Source: Thermocoleostomius sinensis A174
GTDB lineage: Bacteria > Cyanobacteriota > Cyanobacteriia > Elainellales > Elainellaceae
NCBI RefSeq assembly: GCF_026802175.1
Contig: NZ_CP113797.1
Span: forward strand, 1,403,026-1,467,025
Reading direction: 5' to 3'
Length of the DNA: 64,000 bases
The position numbers and the translations under genes were made by a program. The notes below the pieces were generated by a model. It saw only the letters and a program-made list of their open reading frames with translations, did not search any database and was not told the DNA's origin. Position 1 is the stretch's first letter. Every line of letters starts with the position of its first letter. Positions 1-64,000 of this stretch are shown piece after piece.

Positions 1-248
1 TGCAGCAACCACTGGTCAAGGGCGATCAAAAGTCGCTAGTCATTGCGGCCGCTAGTATTGTGGCTAAAGTCTGGCGGGATGAATTGATGATCCGCCTTGC
101 TGCTAAATATCCGGACTATGACTTAGCAATCAACAAAGGCTATGGCACAGCTAAGCATCAAGCCGCTATTCAACGTGTAGGAATTTCAGCCCAACATCGC
201 TTGTCCTTCAGTCCCTGTCAATCAGTTGCCAAGCAAGCCCAAGTTTGA
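1..248 (+). CDS. rnhB: Ribonuclease HII, C-terminal part
   Basis: Reading from base 3, the frame is open from the window edge to a TGA at 246-248 and encodes the last 81 residues of RNase HII, which removes RNA (including single ribonucleotides) from RNA-DNA hybrids. The motif AAASIVAKVWRD, typical of the type 2 RNase H C-terminal half, is followed by the conserved GYGTAKH segment. The start and the N-terminal catalytic carboxylates lie outside the window. The tail is basic and polar, as is common in cyanobacterial RNase HII. The next gene downstream is on the opposite strand, so this gene ends its transcription unit here. Confidence 0.93.
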   Translation, partial: QQPLVKGDQKSLVIAAASIVAKVWRDELMIRLAAKYPDYDLAINKGYGTAKHQAAIQRVGISAQHRLSFSPCQSVAKQAQV

Positions 249-364
249 GCCAGCGAATCTTTAACTGCACGTATTGCTATATGAGCATGTTGCTTTCACA
301 CTACATACATGCTACTAACTTTACGCTTATTCGGCGTCCTGCCCATCAGGAGTAGAATGGTGGC

Positions 365-985
365 TCAAACAGCAGAGTTGTTTGAAGAAAATTTATTGGT
401 AGCGAACTGACTTGCGGCAAACAAGGGGGCGTCTGCGCTCGCATCAGTATTGAATTGTTGAGAAGCGACCCATGTGCGATAATCCAGCAACAGTCGATGC
501 ATCAGTCGCTGCTTGATGGTCAACAAAACGCTTCTGAGTAAGCCGTTTCCCGTCGTTTCAATGAGTGGCTTTGGAGCCAGCATGAGAGGCGGAGGCAGAT
601 CCACCTGAACTTTTAGATCTGCTCTACCTTGAAGCTGAGTCGTGCCGCCCTGCGATCGGGGAACCAACTGCCCTACTAGCTCCAATTTAAACCGTTGGTT
701 CACATACTCAACTCCGCGAATTTCACAGCCAACTGATCGCAAATGGATCTTACCGTCTGGCTCTGCCCATACGTTCATATCTACGGTTGGCTGAACACTC
801 AATGTCATGAAGTGAAGTGGACGCATTTTGAGGCGAAAGCATTCAGGGCTTAATTGTTCCGTTCTAGTTGGATCAACCAATGCCTTCACCAACCGTTGGG
901 GCTGGCGTAAATAGTGCTGAATTGGAATTGACGCTTCCGGTACAATCAGTTCAACCGTTTGGCAGGCAGAGAAGGAGGTCAGCAT
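365..985 (-). CDS. DUF1997 family protein
   Basis: This 206-residue soluble protein matches the cyanobacterial/plastid DUF1997 family. The family looks like a lipid-binding or START-like fold and has no settled function. Visible hallmarks are an N-terminal stretch with IPIQHYLRQPQRLVKALVDP, a middle beta-rich part, and a C-terminal segment around PPPLMLAPKPLIETTGNGLL that ends in a helix-rich tail. There is no signal peptide or membrane segment. The start at 985 is the only ATG with the whole N-terminal region. It is divergent from pheA, with about 240 bases between them. Family assignment is from memory of the conserved segments; the function is unknown. Confidence 0.75.
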   Translation of the reverse strand: MLTSFSACQTVELIVPEASIPIQHYLRQPQRLVKALVDPTRTEQLSPECFRLKMRPLHFMTLSVQPTVDMNVWAEPDGKIHLRSVGCEIRGVEYVNQRFKLELVGQLVPRSQGGTTQLQGRADLKVQVDLPPPLMLAPKPLIETTGNGLLRSVLLTIKQRLMHRLLLDYRTWVASQQFNTDASADAPLFAASQFATNKFSSNNSAV

Positions 986-1226
986 GATGGCAACACAACT
1001 AGCCCTATTGTTAACTTCAATTAATTAAATTTTACAATTTTTCCAAGAAATCATCCTTGACATTAGGGAGTATAGATCTCGGCCTGGACTGATTCTGAGT
1101 TTGCTTCATTAAATGTTTCAATTGCATGTAGTAGTTCTACGCAGATAGGTCGGTCGATGAACCAGCAAGGTGCGTAGTCTAGTATTATTGATACTTCGCC
1201 AACATGAGCTTAAAAGATTACATTCT

Positions 1227-2081
1227 ATGACTTTTCTACTTGCCCATCTAGGACCTACCGGTACTTATGCCGAAAGTGCCGCTATTGCTTGGGCAACCCA
1301 TTTAAAGCACCAAACTCAAGAAGAGGTGTGCTTACTGCCTTGCGCTAGCATTGCTCAAACATTGCGAATGGCAGCAGAACAGCAAGTTGATTTTGCAGTG
1401 GTTCCTGTGGAAAACTCGATCGAAGGAAGTGTCACAGTCACGTTAGATACGCTGTGGCAATTAGATTCCCTGCGCGTTCAGCAGGCTTTAGTTTTACCCA
1501 TTTCTCATGCGCTGTTGTCTTGTGCCCCAACCTTACAGTACGTTCAAACCGTATATTCCCACCCTCAAGCATTAGCGCAATGTCAAGGCTGGTTAGAAAA
1601 GAATTTGCCAACGGTTCAACTAGTTCCAGCTAATTCAACAACAGAGGCACTTCAGTTTTTATCTACCGATGAAACTGTAGCGGCGATTGCTTCTCAACGA
1701 GCCGCAGAGCTTTACAATCTTCCTGTGCTTGTCCATCCCATTAATGATCATCCCGATAACTGTACCCGCTTTTGGGTGTTAAGCTTAAAACCGCTCTCTG
1801 TCGGTAGTCATACGTCCCTAGCCTTTAGCTTACCTGCTAATGTTCCGGGGGCCCTAGTTAAACCATTGCAACTTTTTGCTAAACGCGGCATTAACTTAAG
1901 CCGGATCGAATCACGTCCCACTAAACGATCGTTGGGAGAATATGTATTTTTTATTGATTTTGAGTCGTCTATTGCAATGGATTCTGTGCGATCAGTACTA
2001 GAGGAGCTACAGAACTGTACTGAAACGCTAAAAGTTTTTGGTAGCTACAATATTAGCTTTGTAGATAGCACCAAGACTTAG
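1227..2081 (+). CDS. pheA: Prephenate dehydratase
   Basis: PheA converts prephenate to phenylpyruvate in phenylalanine synthesis. The 284-residue form chosen here starts MTFLLAHLGPTGTYAE, the normal cyanobacterial N-terminus; an upstream in-frame start at 1170 would add 19 residues unlike the family. The catalytic domain (about residues 1-180) carries VPVENSIEGSV and the NCTRFWVL motif that contains the catalytic Thr-Arg-Phe. A C-terminal ACT domain (about 195-280) holds GALVKPLQLFAKRGINL and the ESRP motif that binds phenylalanine, so allosteric feedback inhibition is expected. It stands alone, between a divergent DUF1997 gene and a convergent Lon-substrate-binding gene. Confidence 0.95.
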   Translation: MTFLLAHLGPTGTYAESAAIAWATHLKHQTQEEVCLLPCASIAQTLRMAAEQQVDFAVVPVENSIEGSVTVTLDTLWQLDSLRVQQALVLPISHALLSCAPTLQYVQTVYSHPQALAQCQGWLEKNLPTVQLVPANSTTEALQFLSTDETVAAIASQRAAELYNLPVLVHPINDHPDNCTRFWVLSLKPLSVGSHTSLAFSLPANVPGALVKPLQLFAKRGINLSRIESRPTKRSLGEYVFFIDFESSIAMDSVRSVLEELQNCTETLKVFGSYNISFVDSTKT

Positions 2082-2135
2082 ATCATTAGCTCAATAAACT
2101 CCAATCTTTTGCTCTACCTATTCTCACTAAACGCT

Positions 2136-2774
2136 TCATTTGAAGACATCTTCGAGGGCGGCTCGGGCTGCTAAGTGATTTCGGGTAGAAGTCAAGATCT
2201 CCACTTCCCGTTCAAGCCGTAACCCTGTGTCTTGCATTTCTAGAAGCGCTTGCTGTTCAAGGGCAGCACCTTTAAGGTTGCCTGCCACCCAGTAAGATAA
2301 CTCAGTGGGAAGGGTGGGAATATCATCAGGAAGTTCAATTTCTTGACCCGTCAGCTTAGCGGACAAATGAACGACATTCTTCAATAGTTCATCCACTTCA
2401 ATGGACAAGGCTCTTAAATCTCGATCGGTCGGTCGATCTTCTATCCATTCAACCAGTCCCACATAATAGGGCTTTTCACGAACAAAGTCTAAAACACGAA
2501 ATCGCTGCTGCCCCACTGCCATGATTTTCATGCGATCGTCGGGTAAGCGTTGGTAATGAATGATTTCAGCACAGCAACCAATGTTTGCCACCGTCTTGTC
2601 CGTCGGATCAACCATCAACACACCAAAGCGGCGATCGCTTTGCAGAATGGTGTTCATCATGATCCGATAGCGAAACTCAAAGATGTGCAGCGGCAGCTTA
2701 ATGCTGGGAAAAAGGACTAGCTCAGGTAAGGGAAAAAGCGGAAGCTCGCAAACAGCCACTGAAGAAAATGCCAT
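2136..2774 (-). CDS. Lon substrate-binding (LON N-terminal) domain protein
   Basis: A 212-residue stand-alone LON N-terminal domain (COG2802 type) without the ATPase or protease parts of Lon. The N-terminus ELPLFPLPELVLFPSIKLPLH and the following HIFEFRYRIM segment are the family signature. I chose the ATG at 2774 because homologues begin just before that motif; an upstream start at 2807 would add 11 atypical residues. It lies downstream of rpsJ on the same strand and may be the last gene of the str transcription unit. That position next to rpsJ is, as far as I recall, common in cyanobacteria. Its biochemical role is not established. Confidence 0.82.
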   Translation of the reverse strand: MAFSSVAVCELPLFPLPELVLFPSIKLPLHIFEFRYRIMMNTILQSDRRFGVLMVDPTDKTVANIGCCAEIIHYQRLPDDRMKIMAVGQQRFRVLDFVREKPYYVGLVEWIEDRPTDRDLRALSIEVDELLKNVVHLSAKLTGQEIELPDDIPTLPTELSYWVAGNLKGAALEQQALLEMQDTGLRLEREVEILTSTRNHLAARAALEDVFK

Positions 2775-2938
2775 CGTTTGTTTACATTCCCGTGGGGAAT
2801 TCAACACCAGTTAACCCTGGACTACCCCTCAGCTTCCTCAGAAATGCTCTGAAACAGACTGAAGTCAGCCAGTTTTTGACCCAACTCCAGTCTACCGCAT
2901 TGCTTCAGCTTCTCCAACGCGTACTTGCTACAAATTCA

Positions 2939-3256
2939 CTACAACTTCACTTCAATATCGACACCAGCAGGCAGATCCAGCTTCATTAAGGCATCGATCG
3001 TTTTAGAGGAAGGTTGATAGATGTCGATGATACGGCGATGGGTGCGAGTCTCAAAATGCTCGCGGGAATCTTTGTCAACGTGAGGAGAACGCAAAACACA
3101 ATAGATGCGGCGTTTCGTTGGTAAAGGAATCGGGCCAATCGCGGTTGCATTGGTGCGATTAGCGGTATCCACAATCTTTTCACAGGAAGTATCGAGTAAA
3201 CGACGATCGAACGCCTTGAGGCGAATCCGGATTTTTTGCTGCTGAATCGTTGCCAT
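2939..3256 (-). CDS. rpsJ: 30S ribosomal protein S10
   Basis: The 105-residue product is full length for S10, which sits in the head of the 30S subunit and doubles as transcription antitermination factor NusE. Recognisable segments are [20 protein letters not shown] near the N-terminus and [21 protein letters not shown] in the loop region. It follows tuf on the same strand after a 166-base gap that contains a 10-bp stem-loop, the str-operon order usual in cyanobacteria, where rpsJ is separate from the S10 ribosomal cluster. Confidence 0.98.
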
Positions 3257-3369
3257 TGGATTTCCTAATTGTCCTACCTAATTGTTTAGTTGTCTAGGTT
3301 CAAAACAAACACAACCAGATAACTTGATCAAATACACATCAAATGCACATCACGTGATTTGAGGCAAAC

Positions 3370-3401
3370 AATCAGCAGCCAGACAAAACCAGCTGCTGAT
3401 T
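3370..3401 (-). repeat. Stem-loop between tuf and rpsJ
   Basis: AATCAGCAGC (3370-3379) and GCTGCTGATT (3392-3401) form a perfect 10-bp stem with a 12-base loop. It lies 21 bases beyond the tuf stop in the tuf-rpsJ transcript. No T-run follows on the minus strand, so it is better read as a processing or mRNA-stability hairpin, or a weak attenuator that sets the tuf:rpsJ ratio, than as a full terminator. Confidence 0.7.
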
Positions 3402-3422
3402 CTACCAGAGTCCTACAACATC

Positions 3423-4652
3423 CTACTTGAGGATTTTGGATACAACGCCAGCACCGATTGTGCGACCACCCTCACGAATGGCAAAGCGCATCCCTTGCTC
3501 AATGGCAATCGCGTTGATCAGTTCCACCGTCATCTTGATGCGATCGCCTGGCATTACCATCTCAGCATCACTGCCATCATCAGCGGTAAAAGCTTTGATT
3601 GTGCCTGTCACATCCGTTGTGCGCACATAGAACTGAGGCTTGTAACCAGCGAAAAAGGGAGTTTTGCGTCCACCTTCTTTCTCAGTCAAGATGTAGACTT
3701 CACCTTCAAATTGAGTATGTGGAGTAATAGAACCTGGCTTAGCAATCACCATACCACGCTCCACATCCTCTTTCTTCAGACCCCGTAGCAACAACCCCGC
3801 ATTGTCGCCTGCCATTCCCTCTTCTAGGCTCTTCTTGAACATCTCAATACCAGTCACCGTGGTGCTGCGGGTTTCACGTAGACCAACAAGTTCAACTGTT
3901 TCATTGAGCTTGATCTTGCCACGTTCAATTCGACCCGTTGCAACCGTTCCGCGACCCGTAATAGTGAAGACATCTTCAACTGCCATCAAGAAGGGCTTAT
4001 CCACATCTCGCTCAGGCGTCGGGATGAAAGAATCAACCGCATCCATCAATTCGTAGATTTTATCAACCCACTCATTGTCGCCACGCTGAGTTTTAGGATT
4101 AGCCACCATGGCTTCCAGTGCCATCAAGCCCGATCCCCTAATAATCGGCAGATCATCACCTGGAAACTCATACTCGCTCAAAAGCTCGCGCAGTTCCAGT
4201 TCCACTAGTTCCAACAATTCCTCATCATCCACCTGATCAATCTTGTTCAGGAAGACCACAATACTAGGAACGCCAACTTGGCGAGCCAATAGAATGTGCT
4301 CTTTTGTTTGAGGCATCGCGCCATCGGTTGCCGCAACCACCAAGATTGCACCATCCATCTGTGCTGCTCCAGTGATCATGTTCTTCACGTAGTCAGCGTG
4401 TCCAGGACAGTCCACATGGGCATAGTGACGATTTTCGGTCTCGTACTCAACGTGAGCCGTATTGATTGTGATACCCCGAGCTTTCTCCTCAGGAGCCGCA
4501 TCAATGTCTTCGTACTTCTTAGCCGTAGCGCCGCCTCCGGCAGCCAGAGTCATCGTGATTGCTGCGGTCAGAGTTGTCTTACCGTGGTCAACGTGACCAA
4601 TGGTACCAATGTTAACGTGAGGTTTTTTCCGTTCAAACTTTGCGCGTGCCAT
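3423..4652 (-). CDS. tuf: Translation elongation factor Tu
   Basis: EF-Tu (409 residues, the usual cyanobacterial length) delivers aminoacyl-tRNA to the ribosome. The GTPase domain shows the P-loop GHVDHGKT at about residues 19-26, the switch region with [14 protein letters not shown], the G3 motif [12 protein letters not shown] and the G4 motif NKIDQ. Domains 2 and 3 follow, ending [15 protein letters not shown]. The ATG at 4652 is preceded by AGAGGA about ten bases upstream. It is the fourth gene of the rpsL-rpsG-fusA-tuf-rpsJ unit, 26 bases after fusA. Confidence 0.99.
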
Positions 4653-4678
4653 GTATCTATCCGTTCCTCTTTAACTGA

Positions 4679-6799
4679 CTATGCGTTCCCTTTGCTCTTT
4701 GCAATGATGGCTTCAGCCACGTTGCGAGGCACCTCCTCATAGTGGCTAAATTCCATAGTGAAAATGCCACGACCTTGCGTTTTAGAGCGAATGTCCGTAG
4801 CATATCCGAACATCTCTGCCAATGGTACTTTAGCAGTAACCTTAGCAGTTCCTTGCTCTGTGTCTTGCCCCTCAATCTGTCCCCTACGGGAGTTAAGGTC
4901 ACCGATCACATTTCCGATGAAATCCTCTGGTACTTCTACCTCAACTTTCATCGTCGGTTCCAAGAGCACAGGCGATGCCTTCATAACAGCTTCCTTGATT
5001 GCCATCGAACCAGCAATCTTGAAAGCCATTTCCGATGAGTCAACCTCATGATATGAACCGTCAACCATCGTTACCTTCAAATCAATCACTGGATAACCAG
5101 CCAGGATACCAGATTCACAAGCTTCCTTCATGCCTTGCTCGGCCGGAGCAATGTATTCCTTTGGAACTACCCCTCCAACGATTTTGGAAACGAACTCAAA
5201 ACCACTGCCTGGGTCACCGGGTTCCAGTTCGATAACCACATGACCATATTGACCTTTGCCGCCGCTTTGCCGGACGAACTTGCCCTCAGCACGAACGGGT
5301 TTACGAACGGTTTCACGATAGGCTACCTGTGGTGCTCCCACATTCGCTTCTACCTTATACTCCCGCTTCATTCGATCGACCAAGATATCTAGGTGTAGCT
5401 CACCCATCCCGGCAATCACGGTTTGGTTAGTTTCTGGATCAACACTGACTCGGAAAGTTGGGTCTTCCTCAGACAAAGCTTGCAGCGCTTTCGATAGTTT
5501 TTCCATATCCTGTTTGGTTTTTGGCTCAACCGCAACCGAAATCACAGGTTCTGGAATGAACAACGATTCTAGGATGATAGGCGATGCCTCATCACAGAGC
5601 GTATCCCCTGTAAAGGTATCCTTCAGCCCCAAAGCCGCTCCTAAATCGCCTGCTCGCATCTCCTCCACTTCTTGGCGTTCGTCTGCTTTCAGGACAATTA
5701 AACGAGAAATTCGCTCTTTCTTACCCTTCGTCGCGTTATAGACATAGCTGCCCTTCGTTAACACGCCCGAATAAACTCGGATAAAGGTTAAGCGCCCGTA
5801 AGGATCTGCCATGATTTTGAAGGCCAAGGCAGAAAAAGGTTCATTGTCGTCAGCGTGGCGAACTGCTGTGCTGCCATCTGGCAAAGTGCCTTGAATAGGC
5901 GGAACTTCAACTGGAGCAGGCAAGTAATCAACCACTGCGTCTAGCAGTAATTGAACCCCTTTATTTTTGAAAGCAGAACCACAAAGAACTGGAACGATCG
6001 TGCCTTGCAGCGTCCCTTTGCGTAGTGCCGTAATTACTTCTTCTTCAGAGAGTTCTTCACCCGACAGATATTTTTCAATCAGTTCGTCATCGGTTTCAGC
6101 AGCAGCTTCCAGCAGAACCGTACGGTATTCCTCAGCTAGCTCTTTGACGTCATCGGGAATCTCAGCTACCTGAATATCCGTGCCCAAATCATTGGTATAG
6201 AGGTAGGCCTGCATCCGGACCAAATCGACAATGCCTTTGAATTGATCTTCTCCACCGATCGGAATCTGAATCGGCACCGCGTTGGTGCGCAATCGATCGC
6301 GAACCTGATTGTAGACCTTAAAGAAATTCGCTCCCGTGCGGTCCATCTTATTGACAAAAATGATCCGGGGTACTTTATAGCGATCGGCTTGTCGCCAAAC
6401 GGTTTCGGTTTGAGGTTGAACACCACCCACCGAACACAGCACAGTAATCACCCCATCCAACACCCGCATAGAGCGCTCTACTTCGATGGTGAAGTCCACG
6501 TGTCCAGGCGTGTCGATAATATTAATTCGGTGTTCCAACGCTCCCGGCAACGCTTGGTTTGGGTTAGTCGGATCACGGTGAGTCCAAGATGTGCTGATAG
6601 CTGCGGCAGTAATCGTGATACCCCGTTCTCGCTCTTGCTCCATCCAGTCGGTCACAGCCGTCCCTTCGTGGACTTCACCCATTTTGTGAACCACACCGGA
6701 ATAAAACAGAATCCGTTCTGTTGTTGTTGTCTTACCCGCATCAATATGTGCGGCAATTCCAATATTGCGTACCCGTTCCAGCGGGATATTACGTGCCAC
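4679..6799 (-). CDS. fusA: Translation elongation factor G
   Basis: EF-G (706 residues) catalyses ribosomal translocation. The GTPase motifs [10 protein letters not shown] (about 17-26), [10 protein letters not shown] and [10 protein letters not shown] are intact, and domains II-V follow to the C-terminal [18 protein letters not shown]. The start codon is GTG (6799-6797), supported by a strong ribosome binding site four bases upstream. The gene lies between rpsG and tuf in the str operon, with short gaps on both sides. Confidence 0.99.
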
Positions 6800-6800
6800 A

Positions 6801-6811
6801 GCTACCTCCTT
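6801..6811 (-). promoter_or_regulatory. Strong ribosome binding site deciding the GTG start of fusA
   Basis: Minus-strand AAGGAGGTAGC lies immediately upstream of GTG GCA CGT. Its complementarity to the 16S 3-prime end is near perfect and confirms that fusA starts with GTG rather than an internal ATG. Confidence 0.85.
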
Positions 6812-6892
6812 AGTCTCTGGCGCAGTGTCTAGTTACTGCATCTGTTAAGATTCTATACTTTCTGTCTCTAGTCAGGTGCAGCTTCCAAAAAT

Positions 6893-7363
6893 TTAGTATC
6901 GATAATGGGCAAACGCCTTATTAGCCTCAGCCATCCGATGGGTTTCTTCCCGTTTGCGAATGGTGCTGCCAGTTTCGTTCGCTGCATCCATCAGTTCATT
7001 TGCCAATCGACCTGCCATGGTTCGCCCAGACCGCTGTCGAGAAAATTGAGTCAACCAACGCAAGGCCAACGCAGTACCTCGATCGGAGCGAACTTCCATC
7101 GGCACTTGATAGGTTGCGCCACCAACCCGACGAGCTTTTACCTCTACCAATGGCGTTGCATTTTTTACGGCTCTTTCAAATACTTCAAGCGGATCAGTGC
7201 CTGTCCGCTCTTCGATCAGCTTGAAAGCGTCATAAACAATTCGATAAGCCAGCGATCGTTTGCCGTTTTTCATCAATCGCGCCACCATCATGGTGACAAG
7301 GCGACTATTGTAAGTAGGATCAGGTTGGATTGGACGCTTTTGAATAACAGTACGACGGGACAT
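6893..7363 (-). CDS. rpsG: 30S ribosomal protein S7
   Basis: S7 (156 residues, standard length) nucleates assembly of the 30S head. The N-terminus [16 protein letters not shown], the segment [20 protein letters not shown] and the C-terminal [11 protein letters not shown] are all characteristic. It lies between rpsL and fusA. The unusual point is the 337-base gap separating it from rpsL, which holds two stem-loops; the gap to fusA is 93 bases. Confidence 0.98.
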
Positions 7364-7556
7364 GGTAATTGCCGAGCCTCTAGTCTAGTGTGTTTGCAAA
7401 GTCTATCGTTTTCTGTAGTTGGAAGGTTGCTATATGAAATGCCAGCCAAAATTGCAGTTTTAAACAGGTATCACTGGAGGCAATAAAATATTAGGCAGTA
7501 CCTACAAACTCCGGTTCCAAATCAGCAACTCTTCACACATTAAACCCTCACAGCTA

Positions 7557-7594
7557 GATGATGCACCCATCCAAACCGCTGGGGATGCATCATC
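7557..7594 (-). repeat. Stem-loop 1 in the rpsL-rpsG spacer
   Basis: GATGATGCA (7557-7565) pairs with TGCATCATC (7586-7594), nine base pairs, and the stem can be extended by CCC/GGG across a one-base bulge. No T-run follows on the minus strand. Confidence 0.65.
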
Positions 7595-7614
7595 ACGAAT
7601 TGAGCTTACTACCT

Positions 7615-7637
7615 CATTTGATGGGTTCAATCAAATG
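7615..7637 (-). repeat. Stem-loop 2 in the rpsL-rpsG spacer
   Basis: CATTTGAT (7615-7622) and ATCAAATG (7630-7637) form a perfect 8-bp stem with the 7-base loop GGGTTCA. It lies 63 bases after the rpsL stop in the transcript, where a processing site or weak attenuator would be expected. Confidence 0.6.
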
Positions 7638-7700
7638 TAATTTATTGAACTAAACCTTCAAAGCTAAAGGAGAATAACCCATGTAGGAAGGGTTAGACCT

Positions 7701-8075
7701 CTAACTCTTCGGACGCTTAGCACCGTACTTCGATCGACCTTGTTTGCGATCCTTCACACCTGCGGTATCTAACGTGCCTCGAATAATGTGATAGCGAACT
7801 CCCGGTAAATCTTTTACCCGTCCGCCTCGAATCATCACGACAGAGTGTTCTTGCAGATTATGTCCAATACCTGGAATGTAAGCAGTGACTTCAAAGCCAG
7901 ATGTCAAGCGAACCCTAGCCACCTTACGAAGGGCCGAGTTGGGCTTTTTAGGAGTTTGAGTATAAACCCTAGTACAAACGCCTCGGCGCTGAGGGCAACT
8001 CTTTAAAGCTGGCGACTTGCTCTTTTTCTGCGTCTTTTGACGCTCATTACTGATTAGTTGCTGAATGGTTGGCAT
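7701..8075 (-). CDS. rpsL: 30S ribosomal protein S12
   Basis: S12 (124 residues) is the decoding-centre protein of the 30S subunit. The motifs [17 protein letters not shown] and [20 protein letters not shown] carry the two lysines that correspond to the classical streptomycin-resistance positions; both are lysine here, the sensitive-type state. It is the first gene of the str operon, with a good sigma-70-type promoter upstream (8132-8161). Confidence 0.99.
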
Positions 8076-8131
8076 GAGTTATGGCAGATTTTGCCTCTAA
8101 ATCGATTATCCTACAGTTTCCACAGTCTATA

Positions 8132-8161
8132 ACTATAACGATTTTATCGAGATTCTGTCAA
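8132..8161 (-). promoter_or_regulatory. Sigma-70-type promoter of the str operon
   Basis: On the minus strand a consensus -35 TTGACA (8161-8156) is followed by an 18-base spacer and -10 TATAGT (8137-8132), placing the start of transcription about 50 bases before the rpsL ATG. It lies in the 155-base gap between rpsL and the upstream phosphoesterase gene. Confidence 0.75.
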
Positions 8162-8230
8162 TTTGTGGATTTGATAAATTTTTTCTCTAAACTCTATATC
8201 GATATCGCACTTTCGTGGTGAGTGTGAAGG

Positions 8231-9334
8231 CTAGAGCCGAAGGATTGCAAAATTGTCGATTGGGGCTGGATTGCCCTGTTGATCGATGGCACTGAAATAT
8301 TTGAAGGATTGATTGACTTCCGGTGGAAAGGTAGGGAAATGGAAGCAAGCATCTCCGTCAGCAATATCTGCCCAGAAATAGCGCAAGGCGGGAGCAAGCT
8401 GTTCTGCTTGAGCAAGAGGCAAATTGAACGGAACTTCGGTTAGAAGCCGCACCATGAAGGGCAGGGATCGATCGCCCATCCATTCCTTGGAAGTTTGTGA
8501 TAGATTCGTCCAACCTGGCACAGCCGTGACTCGTCCGGATTGTATCTGTAGCTGGCGGTGATCCCCAATTTGCTGAAACTCCAAAACTCGGTAAGGATGC
8601 GGATAACTCACAAGCGATCCTGTGGTAATTTCGTAGATATTCTGGTGCTGAGCCACATCTTGCACATGCAAATGTCCTGTAAACAGCAACTGCACACCCG
8701 CTTCATCAAGCAACGCCAATAGTTCTGCCGCATTTTTCAGCATATAGCGGCGTCCCATTGGGTTTTGGGATTGGTTGGGCAGATGCTCAATGACATTGTG
8801 ATGCACCATAACTAGAACGACTGCTTCGGAGGTTTGGGTTAAAACTTGACGTAGCCACGCCATTTGTGTCTCATCAATGTACCCCATACCGATCTGTTTG
8901 CCGGCAGCATCAAAATGATTGGAATTCAGTCCAATCAGTTGAACGCCGGGTAGCACCTGGCAGGTATAGTAAGGCTGCTCTAGCACTTCGTAGCCAAACT
9001 TTTGGTAATAGCTGGGGAACTCTAAAAGTCCGATCGATCGATCAGTAGCAAACTGTTCCACCACATCATGATTTCCCGGAATAACATAGGCGGGATAGGG
9101 TAATTGCGCTAGGCGATCGGCTAGCCATTGGTGATTTTCGGGTTCTCCGTGTTGAGTTAAATCTCCTGGCAACAACAGAAAATCAAGATCAAATTGCGCC
9201 AGTTCTTCAAACACCACTTCTAAGGCAGGAATACTAATTTCTACCAGATGGAACCGGCTGGGATGATGCCAGATTGTGTGAGGCAGGGCGATGTGGGGAT
9301 CGCTAACGATCGCAAAACGAAATTGCAAGTCCAT
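8231..9334 (-). CDS. Calcineurin-like metallophosphoesterase
   Basis: A 367-residue phosphoesterase of the Icc/CpdA-like class. All five metal-binding blocks are visible in order: SDPHI (about 10-14), LPGDLTQHG (about 56-64), IPGNHD (about 86-91), VMVHHN and FTGHLHVQD. The class includes cyclic nucleotide phosphodiesterases and other dinuclear-metal hydrolases; the substrate cannot be read from sequence. A C-terminal extension of roughly 110 residues beyond the catalytic core is unassigned. No signal peptide is seen, so it is probably cytoplasmic. It lies just upstream of rpsL on the same strand but has its own unit. Confidence 0.85.
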   Translation of the reverse strand: MDLQFRFAIVSDPHIALPHTIWHHPSRFHLVEISIPALEVVFEELAQFDLDFLLLPGDLTQHGEPENHQWLADRLAQLPYPAYVIPGNHDVVEQFATDRSIGLLEFPSYYQKFGYEVLEQPYYTCQVLPGVQLIGLNSNHFDAAGKQIGMGYIDETQMAWLRQVLTQTSEAVVLVMVHHNVIEHLPNQSQNPMGRRYMLKNAAELLALLDEAGVQLLFTGHLHVQDVAQHQNIYEITTGSLVSYPHPYRVLEFQQIGDHRQLQIQSGRVTAVPGWTNLSQTSKEWMGDRSLPFMVRLLTEVPFNLPLAQAEQLAPALRYFWADIADGDACFHFPTFPPEVNQSFKYFSAIDQQGNPAPIDNFAILRL

Positions 9335-9452
9335 TCTTAAATTCAGGGATCAAGGCGTAGTAATTAACGTAGGGAACCAAAATGCAATTAGGCATCTCAG
9401 AGAGCTAAACCCTTAGAAACGTACATAGGGGGCTGTCACGATTGCAAGTCTA

Positions 9453-9544
9453 TCCCTCATCTCCAACCCCTTCTCTCCGCTTGGAAGAAGGGGAGTCGGG
9501 TTGAAGTCCCTCACCCTTGGGGAGAGGGCTTTAGGGTGAGAGCG
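9453..9544. repeat. Cyanobacterial C/T-G/A intergenic repeat
   Basis: The 321-base gap between the phosphoesterase and trmB holds a dispersed repeat: CTCCAACCCCTTCTCTCC and GGAAGAAGGGGAG are imperfectly complementary, followed by CCTCACCCTTGG and GGGAGAGGG, a second foldback. This composition matches intergenic repeats seen in many copies in filamentous cyanobacterial genomes. Related stretches occur in this window near 52265 and 60369. Confidence 0.6.
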
Positions 9545-9655
9545 ACAAATGTGACATGCTTCCAACGTATACTCTCCACCCTACACCTTGTTTCGCCTTG
9601 ATCACTATTGTTATGGTCTAGGTTAAAGATTGAAACTGCGTTAGGAGAAGTCCGT

Positions 9656-10288
9656 TTGTCTCTTGTTCGAGTTCGCCAGCACGTTAACCCCCTCAGCCAG
9701 AAATATCAGTCTCCCGTTAGCCCACCCGACTGGGAAAGGGTGTATGCTGATTGCACACGCCCATTGCATTTGGATATTGGCTGTGGACGGGGACAGTTTC
9801 TCCTCACTTTGGCACAACAACAGCCAACTTGGAATTATTTGGGATTAGAGATCCGTCAACCGCTGGTGGTGCAAGCCAATGAGCGGCGCGAGGAATTTGG
9901 CTTAACAAATTTACACTACCTGTTTTGTAATGTCAGTACATCGCTACGGTCGATTTTGGCTTCCTTGCCACAGGGCAGCTTGCAGCGAGTGACAATTCAG
10001 TTTCCTGACCCTTGGTTTAAGCGAAGACATCAGAAACGGCGGATGGTTCAACCCGAACTTGTGCAAGCATTGTCCACTTATCTGGTTGAGGACGGAGTCG
10101 TATTTCTGCAATCAGATATTGAAGCCGTTGCCAAAGCGATGCACGATCGTTTCAGTGAGCATCCATCTTTCACTTCACAACATTCTAATTGGCTGGAAAC
10201 AAATCCATTATCAGTTGCTACAGAGCGAGAACAATGGGTTTTAGAGAAAGGAGAACCAGTATACCGATCAATATTTATTAGGAAGTAG
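9656..10288 (+). CDS. trmB: tRNA (guanine-N7)-methyltransferase
   Basis: TrmB makes m7G46 in the variable loop of tRNAs using SAM. The SAM-binding motif LDIGCGRGQFLL and the tRNA-binding signature QFPDPWFKRRHQKRR are present, and the total length (210 residues from the start chosen) is normal. I chose TTG at 9656 because the product then begins MSLVRVRQHVNPLSQ, the usual cyanobacterial N-terminus, and AGGAG lies eight bases upstream (9643-9647). A TTG at 9608 would add 16 residues without a ribosome binding site. Confidence 0.92.
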   Translation: MSLVRVRQHVNPLSQKYQSPVSPPDWERVYADCTRPLHLDIGCGRGQFLLTLAQQQPTWNYLGLEIRQPLVVQANERREEFGLTNLHYLFCNVSTSLRSILASLPQGSLQRVTIQFPDPWFKRRHQKRRMVQPELVQALSTYLVEDGVVFLQSDIEAVAKAMHDRFSEHPSFTSQHSNWLETNPLSVATEREQWVLEKGEPVYRSIFIRK

Positions 10289-10340
10289 TAACCCGCTAGT
10301 GGCTGTTTGATGGAACTGAGGAGATTGCTTGAGGCATAGG

Positions 10341-11198
10341 CTATTCAAACGGAACCAGGGATAGCAAAGACTGCTCCGCTTCCAAAACTGTGCGATAGTT
10401 GCGCCAGAGATCTTCGATCGGTTTTGCCGATTGATAGCCAAATTCCGGTGTTGTGTACCTGCCTGTACCATCTTCACAAGGAAACGATGCCCAAATTGGG
10501 CAACTAATCGTAACGGCAGCCATAAATTGCTTTACATCTACATCAATTTCACCAAACTGATTGACCGAAACCCCATCCACCAGCCGCTGATATCCTCCTG
10601 CTTCGGCAAACAAAAGTAGGCATCCAATGTCTTGATTCTTAGGATGAAAGTTAGGTAAATCGGTATACCAAACATGTGGATAGTGCTGATGCAGGGCGTC
10701 CCAGATGTCTGATGTAAACTGACAAGCACCTGCTGCATCAGAACTCACTTCCAGGCTACTGCCCGAATTGACAGTTATCAATTGGCGGGGATGATCCTCA
10801 TAATCCTGAAATGCCTCCTCTCCTAAAATCAGACGATAGGGACTAACGGTATTGAAGTTAGAATAGGTTCCTTCGCTATAGTAAATAACACCCCATAAAA
10901 ATGCTTTGACTGCTAGAAGTTTTGCCAATTCAAGATTATCTTTGAGTCGTAATTGATGATCTGCTTTTGATTTGGGCCGAAACGGGTCACTGCTGAGAAA
11001 CGGTGAAGGACGGCTGGGCGTTAATCCGGGAACTTGTTCGAGTGCCAGTAGGTAATGACTGGTCGCGCTTTGCAGAGGCGGGGGAGTAGGGTAAACAGCC
11101 TGTAATCCTGCTTGAACCGCAAGGGTTGATAGGACGGCGGCAGTAAAGCTCAGAATTTGAATTAGAGCAAGCTTCACTCGTCGATCTTTAATTGGCAT
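10341..11198 (-). CDS. Lambda-R-like muramidase (GH104 type) with N-terminal export segment
   Basis: The last two thirds of this protein resemble phage lambda endolysin R, a lytic transglycosylase that cleaves peptidoglycan: SEGTYSNFNTVSPYRLILG (SEGT aligns with the catalytic-Glu motif of R), FQDYEDHPRQLITVN, AAGACQFTSDIWDAL, NFHPKNQDIGCLLLF and a final CPIWASFPCEDGTGRY. The N-terminus from the start at 11198 (MPIKDRRVKLALIQIL) is basic then hydrophobic, a signal peptide or membrane anchor, so export to the periplasm is inferred. An ATG at 11246 would add 16 residues. Length is about 285, with a 90-residue linker before the catalytic part. No phage genes surround it. It is convergent with trmB. 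Confidence 0.72.
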   Translation of the reverse strand: MPIKDRRVKLALIQILSFTAAVLSTLAVQAGLQAVYPTPPPLQSATSHYLLALEQVPGLTPSRPSPFLSSDPFRPKSKADHQLRLKDNLELAKLLAVKAFLWGVIYYSEGTYSNFNTVSPYRLILGEEAFQDYEDHPRQLITVNSGSSLEVSSDAAGACQFTSDIWDALHQHYPHVWYTDLPNFHPKNQDIGCLLLFAEAGGYQRLVDGVSVNQFGEIDVDVKQFMAAVTISCPIWASFPCEDGTGRYTTPEFGYQSAKPIEDLWRNYRTVLEAEQSLLSLVPFE

Positions 11199-11443
11199 AG
11201 CACCCACGTTGCTTCTAGCATGACGACACCCAACTTGCAGTCTCAAAAACCTATACTATGGCTGGTATCTTTTACAATATAAATTGATTAATTATGCTAC
11301 ATATAGCGTAGAGCAGCTTTGGCGATCGAGTTACTATAGATTTGTAAAAAGATTCAATCAGTTGGGTTATTTGCTCAGTTTACCGATATATTGGGCGCTA
11401 ATCTAACTGATTAATGCTTTGCGGTAGAGAAGAATGGAGAATC

Positions 11444-12175
11444 ATGCAACTCTCAACCTTTTCTGAAAGTCATCATCCGCTTGTAGTGGCTTTGAATCAT
11501 CACAGCGATCGAGATTTGTTAACACTGTTTCAGCGCCATCCTGACAGGGGGAAGTATTTTGTAGCAATCTTCTGTCGTTATGCGCCCATCGTTCATGCAT
11601 TGATTCGTCATTCGGTTCGATCGTCCGTTCAAGCAGATTATTTATTTGCTGTCATCTGGCGACATATCTACTACGAGCTAGGTGGGTTAAATTTACATGA
11701 ACAGTCCCCTGATGGCAAACCTAATACCTTGCAAAACTGGTTAATTCATGTCTCTGCTGTGTGTATCAATCGTGTCGCGTTGCCACCTGTGGAACAGATT
11801 CACTATTCACTGCAAAAAGCGTCTCCGCCGCTCTGGTGCTACCTGGAACAAGCATTGGGGCGGTTGCACCCTGTTCAGCGGTTAATTGTGCTGATGGCTC
11901 AAACATTTCATTGGAGCGCAACTCGCATTGCCGCGTATTTGCAAGCTGAGGGAGAATATTTCAATGTGCAGGAAGTAAACCAACAGTTGCAGGCTGCCTA
12001 TCAAGCACTGGAAGAGGTGTTACCGGACGACATTCGCCAAATCTACCTAGACCCCCCTCAACCAGAACCGGACCAGTCAGAACCGATCACCTCTACATTG
12101 AACGCTAGCCCAGACAACGCACCAATAACTACACCTGCCTTCAGCTTCAAATCTCTGGAACCAATTTTCGAGTAG
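11444..12175 (+). CDS. Sigma-70-like (ECF-type) protein
   Basis: This 243-residue protein has a weak sigma-70 layout. An N-terminal helical domain (RDLLTLFQRHPDRGKYFVAIFCRYAP, with YLFAVIWRHIYYEL) corresponds to region 2, and a C-terminal part (ALGRLHPVQRLIVLMAQTFHWSATRIAAYLQ) to a region-4-like helix-turn-helix. An acidic Pro-rich tail follows. GGAG six bases before the ATG at 11444 favours that start over 11414. Cyanobacterial genomes carry such divergent sigma-like proteins; whether it drives transcription is unknown. No anti-sigma gene is adjacent. Confidence 0.55.
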   Translation: MQLSTFSESHHPLVVALNHHSDRDLLTLFQRHPDRGKYFVAIFCRYAPIVHALIRHSVRSSVQADYLFAVIWRHIYYELGGLNLHEQSPDGKPNTLQNWLIHVSAVCINRVALPPVEQIHYSLQKASPPLWCYLEQALGRLHPVQRLIVLMAQTFHWSATRIAAYLQAEGEYFNVQEVNQQLQAAYQALEEVLPDDIRQIYLDPPQPEPDQSEPITSTLNASPDNAPITTPAFSFKSLEPIFE

Positions 12176-12242
12176 TAAAACTAGTTTGATAGCCAAATAA
12201 TCGACGCCAAAAACAAATAAAAATCCTAGAACCAACCCGATC

Positions 12243-12659
12243 TTACCCCTGGAAAGTAGAATCTTCGCCTTGATCGATGCGCGCCTTAGCTTCTTTCTCA
12301 AACCAACTTACCACCTGCGACAGAGTGAGCGCTTCGATCGCCACGTCTGCTTCTTGGGCAATTTGCTTCAGCGGACGTAGAGATGAGATCACCAATCGGG
12401 CAAAAAAGCGCTTGAAGTTGGGATCAAAGCCATCCTCTGGTCGCAGCGTTGGATCTTGCTCTACCCAATCAATAATCTGCTGTTCGGTTAAGGTATCAAT
12501 TGTAATTCCCGCTGCTTGAGCAATTTGTTTGAGGGAGCGCAACGAGTAGATTGATACCCGCGCTGTGAATCGATCGCGAGCAGGCATCAGTGTTGCATCA
12601 ACTTCAGCACATTCTTCCGGGGTGAGAAATTGATCAGAAGATTGGGGTAGTTGGGACAT
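12243..12659 (-). CDS. Small protein with an internal duplication
   Basis: I do not recognise a named family. The 138 residues contain two copies of a roughly 48-residue unit: copy 1 from RFTARVSIYSLRSLKQIAQ through WVEQDP, copy 2 from RFFARLVISSLRPLKQIAQ through WFEKEA. The units are predicted to be helical and share the core SLR-LKQIAQ-A-(V/I)-I--LT--Q(I/V)-(D/S)W. There is no signal or membrane segment. It is convergent with the sigma-like gene. It could be a small adaptor or DNA-binding repeat protein, but that is only a guess from the repeated helices. Confidence 0.6.
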   Translation of the reverse strand: MSQLPQSSDQFLTPEECAEVDATLMPARDRFTARVSIYSLRSLKQIAQAAGITIDTLTEQQIIDWVEQDPTLRPEDGFDPNFKRFFARLVISSLRPLKQIAQEADVAIEALTLSQVVSWFEKEAKARIDQGEDSTFQG

Positions 12660-12814
12660 AAGAGATTAGGGATGAGAAATTACGATCGGTAATCAGTAAT
12701 TGGGTATAGGTGATTGGCTCATTGACAGCTATCTCCCATCACCTAACTACCGATTCCCTATGATTACTCATGATCACCCACGATTACCCGCAACCTGCCT
12801 CCCATCTCTAACAG
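12660..12814. other. Low-complexity intergenic spacer
   Basis: This spacer between the duplicated small protein and sufR is made of short GATTAGGGATGAG and complementary CATCACCTAACTACC type stretches. Foldback pairing is possible, but no gene or clear terminator is seen. Confidence 0.45.
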
Positions 12815-13468
12815 CTATTGGGCCTGTACTAAATAGCCACAGCGATGCTCACCATTGACTAACCAGTGGGTACGTTCAACTTTACAGCCTTCTAAGGCTA
12901 GGGCAAACATTTCTAGCTCATGACCGCAAACACTCGGAAAGGATTCTGCGACATGCGAGATCGCACAATTGTATTCGGTGATGATGAAGCGCGAATTGGT
13001 AGAGGCAGGATCTGCTTCTACTTGATGCCACTCTGCCATGTAGCCTTCCGCTTTGCGTAACTCGACCAAGTTTGCCACCCGCTCTTGCAGGGAGCCTTGT
13101 CCGACTCGATCGCGATATTCTAGGGCTTTACGTTGCCACTGCTTTTGTAAAATTTTATTGACCTGATCTTTACCAACAGTTTCAGCGAGGGTGTCTAACA
13201 AAGACAGGGCAAACTCATCATAGCGATCGGGCAGCAAACTACGCCCTTTTTGGCTGAGTTGATACGAATAATTGGGACGCCCCATCGCAACTGGTTGAAC
13301 CTGATGTTCAATCAATCCTTCATCTTCTAAATCTTTAAGATGGCGGCGTATGGCTTGAGGACTGATCCTGAGTAAATCAGCCATGTCTTGAGCGGTGGCC
13401 TGACCTCGCTTCAACAAGTGATGCAGGATGTCCTGTTTGGTGGAAGGGTGCTGTGTGGCTGTCATCAT
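12815..13468 (-). CDS. sufR: SufR, iron-sulfur-dependent repressor of the suf operon
   Basis: SufR is a DeoR/ArsR-like winged-helix repressor that holds a 4Fe-4S cluster and shuts off sufBCDS when Fe-S supply is sufficient. The N-terminal helix-turn-helix (TAQDMADLLRISPQAIRRHLKDLEDEGLI) and the C-terminal cysteines in YNCAISHVAESFPSVCGHE and LEGCKVERTHW, the cluster ligands known for the family, are all present. The ATG at 13468 (MMTATQHPSTKQDIL) gives 217 residues, the usual length; an open extension to 13555 would run into the operator region. It is divergent from ftrC-suf across a control region with two operators and is expected to repress itself. Confidence 0.95.
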   Translation of the reverse strand: MMTATQHPSTKQDILHHLLKRGQATAQDMADLLRISPQAIRRHLKDLEDEGLIEHQVQPVAMGRPNYSYQLSQKGRSLLPDRYDEFALSLLDTLAETVGKDQVNKILQKQWQRKALEYRDRVGQGSLQERVANLVELRKAEGYMAEWHQVEADPASTNSRFIITEYNCAISHVAESFPSVCGHELEMFALALEGCKVERTHWLVNGEHRCGYLVQAQ

Positions 13469-13558
13469 CGTTTCATCGTCGTTGACGATCGTCGTAGAAG
13501 CGTCAGAACTTTGAACCAGAACTACGAAAACGTAGCGCAAAAAGGCTACAATCAAACT

Positions 13559-13588
13559 TTGACAACACCAATGTTGCTAAAGTACTCT
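13559..13588 (+). promoter_or_regulatory. Probable promoter of ftrC-suf
   Basis: TTGACA (13559-13564) with an 18-base spacer and TACTCT (13583-13588) reads toward ftrC. The first SufR operator starts inside the -35 hexamer and fills the spacer, so repressor binding would block RNA polymerase. Confidence 0.55.
13563..13576. promoter_or_regulatory. SufR operator 1
   Basis: CAAC-ACCAAT-GTTG is an exact match to the CAAC-N6-GTTG inverted repeat described for cyanobacterial SufR. It overlaps the promoter reading toward ftrC. Confidence 0.85.
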
Positions 13589-13602
13589 AAAATGAACTTA
13601 AG

Positions 13603-13616
13603 CAACAAACGTGTTG
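13603..13616. promoter_or_regulatory. SufR operator 2
   Basis: CAAC-AAACGT-GTTG is a second exact match, centred 40 bases from the first (about four helical turns), so two dimers would sit on the same DNA face. Both sites lie between the divergent sufR and ftrC-suf genes. Confidence 0.85.
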
Positions 13617-13659
13617 TTTTAATTATAGAAGCTGTTGGTCGTCCTGTCGCCTAAGAGAG

Positions 13660-14022
13660 ATGAACACACCTACCAAACCAACCCAAGCATCAGATAAGAA
13701 TTTGGAATTGATGCGGAGTTTTTCCGAGAGTTACGCCAAGCGAACAGGCACGTATTTTTGTGTCGATCCAGGTGTAACGGCTGTTGTGATTGAAGGACTA
13801 GCAAAGCATAAGGACGAGCTAGGTTCGCCCCTTTGCCCGTGCCGTCACTACGAAGATAAAAAAGCCGAAGCTGAAGCTGCTTACTGGAATTGTCCCTGTG
13901 TGCCGATGCGCGAGCGCAAAGAATGCCACTGCATGTTGTTCCTTACTCCCGACAACGACTTTGCAGGCGACAAACAAGAAATTTCCTTTGACGAAATCCG
14001 CACAACTACGAATCAGTACTAG
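13660..14022 (+). CDS. ftrC: Ferredoxin-thioredoxin reductase, catalytic chain
   Basis: This 120-residue subunit carries the redox disulfide and the 4Fe-4S cluster that pass electrons from ferredoxin to thioredoxin. The signature cysteines appear as CVDPG, CPCRHY, NCPCVPM and ECHCMLF, matching the CPC and CHC motifs of FTR-beta. AGAGAG precedes the ATG. It is the first gene after the SufR operators and 138 bases before sufB, so it is likely to be co-regulated with the Fe-S assembly genes that build its cluster. The variable (alpha) chain is not in this window. Confidence 0.96.
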   Translation: MNTPTKPTQASDKNLELMRSFSESYAKRTGTYFCVDPGVTAVVIEGLAKHKDELGSPLCPCRHYEDKKAEAEAAYWNCPCVPMRERKECHCMLFLTPDNDFAGDKQEISFDEIRTTTNQY

Positions 14023-14048
14023 AGTCCATCAACAGGCATTAGGGAAGC

Positions 14049-14106
14049 AGGATAAAGGAAAAGGAACATGATTTGGCTTAATTTTTCGCCTTTTACCTTT
14101 TGCCTT
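14049..14106 (+). repeat. Stem-loop between ftrC and sufB
   Basis: AGGATAAAGGAAAAGG (14049-14064) and CCTTTTACCTTTTGCCTT (14089-14106) are complementary apart from two mismatches and one bulge, with a 24-base loop. The position suggests an mRNA-stability or partial-termination element that uncouples ftrC from sufB. No T-run follows. Confidence 0.55.
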
Positions 14107-14160
14107 GATCTCCCACTCCCTACTCCCGACTTCCCCCGTTGAAAGCGAGAACACTTCCCA

Positions 14161-15600
14161 ATGACAAGCACATCAGTTAAATCCCTAGTCAATCAGCCCT
14201 ATAAATACGGATTTGTCACCAACATTGAATCTGATGCCATTCCCCCTGGCTTGAGTGAGGATGTGATTCGCCTCATTTCTGCCAAAAAAAGTGAGCCAGA
14301 GTTCATGTTAGAGTTCCGCCTCAAGGCTTATCGCCACTGGCTGAAGATGGAAGAGCCGAACTGGGCAGCAGTAGGCTATCCAGCGATCGATTACCAAAAT
14401 ATCGTTTACTACTCGGCTCCTAAGCAGCAGAAGAAACTGGAAAGTTTAGAAGAAGTCGATCCGGCGTTGTTGGAAACTTTCGAGAAGCTGGGTATTCCCC
14501 TCTCAGAGCAGAAGCGGCTGTCGAACGTGGCAGTAGACGCGATTTTTGACAGTGTTTCTGTCGCCACCACTTTTAAGGAGAAGTTGGCTGAGAAGGGTGT
14601 GATTTTCTGCTCTATCTCTGAAGCATTGCAGAAATATCCCGATCTGGTGCAGAAGTATTTGGGCAGCGTGGTTCCCACCAGCGATAACTACTTTGCCGCG
14701 TTGAACTCAGCGGTATTCAGTGATGGATCATTTGTCTATGTGCCCAAGGGAGTGCATTGCCCGATGGAATTGTCCACGTACTTCCGGATCAACAATGGCG
14801 AGTCGGGGCAGTTCGAGCGCACGCTGATTGTCGCAGAAGCAGACAGCTATGTCAGCTATTTGGAAGGCTGCACGGCTCCCATGTTTGACACCAATCAGTT
14901 GCACGCGGCGGTGGTGGAACTAGTGGCGCTGGACAATGCTGAAATCAAATACTCCACCGTACAGAATTGGTTTGCAGGCGACGAAAACGGTAAAGGTGGG
15001 ATTTACAACTTCGTCACCAAGCGCGGCTTGTGCCAGGGCGTGAACTCCAAAATCTCCTGGACGCAGGTAGAAACCGGATCGGCGATCACCTGGAAGTATC
15101 CCAGTTGTGTGCTGGTGGGCGACAACTCGGTGGGCGAGTTCTACTCGGTGGCGCTGACCAATAATTATCAGCAGGCGGACACCGGAACCAAAATGGTGCA
15201 CATTGGCAAGAACACTCGTAGCACGATCGTCTCTAAGGGGATCTCTGCTGGAAAGTCGAAAAATAGCTATCGCGGACTGGTGAAAATTGGACCCAAGGCA
15301 GAGGGGGCGCGCAACTACTCACAGTGTGACTCGATGCTCATCGGAGACACGGCTGGAGCCAACACTTTCCCGTATATTCAGGTGCAAAACAACAGTGCCA
15401 AAGTGGAGCATGAAGCCTCAACTTCCAAAATTGGCGAAGACCAGTTGTTCTACTTCCAGCAGCGCGGCATTTCCTTAGAGGACGCGATCTCGATGATGAT
15501 CAGCGGTTTCTGTAAGGACGTGTTTAACCAACTTCCGATGGAATTTGCCGTTGAAGCCGATCGACTGTTGGCGCTGAAGTTGGAAGGTAGTGTGGGTTAA
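14161..15600 (+). CDS. sufB: Fe-S cluster assembly protein SufB
   Basis: SufB (479 residues) is the scaffold of the SufBC2D complex on which sulfur and iron are assembled. The sequence is typical throughout, including [52 protein letters not shown] and the C-terminal [19 protein letters not shown] with the conserved Glu and the downstream cysteine of SGFCKDVF. It precedes sufC, but unlike the compact sufBCDS arrangement usual in cyanobacteria it is separated from it by 570 bases holding a decayed gene. Confidence 0.98.
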
Positions 15601-15644
15601 AGCGGTGGGGGCGTAGCCTTTACGCCTCTGCTAAAAGGAGAGGT

Positions 15645-16132
15645 ATGGTTCAAACTCTGCAAACTAGAAATGTTACTCTGCGCGATCTGATCGAAAAGTT
15701 TCAGATGCAACTGGTTCGGGACGAGCAGTTCTTGCCGAAGTGGCAGAGTCGTTTACCTAATCTGAGTGAATTTGAGAAGCAGGTTTTGAACAAAGTCAAG
15801 GTGGGTTATTTTAACCTGGTTGCTGATCCTCCGGTCCTGGAGAAGCCGATGCAGTTGGCGATCGTGGCTCTTATTCTCTTCCTCGAAGGTTTTTATCTGC
15901 CTCCTTTTCTCTAGAGATTGGGTTAGATTAACTTTTGGCATACATGATGACATCTCTAAACCCGGCTCAACCCAGTTTTGACAGGTTAACCCATGGAGGA
16001 AGTTTTACATTCGCAAAATTAGTTAAAAACCCGGTCTATCAGTACGCTACATCTAAGTTCTTCGAGCTTCGTAATCTTGGTAACGAACTTTATGATGTTC
16101 TCAAAATTTTAAAGCGAATTCGTCAGCTATAG
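15645..16132 (+). pseudogene. Relic of a PD-(D/E)XK nuclease-like gene inside the suf operon
   Basis: Two reading frames look like the two ends of one cyanobacterial restriction-endonuclease-like family. The N-terminal piece (15645-15914, 89 residues) starts MVQTLQTRNVTLRDLIEKF and contains LVRDEQFLPKWQSRLPNL and LEGFYLPPFL. The C-terminal piece lies in another frame (about 15950-16132) and contains NPAQPSFDRLTHGGSFTFAKL, then PVYQYATSKFFELRNLGNEL and [10 protein letters not shown]. In the family, as I remember it, a central nuclease core of about 100 residues with the catalytic Asp/Glu/Lys lies between these. That core is absent here, and the frames differ, so the gene is dead. AAAGGAG before 15645 shows the first piece may still be translated. 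Confidence 0.55.
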
Positions 16133-16170
16133 AAATTATCCATATTGCAGCAGTTAAGAGGTTAAAGCAG

Positions 16171-16953
16171 GTGATTGTTGAAGGTAGCGAAACCATTCTC
16201 ACAGTGTGGAACTTAACCGCCAGTGTTGATGAAACGCCGATTCTCAAGGGTTTAAACCTAGAGATCAAATCCGGTGAAATTCACGCCATTATGGGCCCCA
16301 ACGGATCGGGCAAAAGTACTTTTTCTAAAGTATTATCTGGTCATCCCGATTATGCAGTAACGGGCGGTGACGTGATTTTCCAGGGACAGGATTTATTGGA
16401 ACTAGAACCGGAAGATCGGGCGCGATCGGGCGTATTTATGGCGTTTCAGTATCCGCTAGAAATCCCTGGCGTTAGCAATCTTGATTTTTTGCGGGTGGCG
16501 TATAACTCTAAGCGCAAGCATCAAGGGCTAGACGAACTGGATGCCTTTGATTTTGATGAACTGGTGCGCGAAAAGCTGGATGTGGTCAAAATGGACGCAG
16601 CTTTCTTAAACCGCAGCGTCAATGAAGGCTTTTCTGGCGGTGAGAAGAAGCGCAATGAGATTTTGCAGATGGCACTGCTGGAACCCAAACTCGCAATTCT
16701 AGATGAAACCGATTCCGGACTAGATATCGATGCACTGAAGATTGTCGCGAATGGCGTTAACCAACTTTCAACCCCAGATAATTCCATTCTGGTGATTACT
16801 CACTATCAACGCTTGCTGAATTATATCGTGCCGGATTATGTCCATATCATGGCCAACGGGCGAATTTTGCGTACAGGCACGAAAGAACTGGCGCTGGAAG
16901 TGGAGGAACGCGGCTATGACTGGATTTTGGCAGAAGCGGGGGTGGGAGTCTAA
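16171..16953 (+). CDS. sufC: Fe-S cluster assembly ATPase SufC
   Basis: SufC (260 residues) is the ABC-type ATPase of the SufBC2D scaffold. Walker [10 protein letters not shown], the family-specific [16 protein letters not shown], the signature SGGEKKRNE and Walker [15 protein letters not shown] are intact. The start is GTG at 16171, with a GAGG-like site upstream. Its stop codon overlaps the sufD start (TAATG at 16951-16955), consistent with translational coupling. Upstream lies the nuclease relic rather than sufB. Confidence 0.97.
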
Positions 16954-18269
16954 TGAGTATTCAAGCGTCCGCTCCAGAGCAAACCGGAGTGCGCAATGCT
17001 GCTCAGCAGCGTCTCGAGTTTTTGTCACATTTGCTGAACCTAGCGAAACAGGCTCCGGTGCAGTCTGGTTGGCTGCAAGACCTGCGCAATCGAGCCGCAA
17101 TTCGAGTCAGCGAACAGGCCTTCCCTACCACACGTGATGAAGAATGGCGCTTCACCGATTTGTCGGATTTGGTGCGGTTGAAGCTAGAGGCTGCCAGCGA
17201 TCACTATTCCTCTGCCAATCTCGATAGCGTTAATTCTTTTGCCCTGCCCGAAACCTCTGCTCGACTAACGTTCATCAACGGCGTCTATGCGGCTGAATTT
17301 TCCACGATTGGGCAATTGCCTCCTGGTTTGATCATCAGCAATTTATCTGGGCTAACAGGTACCGATCGCTTTCACGCCTATTTAGGTCAGCAATCCGGTG
17401 CAGAAGAAGTGTTTACAGCGCTGAACACTGCTGGCTTAAGTGACGCAGCGATCGTGTTTGTGCCCAAGAACTTGGTGGTAGAGGCTCCGGTTCATCTGCT
17501 GTTTATCAACACCACGCGCAGCACCGCCGCTTTGATTCAACCGCGTTGTCTCATCGTGGCAGAAGCCAACAGTGCCATTACTTTAGTAGAAGCATATGAA
17601 ACGATCGGCGAGGGCACATCCTTTACCAATGCTGTTACAGAAATTTGGTTGGCAGAAAACGCTGAGGTAAATCATACACGACTGCAACGAGATAATCTGG
17701 CGGCTTTCCACATTGGCAAAACAGCGATCGCTCAAGCGCGAGATTCTCGCTATACCGGCAATACCATTAATTTGGGCGCAAAATTATCGCGTCACAACCT
17801 GGAGGTTTATCAAACGGGTGAACAAACGCAAACCACACTGAACAATCTCACCAGGATTCACGGTGAACAGACCAGCGATACCCACAGTACGATTGCCCTG
17901 ACGCATCCGTATGGAACAACTCGCCAACTGCACAAGTGCATTATTGACGATCGGGCCCACGCCATCTTTAACGGCAAGGTGTTTGTTCCTCAAGCGGCGC
18001 AACTCACCGATGCTGGACAACTAAACCGCAACTTGCTGCTGTCGCCCAAAGCCAGGGTCGATACCAAACCACAACTAGAGATTGTGGCTGATAATGTGAA
18101 ATGCACCCACGGGGCCGCCGTCGGACAACTCGACGCCAACGAAATCTTTTACTTGCAAAGTCGCGGCATTCCTGCTGCTGAAGCCCGTCACTTGCTGGTT
18201 TCCGCTTTCGCTCAAGAAATTATCGATCGCATCCCGATTGACTCCCTGCAACAACAACTGTCTCAGTAA
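16953..18269 (+). CDS. sufD: Fe-S cluster assembly protein SufD
   Basis: SufD (438 residues) pairs with SufB in the SufBC2D scaffold. Conserved segments are AFPTTRDEEWRFTDLSDL near the N-terminus, a long beta-helix middle, and the C-terminal CTHGAAVGQLDANEIFYLQSRG with the conserved histidine. It starts one base inside the sufC stop. The last codons and stop lie in the first copy of a 14-bp tandem duplication, so a later slippage event there would alter or extend the C-terminus. Confidence 0.96.
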   Translation: MSIQASAPEQTGVRNAAQQRLEFLSHLLNLAKQAPVQSGWLQDLRNRAAIRVSEQAFPTTRDEEWRFTDLSDLVRLKLEAASDHYSSANLDSVNSFALPETSARLTFINGVYAAEFSTIGQLPPGLIISNLSGLTGTDRFHAYLGQQSGAEEVFTALNTAGLSDAAIVFVPKNLVVEAPVHLLFINTTRSTAALIQPRCLIVAEANSAITLVEAYETIGEGTSFTNAVTEIWLAENAEVNHTRLQRDNLAAFHIGKTAIAQARDSRYTGNTINLGAKLSRHNLEVYQTGEQTQTTLNNLTRIHGEQTSDTHSTIALTHPYGTTRQLHKCIIDDRAHAIFNGKVFVPQAAQLTDAGQLNRNLLLSPKARVDTKPQLEIVADNVKCTHGAAVGQLDANEIFYLQSRGIPAAEARHLLVSAFAQEIIDRIPIDSLQQQLSQ

Positions 18270-18286
18270 AGGTGTCTCAGTAAAGG
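18259..18286. repeat. 14-bp tandem duplication at the sufD stop codon
   Basis: TGTCTCAGTAAAGG occurs twice without spacing (18259-18272 and 18273-18286). The first copy contains the sufD stop TAA, the second runs into the palindrome that follows. Confidence 0.9.
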
Positions 18287-18307
18287 CAGTTCGCGAACTG
18301 CCTTTAC
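18280..18307. repeat. Perfect 28-bp palindrome between sufD and sufS
   Basis: GTAAAGGCAGTTCG (18280-18293) and CGAACTGCCTTTAC (18294-18307) form an uninterrupted palindrome centred on CGCG. It could form a strong hairpin in the suf mRNA. It resembles short palindromic intergenic repeats of cyanobacteria such as the GGGCGC-GCGCCC element after sufS. Confidence 0.9.
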
Positions 18308-18346
18308 GTGTGAACTCACTTCCTAACCCTACTCCCCAATCTCGCC

Positions 18347-19609
18347 ATGACTGCCATCCAAGAAAAAACCCTTGCTGCAAAAGTCCGCGCCGATTTTCCG
18401 ATTCTCCACCAAGAAATCCACGAAAAGCCGTTGATTTACTTCGACAATGCCGCCACGTCCCAAAAGCCCAACGCGGTACTGGAAGCCTTGCAGCATTACT
18501 ACGAGTTTGATAATGCCAACGTGCATCGCGGCGTTCACACGCTCAGTTCGCGGGCAACCGATGCCTATGAAGGCGCACGGGATAAGGTAGCAGCGTTCGT
18601 TAAGGCGGCATCCCGTCAGGAAATTGTGTTTACGCGCAATGCCAGCGAAGCGATCAACCTGGTGGCTTATGCTTGGGGCAATGCTAACGTGCAGGTAGGA
18701 GACGAAATCATCCTATCGGTGATGGAACACCACAGCAATCTCATCCCTTGGCAACTCTTGGCACAGCGATCGGGCGCGGTGTTGAAGTTTGTGGAACTTA
18801 CTGAGACGCAGGAATTTGACTTAGATCATTACAAGTCGTTGCTGTCAGATAAAACCAAACTAGTCTCAGTCGTGCATGTTTCCAATACACTGGGCTGCAT
18901 TAACCCTGTTCAGGAAATTGTGCAACTAGCGCATCACGTGGGGGCACGGGTGCTGATCGATGCTTGTCAGAGCGTGCCGCATATGCCGATCGACGTGCAG
19001 AGTCTTGGCTGTGATTGGCTGGTTGCCTCTGGACATAAAATGTGTGGCCCCACCGGAGCCGGATTCCTCTACGGCAAGCTGGATTTGCTGCGATCGATGC
19101 CGCCGTTTTTGGGTGGGGGCGAAATGATTGCCGATGTGTTTTTGGATCACTCTACCTATGCCGATTTGCCTCACAAGTTTGAAGCGGGAACTCCGGCCAT
19201 TGCGGAGGCGATCGGATTGGGAGCAGCGGTAGATTACCTGAGCAATATTGGGATGGACAAAATTCATGCCTACGAGCAAGAGTTGACGAGCTACCTGTTC
19301 CAGCAGCTTGCCCAGATCCCCGAAGTCAAAACCTACGGGCCCAACCCCAACGCTGACGCCAGCAATCGCGCCGCACTAGCTTCGTTTACCACCGGAGCGG
19401 TGCACCCCCACGATCTATCCACTATTCTCGATCAAGCGGGGATCGCCATTCGCGCCGGACACCACTGCACCCAACCGCTGCATCGGCACATCGGCGCACA
19501 GTCTACCGCCAGAGCCAGCCTCTATTTCTATAACACTCGCGAAGAGATCGATGCGTTTATTGTTTCGTTGAAGGAAGCGATCGAGTTCTTCGGCAGCATT
19601 TTTGGTTAG
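18347..19609 (+). CDS. sufS: Cysteine desulfurase SufS
   Basis: SufS (420 residues) takes sulfur from cysteine using PLP and passes it to the Suf scaffold. Visible hallmarks are [11 protein letters not shown] at the N-terminus, [14 protein letters not shown], the PLP-lysine motif [17 protein letters not shown] and the persulfide cysteine in [11 protein letters not shown]. It is the last gene of the suf unit, 77 bases after sufD across the palindrome, and is followed by a GC-rich hairpin. Confidence 0.97.
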
Positions 19610-19619
19610 GTATCAGTCA

Positions 19620-19639
19620 GGGCGCGTCGCGAAGCGCCC
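19620..19639. terminator. GC-rich hairpin between convergent sufS and glgA
   Basis: GGGCGC (19620-19625) and GCGCCC (19634-19639) enclose an 8-base loop between the convergent genes. No T-run follows on either strand, so it may be a bidirectional termination or mRNA-end element, or a copy of a short palindromic repeat. Confidence 0.5.
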
Positions 19640-19652
19640 CCACCCCATCCTG

Positions 19653-21125
19653 TTATTTCACCAACTCCGGGCGTTTATCTTCCGGCGATTCCACCTTCGC
19701 ATCGTCAGGGGTAGCAACCACGGCTGCTTTCTCTTCAGCGGGTTCCTCTTCTGGTAAACCCCAAATGCGACGATAGGCCTTGACGTACTCCACGGCTGAT
19801 TTATCCCAGCCAAAATTTTGCGCCATGCCTCGCTGCTGAAGTTTGCGCCACGGTTCCTTAAAGTGATAGCCTTCCCACGCTCGCACTAGACAGGTATAGA
19901 GATCGAGCGGCTCATAGCGATCGAAGCAATAGCCTGTCCCTGTTTCATTCGCTGGATCATGGTGCGTTACCGTATCCACTAGTCCACCTGTGCGACGCAC
20001 GATCGGCACACAGCCGTAGCGCATCGCCATCATTTGGCTAATGCCGCAGGGTTCAAATCGAGATGGCATCAAAAAGGCGTCACATCCAGCATAGATGCGG
20101 CGGGCCAAGGTGTCGTTGTGCAAAATATAGGCGGAAACTCGCCCCGGATAGCGAGAAGCCAAATGCCACATCTGCGTTTCATAATAGCGATCGCCCGTAC
20201 CCAGCACCACAAACTGAGCATCACTGTAGGCAATAAAGCGGTCGAGAATTTGCAGCACTAAATCCAGACCTTTTTGCTCCACTAAGCGAGAGACCATGCC
20301 CAGCAAAAACGCCCCAGAATTGACTTCTAGCCCCAGTTCTTCCTGAAGGGCAATTTTGTTTTGCTTACGATCGTCGATCGTCTCTGCCGTAAAGTTTTGA
20401 GGAATGTAGCGATCGGTTGCAGGATTATAGGAATCGCGATCGATGCCGTTCAAAATTCCAACAGTTTTACCAGCAATGAACGACAGCAACCCCTCTAGTT
20501 GCTCTCCATAAGCAGGCGTTCGAATTTGCTCTGCATAGGTAGGCGAGACAGTGGTAACCAGATCAGCAAACTGCACCGCTGCCGCCATGGTGTTGTGCCC
20601 CTGCATATACCAAGGACACCAGGTAATTTGCTCTAGCCGCCAGCGCCACGGCCCTTGATAGGCTAGGTTGTGAATGGTAAAGACCGTGCGAATATCGGGG
20701 TCTTCGTAGAGCCATACTGGAATCATTCCCGTATGCCAATCGTGACAATGCACTACTTCCGGCTTCCAATAGTTCCAGCAAAACTCCACGGCTCCATTGG
20801 CAAAGAGCGTGAACCGCCAGTCTTCATCTTCACCATAGTAGATGCGACGCGGTGAAAAGGACGGATGACCAAACAGGTAGAGCGGTACATCCGAGTTCGG
20901 CAATTTTGTTTCATAGACTTCAAAATCTTGAAACATGGCTGAGCCTTGCCAAATCGAGTCTTTGGGAATTCGGATTTTGTCGGGCAAGAAGCCGTAGTAT
21001 GGCATGAACACCCGGACATCGTGCCCCATCGCCTTTAGCACTTTCGGCAACGCTCCCACTACATCTCCCATACCCCCAACCTTAGCAATCGGAGCCGCCT
21101 CTGCCGCCACAAACAGAATTCGCAT
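19653..21125 (-). CDS. glgA: Glycogen synthase (ADP-glucose type)
   Basis: GlgA extends glycogen from ADP-glucose. The N-terminal [13 protein letters not shown] motif binds ADP-glucose. [17 protein letters not shown] and [10 protein letters not shown] are the GT5 C-terminal signature. The start ATG at 21125 ([15 protein letters not shown]) has AGGGA upstream, giving 490 residues. A longer frame to 21155 adds ten residues atypical of the family. A charged, Ala/Glu-rich tail of about 30 residues extends beyond the catalytic domain. It is convergent with sufS. Confidence 0.97.
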
Positions 21126-21170
21126 AATAGTCCCTGTGTCCCCCGCAAACAACACGCTTCAGACCACAAC

Positions 21171-21188
21171 ATCTCAATAAGTTGAGAT
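21171..21188. repeat. Short hairpin between glgA and hemC
   Basis: ATCTCAA (21171-21177) and TTGAGAT (21182-21188) form a perfect 7-bp stem with loop TAAG, downstream of hemC and upstream of glgA on the minus strand. It may end the hemC transcript, although no T-run is present. Confidence 0.5.
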
Positions 21189-21234
21189 TTGTTACCGAGT
21201 TTTTACCAATCTACAACAATCCTTCCACGAATAT

Positions 21235-22194
21235 CTAACTTCGTTGGATCTGCTCGAAGATTTCTGCCAGGATATCGGAGGCTCCTTGGTTGCGTAGCTG
21301 TTGGGCCAGTTTTATCCCGATCGCTTCTGCCTCAATTGCTGCACCCGTGATACTGCCTTTCACCATTTTTTTGCCGTCGATGCTGGCCACCATGCCCGTT
21401 AGAGTCAGTGTATCGCCATCAAGAACCGTGTTCACCCCGATTGGCACTTGGCAACCGCCTTCTAATTCTCGCAGAAACGATCGCTCAGCATAGCAGCGTT
21501 GCGCCGTGGGAGTATGTTCCAACGCTGTTAGTAGCTCAATAATTTCTGCATCATTGGCACGGCACTCAATTCCCAGTGCACCTTGTCCGACTGCGTGTAG
21601 CGAGACTGCTGCTGGAATCACCTGATGAATGCGATCGGCCATATTCAGTCGCTTTAACCCTGCCACCGCCAGAATAATGGCGTCATATTCGCCAGCATCT
21701 AGCTTTTGCAGCCGCGTATTCAAATTGCCGCGAATATCTTTAAATGACAAATGCGGATAATGATAGCGCAGTTGCGCCAAGCGCCGCAGTGACGATGTAC
21801 CAACCACCGCCCCTGCTGGCAACGTCTCCAACTGCTTGTCTTGGTGATTGGCATGTACCACCAGTGCATCCGCCGGATCTTCGCGCTCGGTAACGCAGCC
21901 CAGCATCAAACCTTCTGGCAACCGAGTCGGCAAATCTTTAAGAGAATGCACGGCAAAATCGATTTCGTTGTTGAGCATTCCCATTTCTAATTCTTTGGTG
22001 AACAGACCCTTGTCACCGATTTTTGCCAATGCTACATCTAGGATTTTGTCGCCTTGAGTACTCATGGTGTGTACTTCAAAGCGGCGATCGGCGAATCGAT
22101 GTTGTAGCTGCTCTTGAACCCAATGGGTTTGTACCAGCGCTAGCTGGCTTTTGCGTGAACCAATCCGAATCGGACGAGCGGGACTAGCAACCAT
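21235..22194 (-). CDS. hemC: Hydroxymethylbilane synthase (porphobilinogen deaminase)
   Basis: HemC joins four porphobilinogens into hydroxymethylbilane, a shared step of heme, chlorophyll and bilin synthesis. Conserved segments are [44 protein letters not shown] and GGCQVPIGV, with the cysteine that anchors the dipyrromethane cofactor. The start at 22194 ([13 protein letters not shown]) gives 319 residues; the frame stays open to 22239 but the added residues look unlike the family. It is monocistronic by position. Confidence 0.96.
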
Positions 22195-22283
22195 TTGTAA
22201 AAAAGTGTTTAGAAAAACTGCGAAACATTGATGAGTCAAGCGCTTTTAGGCACTTAACCAGCTTACCGCAGTCGGTCACTCAT

Positions 22284-22877
22284 CTACTCATCCACTGCCA
22301 AAACCGAACGAATCCTCTTAACCTGCTCTAAATATTCTTCTTCATTCAACACTGGACAAGCCTCAGTAGTCGGAATTGCTTCCTGAAGCTGAATCCAAGA
22401 CTTGCAACCGCCATACTCTGGACGATAGATGATTGGGTGTGGCTGAGGTAAGCAATATACCCGCAACAGCAACACCGACAGCGGCGATTTCGGCTTCCAC
22501 TTCAGCCGCTCCGAGGCAAAATCGAGATTCCAGATATGAAACGGCAATAGCGCCTCTACCGTCGAGAGGTCACTCACCTGAAAGACATGGGTAATGGCTG
22601 CCCAAGCTTGAATGTTCACATGGTCTGGATGCCAACCTGATGCAACGGGAGTGACGCGATCGGCATACTTTGGCTTCAGTAAATGTGGCTTTTGGTGCTC
22701 ATAGGTAGGGTAAAGCCAAGCCTGCAATTGTTCAATCCTAAAAACCCCGCTCTGCTCTCGAATGCCTCCTTTGCGCAACAATAGAATCATCTCACCTTGG
22801 CACAAGGCTTCAACTGCTATGGCCCATTCTTTGAAAGCGTCCGTCAAATTAGTGAGAGGCTTTGTCGATCCCACCAT
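22284..22877 (-). CDS. DUF1802 family protein
   Basis: A 197-residue protein of the cyanobacterial DUF1802 family. The block FKEWAIAVEALCQGEMILLL followed by RKGGIRE and FRIEQLQAWLYPTYEHQ is the family hallmark. No catalytic motif is recognised, and there is no signal or membrane segment. Function unknown. On its own strand a promoter-terminator unit lies 95-270 bases upstream, so its transcription may be attenuated (see the terminator at 22973-22997). Confidence 0.82.
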   Translation of the reverse strand: MVGSTKPLTNLTDAFKEWAIAVEALCQGEMILLLRKGGIREQSGVFRIEQLQAWLYPTYEHQKPHLLKPKYADRVTPVASGWHPDHVNIQAWAAITHVFQVSDLSTVEALLPFHIWNLDFASERLKWKPKSPLSVLLLRVYCLPQPHPIIYRPEYGGCKSWIQLQEAIPTTEACPVLNEEEYLEQVKRIRSVLAVDE

Positions 22878-22972
22878 TCTGTTTTCCTCTTTTTGACTGT
22901 GCCCGACTTAACTGCTATGGTGGCACTCTCATCAAATTATTGCTAGATTACGTTCAGGTTGAATTAGCTATT

Positions 22973-22997
22973 AAAAAAGCTGGCTCATGAAGCCAGC
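22973..22997 (-). terminator. Rho-independent terminator without an upstream protein gene
   Basis: On the minus strand GCTGGCT-TCATG-AGCCAGC (22997-22979) is followed by six T residues (22978-22973), a textbook intrinsic terminator. No protein gene on this strand ends upstream of it, so it must end a non-coding transcript or lie in the DUF1802 leader. Confidence 0.85.
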
Positions 22998-23145
22998 CCC
23001 ACGGGCATACATGTAAGCATACCTACGTAGAATCATGTATGATGTCGTTTCTCAACCGAAGAAATCCCAGCTACGCGTTCCCAAACCGGCAGCAACTTCG
23101 ATTACGTGTTAAGGATACCTACAAATTGGTAATATCCAATTCCCG
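22973..23145 (-). ncRNA. Candidate small RNA or attenuated leader
   Basis: A -10 TACAAT (23157-23152) with a weak -35 TTGTAA 19 bases upstream (23182-23177) would start a transcript of about 170 nt that ends at the intrinsic terminator. Within it, AATTGG/CCAATT, TTTCT/AGAAA and ATACATG/CATGTAT (23040-23034 with 23013-23007) form local stems. I do not recognise it as 6S RNA, tmRNA, SRP RNA or RNase P. Two readings fit: a stand-alone small RNA, or a regulated leader of DUF1802, whose ATG is 95 bases beyond the terminator. Confidence 0.5.
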
Positions 23146-23265
23146 AAACGTATTGTAACAAGAAGCACAGTCCTTTTTACAAAACGTTATGCTTAGTTTT
23201 TGAAAGCCAACCGATTACTACTTCATTCATCGATTTAGCTAATCATTCGGGCAATAGATGTAGAG

Positions 23266-23424
23266 ATGGCATTAGAAACTGCGTTAGACAAGTTCAACCT
23301 TGTCCGGAGCCGTCGTGGAGATTGCCAGCAGGTAGGACTCGCTCTACTGGAGTGGTTTCGCTAAGTAGGTTTGGGAGAAGCCGTTCGGGCACTTATTGCA
23401 GCCCTCTTTCGTCCTGAGGATTAA
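23266..23424 (+). pseudogene. Small ORF interrupted by one in-frame stop
   Basis: ATG at 23266 opens 32 codons (MALETALDKFNLVRSR, then QQVGLALLEWFR) to a TAA at 23362-23364. The same frame then continues as VGLGEAVRALIAALFRPED to a TAA at 23422-23424. The amphipathic, protein-like character is unbroken across the stop, and a single C-to-T change of a CAA (Gln) codon would explain it. I do not recognise the family. It could also be chance; comparison with related genomes would settle it. Confidence 0.35.
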
Positions 23425-23530
23425 GCGTCAACCTGCCTGGTGTCATGACTGACTTAGGTCGTGATCGAGAGTACGCAAAAGTCATACTTGCTAACCTAAC
23501 AAGGCTCAAAGTTGTTTGAGGGGTCTCATT

Positions 23531-24295
23531 ATGCCACGACGGGCACCATTGAAACTTATGTCGTTCCATTCCAATTTCTCTTCTCGTGTATCTGCCTATT
23601 TCAAGCATATCGGCTGGTCTTTAAGCGCAGTGGCACTGGTATCCAGCGGTTCAATGCTGGCGATCGGAGGGGCGGCCCAAGCCAGAACTGCTCCCGTTTC
23701 AGTCGCTCAAGCGGGTTCTACAATTCCTGAGCAAATTCCCACTGGGCCGAATGATGCCCGCTTCACCTGCGAGTTTGTCAACGGTCGGTATACGGTGATG
23801 TACCATCCTATCAGCCAACCTGGTCAGTCAAACGCATGGGCCACTCCAACAGCCCTAGGCGGTGGTTGGACAGAGGATCGACGCTGCAATGAAATCAGCC
23901 GTCGCTTGGAGTTCTATCGCCCTGATGGATTGCTGGAATTACGCACTGGGATAGAAAATGGGTATAACACTGTCTGTGTCACCACAGAAGTGAATCCAAG
24001 TTGTCGAATTGTGTTTACTGTTCCACCTGGGCAAGACCCGATTGCAACCCGCGATCGCGTGTTCTCCAACTTGACCATTGCCGATAGTGGACAGCCCACT
24101 CAAGGGGTTGTCACCTATACAGGTGATGGCGATGATATTCTCCAGCGATTAGGAGGTTCACTGGGCATCGAGCTACCGTCCGGTCGAGGTAGCCGTTCGT
24201 CTTCTGCTCGTCCTGGTTCCAGTTCTAGCCCAAGCTCGATCGATCTGCGTCCGTTTCTCGATCCCGCTGACGGCGGTACGGGGGAAAACCTATAA
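23531..24295 (+). CDS. COP23 domain protein, exported
   Basis: The 254-residue product has an N-terminal basic and hydrophobic segment (IGWSLSAVALVSSGSMLAIGG) with a likely signal-peptidase site near AAQARTA. It then has a COP23-type domain: FTCEFVNGRYTVMYHP, RRCNEISRRLEFY, NGYNTVCVTTEVNPSCRIV with conserved cysteines. COP23 was described as a circadian-oscillating membrane protein of cyanobacteria; its function is unknown. A Ser/Pro/Arg-rich tail follows. GAGGGG eight bases before the ATG at 23531 supports this start over TTG at 23516. Confidence 0.8.
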   Translation: MPRRAPLKLMSFHSNFSSRVSAYFKHIGWSLSAVALVSSGSMLAIGGAAQARTAPVSVAQAGSTIPEQIPTGPNDARFTCEFVNGRYTVMYHPISQPGQSNAWATPTALGGGWTEDRRCNEISRRLEFYRPDGLLELRTGIENGYNTVCVTTEVNPSCRIVFTVPPGQDPIATRDRVFSNLTIADSGQPTQGVVTYTGDGDDILQRLGGSLGIELPSGRGSRSSSARPGSSSSPSSIDLRPFLDPADGGTGENL

Positions 24296-24381
24296 AAAGG
24301 TGGAAGGCTTGGAGGCTGTAGTGTCCATCGGTCATCTCTCATCCTTCATAAAGCCTCGATCCTAATATAAATCTTATGAAG

Positions 24382-24416
24382 TTCCCTATTCTGTCCACAA
24401 GAGTAGGGAATTTATG
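24382..24416 (+). terminator. Probable terminator after the COP23 gene
   Basis: TTCCCTATTCT (24382-24392) and AGAGTAGGGAA (24400-24410) form an 11-bp stem (one G-T pair) with loop GTCCACA, followed by TTTATG. It sits 86 bases after the COP23 stop. Confidence 0.65.
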
Positions 24417-24507
24417 TGTATAGATAGTCCAGACGTGATACTATCCCTGTTGCCGCTTCACAGCAGTTAGGAGTTTGCAATCCCCTCTCTCTACTTCTGG
24501 AACGTTC

Positions 24508-26295
24508 ATGTATTTACAACAAACCCTCCGTCGAACCAAAATTGTCGCTACGATCGGCCCTGCCACCAGTAGCCCAGAAGTACTCCGTGAATTAATTGAA
24601 GCAGGAGCTACCACGCTCCGTCTCAACTTTTCTCATGGAACTCACGATGACCACCAGCGTAATATCCGCCTTATTCGTCAGGTTTCCTTTGAACTGAATC
24701 AACCCGTTGGCATTCTGCAAGATTTACAGGGTCCTAAGATTCGTTTAGGCAAGTTTGAAAATGGCTCGATTACGCTTCAAAAAGGAGACCCATTCATTCT
24801 AACTAGTGAAAAAATGGTGGGGACGCAAGTGATGAGTTCCGTTACCTACGAACCGCTAGCAGAGGAAGTGCCAGAAGGGGCAACTATTTTGCTGGATGAT
24901 GGACGGGTGGAAATGGTGGTGGAGAAGGTTGATTTTCTGAAGCGATCGCTGCACTGCCGAGTTGTAGTTGGAGGGGTGCTCTCAAACAATAAGGGCGTCA
25001 ATTTCCCCGGCGTTTACTTATCAATTCGGGCGTTAACTGACAAAGACAAAGAGGATTTGATGTTTGGGCTAGACCAAGGGGTAGATTGGGTAGCCCTTAG
25101 CTTTGTCCGCAATCCCCAGGATGTACTAGAAATTAAGGAGTTAATCTCTAGTGCTGGGAAAAATGTGCCCGTGATCGCCAAAATTGAGAAGCATGAAGCG
25201 ATCGAACAAATGGAAGCAGTGCTATCGATTTGCGATGGCGTTATGGTAGCGCGGGGCGATTTAGGAGTGGAATTGCCAGCTGAAGATGTGCCAATTTTGC
25301 AAAAGCGTTTGATTGCAACAGCTAACCGTCTGGGCATTCCCGTGATTACCGCCACGCAAATGCTCGACAGTATGGTGAATAATCCGCGTCCCACTAGAGC
25401 CGAAATTTCTGACGTGGCCAATGCCATTATTGACGGCACCGATGCAGTGATGCTGTCTAATGAAACAGCGGTTGGTAAATTTCCGGTACAAGCGGTTGAG
25501 ACAATGGCTCGCATTGCCTGTCGGATTGAACAAGAGTTGCCGCTGGGACATGGGTTAGACGATGTACCCGGGCGATCAATTCCCAATGCCATCAGTCAAG
25601 CGGTGGGGCAAATTGCAGAAACCTTGCAAGCGGCGGCTATTATGACGCTGACCAAAACCGGGGCCACAGCCCGCAATGTTTCAAAATTTCGTCCGCGCAA
25701 GCCAATTTTGGCCGTCACTCCTCATGTAGATGTGGCGCGACAACTGCAACTGGTCTGGGGGGTGAAACCGTTGCTGGTGCTAGACTTGCCTTCAACGGGT
25801 CAAACTTTTCAAGCGGCAATCAATGTTGCCCAGGAAAAAGATCTTCTCTATCAGGGAGATTTAGTCGTAATGACGGCTGGAACATTGCAAGGAGTCGCTG
25901 GTTCGACCGATTTGATCAAAGTGGATGTGGTAACGGCTGTGTTAGGGAAGGGGGTTGGCATTGGTCAAGGCTCGATCAGCGGTCGGGCTAGGGTTGCCCA
26001 CAACACGATGGAGTTAGGCAATTTTAATCCAGGGGAAATTTTGGTTGTGTCCAAAACCAATGCTGATTATGTCGATGCCATTCGTAAAGCCGCTGGCATT
26101 GTCACTGAGGAAGAGAGCCTAACCAGTCATGCAGCGGTGATTGGATTGCGGTTAGGAGTGCCAGTGATTGTGGGCGTCAAAAATGCCACTGAAGTGATTC
26201 GCGATGGTACGATTCTCACCCTCGATCTGCATCGTGGATTCGTGTACTCGGGCTTATTAAATGCTGCGCAAGCTGATACAGTACTACCGATTTAG
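24508..26295 (+). CDS. pyk: Pyruvate kinase with C-terminal mobile domain
   Basis: Pyruvate kinase makes pyruvate and ATP from phosphoenolpyruvate and ADP. The start of the barrel (TKIVATIGPATSSPEVL), LNFSHGTHDDH, the active-site helix IAKIEKHEAIEQME, MVARGDLGVELP and TATQMLDSM are intact. At 595 residues it is longer than the core enzyme because of a C-terminal PEP-utilising phosphohistidine-like domain (EESLTSHAAVIGLRLGVPVIVG), an arrangement found in cyanobacteria and Bacillus. I prefer ATG at 24508 (MYLQQTLRRTKIV); a TTG at 24475 would add 11 residues. Confidence 0.95.
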   Translation: MYLQQTLRRTKIVATIGPATSSPEVLRELIEAGATTLRLNFSHGTHDDHQRNIRLIRQVSFELNQPVGILQDLQGPKIRLGKFENGSITLQKGDPFILTSEKMVGTQVMSSVTYEPLAEEVPEGATILLDDGRVEMVVEKVDFLKRSLHCRVVVGGVLSNNKGVNFPGVYLSIRALTDKDKEDLMFGLDQGVDWVALSFVRNPQDVLEIKELISSAGKNVPVIAKIEKHEAIEQMEAVLSICDGVMVARGDLGVELPAEDVPILQKRLIATANRLGIPVITATQMLDSMVNNPRPTRAEISDVANAIIDGTDAVMLSNETAVGKFPVQAVETMARIACRIEQELPLGHGLDDVPGRSIPNAISQAVGQIAETLQAAAIMTLTKTGATARNVSKFRPRKPILAVTPHVDVARQLQLVWGVKPLLVLDLPSTGQTFQAAINVAQEKDLLYQGDLVVMTAGTLQGVAGSTDLIKVDVVTAVLGKGVGIGQGSISGRARVAHNTMELGNFNPGEILVVSKTNADYVDAIRKAAGIVTEEESLTSHAAVIGLRLGVPVIVGVKNATEVIRDGTILTLDLHRGFVYSGLLNAAQADTVLPI

Positions 26296-26359
26296 CTTCT
26301 GCTGGCTTTCCTGCTACAACAAAGGTGTAGGTGCGCAAGATACTGTTCGGGGGCAATAC

Positions 26360-26830
26360 ATGGATGATGGTTTAATCGATCGTCTCTTGCAAGATTTGAA
26401 AAACCCAGATGACGCCATTCGCGATCGGGCAACAGCAGCGTTGTGGCAAATTTGGTTTAACCAAAAGGGAGACTATGGCTTTGAAATTTTGGGACAGAGT
26501 CAAGCTCTACTAGAGGCAAAGCAGTATACACAAGCCGAAGCCCTGTTAACTGATCTAATTGGCGATCAACCCGATTTTGCTGAGGCATGGAATCGCCGAG
26601 CCGTGCTGCATTATCTGCAAGGAAATTATGAACGATCGTTGAGTGACTGTCAGCAGGTAGTAAAGCTGAACCCCATTCATTTTGGAGCGCTACATGGCAT
26701 GGGTCTATGCTATGCCGCCCTCGGAGAGTATGTCGCTGCCATTCAGTCCTTTCGCCAAGCCTTAGAAATTCAACCCTATGCCCTGATTAACCAGCGATTA
26801 ATTTTAGAATGCACTGCCCGGCTTAACTAG
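26360..26830 (+). CDS. Tetratricopeptide repeat protein
   Basis: A 156-residue soluble protein with three TPR-like helix pairs: GQSQALLEAKQYTQAEALLTDL, AWNRRAVLHYLQGNYERSLSD and HGMGLCYAALGEYVAAIQSF. An N-terminal helical stretch (RLLQDLKNPDDAIRDRATAAL) precedes them. Such proteins are scaffolds for protein interaction; the partner is not evident. The ATG at 26360 has a GGGGG-type site upstream. It follows pyk after 64 bases and may be co-transcribed. Confidence 0.8.
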   Translation: MDDGLIDRLLQDLKNPDDAIRDRATAALWQIWFNQKGDYGFEILGQSQALLEAKQYTQAEALLTDLIGDQPDFAEAWNRRAVLHYLQGNYERSLSDCQQVVKLNPIHFGALHGMGLCYAALGEYVAAIQSFRQALEIQPYALINQRLILECTARLN

Positions 26831-26967
26831 CAGTATTTTCCACCTCCACCCCCTAACAGGTAGGAAAACCGAACCGATTTTCGCTGATTTCCCCTTGTCA
26901 AGCAGTTCCGCGCCGCTTCTAGAATTGTCTATGACTAGGAATATTGGTCTTTGGTGGGTTTATACGA

Positions 26968-28173
26968 ATGATCACGGGTATAATCGCAACGGTTTTAGGA
27001 ATACTTGTAACTATTAGTCCGCTGCAACTGGTTTTAGGATGGCAGTTTCCCTTCCTACAAGGAGGAATGACAGCGGGGAACGGCTCAAACCAGCCAGTCG
27101 CAGAGCAACTTGCTTCACCCCAACTCGTGGCACAAGCCCCGATCGCCCGCAGTAACAGCTTTGTCGCCGCTGCGGTCAATCGGGTGGGGAATGCCGTCGT
27201 ACGGATTGATACCGAGCGCACCATCACTCGCAGCCCGGATGCATTTTTGAGTGATCCATTCTTTCGTCGCTTCTTTGGAGATGTGCCCATCCAACCCTAT
27301 GAAGAGCGTCTACAAGGGCAGGGATCTGGCTTTATTGTGGATGGCAATGGCACAATTTTGACCAATGCGCATGTGGTAGAGGATGCCGATCGCGTGACGG
27401 TATCGCTCAAAGACGGGCGTAAGTTTGACGGTACCGTTGTTGGCGTGGATGAAGTCACAGATCTAGCCGTTGTCAAAATCGAGGTGCGCGGCGAAGGGTT
27501 GCCCACAGCAACGTTAGGGGATTCCGACAGTGTGCAAGTAGGGGATTGGGCGATCGCCGTTGGCAACCCATTGGGGTTAGACAATACGGTCACCCTAGGA
27601 ATTGTCAGTACGCTGAATCGATCGAGTTCGTTGGTGGGCATTCCCGATAAGCGTGTTGATTTTATTCAAACCGATGCCGCCATTAATCCAGGTAATTCCG
27701 GTGGCCCTCTGTTGAACGAACAAGGAGAAGTTATTGGCATTAACACTGCCATCCGTGCCAACGCGATGGGAATTGGGTTTGCCATTCCTATCAACAAGGC
27801 AAAGCAGATTATGCCGATTTTAGAGCGAGGAGAACAGGTTTCTCACCCCTACTTGGGTGTGCAAATTGCTACCCTCACTCCTGATGTGGCTAAGCGTAAC
27901 AACGAAGATCCCAATGCTACTGTGATGCTCCCGGAAATCAACGGTGTATTGGTGGTGGGGGTTGTGCCTAACTCACCCGCTGCCTCAGCCGGGATTCGCC
28001 GAGGGGATGTGATCACAGAAATTAATGGTCAACCGGTCACCAGTGCCGATCGCCTGCAACGATTAGTGGATCAAACCCAAGTGGGGCAATCACTCCAGGT
28101 GACGCTCAGACGAGGCGATCGAACTCAACGCTTATCGGTGCGCACGGCTGATCTTCAGCAAGCGAATCGCTAG
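26968..28173 (+). CDS. HtrA/Deg-type serine protease
   Basis: A trypsin-like periplasmic or thylakoid-lumen protease of the cyanobacterial HhoA/HhoB/HtrA group. The catalytic triad is visible in TNAHVVED (His), TDLAVVKIE (Asp) and [10 protein letters not shown] (Ser). One C-terminal PDZ domain ([24 protein letters not shown]) follows. The N-terminal hydrophobic stretch ([17 protein letters not shown]) is a membrane anchor or signal. I favour ATG at 26968 (401 residues) over TTG at 26944. The exact paralogue cannot be decided from sequence alone. It is followed by convergent murJ. Confidence 0.93.
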
Positions 28174-28246
28174 CAATGTCTAGATGGGCAGGTTTTGCAG
28201 AGACCAAAGGATCAGTTTCGAGGGTGGCTCTGCTGAACGCTGCCCC

Positions 28247-29866
28247 TTAGGCCGATCGTCCAAATCGTTGACGTAGGCGAGTGACGAGTTGATCGACCTC
28301 TGGTAATTGCATCTGCATCGCAATCAGGGCAAACACAAGCAGTCCAACCGTCCCTGCTACAACAAGCTGCAACAGTTGAACGAAAAACCCTTCAGTGCCC
28401 AAGCCTCGCTGAAGCGCAAAGAGGGTGCCCCAACTGGCCAGTCCTGTTACGACACTGCCCAGCCCCAACCCCCCGATCGGCAAGCCCCATTCTTGTAAGG
28501 GCAGACCATGCAGTTTACGGTTCAACACGGTTAGCAACCACACAGTTGAGATGATGTTGACCCCCACTGTTGCCAGCACCAATCCCGCCGCACCAAAGGG
28601 ACGAATCAACAGATAGTCCAGCAACGCATTGAGAAAAATGTTGATGACGCTGATGCGGAACGGGGTGTCAGCATCCCCCAGGGCATAAAACACTCGTACC
28701 AGCACATCTCGCGCTAAGTAAACAAACATGCCGATCGAATAGGCAATCAGCACACTGGTGACAATCTGTGAGGCCTCCTGATCGAAGGCATAGCGCTCAT
28801 ACACCACCCGCACGATCGGAAGTGCCAGGGCAATGATGATTGCTCCTAGCGGCAGCATCGTGATTGCGGTCATCACTAGTCCTTGGCGAATGCGGAGTTT
28901 CAGTTCTTCCCAATGCTCTGGGGCAGCTAGGCGCGAAAAGACGGGTAGAAACGGCACTAGAATCATGTTAGAGATGATGCCAACTGGAGTTTGCACCAGT
29001 AAATTGGCATAGCCCAAGGCCGCCGCTGCTTGTGGAATAAAGGAGGCAAAAAACAAATCGGTGTAGACATTAATTTGGGTCATGCCAGACGACAGCGTAG
29101 CCGGGCCCATCAGCCGCACCGTTTCTTTGACGCCCGATCGATTAAAGTCAAACCGCAATCGCAATCGCCCTAAGCCCGATCGCCACTGGGCGGGAACCTG
29201 GACCAACCACTGCAATATCGCGCCAGCTAGGGTGCCCCACGCTAAAATTTGCCCGCCTAACAGGCTATACTCTGGAGAAATTAAGTCTTGCCCTACAAAC
29301 AGCAATAATCCGCCCAGGCCCACTAAGACTGTCACACTAGATAACAAAGGGCTAATGGACGGTAGCCAATATTGATCATCGGCATTCAGCACACCAAACC
29401 CAATCCCAATCAATCCAGCAAACAGTGCCATCGGGGCCATAATCCGGAGTTGCTGCACTGCAATGGCCTTGGTTTCTAACCCAGTAGCGGTTTGGCCAAG
29501 CCCGGGAGCCACTAAATCAATGAGTGGGTCGGCGAATAGAATCAACAGGGCTGTGGCCAGGATCAACACGCCGCCTACGAGGGTAGAAATTGTCTCAATG
29601 AGGGGAGCAATCTCTTCGCGTTTGCGCTTAGAAACAACACTGACGATTGCACTGTGAAACGGGCCATTAATGCCTCCCAATAGCACAAAGAAAAAGCTGG
29701 GGATAACGTAGGCATAGTTGTAGGCATCTGCCACAACCCCGACCCCAAAGGCAGCGGCGATTGCCTGTTGACGAAATAGCCCAAACAGTTTGCTGAGCAA
29801 GGTGGCAGCGGCAACAATGCCCGCAATACCAACCAGCGATCGGGAGTTTTTTTTGGCGTCAGACAC
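28247..29866 (-). CDS. murJ: Lipid II flippase MurJ
   Basis: MurJ (MviN) moves lipid II across the inner membrane for peptidoglycan synthesis. The 539 residues show about 14 hydrophobic segments, the N-terminal LLSKLFGLFRQQAIAAAFG with the functional arginine, NYAYVIPSFFFVLLGGINGP, and DVLVRVFYALGDADTPFRIS with the conserved Arg and Asp residues of the cavity. Length and motif order are normal. It is followed on the same strand, 76 bases upstream, by the mgdA-radical SAM pair. Confidence 0.95.
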   Translation of the reverse strand: MSDAKKNSRSLVGIAGIVAAATLLSKLFGLFRQQAIAAAFGVGVVADAYNYAYVIPSFFFVLLGGINGPFHSAIVSVVSKRKREEIAPLIETISTLVGGVLILATALLILFADPLIDLVAPGLGQTATGLETKAIAVQQLRIMAPMALFAGLIGIGFGVLNADDQYWLPSISPLLSSVTVLVGLGGLLLFVGQDLISPEYSLLGGQILAWGTLAGAILQWLVQVPAQWRSGLGRLRLRFDFNRSGVKETVRLMGPATLSSGMTQINVYTDLFFASFIPQAAAALGYANLLVQTPVGIISNMILVPFLPVFSRLAAPEHWEELKLRIRQGLVMTAITMLPLGAIIIALALPIVRVVYERYAFDQEASQIVTSVLIAYSIGMFVYLARDVLVRVFYALGDADTPFRISVINIFLNALLDYLLIRPFGAAGLVLATVGVNIISTVWLLTVLNRKLHGLPLQEWGLPIGGLGLGSVVTGLASWGTLFALQRGLGTEGFFVQLLQLVVAGTVGLLVFALIAMQMQLPEVDQLVTRLRQRFGRSA

Positions 29867-29942
29867 GGATTCTTGGAGAATGGGTTACAGCGTTAGTCTA
29901 CATCCACAGAAGCCGAAATCATCGCGGATTATGGATTTCGAC

Positions 29943-31463
29943 CTAGCTTTGATCCTCTACAATATCCAGCCAGACGTCATCTGAGCCATGATGCACAGTC
30001 TTCACCCATTTCAGGCGTTTGGGACGCACAGCCATCCGAGCCGTTGTGCTGGCCATGACAGGCAACCAGTGCAGCATATACAGCGAACCCAACACCGCTT
30101 GAAACACGGCATGGTCTAAGCGGCGAGGCAGTTTTCGCGCCAGTTGGCTCTGTGTGCGTCCGGCTCTGGTGCGCCGCATACCAATCACCATTCCCACCAT
30201 CGAAAACATCACCATGAGGCTAGTGGCAGGGGCCAGCATCGGAGGACTGCTGCGAGCTACTGCCATCACAAAATCGGGAACCGCAGCAGTGGGTAACAAA
30301 TATTGCGTAATCCAGAATACTAGCAAATCCATCGTTTTGGCGGTGCCCATGCGGTTCCGCAGAATCAATCGCCAGTAGTCTAAATAGCGCTGGTAGCCAC
30401 CTTCAGCCCAACGGTTGCGCTGATGCCATAGCCCGATCGCATTCGTCACACCTTCTTCGGCCACCGCTGGCAGCATCAGAAAATCAATGTCCCAATGATC
30501 AAGATGGAGACGAATCGTCAGATCCAGATCGTCGGTGATCGTTTCCTCGTTCCAACCGCCACAACCTTCTAACGCTGTGCGCCGCACAAACTGGCCGTTG
30601 CCCCGTAGTTCACCAATGCCGCCGATCGCAATGCGCTGTTGTTGGAAGTAGCTATCCAGCGCCATTTCAGCCGCCTGCCCCCTCACCCAAAGATTCGAAG
30701 ATTGGGGATGATTTGGATCGAGGGCCTGCGACACTGCTTTTTGCACCTGTACCGCACCCACTTGCTCTCGCTGAAACAGGGGCATCACTCGTCGCAGCAG
30801 ATCTTTGGGCACTTGAGCATCCGCATCGAATACCGCAATAATATCGCTTTGGGTTTGCCCCCAGACCTGATTGAGTGCACCTGACTTGCCCCCTTGCGCA
30901 TTGGCTGGACGTACCACTACATTTAGCTGCTGATAATCCCGCTGAAGCCGATCGAGAATCAGCGGTGTGCGATCGGTGCTATTATCGTCAATCACCCACA
31001 GGTCATAGCGGCTAGCCGGGTAATCGAGATGGCATAAATCTTCTACCAAGGATGCAATCACGGCTTCTTCATTTTTGGCGGCCACCAGCAGCGACACATA
31101 GGGATAATCGTCTGGATTGTCGCTTGACAGCGGCTCTGGTACAGGAATTGGCCGAGCAAACATCACCCGCAGCACATGTAGCCCTAATAAGGTTGTCAGT
31201 CCCAGCGCAAACCAACTGCCCCAGGACACTAAGTGTAGGGCCACCGTACTGCTCCAAATCATGGTGAGTGCGATCGCTGCCTTGCGCCGCCGACCACCAT
31301 AGCCGCGACTAAACGGACTGATGGTCTCGGCATCCGGCTCAATCAGTGTTTCTTCAGACAAGAGAGACTCGGATAATAGAGAATCAGACAAGTTAGACAG
31401 GAGTGAGTTGATTGGCAACTGTTCGTTGCAAGAATCGCTTTCGCGCCAGGAATTCTCCGGCAT
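29943..31463 (-). CDS. mgdA: Beta-monoglucosyldiacylglycerol synthase (GT2)
   Basis: The protein matches cyanobacterial MgdA (Synechocystis sll1377), which transfers glucose from UDP-glucose to diacylglycerol, the first step to galactolipids of the thylakoid membrane. Processive GT2 motifs are WVIDDNSTDRTPL, FDADAQV, ITDDLDL and the QxxRW-type HQRNRWAEGG. MgdA-specific segments include IAIGGIGELRGNGQFVRR and YLDYWRLILRNRMG. Hydrophobic segments flank the catalytic domain at both ends. The N-terminal 50 residues are Ser/Leu/Glu-rich, and their codons overlap the upstream radical SAM gene by 71 bases; a later start would remove the overlap but loses the ATG. Confidence 0.85.
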   Translation of the reverse strand: MPENSWRESDSCNEQLPINSLLSNLSDSLLSESLLSEETLIEPDAETISPFSRGYGGRRRKAAIALTMIWSSTVALHLVSWGSWFALGLTTLLGLHVLRVMFARPIPVPEPLSSDNPDDYPYVSLLVAAKNEEAVIASLVEDLCHLDYPASRYDLWVIDDNSTDRTPLILDRLQRDYQQLNVVVRPANAQGGKSGALNQVWGQTQSDIIAVFDADAQVPKDLLRRVMPLFQREQVGAVQVQKAVSQALDPNHPQSSNLWVRGQAAEMALDSYFQQQRIAIGGIGELRGNGQFVRRTALEGCGGWNEETITDDLDLTIRLHLDHWDIDFLMLPAVAEEGVTNAIGLWHQRNRWAEGGYQRYLDYWRLILRNRMGTAKTMDLLVFWITQYLLPTAAVPDFVMAVARSSPPMLAPATSLMVMFSMVGMVIGMRRTRAGRTQSQLARKLPRRLDHAVFQAVLGSLYMLHWLPVMASTTARMAVRPKRLKWVKTVHHGSDDVWLDIVEDQS

Positions 31464-32391
31464 AGGTCATTTGATTGAGGAACCAATATTTATCAACACC
31501 CATGAAGAAGCTGGGGATGAGGTAACACCAAACCGTACAGCTTTCACATACAGACAGCTTGCCCTGAGATTGACGATAGGCGTCCACTTTTTCAGATTCG
31601 CGATATAGTTCATACAATCGCCCGTTAATAGGCATGGCGTCTTGAGCAAAGTGGTAGCAGGGCAGCAGTAGCTCATCATGTGGGGAGATGGCAATGACCG
31701 CATCCACCGCTTTACAACGAGGATTTTGGGGATTATTACCACCTGCCTCGATGAAGGCCAGTGCAGCCTTATTGTAACCAACATTGCGATACCGCTTGGC
31801 AGTCAATTCGATCGCTTCGGCAATTTCTGGTGTGGGATTTTTCTTCGAGTTGTAGTTGCTGTGAGCCGTAAATGCGGGGTTTAGCCACACTCGTGCTCTC
31901 AATTGCTGGGCAAACTCTGCAACTTCACCAATGCGGTGATAATTTTGGGCTGTCACAGTATGATTTAATACAGGGTATTCGCCCAGCGACTGAGCTAGCT
32001 TCACCGACTCAACGAGCGTATCGAAGATCTTAGTGCCGCGTGATTGATCATGCGTTTCTGCATCGGCTCCATCCAGAGAGAAGTTGAGAAAATCAACTAA
32101 GCCTTGTAGTGATTTCGCCTTTCTGGGGTAGAGGATGGTGTTGGTGGTGAGGCTTGTTAGAAACCCCAGCCGCTTGGCTTCTGTATAGATTTCAGCTACA
32201 TCAGCCCGCAGCAATGGTTCTCCCCCGGTGAAGTCTACATACTTCACACCCAACCGGCGTAGATCATGCAAATTGTGCTGAATAGTTTCAAAACTAGCTT
32301 CTTGCTTAGGTTCCAATGCCCAAATATCGCAGAAGTGACAGCGAGCATTGCAGCGATAGGTAAGGTAGTAGTTTGCAACTAGGGGTGCCAT
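31393..32391 (-). CDS. Radical SAM protein with C-terminal SPASM-like cysteines
   Basis: A 332-residue radical SAM enzyme. CNARCHFC (about residues 14-21) is the CxxxCxxC ligand set for the SAM-cleaving 4Fe-4S cluster, with the FTGGEPLL motif that contacts SAM. Further cysteines occur in NPRCKAVDA, LLPCYHF and the C-terminal CESCTVWC, as in SPASM/Twitch-type enzymes that bind a second cluster. The substrate is not evident. It overlaps the following mgdA gene by 71 bases, so the two are almost certainly co-transcribed. Confidence 0.82.
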   Translation of the reverse strand: MAPLVANYYLTYRCNARCHFCDIWALEPKQEASFETIQHNLHDLRRLGVKYVDFTGGEPLLRADVAEIYTEAKRLGFLTSLTTNTILYPRKAKSLQGLVDFLNFSLDGADAETHDQSRGTKIFDTLVESVKLAQSLGEYPVLNHTVTAQNYHRIGEVAEFAQQLRARVWLNPAFTAHSNYNSKKNPTPEIAEAIELTAKRYRNVGYNKAALAFIEAGGNNPQNPRCKAVDAVIAISPHDELLLPCYHFAQDAMPINGRLYELYRESEKVDAYRQSQGKLSVCESCTVWCYLIPSFFMGVDKYWFLNQMTYAGEFLARKRFLQRTVANQLTPV

Positions 32392-32646
32392 AAGTAAGGG
32401 GTTTACAGACTTTATACTTTATGAGGATGAGTTAAGCGGGGATGAGTGAACCGTAGAGGAAATTCGATAATCCTCTATTGTTTTCATTGATTGTCACTAC
32501 ATTGTCTTTACAACAATATTGCTGATGCGACGACTTGAATGAGCGGTAACTGACACAAAGGTTGAAGTTAGTTTACCAATCTCCGGTCGCTGACGGGGAG
32601 GAATTTAGAAAATCTGATGTATGCAAAGCTGCCGGAATGAGTGATT

Positions 32647-33600
32647 CTAAGCATTCAGCGCTGGGGCATTGGCAGCATCGATCGCCACCTTCTGCATCCA
32701 CAAGTCACGATTGGCACGGCTAACTTGCTTCAGTGTGTCCAAAAAGGCATAGACAGCGGGCGGGTGCAGTGCATTCGCTAAAACCGCCGATCGAATCACT
32801 CGTTCTAGCCGAACAGGCAGCGGATACACTCGCGCCTCGGGGGGCAGGGGTTCGGCGGCCAGTCGAGCCATGATTGTTGCTCCTAAGCCTTGCATCACCA
32901 TACCAACGATCGTCGAGTCTTCCTGAATGTGATAGGCGGCGTCGATCGATTGTTTCAGTTGAGCTAAGTGCTTGCGAATCAAGCTAGAACAGTAATCGCC
33001 TTGGGGCGGCATGATTAGAGGGTAACTCATCAACTGCTCCCAGGTGAGATGATGGTCTGGTACTTCTGCATTGGGCGGCAACAGGGCCACGTATTCATCG
33101 CGCATCACTTCCCACGTTTGCAGATCTTCCGCAGGCGGCATACAAATTAGCCCAATATCGGCACGCCCTTCCCGCAAGCACTGTTCCACTTTATCATCAC
33201 CACGATATTCCAAGAGCGTGACACTAATGCCCGGAAACCGTTGACGAAATTGCGCAATAACTCCTGGCAAAAGGTGCGTACCAGCACTACGGAATGAAAC
33301 CAGCCGTACATGGCCGCCCTGCAATCCTTTGGAGAGTTGCGCTTCTTTGCCAATCACCTCGACTAATCCCAAAATTTCTTGAGCATGACAGACAATTTGT
33401 TCTCCGATCGGCGTCAACGTTGCCCCATGACGACCGCGAGATACTAACACTACGCCCAATTCTTCTTCTAGACTGGCGATCGCATGACTGATGGCTGACT
33501 GAGATACTTGAAGATGGAGGGCCGCTTCACTGAAATTGCCGTGCTTGGCTACTGCTATGAGCGATCGAAGTTGAGAAAGTTTAATCGCTTCTAAATTCAT
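32647..33600 (-). CDS. LysR-family regulator, copy 1
   Basis: A 317-residue LysR-type transcription factor. The N-terminal winged helix-turn-helix (LSQLRSLIAVAKHGNFSEAA, then VSQSAISHAIASLEEELG) and the PBP2-like effector domain (VRLVSFRSAGTHLLPGVIAQF) are complete. It shares most of its N-terminal domain with the upstream copy at 33667-34575, separated by 66 bases, so the pair arose by tandem duplication. The regulated genes and effector are unknown; neither copy is divergent from an obvious target. Confidence 0.9.
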   Translation of the reverse strand: MNLEAIKLSQLRSLIAVAKHGNFSEAALHLQVSQSAISHAIASLEEELGVVLVSRGRHGATLTPIGEQIVCHAQEILGLVEVIGKEAQLSKGLQGGHVRLVSFRSAGTHLLPGVIAQFRQRFPGISVTLLEYRGDDKVEQCLREGRADIGLICMPPAEDLQTWEVMRDEYVALLPPNAEVPDHHLTWEQLMSYPLIMPPQGDYCSSLIRKHLAQLKQSIDAAYHIQEDSTIVGMVMQGLGATIMARLAAEPLPPEARVYPLPVRLERVIRSAVLANALHPPAVYAFLDTLKQVSRANRDLWMQKVAIDAANAPALNA

Positions 33601-33666
33601 GAACTCAACCTGCTTGAATATCCGTCGTCAAACGCTGCTACTTCTAAGTTCGGTTGATGGGAGGTC

Positions 33667-34575
33667 TTAAGCTGCTGTCAATTGCCCTCGCTGACTCATC
33701 TCCTTCAGAGTATCTAGGAAGGCATAAACGGCGGGTGATTGCAAGGCCTCTGCCAAAATTGCCACACCGATAATCCGCTCCAAGGGATTCGGTAAGCTCC
33801 GTTTTTGAATGCCAACGGGAATCGGCTCAGCCGCTAGCCGTGGAATAATACCTACCCCTAACCCCTGCCGAATCATGCTGACGATCGTGGAGTCTTCTCG
33901 CACTTCGTACGTGGGCTTTAGTGATTTACCTAAGGCAGTTAAGTGATGCAGAAACAACTCTCGACACGAATCGCCTTCAGGCGACAAGATCAGCGGATAG
34001 GTGCTGAGGTCTTCCCATGTCAACGGCTCGTGGATCACCTGATAGTTGGGTGGAATTAGCACCAAATACTCATCACGCAAAATTTCCCAACTGCGAAACT
34101 CCTCCGAAGTCGGCAACAGAGTAATGCCAATATCTGCTCGCCCGTCGCGTAGATCTTGCTCTACTGCTACACAGCCTGGAAATTCGTTGAGGACAATGCC
34201 GATTGCTGGGAACCGTTCGCGAAAGACGGCAATGACACTAGGCAATACATGGGTAGCCACACTGCGAAAGGAGGCAATTCGCACGGCTCCTCCCTGCAAG
34301 CCTTTGGCCAAATTGGCTTCTTTGCCCAACTCATCGAGCGATCGCAAAATATTGTGAGCATGAATTAACACCCTTTCTCCAACAGGCGTGAGTGTAGCTC
34401 CGTGGCGTCCTCGTGACAACAGCACCACGCCCAGTTCTTGCTCTAGGGCAGCAATGGCATGACTAACAGCCGACTGAGAGACCGACAACTGTAACCCAGC
34501 CTCACCAAAATTGCCGCACTCGGCCACCGCTACCAATGCCCGTAATTGGGATAACTTGACATGTTCCAAATTCAT
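33667..34575 (-). CDS. LysR-family regulator, copy 2
   Basis: A 302-residue paralogue of the next gene downstream. MNLEHVKLSQLRALVAVAEC and VSQSAVSHAIAALEQELGVV mark the DNA-binding part, and VRIASFRSVATHVLPSVIAVF the start of the effector domain. Differences concentrate in the effector domain (for example GCVAVEQDLRDGRADIGITLL here against GDDKVEQCLREGRADIGLICM in copy 1), suggesting the two respond to different ligands. It is the promoter-proximal copy, with 553 bases of non-coding DNA upstream. Confidence 0.9.
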   Translation of the reverse strand: MNLEHVKLSQLRALVAVAECGNFGEAGLQLSVSQSAVSHAIAALEQELGVVLLSRGRHGATLTPVGERVLIHAHNILRSLDELGKEANLAKGLQGGAVRIASFRSVATHVLPSVIAVFRERFPAIGIVLNEFPGCVAVEQDLRDGRADIGITLLPTSEEFRSWEILRDEYLVLIPPNYQVIHEPLTWEDLSTYPLILSPEGDSCRELFLHHLTALGKSLKPTYEVREDSTIVSMIRQGLGVGIIPRLAAEPIPVGIQKRSLPNPLERIIGVAILAEALQSPAVYAFLDTLKEMSQRGQLTAA

Positions 34576-35128
34576 CGCCTGTCAACCACCCCTTCAGTTC
34601 AAACAAAGACAGGGAGCGCCTTTATTCTCTCGCACTTGACTTGCAAATGGTGAGTCTATCCTGCAATCTAAGGATGAATTTCTTTCATAGTAATGATGCA
34701 AGAAAGTGTTTGAATGCGCTTAACAAATGTTCTAAATTGGAACTCTGTTGGATTGAGTAGTTGGATTGCTCAATGCTGTTGGGCGATCGAGTCTAGTTGC
34801 AAGTGATTATGCGCAAACTAGGTACTGATAGCCCGCCAAGGCATGTGCTGAAAGTTGAAGCCAAAGTTGAAGCCATTGATTGATTCATTCAATTCATTTT
34901 GAGCCTAGCTTGTGCCATTAGCTACAGGAATCTAGATGGTTTCAGTTGGAGCGATCGACTCATAGGGTCGTGCTTTTGAAAATTATTTTGAAGATTATGC
35001 CTTCAAGTTCTCTACAGTTCTGAAGGGTTGATCCATAGAACAGTGACTAGCAAAATCAACAGGTATTCATCCTCACCATTTGTATCAAAATCAAAACTAA
35101 TTTTTGACATTCTAAGGTACTCGTTTCA
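34576..35128. other. 553-base intergenic region between the LysR pair and a small ORF
   Basis: This divergent intergenic region holds a 12-bp tandem repeat (34851-34874) and AT-rich stretches that could carry promoters in both directions. No ORF with a credible start, no tRNA and no strong terminator is seen. As the upstream region of a LysR pair it is the likely site of autoregulation. Confidence 0.55.
34851..34874. repeat. 12-bp tandem repeat
   Basis: AAAGTTGAAGCC occurs twice without spacing (34851-34862 and 34863-34874). It lies in the upstream region of the LysR pair. Confidence 0.85.
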
Positions 35129-35434
35129 ATGTACGCCCGCATGAAAACATCCAATCATCTTGTTGTGGGATATGCGTTTGAAGAAGCCCTCAATCGTGAA
35201 GCACAAGCCCGCCATCGTTCTGTGGAACGAAACCGCAAATGCAGATTCCACGCTCTACTGAATGCTTGTGGACGAATTCTATTTCACAACGCGGGGGAAC
35301 CACAAATTCGCCAACATATTGATCGCGCTGGCTTCACCTACTGGCAGGTGTATGATCCTCAAACCGATCGATCGCAACAATTCGACAGCGAAACTGAGGT
35401 GCGGCAATGGCTCGATCGGCGGTACTGTATGTAA
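35129..35434 (+). CDS. Small protein of unknown function
   Basis: A 101-residue basic protein, not recognised. The segment RHRSVERNRKCRFHALLNAC is strongly basic. The C-terminal half (HIDRAGFTYWQVYDPQTDRS, ending VRQWLDRRYCM) looks like a compact mixed alpha/beta fold. AAGG precedes the ATG. No signal peptide or membrane segment. It lies about 100 bases upstream of the cobJ fusion on the same strand, but a link to cobalamin is not supported by sequence. Confidence 0.6.
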   Translation: MYARMKTSNHLVVGYAFEEALNREAQARHRSVERNRKCRFHALLNACGRILFHNAGEPQIRQHIDRAGFTYWQVYDPQTDRSQQFDSETEVRQWLDRRYCM

Positions 35435-35535
35435 CTAAATGCGGTCAGCAACTTGTGGGCAAGTTAGAGCATACGTTAAGGTGAAGCGTTGGGTTGATTG
35501 CGACCCTAAATTTCTCTTCTTTCCTGTTCATCGTG

Positions 35536-37506
35536 TCTGAACTTTTCTCTCCCTTTCAACCGATCGCCGCTATCGCCACAACCCCTACAGCCGTCAAAAC
35601 CCTGTACCCCATCTGGGAAACCGGAGCCGTAACACTCTGGATTCCAGAATCGCTGGCTGAAGTTCTAACTCTATCGTCACAGCATCCAACTCCCAAACTT
35701 TATCGTCACCTATCTGCTCACCTTACCTCTCTGTGGCAAACCCACCGCAGTTTGGTTTTTTGCCTAGCCACGGGGGCAGTGGTGCGGCTAATTGCTCCTT
35801 ATTTGCAGAACAAAGCGATCGATCCTGCGGTGGTGGTGGTCGATGGGACTGGTCGGTTTGTAATCAGCCTGTGCAGCGGTCATCAAGGCGGAGCCGATGC
35901 TTTGACTCGAACGATCGCCGCTCACCTAGGCGCAACCCCGGTACTAACTGGCGGCTCAACGAGTGTCGGACTACCTGCGATCGATCAGCTAGGGATTCCA
36001 TTCGGTTGGACTCGTGGCAGCGGCGATTGGACAGGCGTGAGTGCAGCCGTGGCTCGGCAAGCCCCAATTCAAGTCATTCAAGAAGCTGGCAATACCCTCT
36101 GGCAACAGCATCTGCCGTCTAACCATCCCTTTTTATTCGAGGGAGATACCGTTGAGGGAACCGCCAGCCCCCCAGAACCAGCACAAGTCCCCTTAGCAAA
36201 CCCATCGCCCCAAGCCCGTATCTGGATCAGCCCAATTCAGCGCCGATTTGCTCCAGAGTCAACCATGCCCAAAGTCCAGTGGCATCCGCGTGTTTTGTGG
36301 ATCGGCATCGGTTGCGAACGCGGCACATCTCGCCAACTCATTGAAACAGCAATTCACGAAGTTTGCCGGGCTTATCATCTAGCAGAAGGATCGATCGCGG
36401 GCATCGCCACAATTGATTTGAAAGCTAATGAACCGGGTATTATCGAACTGTGTCGCGATCGGCGGTGGCCGTTGCGCTGTTTTTCGGCAGAGCAGTTGCG
36501 AGTGGTGGCTGTGCCTACCCCATCGACGATTGTGGCTGCCGAAGTAGGAACACCAAGTGTGGCAGAAGCCGCTGCAATGTTAGCTAGTGCGGCAGTGAGA
36601 GTTGAGAATCAGGAGGCAGGAAGTTGGGAACCAGGATCGAACCTGCGGGTGACAAAGAAGATTGTGCGTGATCCGGAGCAGGCGGGGGCGGTCACGGTAG
36701 CGATCGCCGAGGCAGATCAGGAATATACAGGCCGATCGGGGCAGTTGTGGCTTGTAGGGACAGGTCCAGGACAGCTTAGCCAAATGACGCAAGCGGCGCA
36801 AGCGGCTATTACCCAAGCAGATGTTGTCATTGGCTATAAGCTTTATGTTGAGTTAATTGAATCGCTGCTGCGGCCAGGGCAAATGATCGAAGCGTTGCCC
36901 ATCACTCAAGAGCGACAACGAGCTAATCGGGCGATCGAACTGGCACAGTGGGGCTTGTCGGTGGCAGTGATCTCATCGGGCGATTGCGGTATTTACGGCA
37001 TGGCTGGACTGGTGCTAGAGCAATTGCAAGCCCAAGGATGGGACGGCAAAACACCAAGTGTGCAGGTCATTCCAGGGATTTCTGCGCTACAAGCCGCGGC
37101 CTCTAAAGTAGGAGCGCCCCTGATGCATGACTTTTGCGCCATCAGCCTCAGCGATCTCCTGACCCCCTGGGAGGTGATTGAACAACGGCTAGTGGCGGCT
37201 GCCCAAGCGGATTTTGTCACGGCTCTCTATAACCCTCGATCGCAAACTCGCACCCAGCAAATTGGTATAGCCCAGCAGATTTTTTTACAACATCGTGATC
37301 CCACGACCCCAGTGGCGCTGGTGCGATCGGCCTATCGATCGGACGAGCAGATTACCTTAACAACCCTATCGCTGTTTTTAGAGGAACCTATCGATATGGT
37401 GACAACAGTAATCATCGGCAACCGCAGCACCCGTACCCACGCCAATTGGATGATTACGCCACGCGGATATGAAGGCAATGCATCAGGAAAAGGGAATAAA
37501 GGATGA
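35536..37506 (+). CDS. cobJ: CbiG-CobJ fusion of cobalamin synthesis
   Basis: Two enzymes of corrin-ring contraction in one chain. The N-terminal half is CbiG (cobalt-precorrin-5A hydrolase): FCLATGAVVRLIAPYLQNKA, SLCSGHQGGADALTR and, after a linker, the C-terminal CbiG part GIGCERGTSR with IATIDLKANEPG. The C-terminal half is CobJ/CbiH (precorrin-3B C17-methyltransferase): LVGTGPGQLSQMTQAA, ISSGDCGIYGMAGLVLEQL and FVTALYNPRSQTR. The fusion occurs in other cyanobacteria. A GTG at 35536 gives 656 residues (MSELFSPFQP); TTG at 35494 would add 14. A Gly/Lys-rich tail ends the protein. Confidence 0.9.
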   Translation, partial: SELFSPFQPIAAIATTPTAVKTLYPIWETGAVTLWIPESLAEVLTLSSQHPTPKLYRHLSAHLTSLWQTHRSLVFCLATGAVVRLIAPYLQNKAIDPAVVVVDGTGRFVISLCSGHQGGADALTRTIAAHLGATPVLTGGSTSVGLPAIDQLGIPFGWTRGSGDWTGVSAAVARQAPIQVIQEAGNTLWQQHLPSNHPFLFEGDTVEGTASPPEPAQVPLANPSPQARIWISPIQRRFAPESTMPKVQWHPRVLWIGIGCERGTSRQLIETAIHEVCRAYHLAEGSIAGIATIDLKANEPGIIELCRDRRWPLRCFSAEQLRVVAVPTPSTIVAAEVGTPSVAEAAAMLASAAVRVENQEAGSWEPGSNLRVTKKIVRDPEQAGAVTVAIAEADQEYTGRSGQLWLVGTGPGQLSQMTQAAQAAITQADVVIGYKLYVELIESLLRPGQMIEALPITQERQRANRAIELAQWGLSVAVISSGDCGIYGMAGLVLEQLQAQGWDGKTPSVQVIPGISALQAAASKVGAPLMHDFCAISLSDLLTPWEVIEQRLVAAAQADFVTALYNPRSQTRTQQIGIAQQIFLQHRDPTTPVALVRSAYRSDEQITLTTLSLFLEEPIDMVTTVIIGNRSTRTHANWMITPRGYEGNASGKGNKG

Positions 37507-37554
37507 ATCGTTCTCGATCGCAGTATCCTAGAAGTGAGCGATGCATTTGGTGAA

Positions 37555-38247
37555 ATGATGAGCACTCAACGCGCTTCTCAGATAGCTGAACCGATAGCTG
37601 AACCGACAGTTTACAAAGGACAATTTGGGGAATTTACGATTACTCAAGCCGATCGCCGAGGTGTCATCATTTACCGGGCTGGGTTAATGGTGGCGGCGCT
37701 TTGTTTTGCCATTGGCACAGGGTTGGTGCTGTGGCAACCTGAGAATTCAGTAGTGCTACGAGCATTAACCCCCCTCTATACTGGCTTTACGGCTGCCTTA
37801 GCGGTGAGTTTGCTAACAATCCACATCTACATGGCGTCACTGCATCGCACGCTTCAAGCCTTTTGGTTGATTGGAGTCATCGCCTCTGTTGTTGTAGCGC
37901 ATAGTAGTCCAGAACCGTTTGCAGCAACCGTCTATCAACATCCAGTCACCATTTTGGGAGTTGGCTTTGTCTTTGCGGCATTAACGGGCATTTTCTTTAA
38001 AGAAGCGTTTTGTTTCGATCGCCTGGAAACTAAATTTTTGACACCCTTAGTTCCCTTGTTATTGCTCGGACATCTTTTTGGGCTGATGCCCACCGCAGTT
38101 GAGCAAGTTTTACTAGCAGGCTGGGCGATATTATTTTTAGTGTTTGCTGGGCGTAAGGTGATTCAAGCCATTCCACCAGACATTGGTGACAAAAGCGTGT
38201 TTGAATATTTACACCAACAGCGATCGTTGAAGACGGCAGAAAATTAG
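37555..38247 (+). CDS. DUF2301 integral membrane protein
   Basis: A 230-residue membrane protein of the cyanobacterial/plastid DUF2301 (COG5413) family. About six hydrophobic segments are visible, among them LMVAALCFAIGTGLVLW and VLLAGWAILFLVFAG, and the segment FFKEAFCFDRLETKFLTPLVP is the family signature. Function unknown. It follows cobJ by 48 bases and may be co-transcribed. Two adjacent ATGs (37555, 37558) and a GTG at 37534 are possible starts. Confidence 0.8.
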   Translation: MMSTQRASQIAEPIAEPTVYKGQFGEFTITQADRRGVIIYRAGLMVAALCFAIGTGLVLWQPENSVVLRALTPLYTGFTAALAVSLLTIHIYMASLHRTLQAFWLIGVIASVVVAHSSPEPFAATVYQHPVTILGVGFVFAALTGIFFKEAFCFDRLETKFLTPLVPLLLLGHLFGLMPTAVEQVLLAGWAILFLVFAGRKVIQAIPPDIGDKSVFEYLHQQRSLKTAEN

Positions 38248-38417
38248 CCGATTGAATAATTCACGCATTGGTCACTCACTCGCTGGAAAGTAGGATGACG
38301 TAGCACTGTTCGCAGATTTAGGAGCGGAGGGCTAGGAAGGGGATGGCAAAACAGTGGCACATTGCGTAGTGTTAGTACAGTATCTCATCTAAACGTTCAG
38401 CATTAAGGCAATACTGC

Positions 38418-39071
38418 ATGGTCACTGCATTGGTATGGCTGGGAGTTCTTCTGGGTCTGTTTGGATTGGGAAGGGTATGGATTGTTCAGGCTTATGAGTT
38501 TCTAGCAGTCAATGCGCCGATCGAGGCTGATGTGCTGGTAGTCGAAGGTTGGTTGCCAGATTATGCCCTGGAAGAAGTTGCGGTTGAATGGCGTCAAGGG
38601 ACGTACCAAAAAATCATCACCTTGGGCGAGCCGTTGCGACACGGTTATTTTCTGTCGCAGTACAAAAGCTATGCCACCTTGGCTGCTGCAACTCTAAGCA
38701 CCCTAGGAGTAGATTCCGATCGAATTGTGGCGATTCCTTTTCCATTGGTAGAACGCGATCGAACCAAGACCTCTGCACTCTATCTGCAAGCGTGGCTTCA
38801 AGAACACGATCCATCGATTTGTGCCATTAACCTCTACAGTTTGGGGCCCCATGCCCGTCGCAGTTGGTTTCTGTTTCGACAAACCTTGCATCCTAGGGTG
38901 CGGGTCGGTATTTTGTCTGGAACGCCCAAAGAGTATCAGCCCCAATGTTGGTGGAACTATAGTGCAGGTGTGCGATCGATGCTCAGCGAAATGATTGGCT
39001 ATATCTATGCGTTCATCTTTAGCCTGTTAACCCGATCGAAAGCGGTTGAAGGCATTGCTATCTCGCTCTAG
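38418..39071 (+). CDS. ElyC/SanA/YdcF-like membrane-anchored protein
   Basis: The 217-residue product starts with a hydrophobic helix (VWLGVLLGLFGLGRVWIV) and continues with a Rossmann-like domain related to the DUF218/YdcF group: EADVLVVEGWLPDYALEE, KIITLGEPLRHGYF and SLGPHARRSWFLFRQTL. E. coli members are linked to envelope maintenance. The usual acidic motif of DUF218 is replaced by VVEGWLPD, so it is a divergent subgroup. No operon partner is evident. Confidence 0.6.
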   Translation: MVTALVWLGVLLGLFGLGRVWIVQAYEFLAVNAPIEADVLVVEGWLPDYALEEVAVEWRQGTYQKIITLGEPLRHGYFLSQYKSYATLAAATLSTLGVDSDRIVAIPFPLVERDRTKTSALYLQAWLQEHDPSICAINLYSLGPHARRSWFLFRQTLHPRVRVGILSGTPKEYQPQCWWNYSAGVRSMLSEMIGYIYAFIFSLLTRSKAVEGIAISL

Positions 39072-39317
39072 TCTTGGGTTGGGGGCAACATTTTGAGAGT
39101 TTTATTCAAGACTTAAGATTCCTGCATTGTGATTCTCCCAAGGGACACTGCGCTTATCGCTCTCCACCCCAAAGCACTGCGATCGGCAAAGTCCAATCTG
39201 CTTGCAGTGCTTCGCGATCGATGACCATCGCGACCTCCATCCTCGAAAATCAGGGTAAGATTTCAAAGTTGTGCTAGGAGGCGAACATTAAGCCCCTGCG
39301 CGATCGCTGGCTAGTCT

Positions 39318-39672
39318 ATGAATGCAGTCGAAATCGAAGAAGCCATTTCTCGGTTAGCCGAGTCCCCTTTTGACCCAGAGGAGTTTCCCTTCGCGTTTCT
39401 GGAAGCCTTTGGCAACAAGACAACGACGATTAAACGGCTGAGAAGTCAGGGCAAAGATTCCACCAATCAATCGGATTTGGGTGGGGTGCTCCAGCGCAAT
39501 AACATTCACATCAAGGTCTGTGCTGAGGGAGAGGTCAGCGCCACCCTGACTGCTCTGCGAGAAAGTCCAGCGACCGCCCGACTTTTTCTGTGGTGCGGAA
39601 CGGTTGATTGTGGAACTAGATGGGGGTGTGCATGACTCCCAGCAGGAAGCAGATCAACAACGGCAAGGATAG
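39318..39672 (+). pseudogene. Restriction-modification relic: methyltransferase N-terminus abutting a DUF559 fragment
   Basis: The first frame (39318 to about 39570) encodes about 84 residues (MNAVEIEEAISRLAESPFDP, FAFLEAFGNKTTTIKRLR, SDLGGVLQRNNIHI, LTALRESPATA). I recognise this as the N-terminus of large cyanobacterial type IIG DNA methyltransferases of the MmeI kind. The frame then shifts: from 39580 another frame reads DFFCGAERLIVELDGGVHD to a TAG at 39670-39672, matching the core of DUF559 very-short-patch-like endonucleases. So most of a methyltransferase, and most of the second gene, are gone. The remaining open frame to 39635 gives a 105-residue non-native product. Confidence 0.6.
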
Positions 39673-39828
39673 GGGATAAGGGATGAAAAGGGAATGGAGG
39701 AGTGGATGGGCTGCGCTGCGAGTGACTCAATCGCACGATGGATAGTATGAGAACGATGAGGACGTATCGAATTTAGCTTTCTTACCTCCCCAATCTCTCC
39801 TGTCTCCTCCAATCTCCTTTGTCCATCC

Positions 39829-41730
39829 CTATTTCATCACCGCCGAATGTCCTTGAATATCCCCGATCGGTTCACAGCGACCGCCTAAATATTTCGCTAA
39901 AAATTCTTCAGCGACCGCGTAGAAATGTAACCGATTTTCAGGACGGGCAAAGCCGTGTCCTTCGTCGGTGTACAGCACATACTCAACGGGTTTACCGGCT
40001 TGACGCATGGCTTCGGCAATCTGATCGCTTTCAGCTTGTTTTACCCGTGGATCATTGGCTCCTTGCCCAATCAGCAGTGGCTTTTGAATTTGATTGCAGA
40101 AGAACAACGGCGATCGCGATTTGAGGAATTCTGCTTCAGTTTCCAGGTTACCAACGCGATGATAAAACTGAGCTTTCAGCGGTTCCCAGTAGGGCGGAAT
40201 GCTCTGCATTAGCGTAATTAAATTGCTAGGGCCAACAATGTCTACCCCAGCTGCGAACACATCAGGAGTAAAGGTCAAGCCGACCAACGTGGCATAGCCA
40301 CCGTAGGAGCCACCCATAATAGCAATCTTGGCAGGATCGGCAATGCCTTGATCTATCAACCATTGCACCGCATCCAACAAGTCATCGTGCATCTTAGCTG
40401 CCCATTCCCGGTTGCCTGCATTCACAAAGGCCTTACCGTAGCCAGTTGAACCTCGGAAATTGACTTGCAGCACGGCATAGCCGCGATTAGCCAACCATTG
40501 TGCCTCTGGATCGTAACCCCAAGTATCTCGTGCCCATGGGCCACCATGCACCAACAGCACTGTCGGCAGATTTTGAGCCGGAATTCCAACTGGGGTAGTG
40601 AGATAGCCGTGAATGGTCAATCCATCGCGAGCCACAAAGGACATTGGCTGCATCGACGCTAGAGGTAAATCTTCTAAAGCTGGTTTGGTACTGAAGAGTA
40701 ATTGGCTAGTCTGAGTGGCGCGATCGTAGGTGTAGTAATACGTAGGACCATCATCCGTGGTATAGGACACCAGCCAGCGCTGATCATCTAGGGTGCGGCT
40801 ACTGATGCCAAACTCCCCCGATCGTACCTGGGCGATCGTCTCAAAATCCTTGGCGATGCTGGTATCGAGAATTTGCCATTCCAGCTTGTCTTTGTAGAAA
40901 GCGACCGCTTGCAACGTCCGTTCGGTGGGATGCACAACCACACCGCCCACGTCGTACTGGTCATCAGCGGCGATAACGGTTTCTTGGCGAGTGGTCAAGT
41001 CTAATGCCAGCAAGCGCTCGGCATTGGCATCGTGGCTACCGACCACATACAACGTTTTGCCATCGGCAGAAAAGCCAACCGCATAGCCTTCATCCTCAGG
41101 GCCCCAGTGGCGCAGCAGTTCCCACGGTTGATCGATTGTGTCGCGATAGAGCAGATCCGAGCCACCGTCCGGCGTGGCTGCAATCGCAACGCGAATGTTG
41201 AACTGCGGATCGGCAGTCCAACTGACAATATTTCCCGGATTCTCCGTATCAAACTCGACGGCACCGCTGCTGAGGTGAATCCGGTATACGTCAAAGCGTT
41301 GGGGATTTTTCAGGTTCATTCCCACCAACAACTGGTCGGGGAACTCCGGATCAAGATCGATCGGCTGAGCTTTCACACCTTGAAACGGGGTGAGATCCCG
41401 AACAATATTGGAGTGAATATCGACCGAATAGCAATGAAAGTTTTCATCGCCATCCGCATCTTGCATATAAATTAAATGGTTGCCATCATAGGTCCAAAAA
41501 TAAGCCCGAATTCCCCGCTTCTTATCAGCAGTCAGTTGGCAATTATCTGCTTGCCCGATCGTCTGTAACCAGACCTGCAACACATTCGACTCATCGGGTG
41601 CAATGTACGCCAAATACTGACCATCCGGTGACAGCCGCGGCTGTGTCCGCTCTGGATTCCCAAAGAGAATCTCCCGAGGAATCAGCGGTGGCAGTTGGGC
41701 CACGGCTGGAGTCGCGTTAGCAGTTTGCAT
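39829..41730 (-). CDS. S9 family serine peptidase (prolyl oligopeptidase / acylaminoacyl type)
   Basis: A 633-residue protein with an N-terminal beta-propeller (repeats around LSPDGQYLAYIAPDESN and FSADGKTLYVVGS) and a C-terminal alpha/beta hydrolase. The catalytic serine is in IMGGSYGGYATL, the aspartate in QGANDPRVKQ and the histidine in TDEGHGFARPEN. It is likely to cleave short peptides or acylated amino acids; no signal peptide is seen, so cytoplasmic. Specificity within S9 cannot be told. It has no operon partner. Confidence 0.92.
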   Translation of the reverse strand: MQTANATPAVAQLPPLIPREILFGNPERTQPRLSPDGQYLAYIAPDESNVLQVWLQTIGQADNCQLTADKKRGIRAYFWTYDGNHLIYMQDADGDENFHCYSVDIHSNIVRDLTPFQGVKAQPIDLDPEFPDQLLVGMNLKNPQRFDVYRIHLSSGAVEFDTENPGNIVSWTADPQFNIRVAIAATPDGGSDLLYRDTIDQPWELLRHWGPEDEGYAVGFSADGKTLYVVGSHDANAERLLALDLTTRQETVIAADDQYDVGGVVVHPTERTLQAVAFYKDKLEWQILDTSIAKDFETIAQVRSGEFGISSRTLDDQRWLVSYTTDDGPTYYYTYDRATQTSQLLFSTKPALEDLPLASMQPMSFVARDGLTIHGYLTTPVGIPAQNLPTVLLVHGGPWARDTWGYDPEAQWLANRGYAVLQVNFRGSTGYGKAFVNAGNREWAAKMHDDLLDAVQWLIDQGIADPAKIAIMGGSYGGYATLVGLTFTPDVFAAGVDIVGPSNLITLMQSIPPYWEPLKAQFYHRVGNLETEAEFLKSRSPLFFCNQIQKPLLIGQGANDPRVKQAESDQIAEAMRQAGKPVEYVLYTDEGHGFARPENRLHFYAVAEEFLAKYLGGRCEPIGDIQGHSAVMK

Positions 41731-41877
41731 CAGTGCTTCGTTCCATACTCAACCCTATGGATCTTAGCGCTTTCGGAGAAGAGGGGTAGGAAGAAAAACG
41801 AGCTGAGAAAATTGATTCCCCCTGGGTGCATTCTCCTTAGTGATTTCTACCTGCCAATTCCTACCTCCTAACCGCCG

Positions 41878-43320
41878 CTAATCCAATTCACTCTCTAACA
41901 CCGTGGCAATCGCTTGGCGCGAATTTTCCTGAAACTCTTGCACATTCACCCGCCGTAGAAAGCTAACTGCAAGGATCATGCCGATCGCCTGAAGCCCGAA
42001 GACCAATCCGTAGGCAAGCACCAGATGGTTGAATAATTGTTTGCCGAGGGTTAGCACAGTTCCACCCATAACGGTGGCAATGGCCCGAGCTAATGCCTGT
42101 GACAGACCCCAAGCGCCAATAAACGTGCCCGCTGTTTCAGCCGCTGTCAAATCCAGCATCATGCTAATAGCGCCGGTGGTAGTGAAACCCGATGCCACTC
42201 CGAATACAACTAACGCGCCGCGCAACAGCACTGGGTTTTCAGTAAATCCAGACAGAATGATCAGCGCAAAACAGCCTGCTACCAGCCAACAGCCTAATGC
42301 GGCTGTGCGCTGTTTACCCAAACGGGGCACAATCAAAAAGCCTGTACTGCTTAGCCCCACCAGGGTTCCCGTTCCCCAAAAAGCATTCAGGCGGGTAGTT
42401 TCTGCATAACTCATGCCAAACACTTGTCCACCGTAGGGTTCCAAGATTGGTTCTTGCATAAACAGGCTGATGGTCATTATCAACAAAAATGTGAAAAACA
42501 GACCTGTTTGACGGCTCGCCGTGAGAACCCGCAAGGCTCGCCCTAGGGTAATTTTATCCTCTCGATCGACCAGCGTTGATCGGGTAGCAAACCGGGAATA
42601 CCGTTTTTCTATTCCAACCGTCGCCAGCAACACCAGCCCCACGACGATCGTCGGCACCACGCTAAACAAGCGATCGATCGAAGTTTGCAAGGCAGCAATC
42701 GGAGCATCTGCTTCTAGTTGCTGCAATAGCTCGCCGCTGAGGATGGCTCCAATCACGATTCCTACCATCAGCATTGACCATACCACGCCAACCAATCGGG
42801 AACGATCCTCTTCGTCGGACACATCCACTAGCAGCGCTGCAAACGGAGTTGAACTAGCACTCAACGCCAACCCATACAGAATCAATAAAATAGCCAGAAA
42901 ACCAGTCCAGCCAGCAATTTGACCTGTCCAAGCCCACCCCCCCGCTGTTTCGATTCCTGCTCCCAATTGCCAGCTTGCTTGAACTGCGAGATAGGAAATT
43001 AGAGTAAAGGCAATCGAACCTAGCCAAATGTATCCACTACGATGCAGTCCAAACAGGGGTTTTGCGTCGGACATTTGCCCAAACCACACCCGTGCTGGCG
43101 CAACAAACTGATGCATGGCGATCGCTCCGGCGGCAATCACAGCTGGAACAGCTAGCCCGTCAATTAAAACGCGATTCAACACACCCAACATGAGAATCGA
43201 CATAATTCCCAAGCTCATTTGAAATAGCCCCAACCGGAACATTGTCAAAAGACCGAGTTTGGAGCGGCGATCGGCATTGCCTAGATCTGATCTAGGCGTT
43301 GAGAGGTGCTCAGTTGCCAT
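41878..43320 (-). CDS. PucC/BCD-family MFS transporter
   Basis: A 480-residue membrane protein with about 12 hydrophobic segments, of the BCD (bacteriochlorophyll delivery / PucC) family of the major facilitator superfamily. Cyanobacterial members are linked to pigment or chlorophyll-protein handling. Indicative segments are KLGLLTMFRLGLFQMSLGIM, LFGLHRSGYIWLGSIAF and TLVGLSSTGFLIVPRLG. AGGAAC immediately before the ATG at 43320 (MATEHLSTPRSDL) supports that start; an open frame to 43473 adds a Cys/Arg-rich stretch unlike the family. Confidence 0.85.
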   Translation of the reverse strand: MATEHLSTPRSDLGNADRRSKLGLLTMFRLGLFQMSLGIMSILMLGVLNRVLIDGLAVPAVIAAGAIAMHQFVAPARVWFGQMSDAKPLFGLHRSGYIWLGSIAFTLISYLAVQASWQLGAGIETAGGWAWTGQIAGWTGFLAILLILYGLALSASSTPFAALLVDVSDEEDRSRLVGVVWSMLMVGIVIGAILSGELLQQLEADAPIAALQTSIDRLFSVVPTIVVGLVLLATVGIEKRYSRFATRSTLVDREDKITLGRALRVLTASRQTGLFFTFLLIMTISLFMQEPILEPYGGQVFGMSYAETTRLNAFWGTGTLVGLSSTGFLIVPRLGKQRTAALGCWLVAGCFALIILSGFTENPVLLRGALVVFGVASGFTTTGAISMMLDLTAAETAGTFIGAWGLSQALARAIATVMGGTVLTLGKQLFNHLVLAYGLVFGLQAIGMILAVSFLRRVNVQEFQENSRQAIATVLESELD

Positions 43321-43619
43321 AGTTCCTAGAGGTAGTTGCTTAACAATCCTTTTCAATCGTTGCTTTAACTTCAAACAACCACACCAGAAGCAAACGACCT
43401 CCCACCGCAATCGGCAGGAGAAAACAGCTTCTTCTCTAAGGATAAAGCGGGGAGTGATTGGAAGCGTAGCCAACGGCTGAAAAATTAAATGGATTTAGGA
43501 GTTACACCGTTGGGTTGACATTAAACCCTGAAGCAGATGAATTGATAAACCCCTCAGCGACTCTCCGAAAAACTCCGATGAGTCTAAGTTTCACGGTTTT
43601 TTCGTCTCAGTTTTTGTTG

Positions 43620-43865
43620 TCAATCTAGTTTGAGCGCATTGACGGGAACCTCATCCCAAGACTCGACTGTACGAATTTGCGCAACCCAGCCTTCTTGCTT
43701 CTGTTCTGGTGTCAAGTTGGATTCAAAGGAATCGTGACATTCTTGTGCTTGACGTTCATCGCAGCAGGCAATGCAGGCTCGAATAATGCCAGATGGATCG
43801 ATTTGCTCATTCACCCAAATGATCACAAAGATTTCCTCTAAACAGCTTGAACGCTCCGTGTTCAT
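43620..43865 (-). CDS. Small cysteine-containing protein coupled to a GNAT gene
   Basis: An 81-residue acidic protein (MNTERSSCLEEIFVIIWVNE, IIRACIACCDERQAQECHDS) not recognised by family. Five cysteines are present, four of them in the ACIACC and QECH region. The ATG lies within the ATGA that ends the upstream acetyltransferase (43862-43865), so translational coupling is likely. A metal- or redox-linked role is possible from the cysteines, but this is speculative. Confidence 0.6.
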   Translation of the reverse strand: MNTERSSCLEEIFVIIWVNEQIDPSGIIRACIACCDERQAQECHDSFESNLTPEQKQEGWVAQIRTVESWDEVPVNALKLD

Positions 43866-44371
43866 TCTCTCATTGCCAGTTGCCCGATCGCCTTCCCCGT
43901 GACGCGGCAAATGCGCCAATCGGGTAACACGGTTGCGCCCATGCGTTGGTAGAAGCCGATCGCGGGTGCATTCCAATCTAAAACGCTCCACTCAATGCGC
44001 CCGTAATCACGTTGGAGGGCCAACTGGGCTATATACCTTAATAGTGCTTTGCCAATGCCTTGGCTGCGGTAATCTGGCAGCACAAATAAATCTTCTAGAT
44101 ATAGTCCGGGCTTGGTGAGAAAGGTAGAGTAATTTGTAAAAAATAGCGCAAACCCGACTGCCCGATCCTCACACGTTGCCACAATTGCTTCAATGCAGGG
44201 GCGATCGCCGAATAAATGAATTGCTAGCGCGTCTGCACTGCCTGTGACGCAATGCGACAGTTGTTCGTACTCGGCCAAGGCGTTGATAAGACTAAAGAGC
44301 GTAGGAACATCGTCAGGTTGGGCAAAGCGAATCACGAGGTTATTCGGCCAAGGCATTCCAGTATCTGGCAT
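43862..44371 (-). CDS. GNAT family N-acetyltransferase
   Basis: A 169-residue acetyltransferase. The acetyl-CoA-binding motif DYRSQGIGKALLRYIAQLAL and the downstream RIEWSVLDWNAPAIGFYQRMG are those of the diamine (SSAT-like) branch, in which LYLEDLFVLPDY also fits. Polyamine or a related amine is a plausible substrate, not proven. It overlaps the 81-residue gene downstream by four bases (ATGA). Confidence 0.88.
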   Translation of the reverse strand: MPDTGMPWPNNLVIRFAQPDDVPTLFSLINALAEYEQLSHCVTGSADALAIHLFGDRPCIEAIVATCEDRAVGFALFFTNYSTFLTKPGLYLEDLFVLPDYRSQGIGKALLRYIAQLALQRDYGRIEWSVLDWNAPAIGFYQRMGATVLPDWRICRVTGKAIGQLAMRE

Positions 44372-44473
44372 AGGTCGTGGAACATGCTACATGAATCATG
44401 AATGAAGGTTAAGGGCGATCGCTAGCCAATTTGTTCAAGAACCCCAGGTTGGCACCCCAATTTCCGCACCGCT

Positions 44474-45661
44474 TCACCGCAGCCAGTTCTTGAGCCGAGC
44501 CGCTACTTGAGGACGACGCAACTTGCGCATAGCCTTCGTTTGAATTTGCCGTACTCGTTCGCGGGAGAGATTGAAAATCACGCCGACTTCTTCTAGGGTG
44601 TGGGTTTCGCCAGTTGTTAACCCATAACGAAGAGCAATAATATCGCGTTCTCGTTCGGTTAATACTTCTCCTAAAACCGTGTAGATTTCCTGGCGCATCA
44701 TCGATTCGCTCATCTGCGCTTCGGGCGACTGGGTGCTGTGGTCTTCCAAAAGCTCCATCAGTTCTGTGTCTTCCCCTTTACCTACCCGGTGATTGAGCGA
44801 TAACGATCGCCGCCGCACCTGTTGCAAATTGCGAAGCTGATCGGGAGCCATATCCAAAGCCGCCGCTAGTTCAGCTTCCGTAGGGTTGCGATTTAGCTCT
44901 TTGCGCAGTTCGCGATGGGCCTTCTTCAGCTTATTAAGTTTTTCAACAATATGAATCGGCAGCCGAATCGTCCGCGCATCATTGGCAATCGTTCGAGTAA
45001 TACCTTGGCGAATCCACCAATAGGCATAGGTGGAAAATTTGTAGCCTTTGTCTGGGTCAAATTTCTCGGTGGCGCGGTTTAGGCCCAAAGCTCCTTCTTG
45101 AATCAAATCCAGGAATGGTACGCCACGATTGAGATAGCGCTTGGCGATGGACACCACCAGCCGTAGATTCGATCGAATCATCTTGCGCTTCGCTACCCGA
45201 CTGAGATACAGCCGATGTTCTAATTGGCGCTCTGTTAAGTCTAGAGATTTGGCAATGTCGGCCTTCGTCGCAGGACGATCGAGTTCTTTCTGAAGCCGTT
45301 CGCGTAGCTCTTCAATCTCACCGAGAAACTTGACTCGACGCGCCAACTCAATTTCTTCATCGGGTTTCAGCAGGGGATAGCGAGCCATTTCCTTGAAGAA
45401 AGCGCCCACAGCATCGTCTGAGACCGTTTTGCGATATCCCGATGCTCGGCTAGACATAAGTTCGCTTAATTCGCCCTCAAATCCAATGATGACACCGGGT
45501 TCACCGTCGCTGCGGTCATCTGAAAACCCCATCTCTTGCAGGTCGGACTCTGGCGAAAGAAAGTCAGTTTCAGAGAGGTTGATTAACCCAACTAAGTCAG
45601 TTGAGTCTTCAAACGAGTCACTCATTCTCCGATCGGAATTATGATTGTATAGGGCTGTCAT
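44474..45661 (-). CDS. sigC: Group 2 sigma factor, SigC-like
   Basis: A 395-residue sigma-70 factor with a short N-terminal region (so not the principal SigA), then regions 1.2-4.2: DAVGAFFKEMARYPLLKPDEE, MIRSNLRLVVSIAKRYLNRG, PFLDLIQEGALGLNRATEKF, STYAYWWIRQGITRTIAN, and the region 4.2 VIFNLSRERVRQIQTKAMRKL. The N-terminal VIIGFEGELSELM and overall spacing are those I associate with SigC, linked in cyanobacteria to carbon, nitrogen and stationary-phase responses. The start could be 45661 or the ATG at 45625, which has GGAG just upstream. It lies divergent from priA across a 1.28 kb spacer. Confidence 0.82.
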   Translation of the reverse strand: MTALYNHNSDRRMSDSFEDSTDLVGLINLSETDFLSPESDLQEMGFSDDRSDGEPGVIIGFEGELSELMSSRASGYRKTVSDDAVGAFFKEMARYPLLKPDEEIELARRVKFLGEIEELRERLQKELDRPATKADIAKSLDLTERQLEHRLYLSRVAKRKMIRSNLRLVVSIAKRYLNRGVPFLDLIQEGALGLNRATEKFDPDKGYKFSTYAYWWIRQGITRTIANDARTIRLPIHIVEKLNKLKKAHRELRKELNRNPTEAELAAALDMAPDQLRNLQQVRRRSLSLNHRVGKGEDTELMELLEDHSTQSPEAQMSESMMRQEIYTVLGEVLTERERDIIALRYGLTTGETHTLEEVGVIFNLSRERVRQIQTKAMRKLRRPQVAARLKNWLR

Positions 45662-45830
45662 ATCTACTTCGATTTAGTGCAATTAGTGCAATTAATTGGG
45701 GAGATAGCTGCAAAGAATGTGTTCAGTTCAACCAGTGCTTAATCAACCAGCGTTTTAGACGAGATTTGTAATCACAACGAACCCTTATCCAGTTGAACCG
45801 CGTTCCACCAACCATCAGTTAAACAAATGT

Positions 45831-45846
45831 GTTTGTCGAGACAAAC
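45831..45846. repeat. Inverted repeat upstream of sigC
   Basis: GTTTGTC-GA-GACAAAC is a 16-base near-perfect palindrome, 170 bases upstream of the sigC start. The symmetry and size suit a dimeric regulator, but I cannot name one. Confidence 0.6.
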
Positions 45847-46035
45847 GATGTCATTCACGGTCGTCTATATCAGTAAAATTTGATGAGGGACATCGAATGT
45901 TTTAGAAGAACACTTCAAAAACGTCGATAGGTTTGCTTTGTTGTTAAGGTTGTTTGCTGAACCCTAATTCATTTCTAATTCATTTAGATCTACCCTAACT
46001 TTCGGGCGGCTAGCTGTAAGTTGATACAACTATTT

Positions 46036-46080
46036 ATCTCAGCTTCGGTTTCTAATTAAGAAACCGCTGATGACTGAGAT
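46036..46080. repeat. Composite 45-base stem-loop
   Basis: The outer stem ATCTCAG (46036-46042) with CTGAGAT (46074-46080) encloses an inner stem CGGTTTCT (46046-46053) with AGAAACCG (46059-46066) and loop AATTA. Both stems are perfect. It lies in a non-coding region and could be a part of a structured RNA or an operator cluster. Confidence 0.65.
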
Positions 46081-46947
46081 ACAGATCAAGCTGACTGTGT
46101 AGGTCTAGCAGCACTAGGACTAACGCTACAAAGACCTGAGAGAATTAGACTAATAATGCCTATCTCTTGCGCTAACCCTACCGGAACCAGCCGATCGAAT
46201 TGTCTATCTGACTACATTTCTAGCCAAGATGTATCTGGCAGATTTTGTGTTTGCTACACCAAACTCTCAGAAAGAATGGTCTTTCTTGGCAGTGCTCTGA
46301 ATTTGTCAGGTCTCTGGCAATCCAGCTACAGGGCAAGGGATTATCTCCTTAGATGCAATCCAAAAAATGAATTCACTCTGAGCGCTTTCAATCGACGAAC
46401 ATTGTGAAACTAACGTGAGTACCACCTCATTTAACTGGTTTATTCATTCAACTGTGTGGTAGCGGGAAGAAGTTTAACTTCATCCTGGCGAATCGTCCAT
46501 CCAAGTTAATTTAACTTAACAATATTTGCGGTTGTCTCCTGTAATCAAATTGTTAATCAAACTGTAGAAGATTTGAAAAGTTGTAGAAAATTGTCTGTAT
46601 GCAACGCTCCTCGAAAAACAGAACTGGTTTTTATTGTCTTTTTTTATACGTTTGAGCTTGCTTTTTAGTTAAATTCCTCTAGTGCTTCAGGCAAGGCTGC
46701 TCAAAACTTGCTACCTTAATCTAGAGAAATGGTCAAAACTAGCCAGCCACATTCTTGCCGGGTGGTATGTACAGGGTTGCATTAGTTTTGTCTATTGTTT
46801 TTTGTTCGTCTCGTCGCTATTCTTAATTCCTCTGTGGTAGTAGATCGGGGCTTTATCGTCTTTCAGTATCGTTTTTCAGTCACTACTGATTCCTCAGATT
46901 CTATGCTCCGTCGCCCTGGCTTTACTCATTGTTGATTGCTCGATCGC

Positions 46948-49557
46948 ATGTATTCAAATTTACTTGAACCTTCCCTATCCCCCCGGCGATCTGTTTCGTC
47001 GCTCGCCGAACCCAACAACCGTTACCCGACGGAAGGAGGTTGGGTTGAAGTGTTGGTCGATTGTCCTGGTGCAGAAGGGTTATATACCTACGCTGTTCCA
47101 CCGCATTTACAGGTGCGATCGGGTGATATTGTGAGTGTGCCCTTCGGTGCTCAGCAAGTGGGAGGAATTGCCATTCAACGCCTGAGACAACTCAGTGCTG
47201 ATCGTGATCCGGCAACAATGCGTTCAGTTGAGGACGTGATTAGTCACGGTTTTTTTCCACCTACTTACTGGGAATTGTTACAGCGAGTCGCTCAGTATTA
47301 CTGTACGCCTCTGATTCAGGTGGTGCGAGTCGCTCTGCCGCCTGGCTTGTTGGGGCGATCGCAACGGCGCATTCGTCTCACTGCGGCGGCGCCGTTCCCC
47401 CCTATCAGGGAAGTACTATCTCCCACCGCTCAACAACTATTGACGTTGCTGCAAGCTCAAAAACAGGGCGATTATTCCTGGCACTATTTGCAGCGGCAAG
47501 TCCGCAGTGCCAACCGGGGGTTAACAGAACTGCTTCAGCGTGGGTGGGTAGAAAGCTATTTGGAACCGCCGTCTGTAGTTCGTCCTAGACAGCGCCAAGC
47601 TGTGATGCTAGCCCATCAACCGTCCATTCCATCCTTAAGTGGACAGCAGCAAGAAGTGCTGGCAATTCTGCGCCGACAAGGGGGGGAAATGTGGCTACAA
47701 GACTTGCTCCAACAGGGGCAGGTTAGCTCATCGGTGGTGAGAACCCTAGAGCGCAAGGGCTGTGTGGTGATTCGATCGCAGGAAGTGTTGCGCTTCGATG
47801 CAACTGTGCCGGTGGTTCCCGATCAGCCCAAAGCATTGACAGATGAGCAAGCAGAGGTTCTAGCTACCCTTAAGGCTTTGACAGGGCATGCCCAAGTGCT
47901 GCTGCATGGTGTGACTGGATCTGGCAAAACTGAAATCTATCTCCAGGCGATCGCGCCAGTGTTGCAGCGCGGACAGTCAGCCTTAGTGCTCGTTCCCGAG
48001 ATTGGACTCACCCCCCAACTCACGGATCGATTTCGGGCCCGCTTTGGATCGGCGGTGCATGTGTACCACAGTGCCCTGTCCGATGGAGAGCGCTATGACA
48101 CGTGGCGACAGATGCTAGAGGGTACGCCACAAGTTGTGATTGGCACACGATCGGCGGTGTTTGCCCCGTTGCCTCAGCTAGGGGTAATTATTTTAGACGA
48201 AGAACACGATGGTAGTTTTAAGCAAGACCAGCCCGTGCCTTGCTATCACGCTCGCACAGTGGCACAGTGGCGATCAAAATTGGTAAATTGCCCGCTGATT
48301 TTGGGATCTGCCACTCCCTGCTTAGAAAGTTGGGTGGAAGCAGGAGGGAGGGAAGCGAGGGAAGACAGAAAAGATATCTCCCGGTTGTTCTTTCCTTCCT
48401 CATCTTCCTCATCGTTGACATCGCCTCCGCCTTCCCTGTATTTATCTCTGCCGCGCCGAATTCACGATCGCCCCATGCCACCGATTGAAGTCGTGGATAT
48501 GCGGCGAGAACTGCACCAGGGCAACCGATCAATTTTCAGCCGATCGCTGCAAGACGCACTACAAACCATGCGCGATCAGCACCAGCAAGGATTACTGTTC
48601 ATTCATCGACGTGGACACAGTACGTTTGTCTCCTGTCGCAGTTGTGGGCACGTCATGGAGTGTCCGCACTGTGATGTCTCTTTGACGTATCACCAAACCC
48701 AACTGGGCGGACACGAAACCCTGCGCTGTCATTACTGCGGCTATGGGCGATCGCATCCATCTCGCTGTCCGGTCTGTGACGCTCCCTACCTGAAGCATTT
48801 TGGTAGCGGTACCCAGCGCGTCATGCAAGAATTGGCTCAGCATTTTCCTTCCCTGCGCTGCCTTCGGTTTGATAGCGATACTACTCGCGCCAAAGGGTCA
48901 CATCGCGCTCTATTGACTCGCTTTGCGTCCGGTGAGGCAGATATTTTAGTCGGGACACAAATGTTAACCAAAGGTATTGACTTGCCACAAGTCACCTTGG
49001 TAGGGGTGGTAGCGGCTGATGGTCTCTTACATCTTGCAGATTTCCGTGCCAGTGAACGAGCCTTTCAAGTGCTAACCCAAGTGGCAGGTAGAGCCGGACG
49101 GGGGGCTGATCCAGGACGAGTGATTTTACAAACCTATTCTCCTCAACATCCGGTGATTGAAGCCGTTGTTCAGCAAACCTATCCCTTGTTTGCCGAGGCA
49201 GAACTGCAACAGCGGCAAGCTTTGCATTATCCTCCCTATGGTCGCTTGGTCGCCTTTCGCCTCAGCGGCTTTGATGCCGAAGCCGTGCAGCAGACTGCCA
49301 CTGCCCTCGCCCATCATCTACGATCGCGCTTAGAGGCAGAATTATCCACTTCCACATCCGGCCAGACCCCTTTCTATGAACTGCTAGGACCGGCACCAGC
49401 GGCCATTGTCCGGGTGGCACGGCGTTATCGCTGGCAACTACTGTTAAAATTTTCCACGCATTATGAGATTGGGTTGCCAACCTTGACCGAGCTACGATCG
49501 CACTGTCCCGCGGGTGTCAGTCTCACCATCGACGTTGATCCGCTGCGATTGTTGTAA
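46948..49557 (+). CDS. priA: Primosomal protein N' (PriA helicase)
   Basis: PriA restarts collapsed replication forks. The 869 residues contain the N-terminal 3-prime-binding domain (EVLVDCPGAEGLYTYAVPPH), Walker A HGVTGSGKTEIY, the DEEH motif ILDEEHDGSFKQ, the zinc-binding cysteines in CRSCGHVMECPHC and CHYCGYGRSHPSRCPVC, and helicase motif VAGRAGRG. Between the motif LGSATPCLESW and RIHDRPMPPIEVVDMR there is an in-frame low-complexity insertion (about 48340-48450) encoded by purine-rich then pyrimidine-rich DNA, unlike the short linker in most PriA proteins. The start ATG at 46948 is preferred to TTG at 46936. Confidence 0.96.
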   Translation: MYSNLLEPSLSPRRSVSSLAEPNNRYPTEGGWVEVLVDCPGAEGLYTYAVPPHLQVRSGDIVSVPFGAQQVGGIAIQRLRQLSADRDPATMRSVEDVISHGFFPPTYWELLQRVAQYYCTPLIQVVRVALPPGLLGRSQRRIRLTAAAPFPPIREVLSPTAQQLLTLLQAQKQGDYSWHYLQRQVRSANRGLTELLQRGWVESYLEPPSVVRPRQRQAVMLAHQPSIPSLSGQQQEVLAILRRQGGEMWLQDLLQQGQVSSSVVRTLERKGCVVIRSQEVLRFDATVPVVPDQPKALTDEQAEVLATLKALTGHAQVLLHGVTGSGKTEIYLQAIAPVLQRGQSALVLVPEIGLTPQLTDRFRARFGSAVHVYHSALSDGERYDTWRQMLEGTPQVVIGTRSAVFAPLPQLGVIILDEEHDGSFKQDQPVPCYHARTVAQWRSKLVNCPLILGSATPCLESWVEAGGREAREDRKDISRLFFPSSSSSSLTSPPPSLYLSLPRRIHDRPMPPIEVVDMRRELHQGNRSIFSRSLQDALQTMRDQHQQGLLFIHRRGHSTFVSCRSCGHVMECPHCDVSLTYHQTQLGGHETLRCHYCGYGRSHPSRCPVCDAPYLKHFGSGTQRVMQELAQHFPSLRCLRFDSDTTRAKGSHRALLTRFASGEADILVGTQMLTKGIDLPQVTLVGVVAADGLLHLADFRASERAFQVLTQVAGRAGRGADPGRVILQTYSPQHPVIEAVVQQTYPLFAEAELQQRQALHYPPYGRLVAFRLSGFDAEAVQQTATALAHHLRSRLEAELSTSTSGQTPFYELLGPAPAAIVRVARRYRWQLLLKFSTHYEIGLPTLTELRSHCPAGVSLTIDVDPLRLL

Positions 49558-49606
49558 ACGCTATAAACTCTAGGGTCGCTTTAGGGCCAATTTCCAATTT
49601 CAGCCC

Positions 49607-50056
49607 CTAATCCTGCTTGGGACGCCGCTTACGTCGATTAATCAATGCCCGATCGACCGGAAACCCTGCCACTGGCATGACCTGATATTTGCGTTCGTCT
49701 TCCAGTTTGCGCAATTCCGTATAGTCTACCCAATGAATACAATCAACCGGACAAGTATCAATTGCCTCTTGAATCACATCTTCAGCATCCCCATCTTGCC
49801 GAATCACCCGCGATCGACCATAGTCTGGCTCAATATAAAACGTATTGCGAGCGACGTGGGCACAGTGTTTACAGCCAATGCAGGTGATTTCATCCACATA
49901 CACACCCTTCTGCCGTATGACGCCCCCCAGTTCCGGCTCTAATCCGGTACGATCGTCGGCATGACGCCAATTTCCACCTAATTCGGGTTCTAGTCCCGAT
50001 GGTGTTGCTGGCAGCCCATTCGCGATCGGCTCTATTGGTACGGAAAAATCACTCAT
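49607..50056 (-). CDS. 4Fe-4S ferredoxin with N-terminal repeat
   Basis: A 149-residue ferredoxin. CIGCKHC and the downstream CPVDC give the cysteine ligands for a 4Fe-4S cluster (CxxCxxC...CP), within VDEITCIGCKHCAHVARNTF. The first 45 residues carry two copies of GLEPELGG separated by the stretch NWRHADDRT, an exact short repeat. Sequence around the cluster is like ferredoxin proteins shared by cyanobacteria and plastids. It heads toward Ycf35 and DUF2997 genes on the same strand upstream, suggesting a shared redox module. It is convergent with priA. Confidence 0.88.
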   Translation of the reverse strand: MSDFSVPIEPIANGLPATPSGLEPELGGNWRHADDRTGLEPELGGVIRQKGVYVDEITCIGCKHCAHVARNTFYIEPDYGRSRVIRQDGDAEDVIQEAIDTCPVDCIHWVDYTELRKLEDERKYQVMPVAGFPVDRALINRRKRRPKQD

Positions 50057-50205
50057 TGCCTTGCTCTATCCATTGACAGCTTGAAACGCACTGCTCTGGG
50101 ACATAACCCACCAGAGAGCATCAAGTATCGAGAAAGCACCAAGGACTGAGTGCTGAGTGACGCTCCCTAACTCAGTCTCAGTCCTCCATTCTCAAACTAC
50201 CTGGT

Positions 50206-50592
50206 CTAGGCGCTCCAGCGTTGTACAACCAAGCGAATCGAACCGTCTTGATTCTGCTGTTGCTCTGCCACATGGAACCCTTGACGTGCTGTTTCCTTAA
50301 CAACCGTGTGGTATGCATAGCGCTGAGTAACCCGATTGACAAACCCCTCCACTGACAACGGCTGTTGCCAATATTGCAAGTCGGCTACTAGTTCGTACTG
50401 ATCATCATTGCGGCTAAAGCCGACATCGTATCCGTTCGCTTGCTCAATCACAATCTCTGCATCATGGGTTTGTCCTCGATACCCACGAATGGGTTGAGGT
50501 CCGGGCTTCCAGTTAATATTCAAATCGGTCAGGGCCGCTTGCAGAGACGTGAGATCACGGATTTGAGTTTTGATCTGAGTAAAGTGTGACAT
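50206..50592 (-). CDS. ycf35: Ycf35 (DUF1257) protein
   Basis: A 128-residue protein of the Ycf35/DUF1257 family, found in cyanobacteria and red-algal plastids. MSHFTQIKTQIRDLTSLQAA is the conserved N-terminus, so the ATG at 50592 is chosen; the frame is open to 50652 but the extra 20 residues are not family-like. The middle block YDVGFSRNDDQYELVADLQ is also typical. Function unknown. It lies between the ferredoxin and DUF2997 genes, all on the same strand. Confidence 0.88.
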   Translation of the reverse strand: MSHFTQIKTQIRDLTSLQAALTDLNINWKPGPQPIRGYRGQTHDAEIVIEQANGYDVGFSRNDDQYELVADLQYWQQPLSVEGFVNRVTQRYAYHTVVKETARQGFHVAEQQQNQDGSIRLVVQRWSA

Positions 50593-50652
50593 GGGAGACT
50601 TTATAATGACTTCGCTTGGACTAGGGGAACAGGAAATGAGATGCCAAACCAT

Positions 50653-50862
50653 CTACCACTCGCTGTAAGTGGTTTGAGAATAGGCAGAGTTTGATTGTTG
50701 AACTGGCTGAGCGTAGTATTCAGAAGTCGTTTCTTGACTAACGACGCGACCCAACTGGGCTTCGATCGCCGCCGTGACATCTGCACAGGATTTACCGACA
50801 ATTCCTGTAACTTTCTCTTGAACTCGACCATCTGGATAGATGATGAACTCCAGACTTTCCAT
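50653..50862 (-). CDS. DUF2997 protein
   Basis: A 69-residue protein (MESLEFIIYPDGRVQEKVTG, then GKSCADVTAAIEAQLGRVV) of the DUF2997 family. Such short proteins commonly lie next to Ycf35. It is the first gene of the DUF2997-ycf35-ferredoxin row (the three genes in transcription order), with gaps of 60 and 149 bases. Function unknown; the Gln/Ser/Tyr-rich tail is likely to be disordered. Confidence 0.82.
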   Translation of the reverse strand: MESLEFIIYPDGRVQEKVTGIVGKSCADVTAAIEAQLGRVVSQETTSEYYAQPVQQSNSAYSQTTYSEW

Positions 50863-51253
50863 GTTTGCTAACTAGCTCTCAGAAAGGTTTACCGAGTCAA
50901 ACTAGGCAAGCCTACCCCAACTGTCGCTGGCATTATTGTCAGCAGTCAGTTTAATGCATTTGAGCGTAACCCAGCTTGGATTGATTTTAATTAATCAACT
51001 GGAATTAGATGAATAACATCGAGTCAAAACGCAACAAAAATTAGCAGAGGGGTGAGGCTTTACTTCGTGTCTTCAGATAGTTTCGCTTAACTCAAGAATC
51101 CAGTCAAGGATGCTATTTGGCGAAAACTGGTCTTGATCTCATTCAAACCCAGGGAGAATTCATAGAAAATGCTCTATCTTTGAATGAGTTTTACACTTCT
51201 TCACTGTTCCACAGCCATCGAAACATGTCCTCAATCTTTGGGCTTACTTTGGA
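50863..51253. other. 391-base intergenic region upstream of the DUF2997-ycf35-ferredoxin row
   Basis: AT-rich, with a short palindromic stretch TTGATTTTAATTAATCAA around 50980-51000. No gene, tRNA or clear terminator is seen. It should hold the promoter of the DUF2997 row and the end of the RTX-protein transcript. Confidence 0.5.
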
Positions 51254-52192
51254 TTACACCAAGAAATTGCCAGAACCGACATCATCAAAGTCTACGTTAT
51301 TGAGAGTGACGAGGGTGCGGAAGGGGCGATCGCCATTGTCCCCGTCTATATCAATGCGAATCAACGTTCGCTCATTATCGTCATTGACAATCACGACATA
51401 CTTGTCGAGCCGATCGGATTCAGAGTAGCGACTGTCTGCAAAAATTTGTCTTAGATCCAGCACGTCTTCGTCAGTAACAAAGTCTGTAATTTCATCGCCC
51501 CGTTCGTCAAACAGGCTGTCTTTACTGCGCCCCCGATCGCGTACTGATCGATAAACAAACCGATCGCGCCCTGCGCCTCCGGTCAGCGTGTCATTGCCAC
51601 CACCGCCAATGATGACATCGCGTCCATTGCCACCAATTAAAGTATCGTCCCCCGAACCGCCAACCAGCGTGTCAGCCGAGCGCCCTCCATTGAGGCGATC
51701 GTCACCATTGTTTCCCTCCAGAAAATCTTGCCCAGTGCCGCCAAACAGGCTGTCGCGACCGCTATTTCCCTCTAAGCGATCGTCGCCTGCTTCTCCTTCC
51801 ACGCGATCGCGTCCGGGGCCACCAATCAACGTATCATTTCCGCCTCTACCAAATAAGCGATCGTTTCCTCCCCTGCCCCGCAAAATGTCATCCCCCTCTG
51901 TGCCGCGCAGTCTGTCATTGCGGTTGGTTCCTGTTCGTTCCACCCCCGGGACATTGGCGAGAACAACCTCAGATGCCGATAATGTGGCAGCAACCGTCAC
52001 CTCAGAGAGATTACCAGTTGTCTCAGACGTTGTAGCCGGGGATACAAGAGTAGAGCGCAGGGAGTTGTCCGCTTCAGGTAACAGAAAGTCGGAAGTGGAA
52101 TTAGAAGTAGATCGATTCGCTGTCATTAGTTCATCTAGGTTAAACGAGTCGCCAACCACAACGCCAGCAACAAGACTCGCAAAGTTTACCAC
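51254..52192 (-). CDS. RTX-type calcium-binding repeat protein
   Basis: A 312-residue protein whose middle is about nine haemolysin-type nonapeptide repeats with consensus GGxGxDxLx, such as RGRGGNDRLFGRGGNDTLIGG and GGSGDDTLIGGNGRDVIIG. These bind calcium in a parallel beta-roll. The C-terminal part (GRDRFVYRSVRDRGRSKDSL, DVLDLRQIFADS) is typical of secreted cyanobacterial RTX proteins and may carry the uncleaved type I secretion signal. No N-terminal signal peptide is seen, as expected for type I export. No transporter genes are adjacent. Confidence 0.85.
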   Translation of the reverse strand: MVNFASLVAGVVVGDSFNLDELMTANRSTSNSTSDFLLPEADNSLRSTLVSPATTSETTGNLSEVTVAATLSASEVVLANVPGVERTGTNRNDRLRGTEGDDILRGRGGNDRLFGRGGNDTLIGGPGRDRVEGEAGDDRLEGNSGRDSLFGGTGQDFLEGNNGDDRLNGGRSADTLVGGSGDDTLIGGNGRDVIIGGGGNDTLTGGAGRDRFVYRSVRDRGRSKDSLFDERGDEITDFVTDEDVLDLRQIFADSRYSESDRLDKYVVIVNDDNERTLIRIDIDGDNGDRPFRTLVTLNNVDFDDVGSGNFLV

Positions 52193-52762
52193 GTCACGGT
52201 TCTCTATTAACTATTCATTTTCGTCTGTTAAGACCAATGCTCTATCCGATTGCACAGTCTATCGACCCCTCCCAACCTCCCCTTGGCAAGGAGAGGAGCC
52301 GCCGGCGGTGAGGTGAATGTAATGCCGCAGACAACGAATGAGAAAAGACCAGGACTGACGGAGTTCAATCCGTTTCGCCCCTCAGCCCCTAAATGGAGGG
52401 GGGGAAGCTAGATAAACTCCTTCGTGTTGAGGGAGACAAGGGACAAGTGGGTTAGTGAAAGCATCTTAGCGCCTCCACCTAGCCTTGTTGAACTCTAATT
52501 GGCTGCAATGAGTGTCGTCGTTTCAACGTAAATTTAGGCAAAATGGGGAAGATTAAAACCCGTTGATATGATGCTTGGTTGTGGGTCGATCGCCAGTGTA
52601 GCTACTATATTGGTTCCGAAGCCATGGCTTCCGGATTACGGGTGCTTCTGGAGTGTTGTTATCTTCAGTAATCTGCGATGAGAGATGATCTCTGAATTGT
52701 CTCTAGCTGCTTATCATTTCCGCGTTATTTGTTTCCGTACTGTGAGGGTTGACTAAACTGCC
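52193..52762. other. 570-base divergent region with intergenic repeats
   Basis: Between the RTX protein and the Ser/Thr kinase. A C/T-rich foldback (CCTCCCAACCTCCCCTTGG with AAGGAGAGGAG, 52266-52300) and a second C-rich element (52376-52411) are dispersed intergenic repeats. The rest is AT-rich and likely to carry both promoters. No ORF is supported. Confidence 0.55.
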
Positions 52763-54829
52763 ATGCAACCATCGATTCCAATTGGAACTGTGTTACAAAA
52801 TCGCTACCGTTTGCTGAAGGTGCTAGGGCAGGGTGGTTTTGGTCGAACGTACTTGGCAGAGGATCTGGGACGCTTCAACGAACGCTGTGCGCTGAAGGAG
52901 TTTAGCCCACTCGGAGAAAGCGACTATGCACTCAATAAATCTAAGGAGTTATTTCAGCGAGAGGGGGCAACGCTCTACCAAATTCAGCATCCCCAAATTC
53001 CTCAATTTCGAGCCACGTTTGAAGAGGATCAACGTCTGTACCTTGTCCAAGACTATGTAGAAGGCAAAACCTACCGCGCTCTGCTCTTAGACTATAAATC
53101 TCAGGGCAAAACCTTCTCGGAAGCCGAAGTGCTGTGGCTGATTCAGCAGTTATTACCCGTACTGGCGCACATTCACAGCAAAGGTATTATTCATCGAGAC
53201 ATTGCTCCTGACAATATTATGTTGCGTGAGCAGGATAATTTGCCTGTTTTAATTGATTTTGGTGTGGTTAAGGAAATTGCGACTCGTCTGCACGCACCGG
53301 ATACCCAAACTCAAGCAACCACGGTGGGGAAAATGGGTTATGCTCCTAGTGAGCAGATGCAGACTGGACGTGCTTACCCCAATAGCGATCTCTATGCGCT
53401 GGCGGTAACGGCGTTGGTTTTACGAACTGGTCGTGAACCCCAAGAATTATATGACGATCAAACCTTGACCTGGCAATGGCAGCGGTGGGCTACGCTCAGT
53501 CCTGGCTTGGCGCAAGTGTTAATGCGGATGTTAAGTTATCGTCCGACCGATCGTTATCAATCGGCAGAGGAGGTAATCACCGCACTACAAGCCTTGATCA
53601 GTCCGCCGCCTTCATCCACCACTCGCACCCTCCCGATCGCGTCTCCCAATCCTTTGGCCTCCCCCTCAGCGGCGCCTCCCCCGCCTTCCCCCGCCTCTGG
53701 TCATCGAGCGATCAAACCCAGGAAAACTGACTCCCGTGTGCCCACGGTGGCTATTGGGCAACGCCCAGAGGCAATGCCCCGTCCTGTCGGGCAACCCCTC
53801 CCAGTAGAACGGCGATCGGCCGCGACCGCTCCACCTACCCATGACGGATCATTTTGGGAGAATCCAGTAGCCCTGATATTAACCACCATTGGGTTGGCCA
53901 CTGTATCAGGAATTGCCGCTTGGGCAATTGTCAGCGCCATTCTCAACAGCACGCAACCTACCCCGATCGCCAGTCCCACCCCTGCCCCGATCGAAAATCC
54001 CACCCTCCCTCCTACGCCTGACCCTCCAGCAGCGGGAGAACCCAGTATAGTTAATGTGCAGCTAGAAGCCCTCCAACCAACGGGAGCGATTGTGCCCGTA
54101 GAAGGAATTGCGAGAGCCAATCAACTCCACAACTACACCTTCACAGCCGAGGATGGGCAGCAACTCAGCATTGCAGTGGAACAGGGAGAAGTGATCTTGG
54201 GGGTATTGGCTGCCGATGGCAACCCGGTCAATGAGCAAGCGTCGCAATTTCGATCGAATTGGCGAGGAACACTCAGTGCAGGAGACTATACCATTCAAGT
54301 GCGGCCGCGTCGAAATGTGCCAGAAAGCTATTATCGCTTTAATGTCGCCCTAGAACCGTCTGAGCCAACTCCGTCTCCTGTTCCTAGTCCCGACCCCAGC
54401 CCCGACCCCAGTCCAACGCCCGACCCCAGTCCTGTTCCTAGTCCCGACCCCAGTCCAACGCCCGACCCTAGTCCTGACCCTAGCCCCGACCCCAGTCCAA
54501 CGCCCGACCCTAGTCCCGACCCCGTCGTTGATACGCAGGTCCTCGACGTACCGATCGGCTCCCCTCTCGATTTTCCAGGTGAGGCGAGCGAATCGGTGGT
54601 TCGTCGCTATTTGGTAAACGTTGCTCCTGGACAGGATTTATTGGTGCAGGTGTTACAAGGAGATGTGGTGTTGGATGTTCGATCACCTGATGGTCGATTT
54701 GCACAGAATGGCAGCAGAGTGCGCGGGTGGCAAGGCCAGTTTTTGAGCGGTGGCGACTATTCGATCGATGTGATAGCTAATCAACCCACAACTTTCTTTC
54801 TACGTGTTGAGTTAGATGGACCGCTTTAA
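52763..54829 (+). CDS. Membrane Ser/Thr protein kinase with two exterior PPC-like domains
   Basis: A 688-residue PknB-type kinase. The glycine loop GQGGFGRTYLAED, ALKEF (Lys), HRDIAPDNIML and IDFGVVKE are intact, so it is probably active. A Pro-rich stretch leads to one transmembrane helix (PVALILTTIGLATVSGIAAW). Outside the membrane are two similar domains resembling bacterial pre-peptidase C-terminal (PPC) modules: one around LHNYTFTAEDGQQLSIAVEQ and one around VVRRYLVNVAPGQDLLVQVL, joined by an Asp/Ser/Pro repeat linker (PSPDPSPTPDPSP). The architecture suggests an envelope sensor with an intracellular kinase. It stands alone. Confidence 0.87.
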   Translation: MQPSIPIGTVLQNRYRLLKVLGQGGFGRTYLAEDLGRFNERCALKEFSPLGESDYALNKSKELFQREGATLYQIQHPQIPQFRATFEEDQRLYLVQDYVEGKTYRALLLDYKSQGKTFSEAEVLWLIQQLLPVLAHIHSKGIIHRDIAPDNIMLREQDNLPVLIDFGVVKEIATRLHAPDTQTQATTVGKMGYAPSEQMQTGRAYPNSDLYALAVTALVLRTGREPQELYDDQTLTWQWQRWATLSPGLAQVLMRMLSYRPTDRYQSAEEVITALQALISPPPSSTTRTLPIASPNPLASPSAAPPPPSPASGHRAIKPRKTDSRVPTVAIGQRPEAMPRPVGQPLPVERRSAATAPPTHDGSFWENPVALILTTIGLATVSGIAAWAIVSAILNSTQPTPIASPTPAPIENPTLPPTPDPPAAGEPSIVNVQLEALQPTGAIVPVEGIARANQLHNYTFTAEDGQQLSIAVEQGEVILGVLAADGNPVNEQASQFRSNWRGTLSAGDYTIQVRPRRNVPESYYRFNVALEPSEPTPSPVPSPDPSPDPSPTPDPSPVPSPDPSPTPDPSPDPSPDPSPTPDPSPDPVVDTQVLDVPIGSPLDFPGEASESVVRRYLVNVAPGQDLLVQVLQGDVVLDVRSPDGRFAQNGSRVRGWQGQFLSGGDYSIDVIANQPTTFFLRVELDGPL
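54371..54526 (+). repeat. Minisatellite encoding the Pro/Asp/Ser linker of the kinase
   Basis: Variants of the units CCCGACCCCAGTCCAACG and CCTAGTCCCGACCCC repeat in tandem for about 156 bases, encoding PDPSP and PTPDPSP motifs in frame. Such multiples of three allow length change without frameshift. Confidence 0.85.
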
Positions 54830-54926
54830 GTTAAAGGGGAGTGGGGAGCCGGGAGTCGGAATTGGGAATAAATGTATGCTGCCGCAGTTTAATCAGGTAT
54901 TTAATAATTTGTCTTGATAATTTGTC

Positions 54927-55406
54927 ATGGTTGATTGGAGTATTTTCACACTCATGAAAGCGAAGCATCGCAATGCTAAATCAACTCGCTGCGCTTCTCG
55001 ATCCAATTGGACGATCGATCGGTTGCCGGGTCTCAGCGATCGTGAGCAAGCACGACTAAAATCTTGTGGCATTCACAGCACTGGGCAACTCTTGCAGCAA
55101 TCTCAAACCCCGGCTCAGCGACAAAACTTGGCGGCTCGGTTGCAAGTTCATGTCCAGTACGTCAATAAATGGTCTGCTTTGGCAAACCTGGCGCAAATTC
55201 CCAGCGTTGGGTGTGATTACTGTGGGCTGTTGCTTCATGCTGGAATTAGCTCGCCCACCCAACTTGCTCAAACTTCCTTACCTCGCCTGCATCGACAAAT
55301 CCTCAAACTACAAGTGGCAACCATGCAGCGTCAAGACCTTTGCCCCAGCCTGGATCAAGTGTCTACCTGGATCGATGAAGCTCGGCAGCTACTTTTGCAA
55401 GGCTAA
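54927..55406 (+). CDS. DUF4332 protein
   Basis: A 159-residue basic protein with helix-hairpin-helix-like segments of the DUF4332 family: LPGLSDREQARLKSCGIHST and VGCDYCGLLLHAGISSPTQL. The LPG and GI motifs suggest DNA or nucleic-acid binding, but the family has no settled function. An alternative ATG at 54954 (MKAKHRNAK) would drop nine residues. It is convergent with the GNAT gene; the two are only three bases apart. Confidence 0.72.
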   Translation: MVDWSIFTLMKAKHRNAKSTRCASRSNWTIDRLPGLSDREQARLKSCGIHSTGQLLQQSQTPAQRQNLAARLQVHVQYVNKWSALANLAQIPSVGCDYCGLLLHAGISSPTQLAQTSLPRLHRQILKLQVATMQRQDLCPSLDQVSTWIDEARQLLLQG

Positions 55407-55409
55407 AGC

Positions 55410-55943
<534 letters not shown>

Positions 55944-56222
55944 TTAGTACAGAGTCATATAGCAGTAATAGTAAGTATATCGCTGTGCTTCTGCTTCCAC
56001 TGCACCTTCGGCAAAATAGATCTCAAAAAGACGAAGATTTCAAGCAGATAACAGCCGTAACGTTGCGGCTGCTAAAAATCGATCGCCGTCTGTAGCACGG
56101 CTACGTTTTGTTTTTGGGAAAGATGAAAATAGGCAACTGTGCAATCGCCGATCGATCGGGTTCCGTCCGAGGATTGATCGTGATGCGGCTCTACCATTCA
56201 CGACTTGGAATTCGCCCCGCTT

Positions 56223-56948
56223 ATGGCTTCGGGTTTGAAATCATCCACACTAGAGCTACTGAGACGCTTCAACCGTGCGTTTCCTCAGTTCTACGAGCAA
56301 TTCGTCAGCAGTGAAATTCAACTACAAAATTTACGGCTAGCCTACCAGCTTTACAAATCTCGACAAGCTGTAATTGAACTCAGTTCTGAAAGCAACCGCA
56401 GCACCTTGCATTTTGCCTACCGCAATCACTCGTTTCTACTAAGCGATATTTTTGGTGTGTTGGCAGCTTACGGTCTCACCATTCATAGTCTTAGCCTGTA
56501 TGGGCAAATTGATCCCCCCATGTTGGTGTTCATCAAGCTCGTAGTATCGCGCGGCGGCAAAGCCCTTCCCGACAAAACGGCTGACAATGTTTGTCGTGCC
56601 ATTCGTGAAGCCCTAGCAGGGCGATTTGAAGTGGAAGAAATGCTAGCCGTTGAATTTAACCTCGATGCGGGTCTCGAACAAGTAGAAACCGAATTTTATG
56701 TCGATCCAGTGTTTCATTTGCCAGCCCTACTGATTGAGGCAGACAACCAACCAGGCTTGTTCTACAAGGTCATGTATGCGATTTGGCAAGAAGATTTGCT
56801 TGTTGTCAATGCCAATCTTCTGGTTTGGCGAGGGCGAACACGACTGATTCTTTACCTATTAGGGCCAAACGAAAGTCTCATTCCAGAATACTTGGGGCAA
56901 AAGATTGCTGAAGGAGTGCGACAACGCCTGCTCGGTCGGTTTCGATAA
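56223..56948 (+). CDS. Tandem ACT-domain protein
   Basis: A 241-residue protein with two ACT-like modules. The first is around RSTLHFAYRNHSFLLSDIFG with VLAAYGLTIHSLSLYGQ. The second is around VFHLPALLIEADNQPGLFYK with VMYAIWQEDLLVVNANL. The pattern is that of the C-terminal ACT pair of GlnD-type uridylyltransferases, but no nucleotidyltransferase domain is present, so it is a stand-alone ligand-sensing protein. An N-terminal helical part (RRFNRAFPQFYEQFV) precedes it. The ATG at 56223 is preferred to TTG at 56205. Confidence 0.65.
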   Translation: MASGLKSSTLELLRRFNRAFPQFYEQFVSSEIQLQNLRLAYQLYKSRQAVIELSSESNRSTLHFAYRNHSFLLSDIFGVLAAYGLTIHSLSLYGQIDPPMLVFIKLVVSRGGKALPDKTADNVCRAIREALAGRFEVEEMLAVEFNLDAGLEQVETEFYVDPVFHLPALLIEADNQPGLFYKVMYAIWQEDLLVVNANLLVWRGRTRLILYLLGPNESLIPEYLGQKIAEGVRQRLLGRFR

Positions 56949-57036
56949 CTAAACTAACGGTACGGCTGAGCCTGCTTTACCCTAATTGGTTCATTTTCTA
57001 CCCACAAGCGATTGGGTAAGACCCGTATGGGCTGAC

Positions 57037-57059
57037 GGGAGTGGGAGGTTCCCCACCCC
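57037..57059. repeat. GC-rich foldback in the ACT-NfeD spacer
   Basis: GTGGG-AGGTT-CCCCAC forms a short hairpin inside GGGAGTGGGAGGTTCCCCAC. The segment 57019-57082 is GC-rich and unlike the flanks. It resembles, to my memory, the end structures of cyanobacterial IS200/IS605 elements, but no transposase remains. Listed as a possible mobile-element scar. Confidence 0.35.
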
Positions 57060-57165
57060 TTAGCGCCAAGACGTTCATAGAGTAGGATTTAGATCAGGGT
57101 TTCATTGCTAGACCAATGCAAAGGAACCGATCGCCAACTTAACCTGAGCCTACCTGGTTGTTCGG

Positions 57166-57459
57166 CTAAGCGCTTTCAGACATTTGACGGAGAGGTTCTA
57201 CCAGTAGCGTAATGTTACTGCGACCAATCACTCGAACCACCTCACCTGGCGACAGGGTGACATCTCGATTGCATTGGGCCGACCACCATGACCCTTGAAA
57301 GCGAACGCGACCTTTTTGGGATGGTTGAATCACAGCATCAACGATCGCTTCTCCAACGGATTGAAATCGAGAGATAGCTGTTAAAGAGGCATTTTCAGCA
57401 TCCTCAAGGGCGGTTGAAACCGTGGAGTTGAAGAATTTGTTGAGCGAAGACATAACCAT
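57166..57459 (-). CDS. NfeD-like C-terminal OB-fold protein under riboswitch control
   Basis: A 97-residue protein whose C-terminal half matches the NfeD C-terminal OB domain: [20 protein letters not shown] followed by [20 protein letters not shown]. The N-terminal half ([20 protein letters not shown]) is helical and could be a membrane-adjacent helix, but no clear transmembrane segment is present. NfeD proteins act with stomatins and SPFH proteins in membrane quality control; no such gene is adjacent. AAGGAGGAA five bases before the ATG at 57459 gives a strong translation start. A ydaO-type riboswitch and terminator lie just upstream. Confidence 0.78.
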
Positions 57460-57464
57460 TGGAA

Positions 57465-57473
57465 TTCCTCCTT
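57465..57473 (-). promoter_or_regulatory. Strong ribosome binding site of the NfeD-like gene
   Basis: Minus-strand AAGGAGGAA, five bases upstream of ATG GTT ATG, decides the start. A near-perfect site on a riboswitch-controlled gene fits regulation by transcription termination rather than by hiding the RBS. Confidence 0.8.
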
Positions 57474-57557
57474 GTCGTGAAACTCACTTGACTATCGCAA
57501 AACAGTTAGTGAGGAATAGATGCACTAAGTAACGCCGTAGATTCACTTAGAAAAAGC

Positions 57558-57589
57558 AAAAAAGCGTCACTCAAGAGGCCTGAGGACAC
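57558..57589 (-). terminator. Intrinsic terminator of the riboswitch expression platform
   Basis: On the minus strand GTGTC-CTCA (57589-57581) pairs with TGAG-GACGC (57573-57564, one bulged T) around a 7-base loop, followed by TTTTTT (57563-57558). It lies between the ydaO-type aptamer and the NfeD-like gene, 99 bases before the ATG. Confidence 0.75.
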
Positions 57590-57625
57590 TGAAGGAGATC
57601 AAGCTGTAAAAATGCTGACTCTTCA

Positions 57626-57849
57626 GTCTCCCCTCACTGCCGACGGAGTTAGCTGACGGGCTAGGGCTGAGAGGTGCCCCTTTTGAAAAGGCTAAAGCAT
57701 TAAATCTCAAGGTCAGAGCGACGACGGTTAAATTCAGTTTTGTCTATCTCTCATCGCTTTATCTTTTTCAAAATTCGCCCCAAGGAATGGTTCCTCCGTT
57801 TCAGATTCATCTCTTTGTCATTTTGAATGAAGGTGGATCTGAATTAGGC
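57626..57849 (-). promoter_or_regulatory. c-di-AMP (ydaO/yuaA-type) riboswitch
   Basis: Both conserved halves of the ydaO aptamer are visible on the minus strand. The 5-prime half has CGGAGGAACC (57798-57789) and CTTGGGGCGAAT (57784-57773), matching the consensus GGA-ACC...GGGG-AAU. The 3-prime half has AGGGGCACCTCTCAGCCC followed by CCCGTCAGCTAACTCCG and GGCAGTGAGGGGAGAC (to 57626), matching the strongly conserved C(C)CG-CAGCUAAC-CCG segment. P4 is extended: strands 57773-57756 and 57698-57681 pair over 18 positions with two mismatches. The 5-prime GCC (57849-57847) can close P1 with GGC (57641-57639). A terminator follows, so c-di-AMP probably shuts the gene off. Confidence 0.82.
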
Positions 57850-58066
57850 TGACTAACAGATTTAAGATTGTAAGGTAGCACTCTCGTCAAAATTTCGTCA
57901 ACGTTGTTGGATCATTGAATTTGCTTTGTCAATTTTGCTACGGTTGCCTTGTCACTCCAACTAAAGTTTGAGTTCGTAATATTAGCTTAAACAAAAATGC
58001 AAGTCAATGCTTACGTCTTAAGATGAGTTTTAATATTGCTGATGGAAGAGCGGCTTGAATCTTGTT

Positions 58067-60295
58067 TTATTTGATACGCAACGATCGCAAAAAATTGACG
58101 AGTTGCTCTGGGTGAATCCAGATGTCCTCAAGTAGAGGATTGGTGTACATGAGTTGCCGCAATGGTTCTCCTGCAAAGGGTTGACCACTAACCAGATAAT
58201 GTTGAAGCGATCGCTGATGGCTGATGACCCAGTAATAGTGCCGGATGTAGGCAGGGTTGATGAACTCAATCACGATTGTCTCAGGGCGACAGAAAATGAG
58301 ATTGGTTAACCCGCCTCCGTGGGGAGCCAGAATCAGCTTAGCCTGAGCAAACAGAGCGACCTGCTCGGCAAACGATCGGGTTTCTAACTGAATCGGAGTA
58401 ATGTTATAGGCTTTTAGTTGGTCGATTATCGCTACTTCGTTTAACACTCGTCGGTGGTTGGCGCGGGCGCGGCTAATGTAGATCCGTTCGGGTAATTGAG
58501 TGTTGGCAGCAATTGCCTCAGCTAATGGTAAAAATTGTTGCCTTAACCAGTCCATGGCCCACGCTTCTAGCCAACCCAACGGGCCTGCGAAGGAGGGAAC
58601 TAATAGACAATTAGCTTGGATAAACGGCTGGCGATCGCTTTCCACGATTTTTTCTAAAGGAATGCCCAGCGCGGCCAAGGTGTCTCGTTGAAAGGGTTGG
58701 CGGATGCTGTTTAGGAAGAATCGATTGACTTGATCGAGGGGAAAGCCGCTTTGTTGTAACAGCGCCAAACGAGGCAGAATGTCTACTATCCAGTGATAGT
58801 AGTTATGCCCTGACAAACCTGTCAGAATAGCCACGGTACCTGAAATCGGAATCGGGCGCGCTTTGGGCAATGGCAATTGCGGGGGTCTAGAGGAGTAGGG
58901 ACAGCCGGGCAAGTGACCAGGATACGTGCGCGACAAATCGTTAAATAGAGAATCATCCGGTGTTGAAACCGCGATCGTGTGACACACTAGCCAGTCATTT
59001 TGCTGTGGCGTAGCCCAACTCTTGCCCTGTGGAATTGTAACGGTGAACAACGGCGAAGCTTGAATAGACGGCAGTCCACGACAGCGATGAATCCCCTGGT
59101 CTATCTGAGTTAATTGAAAAGCCTGGAACAAACGCTTGAGGCAAGGCGAACAGTTCAGTCCATGACAGACCGCAGGGATAGGGAATGGAGTGAGGGGATT
59201 GAAGTGAACCGGACAATCAATGGGTGATTGTGAAGCAACTGGTGATTGCGGAGCAACGACCCCTCTTGTGTCAGCAGCAGGACAAGTCAAGCACGATCGT
59301 ATCCAATTTAAGCAGCGGTAGTCGGTGGTGGCGGCATGGGTCGTGAGCCACTCTTGAGTGGACGTATGGAACCCTGTCCAGACTGTTGAGGTGAGGTCGG
59401 GTTGGCTGGGATCAATCGCGGCTGAGAGTTGCGATTGTGGCTGAGCTTGTTTCAACGGGCACTTTGCTAAGTTGCGGTTGGGGTCGAGGCGATCGGGCTG
59501 AAGCTGTAAAGCTTGCTCGTAGTAGAGTTTGGCTTGCTGCGTTTGACCGTTGCCACCGTACCTAGCAAGTGCAGCGGCTCGATGAACGTAGACGTCTGCT
59601 AGATAACTGGCTATGACCGACGAAGCTTGTTGTTGATGGAGGGCTAAAAAAAAGCGCCCGCAGGCAATCTGCGCTTGCAGCAGTTCATCGATAGGCGAAT
59701 TTCTCTGATCGGAACGATTTCTGGCTTGTTCTGTCCATTGCCAGTAGGCTTGCACATAGGGTAGCTGGGGTTGAATCACAGATCGCAGTAGTGCAAACGC
59801 CCGATCGAAATCTCCTAGTGCGAGCCACGAAAAGGCTGCTTCGGCGTAGATGTTCCAATGGGTGGGGTGCTGTTGAATTGCTTGCTGAAGATGCTCAATA
59901 GCGGCCGCATGTTGGCCTTGTTGGCGCAAAAGTTGACCTAAGCCGTGATGGGCGACTGCCAAATCTGGTTGCAGAGCAATGGCACGACGGTAGGCGACGA
60001 TCGCCGCTGAAATTGTTTTTCGATCGGTGCCTTGTTGGCTCAGGCTTTGCCCCAAATTACTATAGAGAATGGCCGAATCTGGCTGTAGGGCGATCGCCTG
60101 CTGATACACCTGAATCGCAGCGTCAACCTCACCTTGTCTTGCCAATATACAGCCCAGATTGTTATAAGCCTGGACGGCGTTGGGTTCTAGCGCGATTGCC
60201 TGTTGATAGTTGGCAATGGCTCCGGCGAAATCCCCCTGTTTCTCTAACACGTACCCCAAATTGTAGTGTAATTCGTACAGAGAGAAGGGCGGCAT
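58067..60295 (-). CDS. TPR-GT61 glycosyltransferase fusion
   Basis: A 742-residue protein. The N-terminal third consists of about five TPR units (for example LGYVLEKQGDFAGAIANYQQ and NNLGCILARQGEVDAAIQVY). The C-terminal part is a GT61 (DUF563) glycosyltransferase: YYHWIVDILPRLALLQQSGF, RIYISRARANHRRVLNEVAI, LFAQAKLILAPHGGGLTNL and the final acid in TIVIEFINP. GT61 enzymes add pentoses or other sugars to polysaccharides or proteins. A middle stretch (about residues 330-480) contains an unassigned Cys/Pro-rich part (CLTCPAADTR). No neighbouring polysaccharide genes. Confidence 0.8.
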   Translation of the reverse strand: MPPFSLYELHYNLGYVLEKQGDFAGAIANYQQAIALEPNAVQAYNNLGCILARQGEVDAAIQVYQQAIALQPDSAILYSNLGQSLSQQGTDRKTISAAIVAYRRAIALQPDLAVAHHGLGQLLRQQGQHAAAIEHLQQAIQQHPTHWNIYAEAAFSWLALGDFDRAFALLRSVIQPQLPYVQAYWQWTEQARNRSDQRNSPIDELLQAQIACGRFFLALHQQQASSVIASYLADVYVHRAAALARYGGNGQTQQAKLYYEQALQLQPDRLDPNRNLAKCPLKQAQPQSQLSAAIDPSQPDLTSTVWTGFHTSTQEWLTTHAATTDYRCLNWIRSCLTCPAADTRGVVAPQSPVASQSPIDCPVHFNPLTPFPIPAVCHGLNCSPCLKRLFQAFQLTQIDQGIHRCRGLPSIQASPLFTVTIPQGKSWATPQQNDWLVCHTIAVSTPDDSLFNDLSRTYPGHLPGCPYSSRPPQLPLPKARPIPISGTVAILTGLSGHNYYHWIVDILPRLALLQQSGFPLDQVNRFFLNSIRQPFQRDTLAALGIPLEKIVESDRQPFIQANCLLVPSFAGPLGWLEAWAMDWLRQQFLPLAEAIAANTQLPERIYISRARANHRRVLNEVAIIDQLKAYNITPIQLETRSFAEQVALFAQAKLILAPHGGGLTNLIFCRPETIVIEFINPAYIRHYYWVISHQRSLQHYLVSGQPFAGEPLRQLMYTNPLLEDIWIHPEQLVNFLRSLRIK

Positions 60296-60368
60296 AGGGT
60301 TAAGAAATAAAGGGAGTGTTGCTTGGCGGTTGGTTGAACAAGATCATGTGGCTCAAAGCTGGCTCAAA

Positions 60369-60444
60369 CTACCCTCACCCACAGGAGCGTGAAGCTGACA
60401 CTGGCTCTGCTTCCACAGGAGCAGGGGTTGAGGGATGAGGGGGT
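60369..60444. repeat. Intergenic C/T-G/A repeat
   Basis: TACCCTCACCCACAGG and its imperfect inverse near GGGTTGAGGGATGAGGGGG flank a 40-base core between the GT61 gene and folB. The style matches the repeats at 9453 and 52266. Confidence 0.45.
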
Positions 60445-60471
60445 AAAAGTTGCAACGTGTCAAATATCCTC

Positions 60472-60846
60472 TTAGACAGGTTGGCGCGATCGAGTGATTT
60501 CAACGGCTACACGACCAGCGAAATCTGGAATTGGCGGGGTAAGTTTGGTGAGACGAACCCGCACTTGGGCAACCTTGGCAACTTGATCAGACGCTAACAC
60601 CCGCTGCGCAATTTCTGCTGCCAGGGTTTCGATTAATTGACAGCGAATGGTGCGAATCAGCGTTTGCACCGCTTGAACGATCGCTACATAGTCATAGGTA
60701 TCGTCTAGGCGATCGCTAGCGCCAGCTGGAGCCAAATCGAGCCATAGGGTGAGATCAACCTCAAACCATTGCCCCAAGGTTTGTTCTTCTGGCAATGCCC
60801 CCACATAACCATAGGCGCGAATGCCTGTGAGATTTAAAGTATCCAT
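60472..60846 (-). CDS. folB: Dihydroneopterin aldolase
   Basis: FolB (124 residues, normal length) splits dihydroneopterin to hydroxymethyldihydropterin in folate synthesis. YGYVGALPEEQTLGQWFEVD carries the conserved Tyr and the catalytic region, and TYDYVAIVQAV and LIETLAAEIAQRVL follow as in the family. It is 14 bases after proA on the same strand, so the two form an operon, a pairing without an obvious biochemical link. Confidence 0.93.
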   Translation of the reverse strand: MDTLNLTGIRAYGYVGALPEEQTLGQWFEVDLTLWLDLAPAGASDRLDDTYDYVAIVQAVQTLIRTIRCQLIETLAAEIAQRVLASDQVAKVAQVRVRLTKLTPPIPDFAGRVAVEITRSRQPV

Positions 60847-60860
60847 AAGTGACGCTGGAT

Positions 60861-62183
60861 TTAATCCGTAAGATTGCGGTGGGTGAAGGCCTTGGCGTTG
60901 GCTCCGGTATACGTTGCGGCGATATGACCGTTGCCTACCAGTTGGTACTTATACGTGACCAACCCCTCTAATCCAACCGGTCCACGTGGCGGCATTTTTT
61001 GCGTACTAATACCTACTTCGGCTCCAAAGCCATAGCGGAAGCCATCCGCAAAGCGAGTTGAGCAGTTGTGGAAGACCCCAGCCGCGTCTACTCGGGCTGT
61101 AAAGTGACTGGCAGCCTCTGCATCTTCCGTCACAATCGCCTCTGTATGGCGAGATCCATAAGTATTGATGTGATCGATCGCCGCTTCCAGAGACTCCACG
61201 AGCTTAATTGACAGAATGAGATCGCTATATTCAGTAGCCCAGTCGCTTTCGGTCGCTGGGGTGAGTTCAGAGAAAGCGTCTCCTATTAGTTGACGGGTGG
61301 GTTCGTCGGCTCTTACTTCCACCTGTTTAGATTGGAGGGCTGGAATAATTTGTTGCAGGAATGCTGGAGCAATCTGCTTATGAACCAATAGCGTTTCGAT
61401 CGTATTGCATGCAGAGGGGTATTGCGTTTTGGCATCTACCGTAATCTGCACAGCTTTTGGCACATCAGCCGCCTGATCTACATATAAGTGACAAATCCCA
61501 TCGGCGTGTCCCAACACCGGAATCCGCGTATTTTCCTGCACAAACCGTACAAAAGCATTGGAACCCCTAGGAATAATCAAATCTACATATTGGTCAAGGT
61601 GCAGCAATGCCAATGTTTCCTCTCGAGTAGTGAGCAGGCGCACCAACGCAGGATCGAGACCCACTTGAGTTAAGCCCCTATGAATCGCCTCAACCAACGC
61701 TTCGCACGATCGAACGGCTTCTTTGCCACCCTTCAACATCACAGCATTTCCCGATTTAATGGCCAATGCTGCAATTTGCATCACCGCATCCGGTCGCGCT
61801 TCAAAGATGACACCCAAAACTCCCAACGGGCAGGTTATGCGCTGTAACACTAACCCGTCATCTAGCTCTCGGTGAATTTGCCGTACACCTACCGGATCGG
61901 GCAATCGTCCCACATTGCGCACCCCAGCGATCGCCGCCATCAACTTCTCAGCATCCAGTTTCAGCCGACCATAGAGCGATTTAGCCAATCCCTCTGCAAG
62001 CGCCGCCTCACAATCGGACTGATTGGCTGCCACAATCTCAGCCGACGCCGCTTCTAAAGCTGCGGCTATTGCTTCGATCGCTTGATTTCGGGTTTCAGTC
62101 GATGCGATCGCCAACTGACGTGCGGCCTCACGGGTTTCACGAGCCAACGTAGCAAGAGACGGAGTCAGAGTTTGAGAAGTCAT
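60861..62183 (-). CDS. proA: Gamma-glutamyl phosphate reductase
   Basis: ProA (440 residues) reduces gamma-glutamyl phosphate to glutamate semialdehyde in proline synthesis. Family segments are [33 protein letters not shown], the catalytic cysteine region [18 protein letters not shown] and [20 protein letters not shown]. It is the first gene of the proA-folB unit. Confidence 0.96.
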
Positions 62184-62479
62184 TGGTGGTTGGGAAGTGG
62201 GGATTGGGGGTTGGGGAACTAGGAAGTAGGATTGGGGACCGGGAATCGGGGGGGGGTAGAAATACCTCTGCTATTCTCGATTACCCATCACCCATTACCC
62301 ATACCCCTGTGTTGAGAGTATAGATCTCCATCCTAAAATTTTGCAGATACAAAATCCTTGAACTTTTATAGCTACAGATTCATGTCCATACCGTTGCAAT
62401 TGAAGTGTTCTCTATGCTTCTTGCAACATAGTCCCAAAATATAGCGATAAAGTAGATCAGCAGGCTTTCCCTATTTGGC
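62184..62479. other. Low-complexity intergenic region upstream of proA and DUF2232
   Basis: The 296 bases start with a purine-rich run (GGGAAGTGGGGATTGG and a G9 tract near 62249-62257) and short CATCACCCATTACCC repeats, followed by AT-rich DNA that must hold both divergent promoters. No gene seen. Confidence 0.5.
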
Positions 62480-63352
62480 ATGAGCGATTCCTTCGAGGGT
62501 AATCAGGCAGATCCCAAGCATTCCCAATCAACCAATTCTCCTACGTCTGATTCTCTTACCTCTGGCACGAATCATTCGGTGAATGAGCCAACTCCATCTG
62601 AGACATCTGACTTGGCAGAGGAACTGGCGGCCGTTGAAGCCAGCTTAAGCTTGCCAACATCCTCCCATGCCTCCCATGATGCGCCGCATTCTACAACGCC
62701 AATTTCAACCCCAACGCCGCCACTGGTAATGGTGGAAACGGCCTTTTTGGCTAGCACGGCCAGTTTGCTGTGGCTGGTGAGCTATTATCTCAGCGTTGGC
62801 CCGTGGATGCGGATTCTATTTCCCGTACCGATCGCCCTGGTATATCTTCGCTGGGGTCTGCGGGCGTCCTGGATGTCGGCACTGGTGTCTGGGTTGTTGT
62901 TGGCGGTGTTGATGGGTCCCTATCTTAGCCTGTTGTTTTGTGTACCCTATGCGCTGTTGGGTGTGCAGCTTGGAGCCATGTGGAAACGTCACTCGCCTTG
63001 GCTACCATCGATCGGCATTGGGACTCTGATTGCCACGTTTGGATTTTTCTTCCGCATGTGGCTGTTGTCAGTATTTTTGGGCGAAGATTTGTGGGCATAT
63101 CTCACCAACCGCATTGCAGATTTTATTCAGTGGGCCCTCAGCAAACTAGTTGACTGGGGATGGTTAGACATTGGTGTATTAGGACAAACTAACCTAACGG
63201 TAATCCAAGTGATGACCGTTGGCGCAATTCTATTAAGTGATGTCATCTACTTGTTCACCGTCCATCTTGCCGCGTGGTTACTACTAGAGCGGTTAGGCAA
63301 TCCCATTCCGGAACCGCCACAGTGGGTGCAAACATTGCTAGAAGAGGAATAA
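62480..63352 (+). CDS. DUF2232 membrane protein
   Basis: A 290-residue membrane protein of the YybS/DUF2232 type. After an acidic, Ser/Thr-rich N-terminal 85 residues there are about seven hydrophobic segments: TAFLASTASLLWLVSYYLSV, ILFPVPIALVYLRWGLRASW, LLLAVLMGPYLSLLFCVPYA and others. In cyanobacteria this gene is often adjacent to a cobT-like gene, as here (22 bases downstream). The function is unknown; a role as the membrane component of a transporter is possible, since the fold resembles ECF substrate components. Confidence 0.75.
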   Translation: MSDSFEGNQADPKHSQSTNSPTSDSLTSGTNHSVNEPTPSETSDLAEELAAVEASLSLPTSSHASHDAPHSTTPISTPTPPLVMVETAFLASTASLLWLVSYYLSVGPWMRILFPVPIALVYLRWGLRASWMSALVSGLLLAVLMGPYLSLLFCVPYALLGVQLGAMWKRHSPWLPSIGIGTLIATFGFFFRMWLLSVFLGEDLWAYLTNRIADFIQWALSKLVDWGWLDIGVLGQTNLTVIQVMTVGAILLSDVIYLFTVHLAAWLLLERLGNPIPEPPQWVQTLLEEE

Positions 63353-63374
63353 CAAGGATGCAGGATGAGCGGGA

Positions 63375-64000
63375 ATGATTCGATCGTATAGCCAAATTGA
63401 GCAAGCGCAGGCCTGGCTAGAACGGTATCAGTCTCGTCCACCTGTGTTTGCCTGTGTATTGGGCTTCACAGCCACCGGATTGATCCCCGGTATTTCTGCG
63501 GCCGGGGCAACCCCACTCGATCGCCAATACACAGCCATTGCCGATGCCGAATTTCTTGTTTACGGGCCACAGTCACAGCCACAACATCCACTGCCGCCGC
63601 TGAGTGCGGGAGTCTCGCCTGTTTTCATTACGCGATCGGTGGTGGCTACTCAACACATTCCAGTGACTTTATTTAACGCCGGATTGCTCCATGCGCCTAC
63701 AGTTCCCTGTACTGATTTAGCAGGACAGCCAGCACACTGCCTCAGCCAAGGCAACGCAATGACATTGAGTATCGTGAAACACTTGTTCCAGCAGGGGTTG
63801 TATTGGGGAGATAAGCTAGCCGATCGCGGCAGTTATGTGATTTTGTCGGAATGTGTCGTGGGCGGCACAACGACAGCATTGGCGGTGCTAACAGGGTTGG
63901 GTTGGGCCGCGGCCGGCAAAGTGAACAGCAGTCATCCCACTTGCAATCATTTACAGAAATGGCAATTAGTGCAAGCAGGGCTACGATCGGCTAATTGGCT
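63375..64000 (+). CDS. CobT-like nicotinate mononucleotide-dependent phosphoribosyltransferase (start only)
   Basis: An open frame from ATG 63375 to the window edge (208 codons seen) with the N-terminus MIRSYSQIEQAQAWLERYQS and further ATGLIPGISAAGATPLDRQY, TLFNAGLLHAPTVPCTDLAG and GSYVILSECVVGGTTTALAV. The last segment is the conserved ECVVGGTTT-type motif of CobT relatives (TIGR00303 group) that activate dimethylbenzimidazole-type bases in cobalamin lower-ligand assembly. GAGCGGG lies just upstream. The C-terminal third is outside the window. Coupling to DUF2232 is likely. Confidence 0.85.
   Translation, partial: MIRSYSQIEQAQAWLERYQSRPPVFACVLGFTATGLIPGISAAGATPLDRQYTAIADAEFLVYGPQSQPQHPLPPLSAGVSPVFITRSVVATQHIPVTLFNAGLLHAPTVPCTDLAGQPAHCLSQGNAMTLSIVKHLFQQGLYWGDKLADRGSYVILSECVVGGTTTALAVLTGLGWAAAGKVNSSHPTCNHLQKWQLVQAGLRSANW

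Follow-up and report, generated by a model that had tools for sequence, protein, structure and literature searches.

Analysis of the 64-kb window (the whole stretch of DNA presented here) indicated that a canonical c-di-AMP riboswitch probably controls a monocistronic gene whose product is a small, soluble NfeD-like OB-fold protein, and that it most likely works as an OFF switch. A Rfam covariance-model search matched RF00379 (c-di-AMP, ydaO/yuaA) at 57830-57623 on the minus strand over the full model (positions 1 to 134), with 62.2 bits and an E value of 5.1e-12 against a gathering cut-off of 38 bits, and this was the sole gathering-level Rfam match in the window. The first-pass annotation had recognized both halves of the ydaO/yuaA aptamer on the minus strand, in motifs that are present as quoted, and had named the RF00379 model as the check, which proved significant. 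Its aptamer end at 57849 was also a better boundary than the 57830 of Rfam, as GCC at 57849-57847 can pair with GGC at 57641-57639 to form P1 and the 5' hairpin is closed by UUCAGAU/AUCUGAA; the Rfam match starts at 57830 because the 5' hairpin of the model is short, and the true 5' strand starts near 57849. The 5' strand of the aptamer, GTCAGCCTAATYC, was found again in many relatives. All model positions, the conserved cores, the pseudoknot, and a terminator-type platform are common to the class and the window copy, which differs in an 80-nt insertion in one peripheral hairpin (similar insertions were seen in relatives), in an enlarged 5' hairpin, and in its target, a soluble NfeD-like gene. 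Judged by its sequence, the RNA is an ordinary c-di-AMP riboswitch of a well-known class, and it is predicted to bind the ligand. The coordinates of all features are given in Table 1.

Table 1. Features of the riboswitch locus, with positions numbered along the window
Feature	Position	Strand	Basis
c-di-AMP aptamer (ydaO/yuaA, RF00379)	57623..57853	-	Rfam match 57830-57623 plus 5' extension
Pseudoknot strand CCUCUCA in 3'-half loop	57668..57674	-	Covariation, 20 aptamers
Pseudoknot partner UGAGGGG in aptamer 3' tail	57630..57636	-	Covariation, 20 aptamers
Antiterminator 5' strand GGGGAGACUGAAG	57621..57633	-	Folding
Antiterminator 3' strand CUUCAGUGUCCUC	57582..57594	-	Folding; found again in many relatives
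Intrinsic terminator AGUGUCCUCA/UGAGUGACGCU, bulged, then U6	57558..57590	-	Folding, equivalents in relatives
Shine-Dalgarno AAGGAGGA	57466..57473	-	Sequence; its GAGGA can pair with UCCUC 57586-57582
97-aa soluble NfeD-like OB-fold protein (PF01957)	57166..57459	-	Pfam, AlphaFold, PDB matches
Convergent ACT-like-domain gene, syntenic marker	56205..56948	+	ACT below Pfam cut-off; synteny
GNAT acetyltransferase gene, syntenic marker	55410..55928	-	Pfam; synteny
Same locus in nine relatives (genomes G001, G003, G013, G018, G022, G027, G030, G033, and G035): Usp-like target			

Compensatory changes were found in the tail-loop pseudoknot of the aptamer. Across 20 aptamers, 96.8% of cells in the pseudoknot (7 pairs) and the adjacent hairpin (4 pairs) were paired, and the covariation score for the two together was 0.53, compared with 0.29 in shuffles (0 of 500 shuffles were as high). 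Both sides had changed in three of the seven pseudoknot pairs, for example from CUCUCA/UGAGGG to CUUCCA/UGGAAG. Because the 5' strand of the antiterminator overlaps the pseudoknot strand, only one of these two helices can form at a time; the antiterminator 3' strand overlaps the 5' arm of the terminator, so that antiterminator and terminator share one strand. The antiterminator folded as a local hairpin of -23.7 kcal/mol (z, -3.2), and many relatives have a strand of the type of its 3' strand at a distance of 20 to 31 nt downstream of the aptamer. The intrinsic terminator that had been described downstream of the aptamer stood up to folding (-14.1 kcal/mol; z, -3.0; U6 tract), and terminator hairpins with changed pairs were present at loci L121, L012, L014, and L096; the corresponding hairpin in Filamentous cyanobacterium CCP2 (G010) is without a good U-run. 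A simple consensus terminator scan returned no match for 57590-57558, probably on account of a one-base bulge in the stem. In the region 57515-57575 (minus strand), an alternative pairing joins the 3' arm of the terminator to a strand further downstream, and similar long alternative hairpins occur in the ABC-type copies L121, L096, and L014.

The platform can switch between terminator and antiterminator, as judged by folding only, and in the folding model the three helices exclude one another, as is typical of transcriptional OFF switches. Binding of c-di-AMP would lock the 3' tail UGAGGGG into the aptamer pseudoknot, and the antiterminator 3' strand would then be available for the terminator; UCCUC may in addition cover the Shine-Dalgarno sequence, and little NfeD-like protein would be made. 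In the ligand-free state, the tail would instead pair with that strand, no terminator would form, and the gene would be expressed. Two considerations point to the OFF direction: this helix anatomy, and the Bacillus thuringiensis kdpFABC case, in which a c-di-AMP riboswitch with a terminator is a transcriptional OFF switch (PMC6488665). Both riboswitches have an intrinsic terminator downstream of the aptamer, and OFF logic is expected here as well, whereas the B. thuringiensis target is a potassium transporter operon.

The readout may be translational or mixed, since a constrained fold mimicking the bound state paired UCCUC at 57586-57582 with the Shine-Dalgarno GAGGA at 57470-57466; the minimum free energy structure retained part of an ACUGAAG/CUUCAGU helix, and the terminator was not formed. 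A mainly translational readout, in which the bound state would sequester the Shine-Dalgarno sequence in this way and the terminator-like hairpin would be secondary, is also favored by the Usp-locus relatives L020, L077, L102, and L108, where the analogous strand faces a GAGGAGA or GGAGAU Shine-Dalgarno sequence. It is nevertheless considered unlikely, as the stem of the terminator is good and is followed by a U6 tract, and terminator-type platforms were found repeatedly in ABC-operon copies, and transcriptional OFF switching is retained as the preferred reading. In the Usp-locus relatives L020, L077, L017, and L083, the Shine-Dalgarno sequence opposite the switch strand is that of a very short ORF (<40 codons), possibly a leader peptide, and the Usp gene begins only some hundreds of bases beyond it.

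The 97-residue ORF that had been reported behind a ribosome-binding site matched the NfeD family (PF01957) with 45.7 bits and an E value of 7e-12 (Pfam cut-off, 29.1), and the Shine-Dalgarno sequence is in place before it. AlphaFold predicted, with confidence, a five-stranded OB barrel over residues 36 to 89 (pLDDT of about 90 across residues 40 to 90) and a disordered N terminus, and fold matches in the PDB were 2k5h, 3cp0, 3wwv, and 2k14, the last three of which are NfeD soluble domains. The protein contains no predicted transmembrane segment (19-residue hydropathy maximum of 1.07, with zero windows ≥1.6), and its gene is monocistronic, with the convergent ACT-like gene behind it and no SPFH/flotillin gene in the operon. 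The suggested link to membrane quality was not upheld, as the protein is without a transmembrane segment or an SPFH/flotillin neighbor, unlike the two classical membrane NfeD proteins of the genome, which adjoin SPFH genes and contain 43 to 48 windows at the same hydropathy threshold. Hydropathy and gene neighbors likewise ruled out a membrane NfeD/SPFH operon (NfeD1/NfeD2). With the family members YuaF, YbbJ, and PH1510, the protein has in common the C-terminal OB-fold partner-binding domain but not the transmembrane part, the ClpP part, or the SPFH neighbor. The CCP2 orthologue is 62% identical, with a dN of about 0.30 and saturated dS, and the protein is thus under purifying selection. As with other c-di-AMP targets, its role may be in coping with osmotic or ion stress.

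The genome encodes further NfeD relatives, among them a stand-alone paralogue of 107 aa next to a DnaJ-like gene, and a large protein, putatively STAND-like (NB-ARC-like) by its sequence, that has an NfeD domain at the N terminus. A large, putative STAND-type NTPase with an N-terminal NfeD-type OB domain lies at positions 1375-3162 of locus L068 (G000:C1:354985 region; G000 is this genome), and NfeD-OB/STAND-type ORFs of about 900 aa occur in many relatives. No riboswitch was found beside the closest NfeD paralogue of the genome (L124), at the NfeD loci of Microcoleus and of further genera, or at the other scanned NfeD loci of relatives.

Synthesis of c-di-AMP in the host was assigned by homology to a single diadenylate cyclase (PF02457; E value, 1e-38). 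Three RF00379 copies are present in the genome, including that in the window; one of the others precedes a pair of genes for an ABC permease and an NMT1-like binding protein, beyond which lies a Usp-like gene, and the third precedes a CitMHS transporter gene. At locus L121 (G000:C1:4745218-4751933), the ATPase gene usual in the riboswitch-ABC operon is absent from its usual place; many relatives likewise have a Usp-like gene at the end of this operon. The cyanobacterial c-di-AMP riboswitch targets that have been described are osmoprotectant synthesis and transport and Synechocystis slr0753, a putative chloride exporter under a c-di-AMP riboswitch (cited in PMC10117731). The riboswitch of slr0753 is likewise cyanobacterial, and its target differs from that of the window copy; the CitMHS-type transporter behind the third copy may be comparable to slr0753.

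Targets were surveyed for 184 cyanobacterial c-di-AMP riboswitches, comprising a first set of 83 copies and a second set of 101 copies nearly all from other cyanobacterial families; among 60 relatives, 47 genomes contained the riboswitch. First genes behind the 83 copies encoded ABC permeases (28), Usp (21), CitMHS (11), glycosyltransferases (5), SucC-like proteins (5), S4-domain proteins (3), ABC binding proteins (3), NfeD (2), a Kef-type antiporter (1), and other proteins (4). Targets of the remaining 101 were CitMHS (35), Usp (29), ABC (27), glycosyltransferases (3), Kef (2), and others (5), with no NfeD. ABC, Usp, and CitMHS genes thus predominate among the 184, behind which NfeD was the first gene twice (in this genome and CCP2) and the second gene once (in the riboswitch-ABC operon of G012). 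No NfeD gene was found within about 1.5 kb of any of the 101 riboswitches of other families, using a profile that recovers the three known cases, and NfeD as a widespread c-di-AMP target was ruled out by this result together with the NfeD loci that are without a riboswitch. SucC/SucD-like CoA ligase genes follow c-di-AMP riboswitches at L099, L092, L104, and L112 of the same cyanobacterial family, and rare riboswitch neighbors in other cyanobacteria (L262, L286, L242, and L235) resemble, putatively from sequence, M23 peptidase, P-type ATPase, and DUF937-like genes.

Gene order at the locus was compared among relatives. In nine of them, the GNAT gene (minus strand) and the ACT-like gene (plus strand) are followed by a riboswitch with its target (minus strand), which is Usp-like, and a Usp-like gene is controlled in most syntenic relatives that keep the riboswitch. 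The same order with an NfeD target was found in this genome and in CCP2, which were placed together in the ACT-like gene tree with modest support (85/63). The position filled by the NfeD gene is taken in the nine relatives by a Usp-like gene under riboswitch control, and the regulatory slot therefore appears to have a different occupant in this lineage and CCP2. Given that position and the rarity of NfeD targets, the striking point is the lineage-specific difference in target. That the occupant was exchanged, with a soluble NfeD-like OB-fold protein replacing a Usp-like protein under the same signal in one cyanobacterial lineage, is a tentative proposal and on balance a doubtful one.

The riboswitch of the window might instead not be ancestral at the locus but a copy of the riboswitch of the ABC operon, acquired together with the NfeD gene or earlier. 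In a tree of aptamer plus platform, the two NfeD copies grouped with each other (95/86) and had ABC-type copies as their nearest rows, and in G012 an NfeD gene lies within a riboswitch-ABC operon, both of which are consistent with such an origin. This account is plausible without being probable, as neighbors and orientation are shared with the nine Usp copies and a tree in which the NfeD copies and the syntenic Usp copies form one group was not rejected by an approximately unbiased (AU) test (P = 0.07 and 0.33). The presence of NfeD as first gene in only two genomes among the 184 riboswitches could also mean that the riboswitch was left behind when a Usp gene was lost, with the NfeD gene behind it by chance and of no regulatory meaning. 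That is very unlikely: both genera retain the core, the pseudoknot, the antiterminator, and the spacing of the Shine-Dalgarno sequence, and the NfeD-like protein is under purifying selection.

The earlier description of NfeD as a poorly described target agrees with its rarity in the survey. Open-access literature searches yielded no paper linking NfeD with ydaO, and among papers containing both "NfeD" and "riboswitch," none was on such a link as far as titles and abstracts indicate. The riboswitch class is known; its target here is rare and, within the searchable literature, unreported.

The targets of riboswitches are among the best guides to the function of a second messenger, and to our knowledge, few c-di-AMP effectors are known in cyanobacteria. 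The survey places Usp-like proteins among the main cyanobacterial c-di-AMP riboswitch targets. Small soluble NfeD-like proteins are common and uncharacterized in filamentous cyanobacteria, and their occurrence as a rare target in two genera provides a testable functional clue, as well as a clue to the way in which one target gene gives way to another in a regulatory slot. If the exchange did take place, the small OB-fold protein would functionally replace, or act alongside, the Usp-like protein in osmotic or dark-survival physiology under c-di-AMP control.
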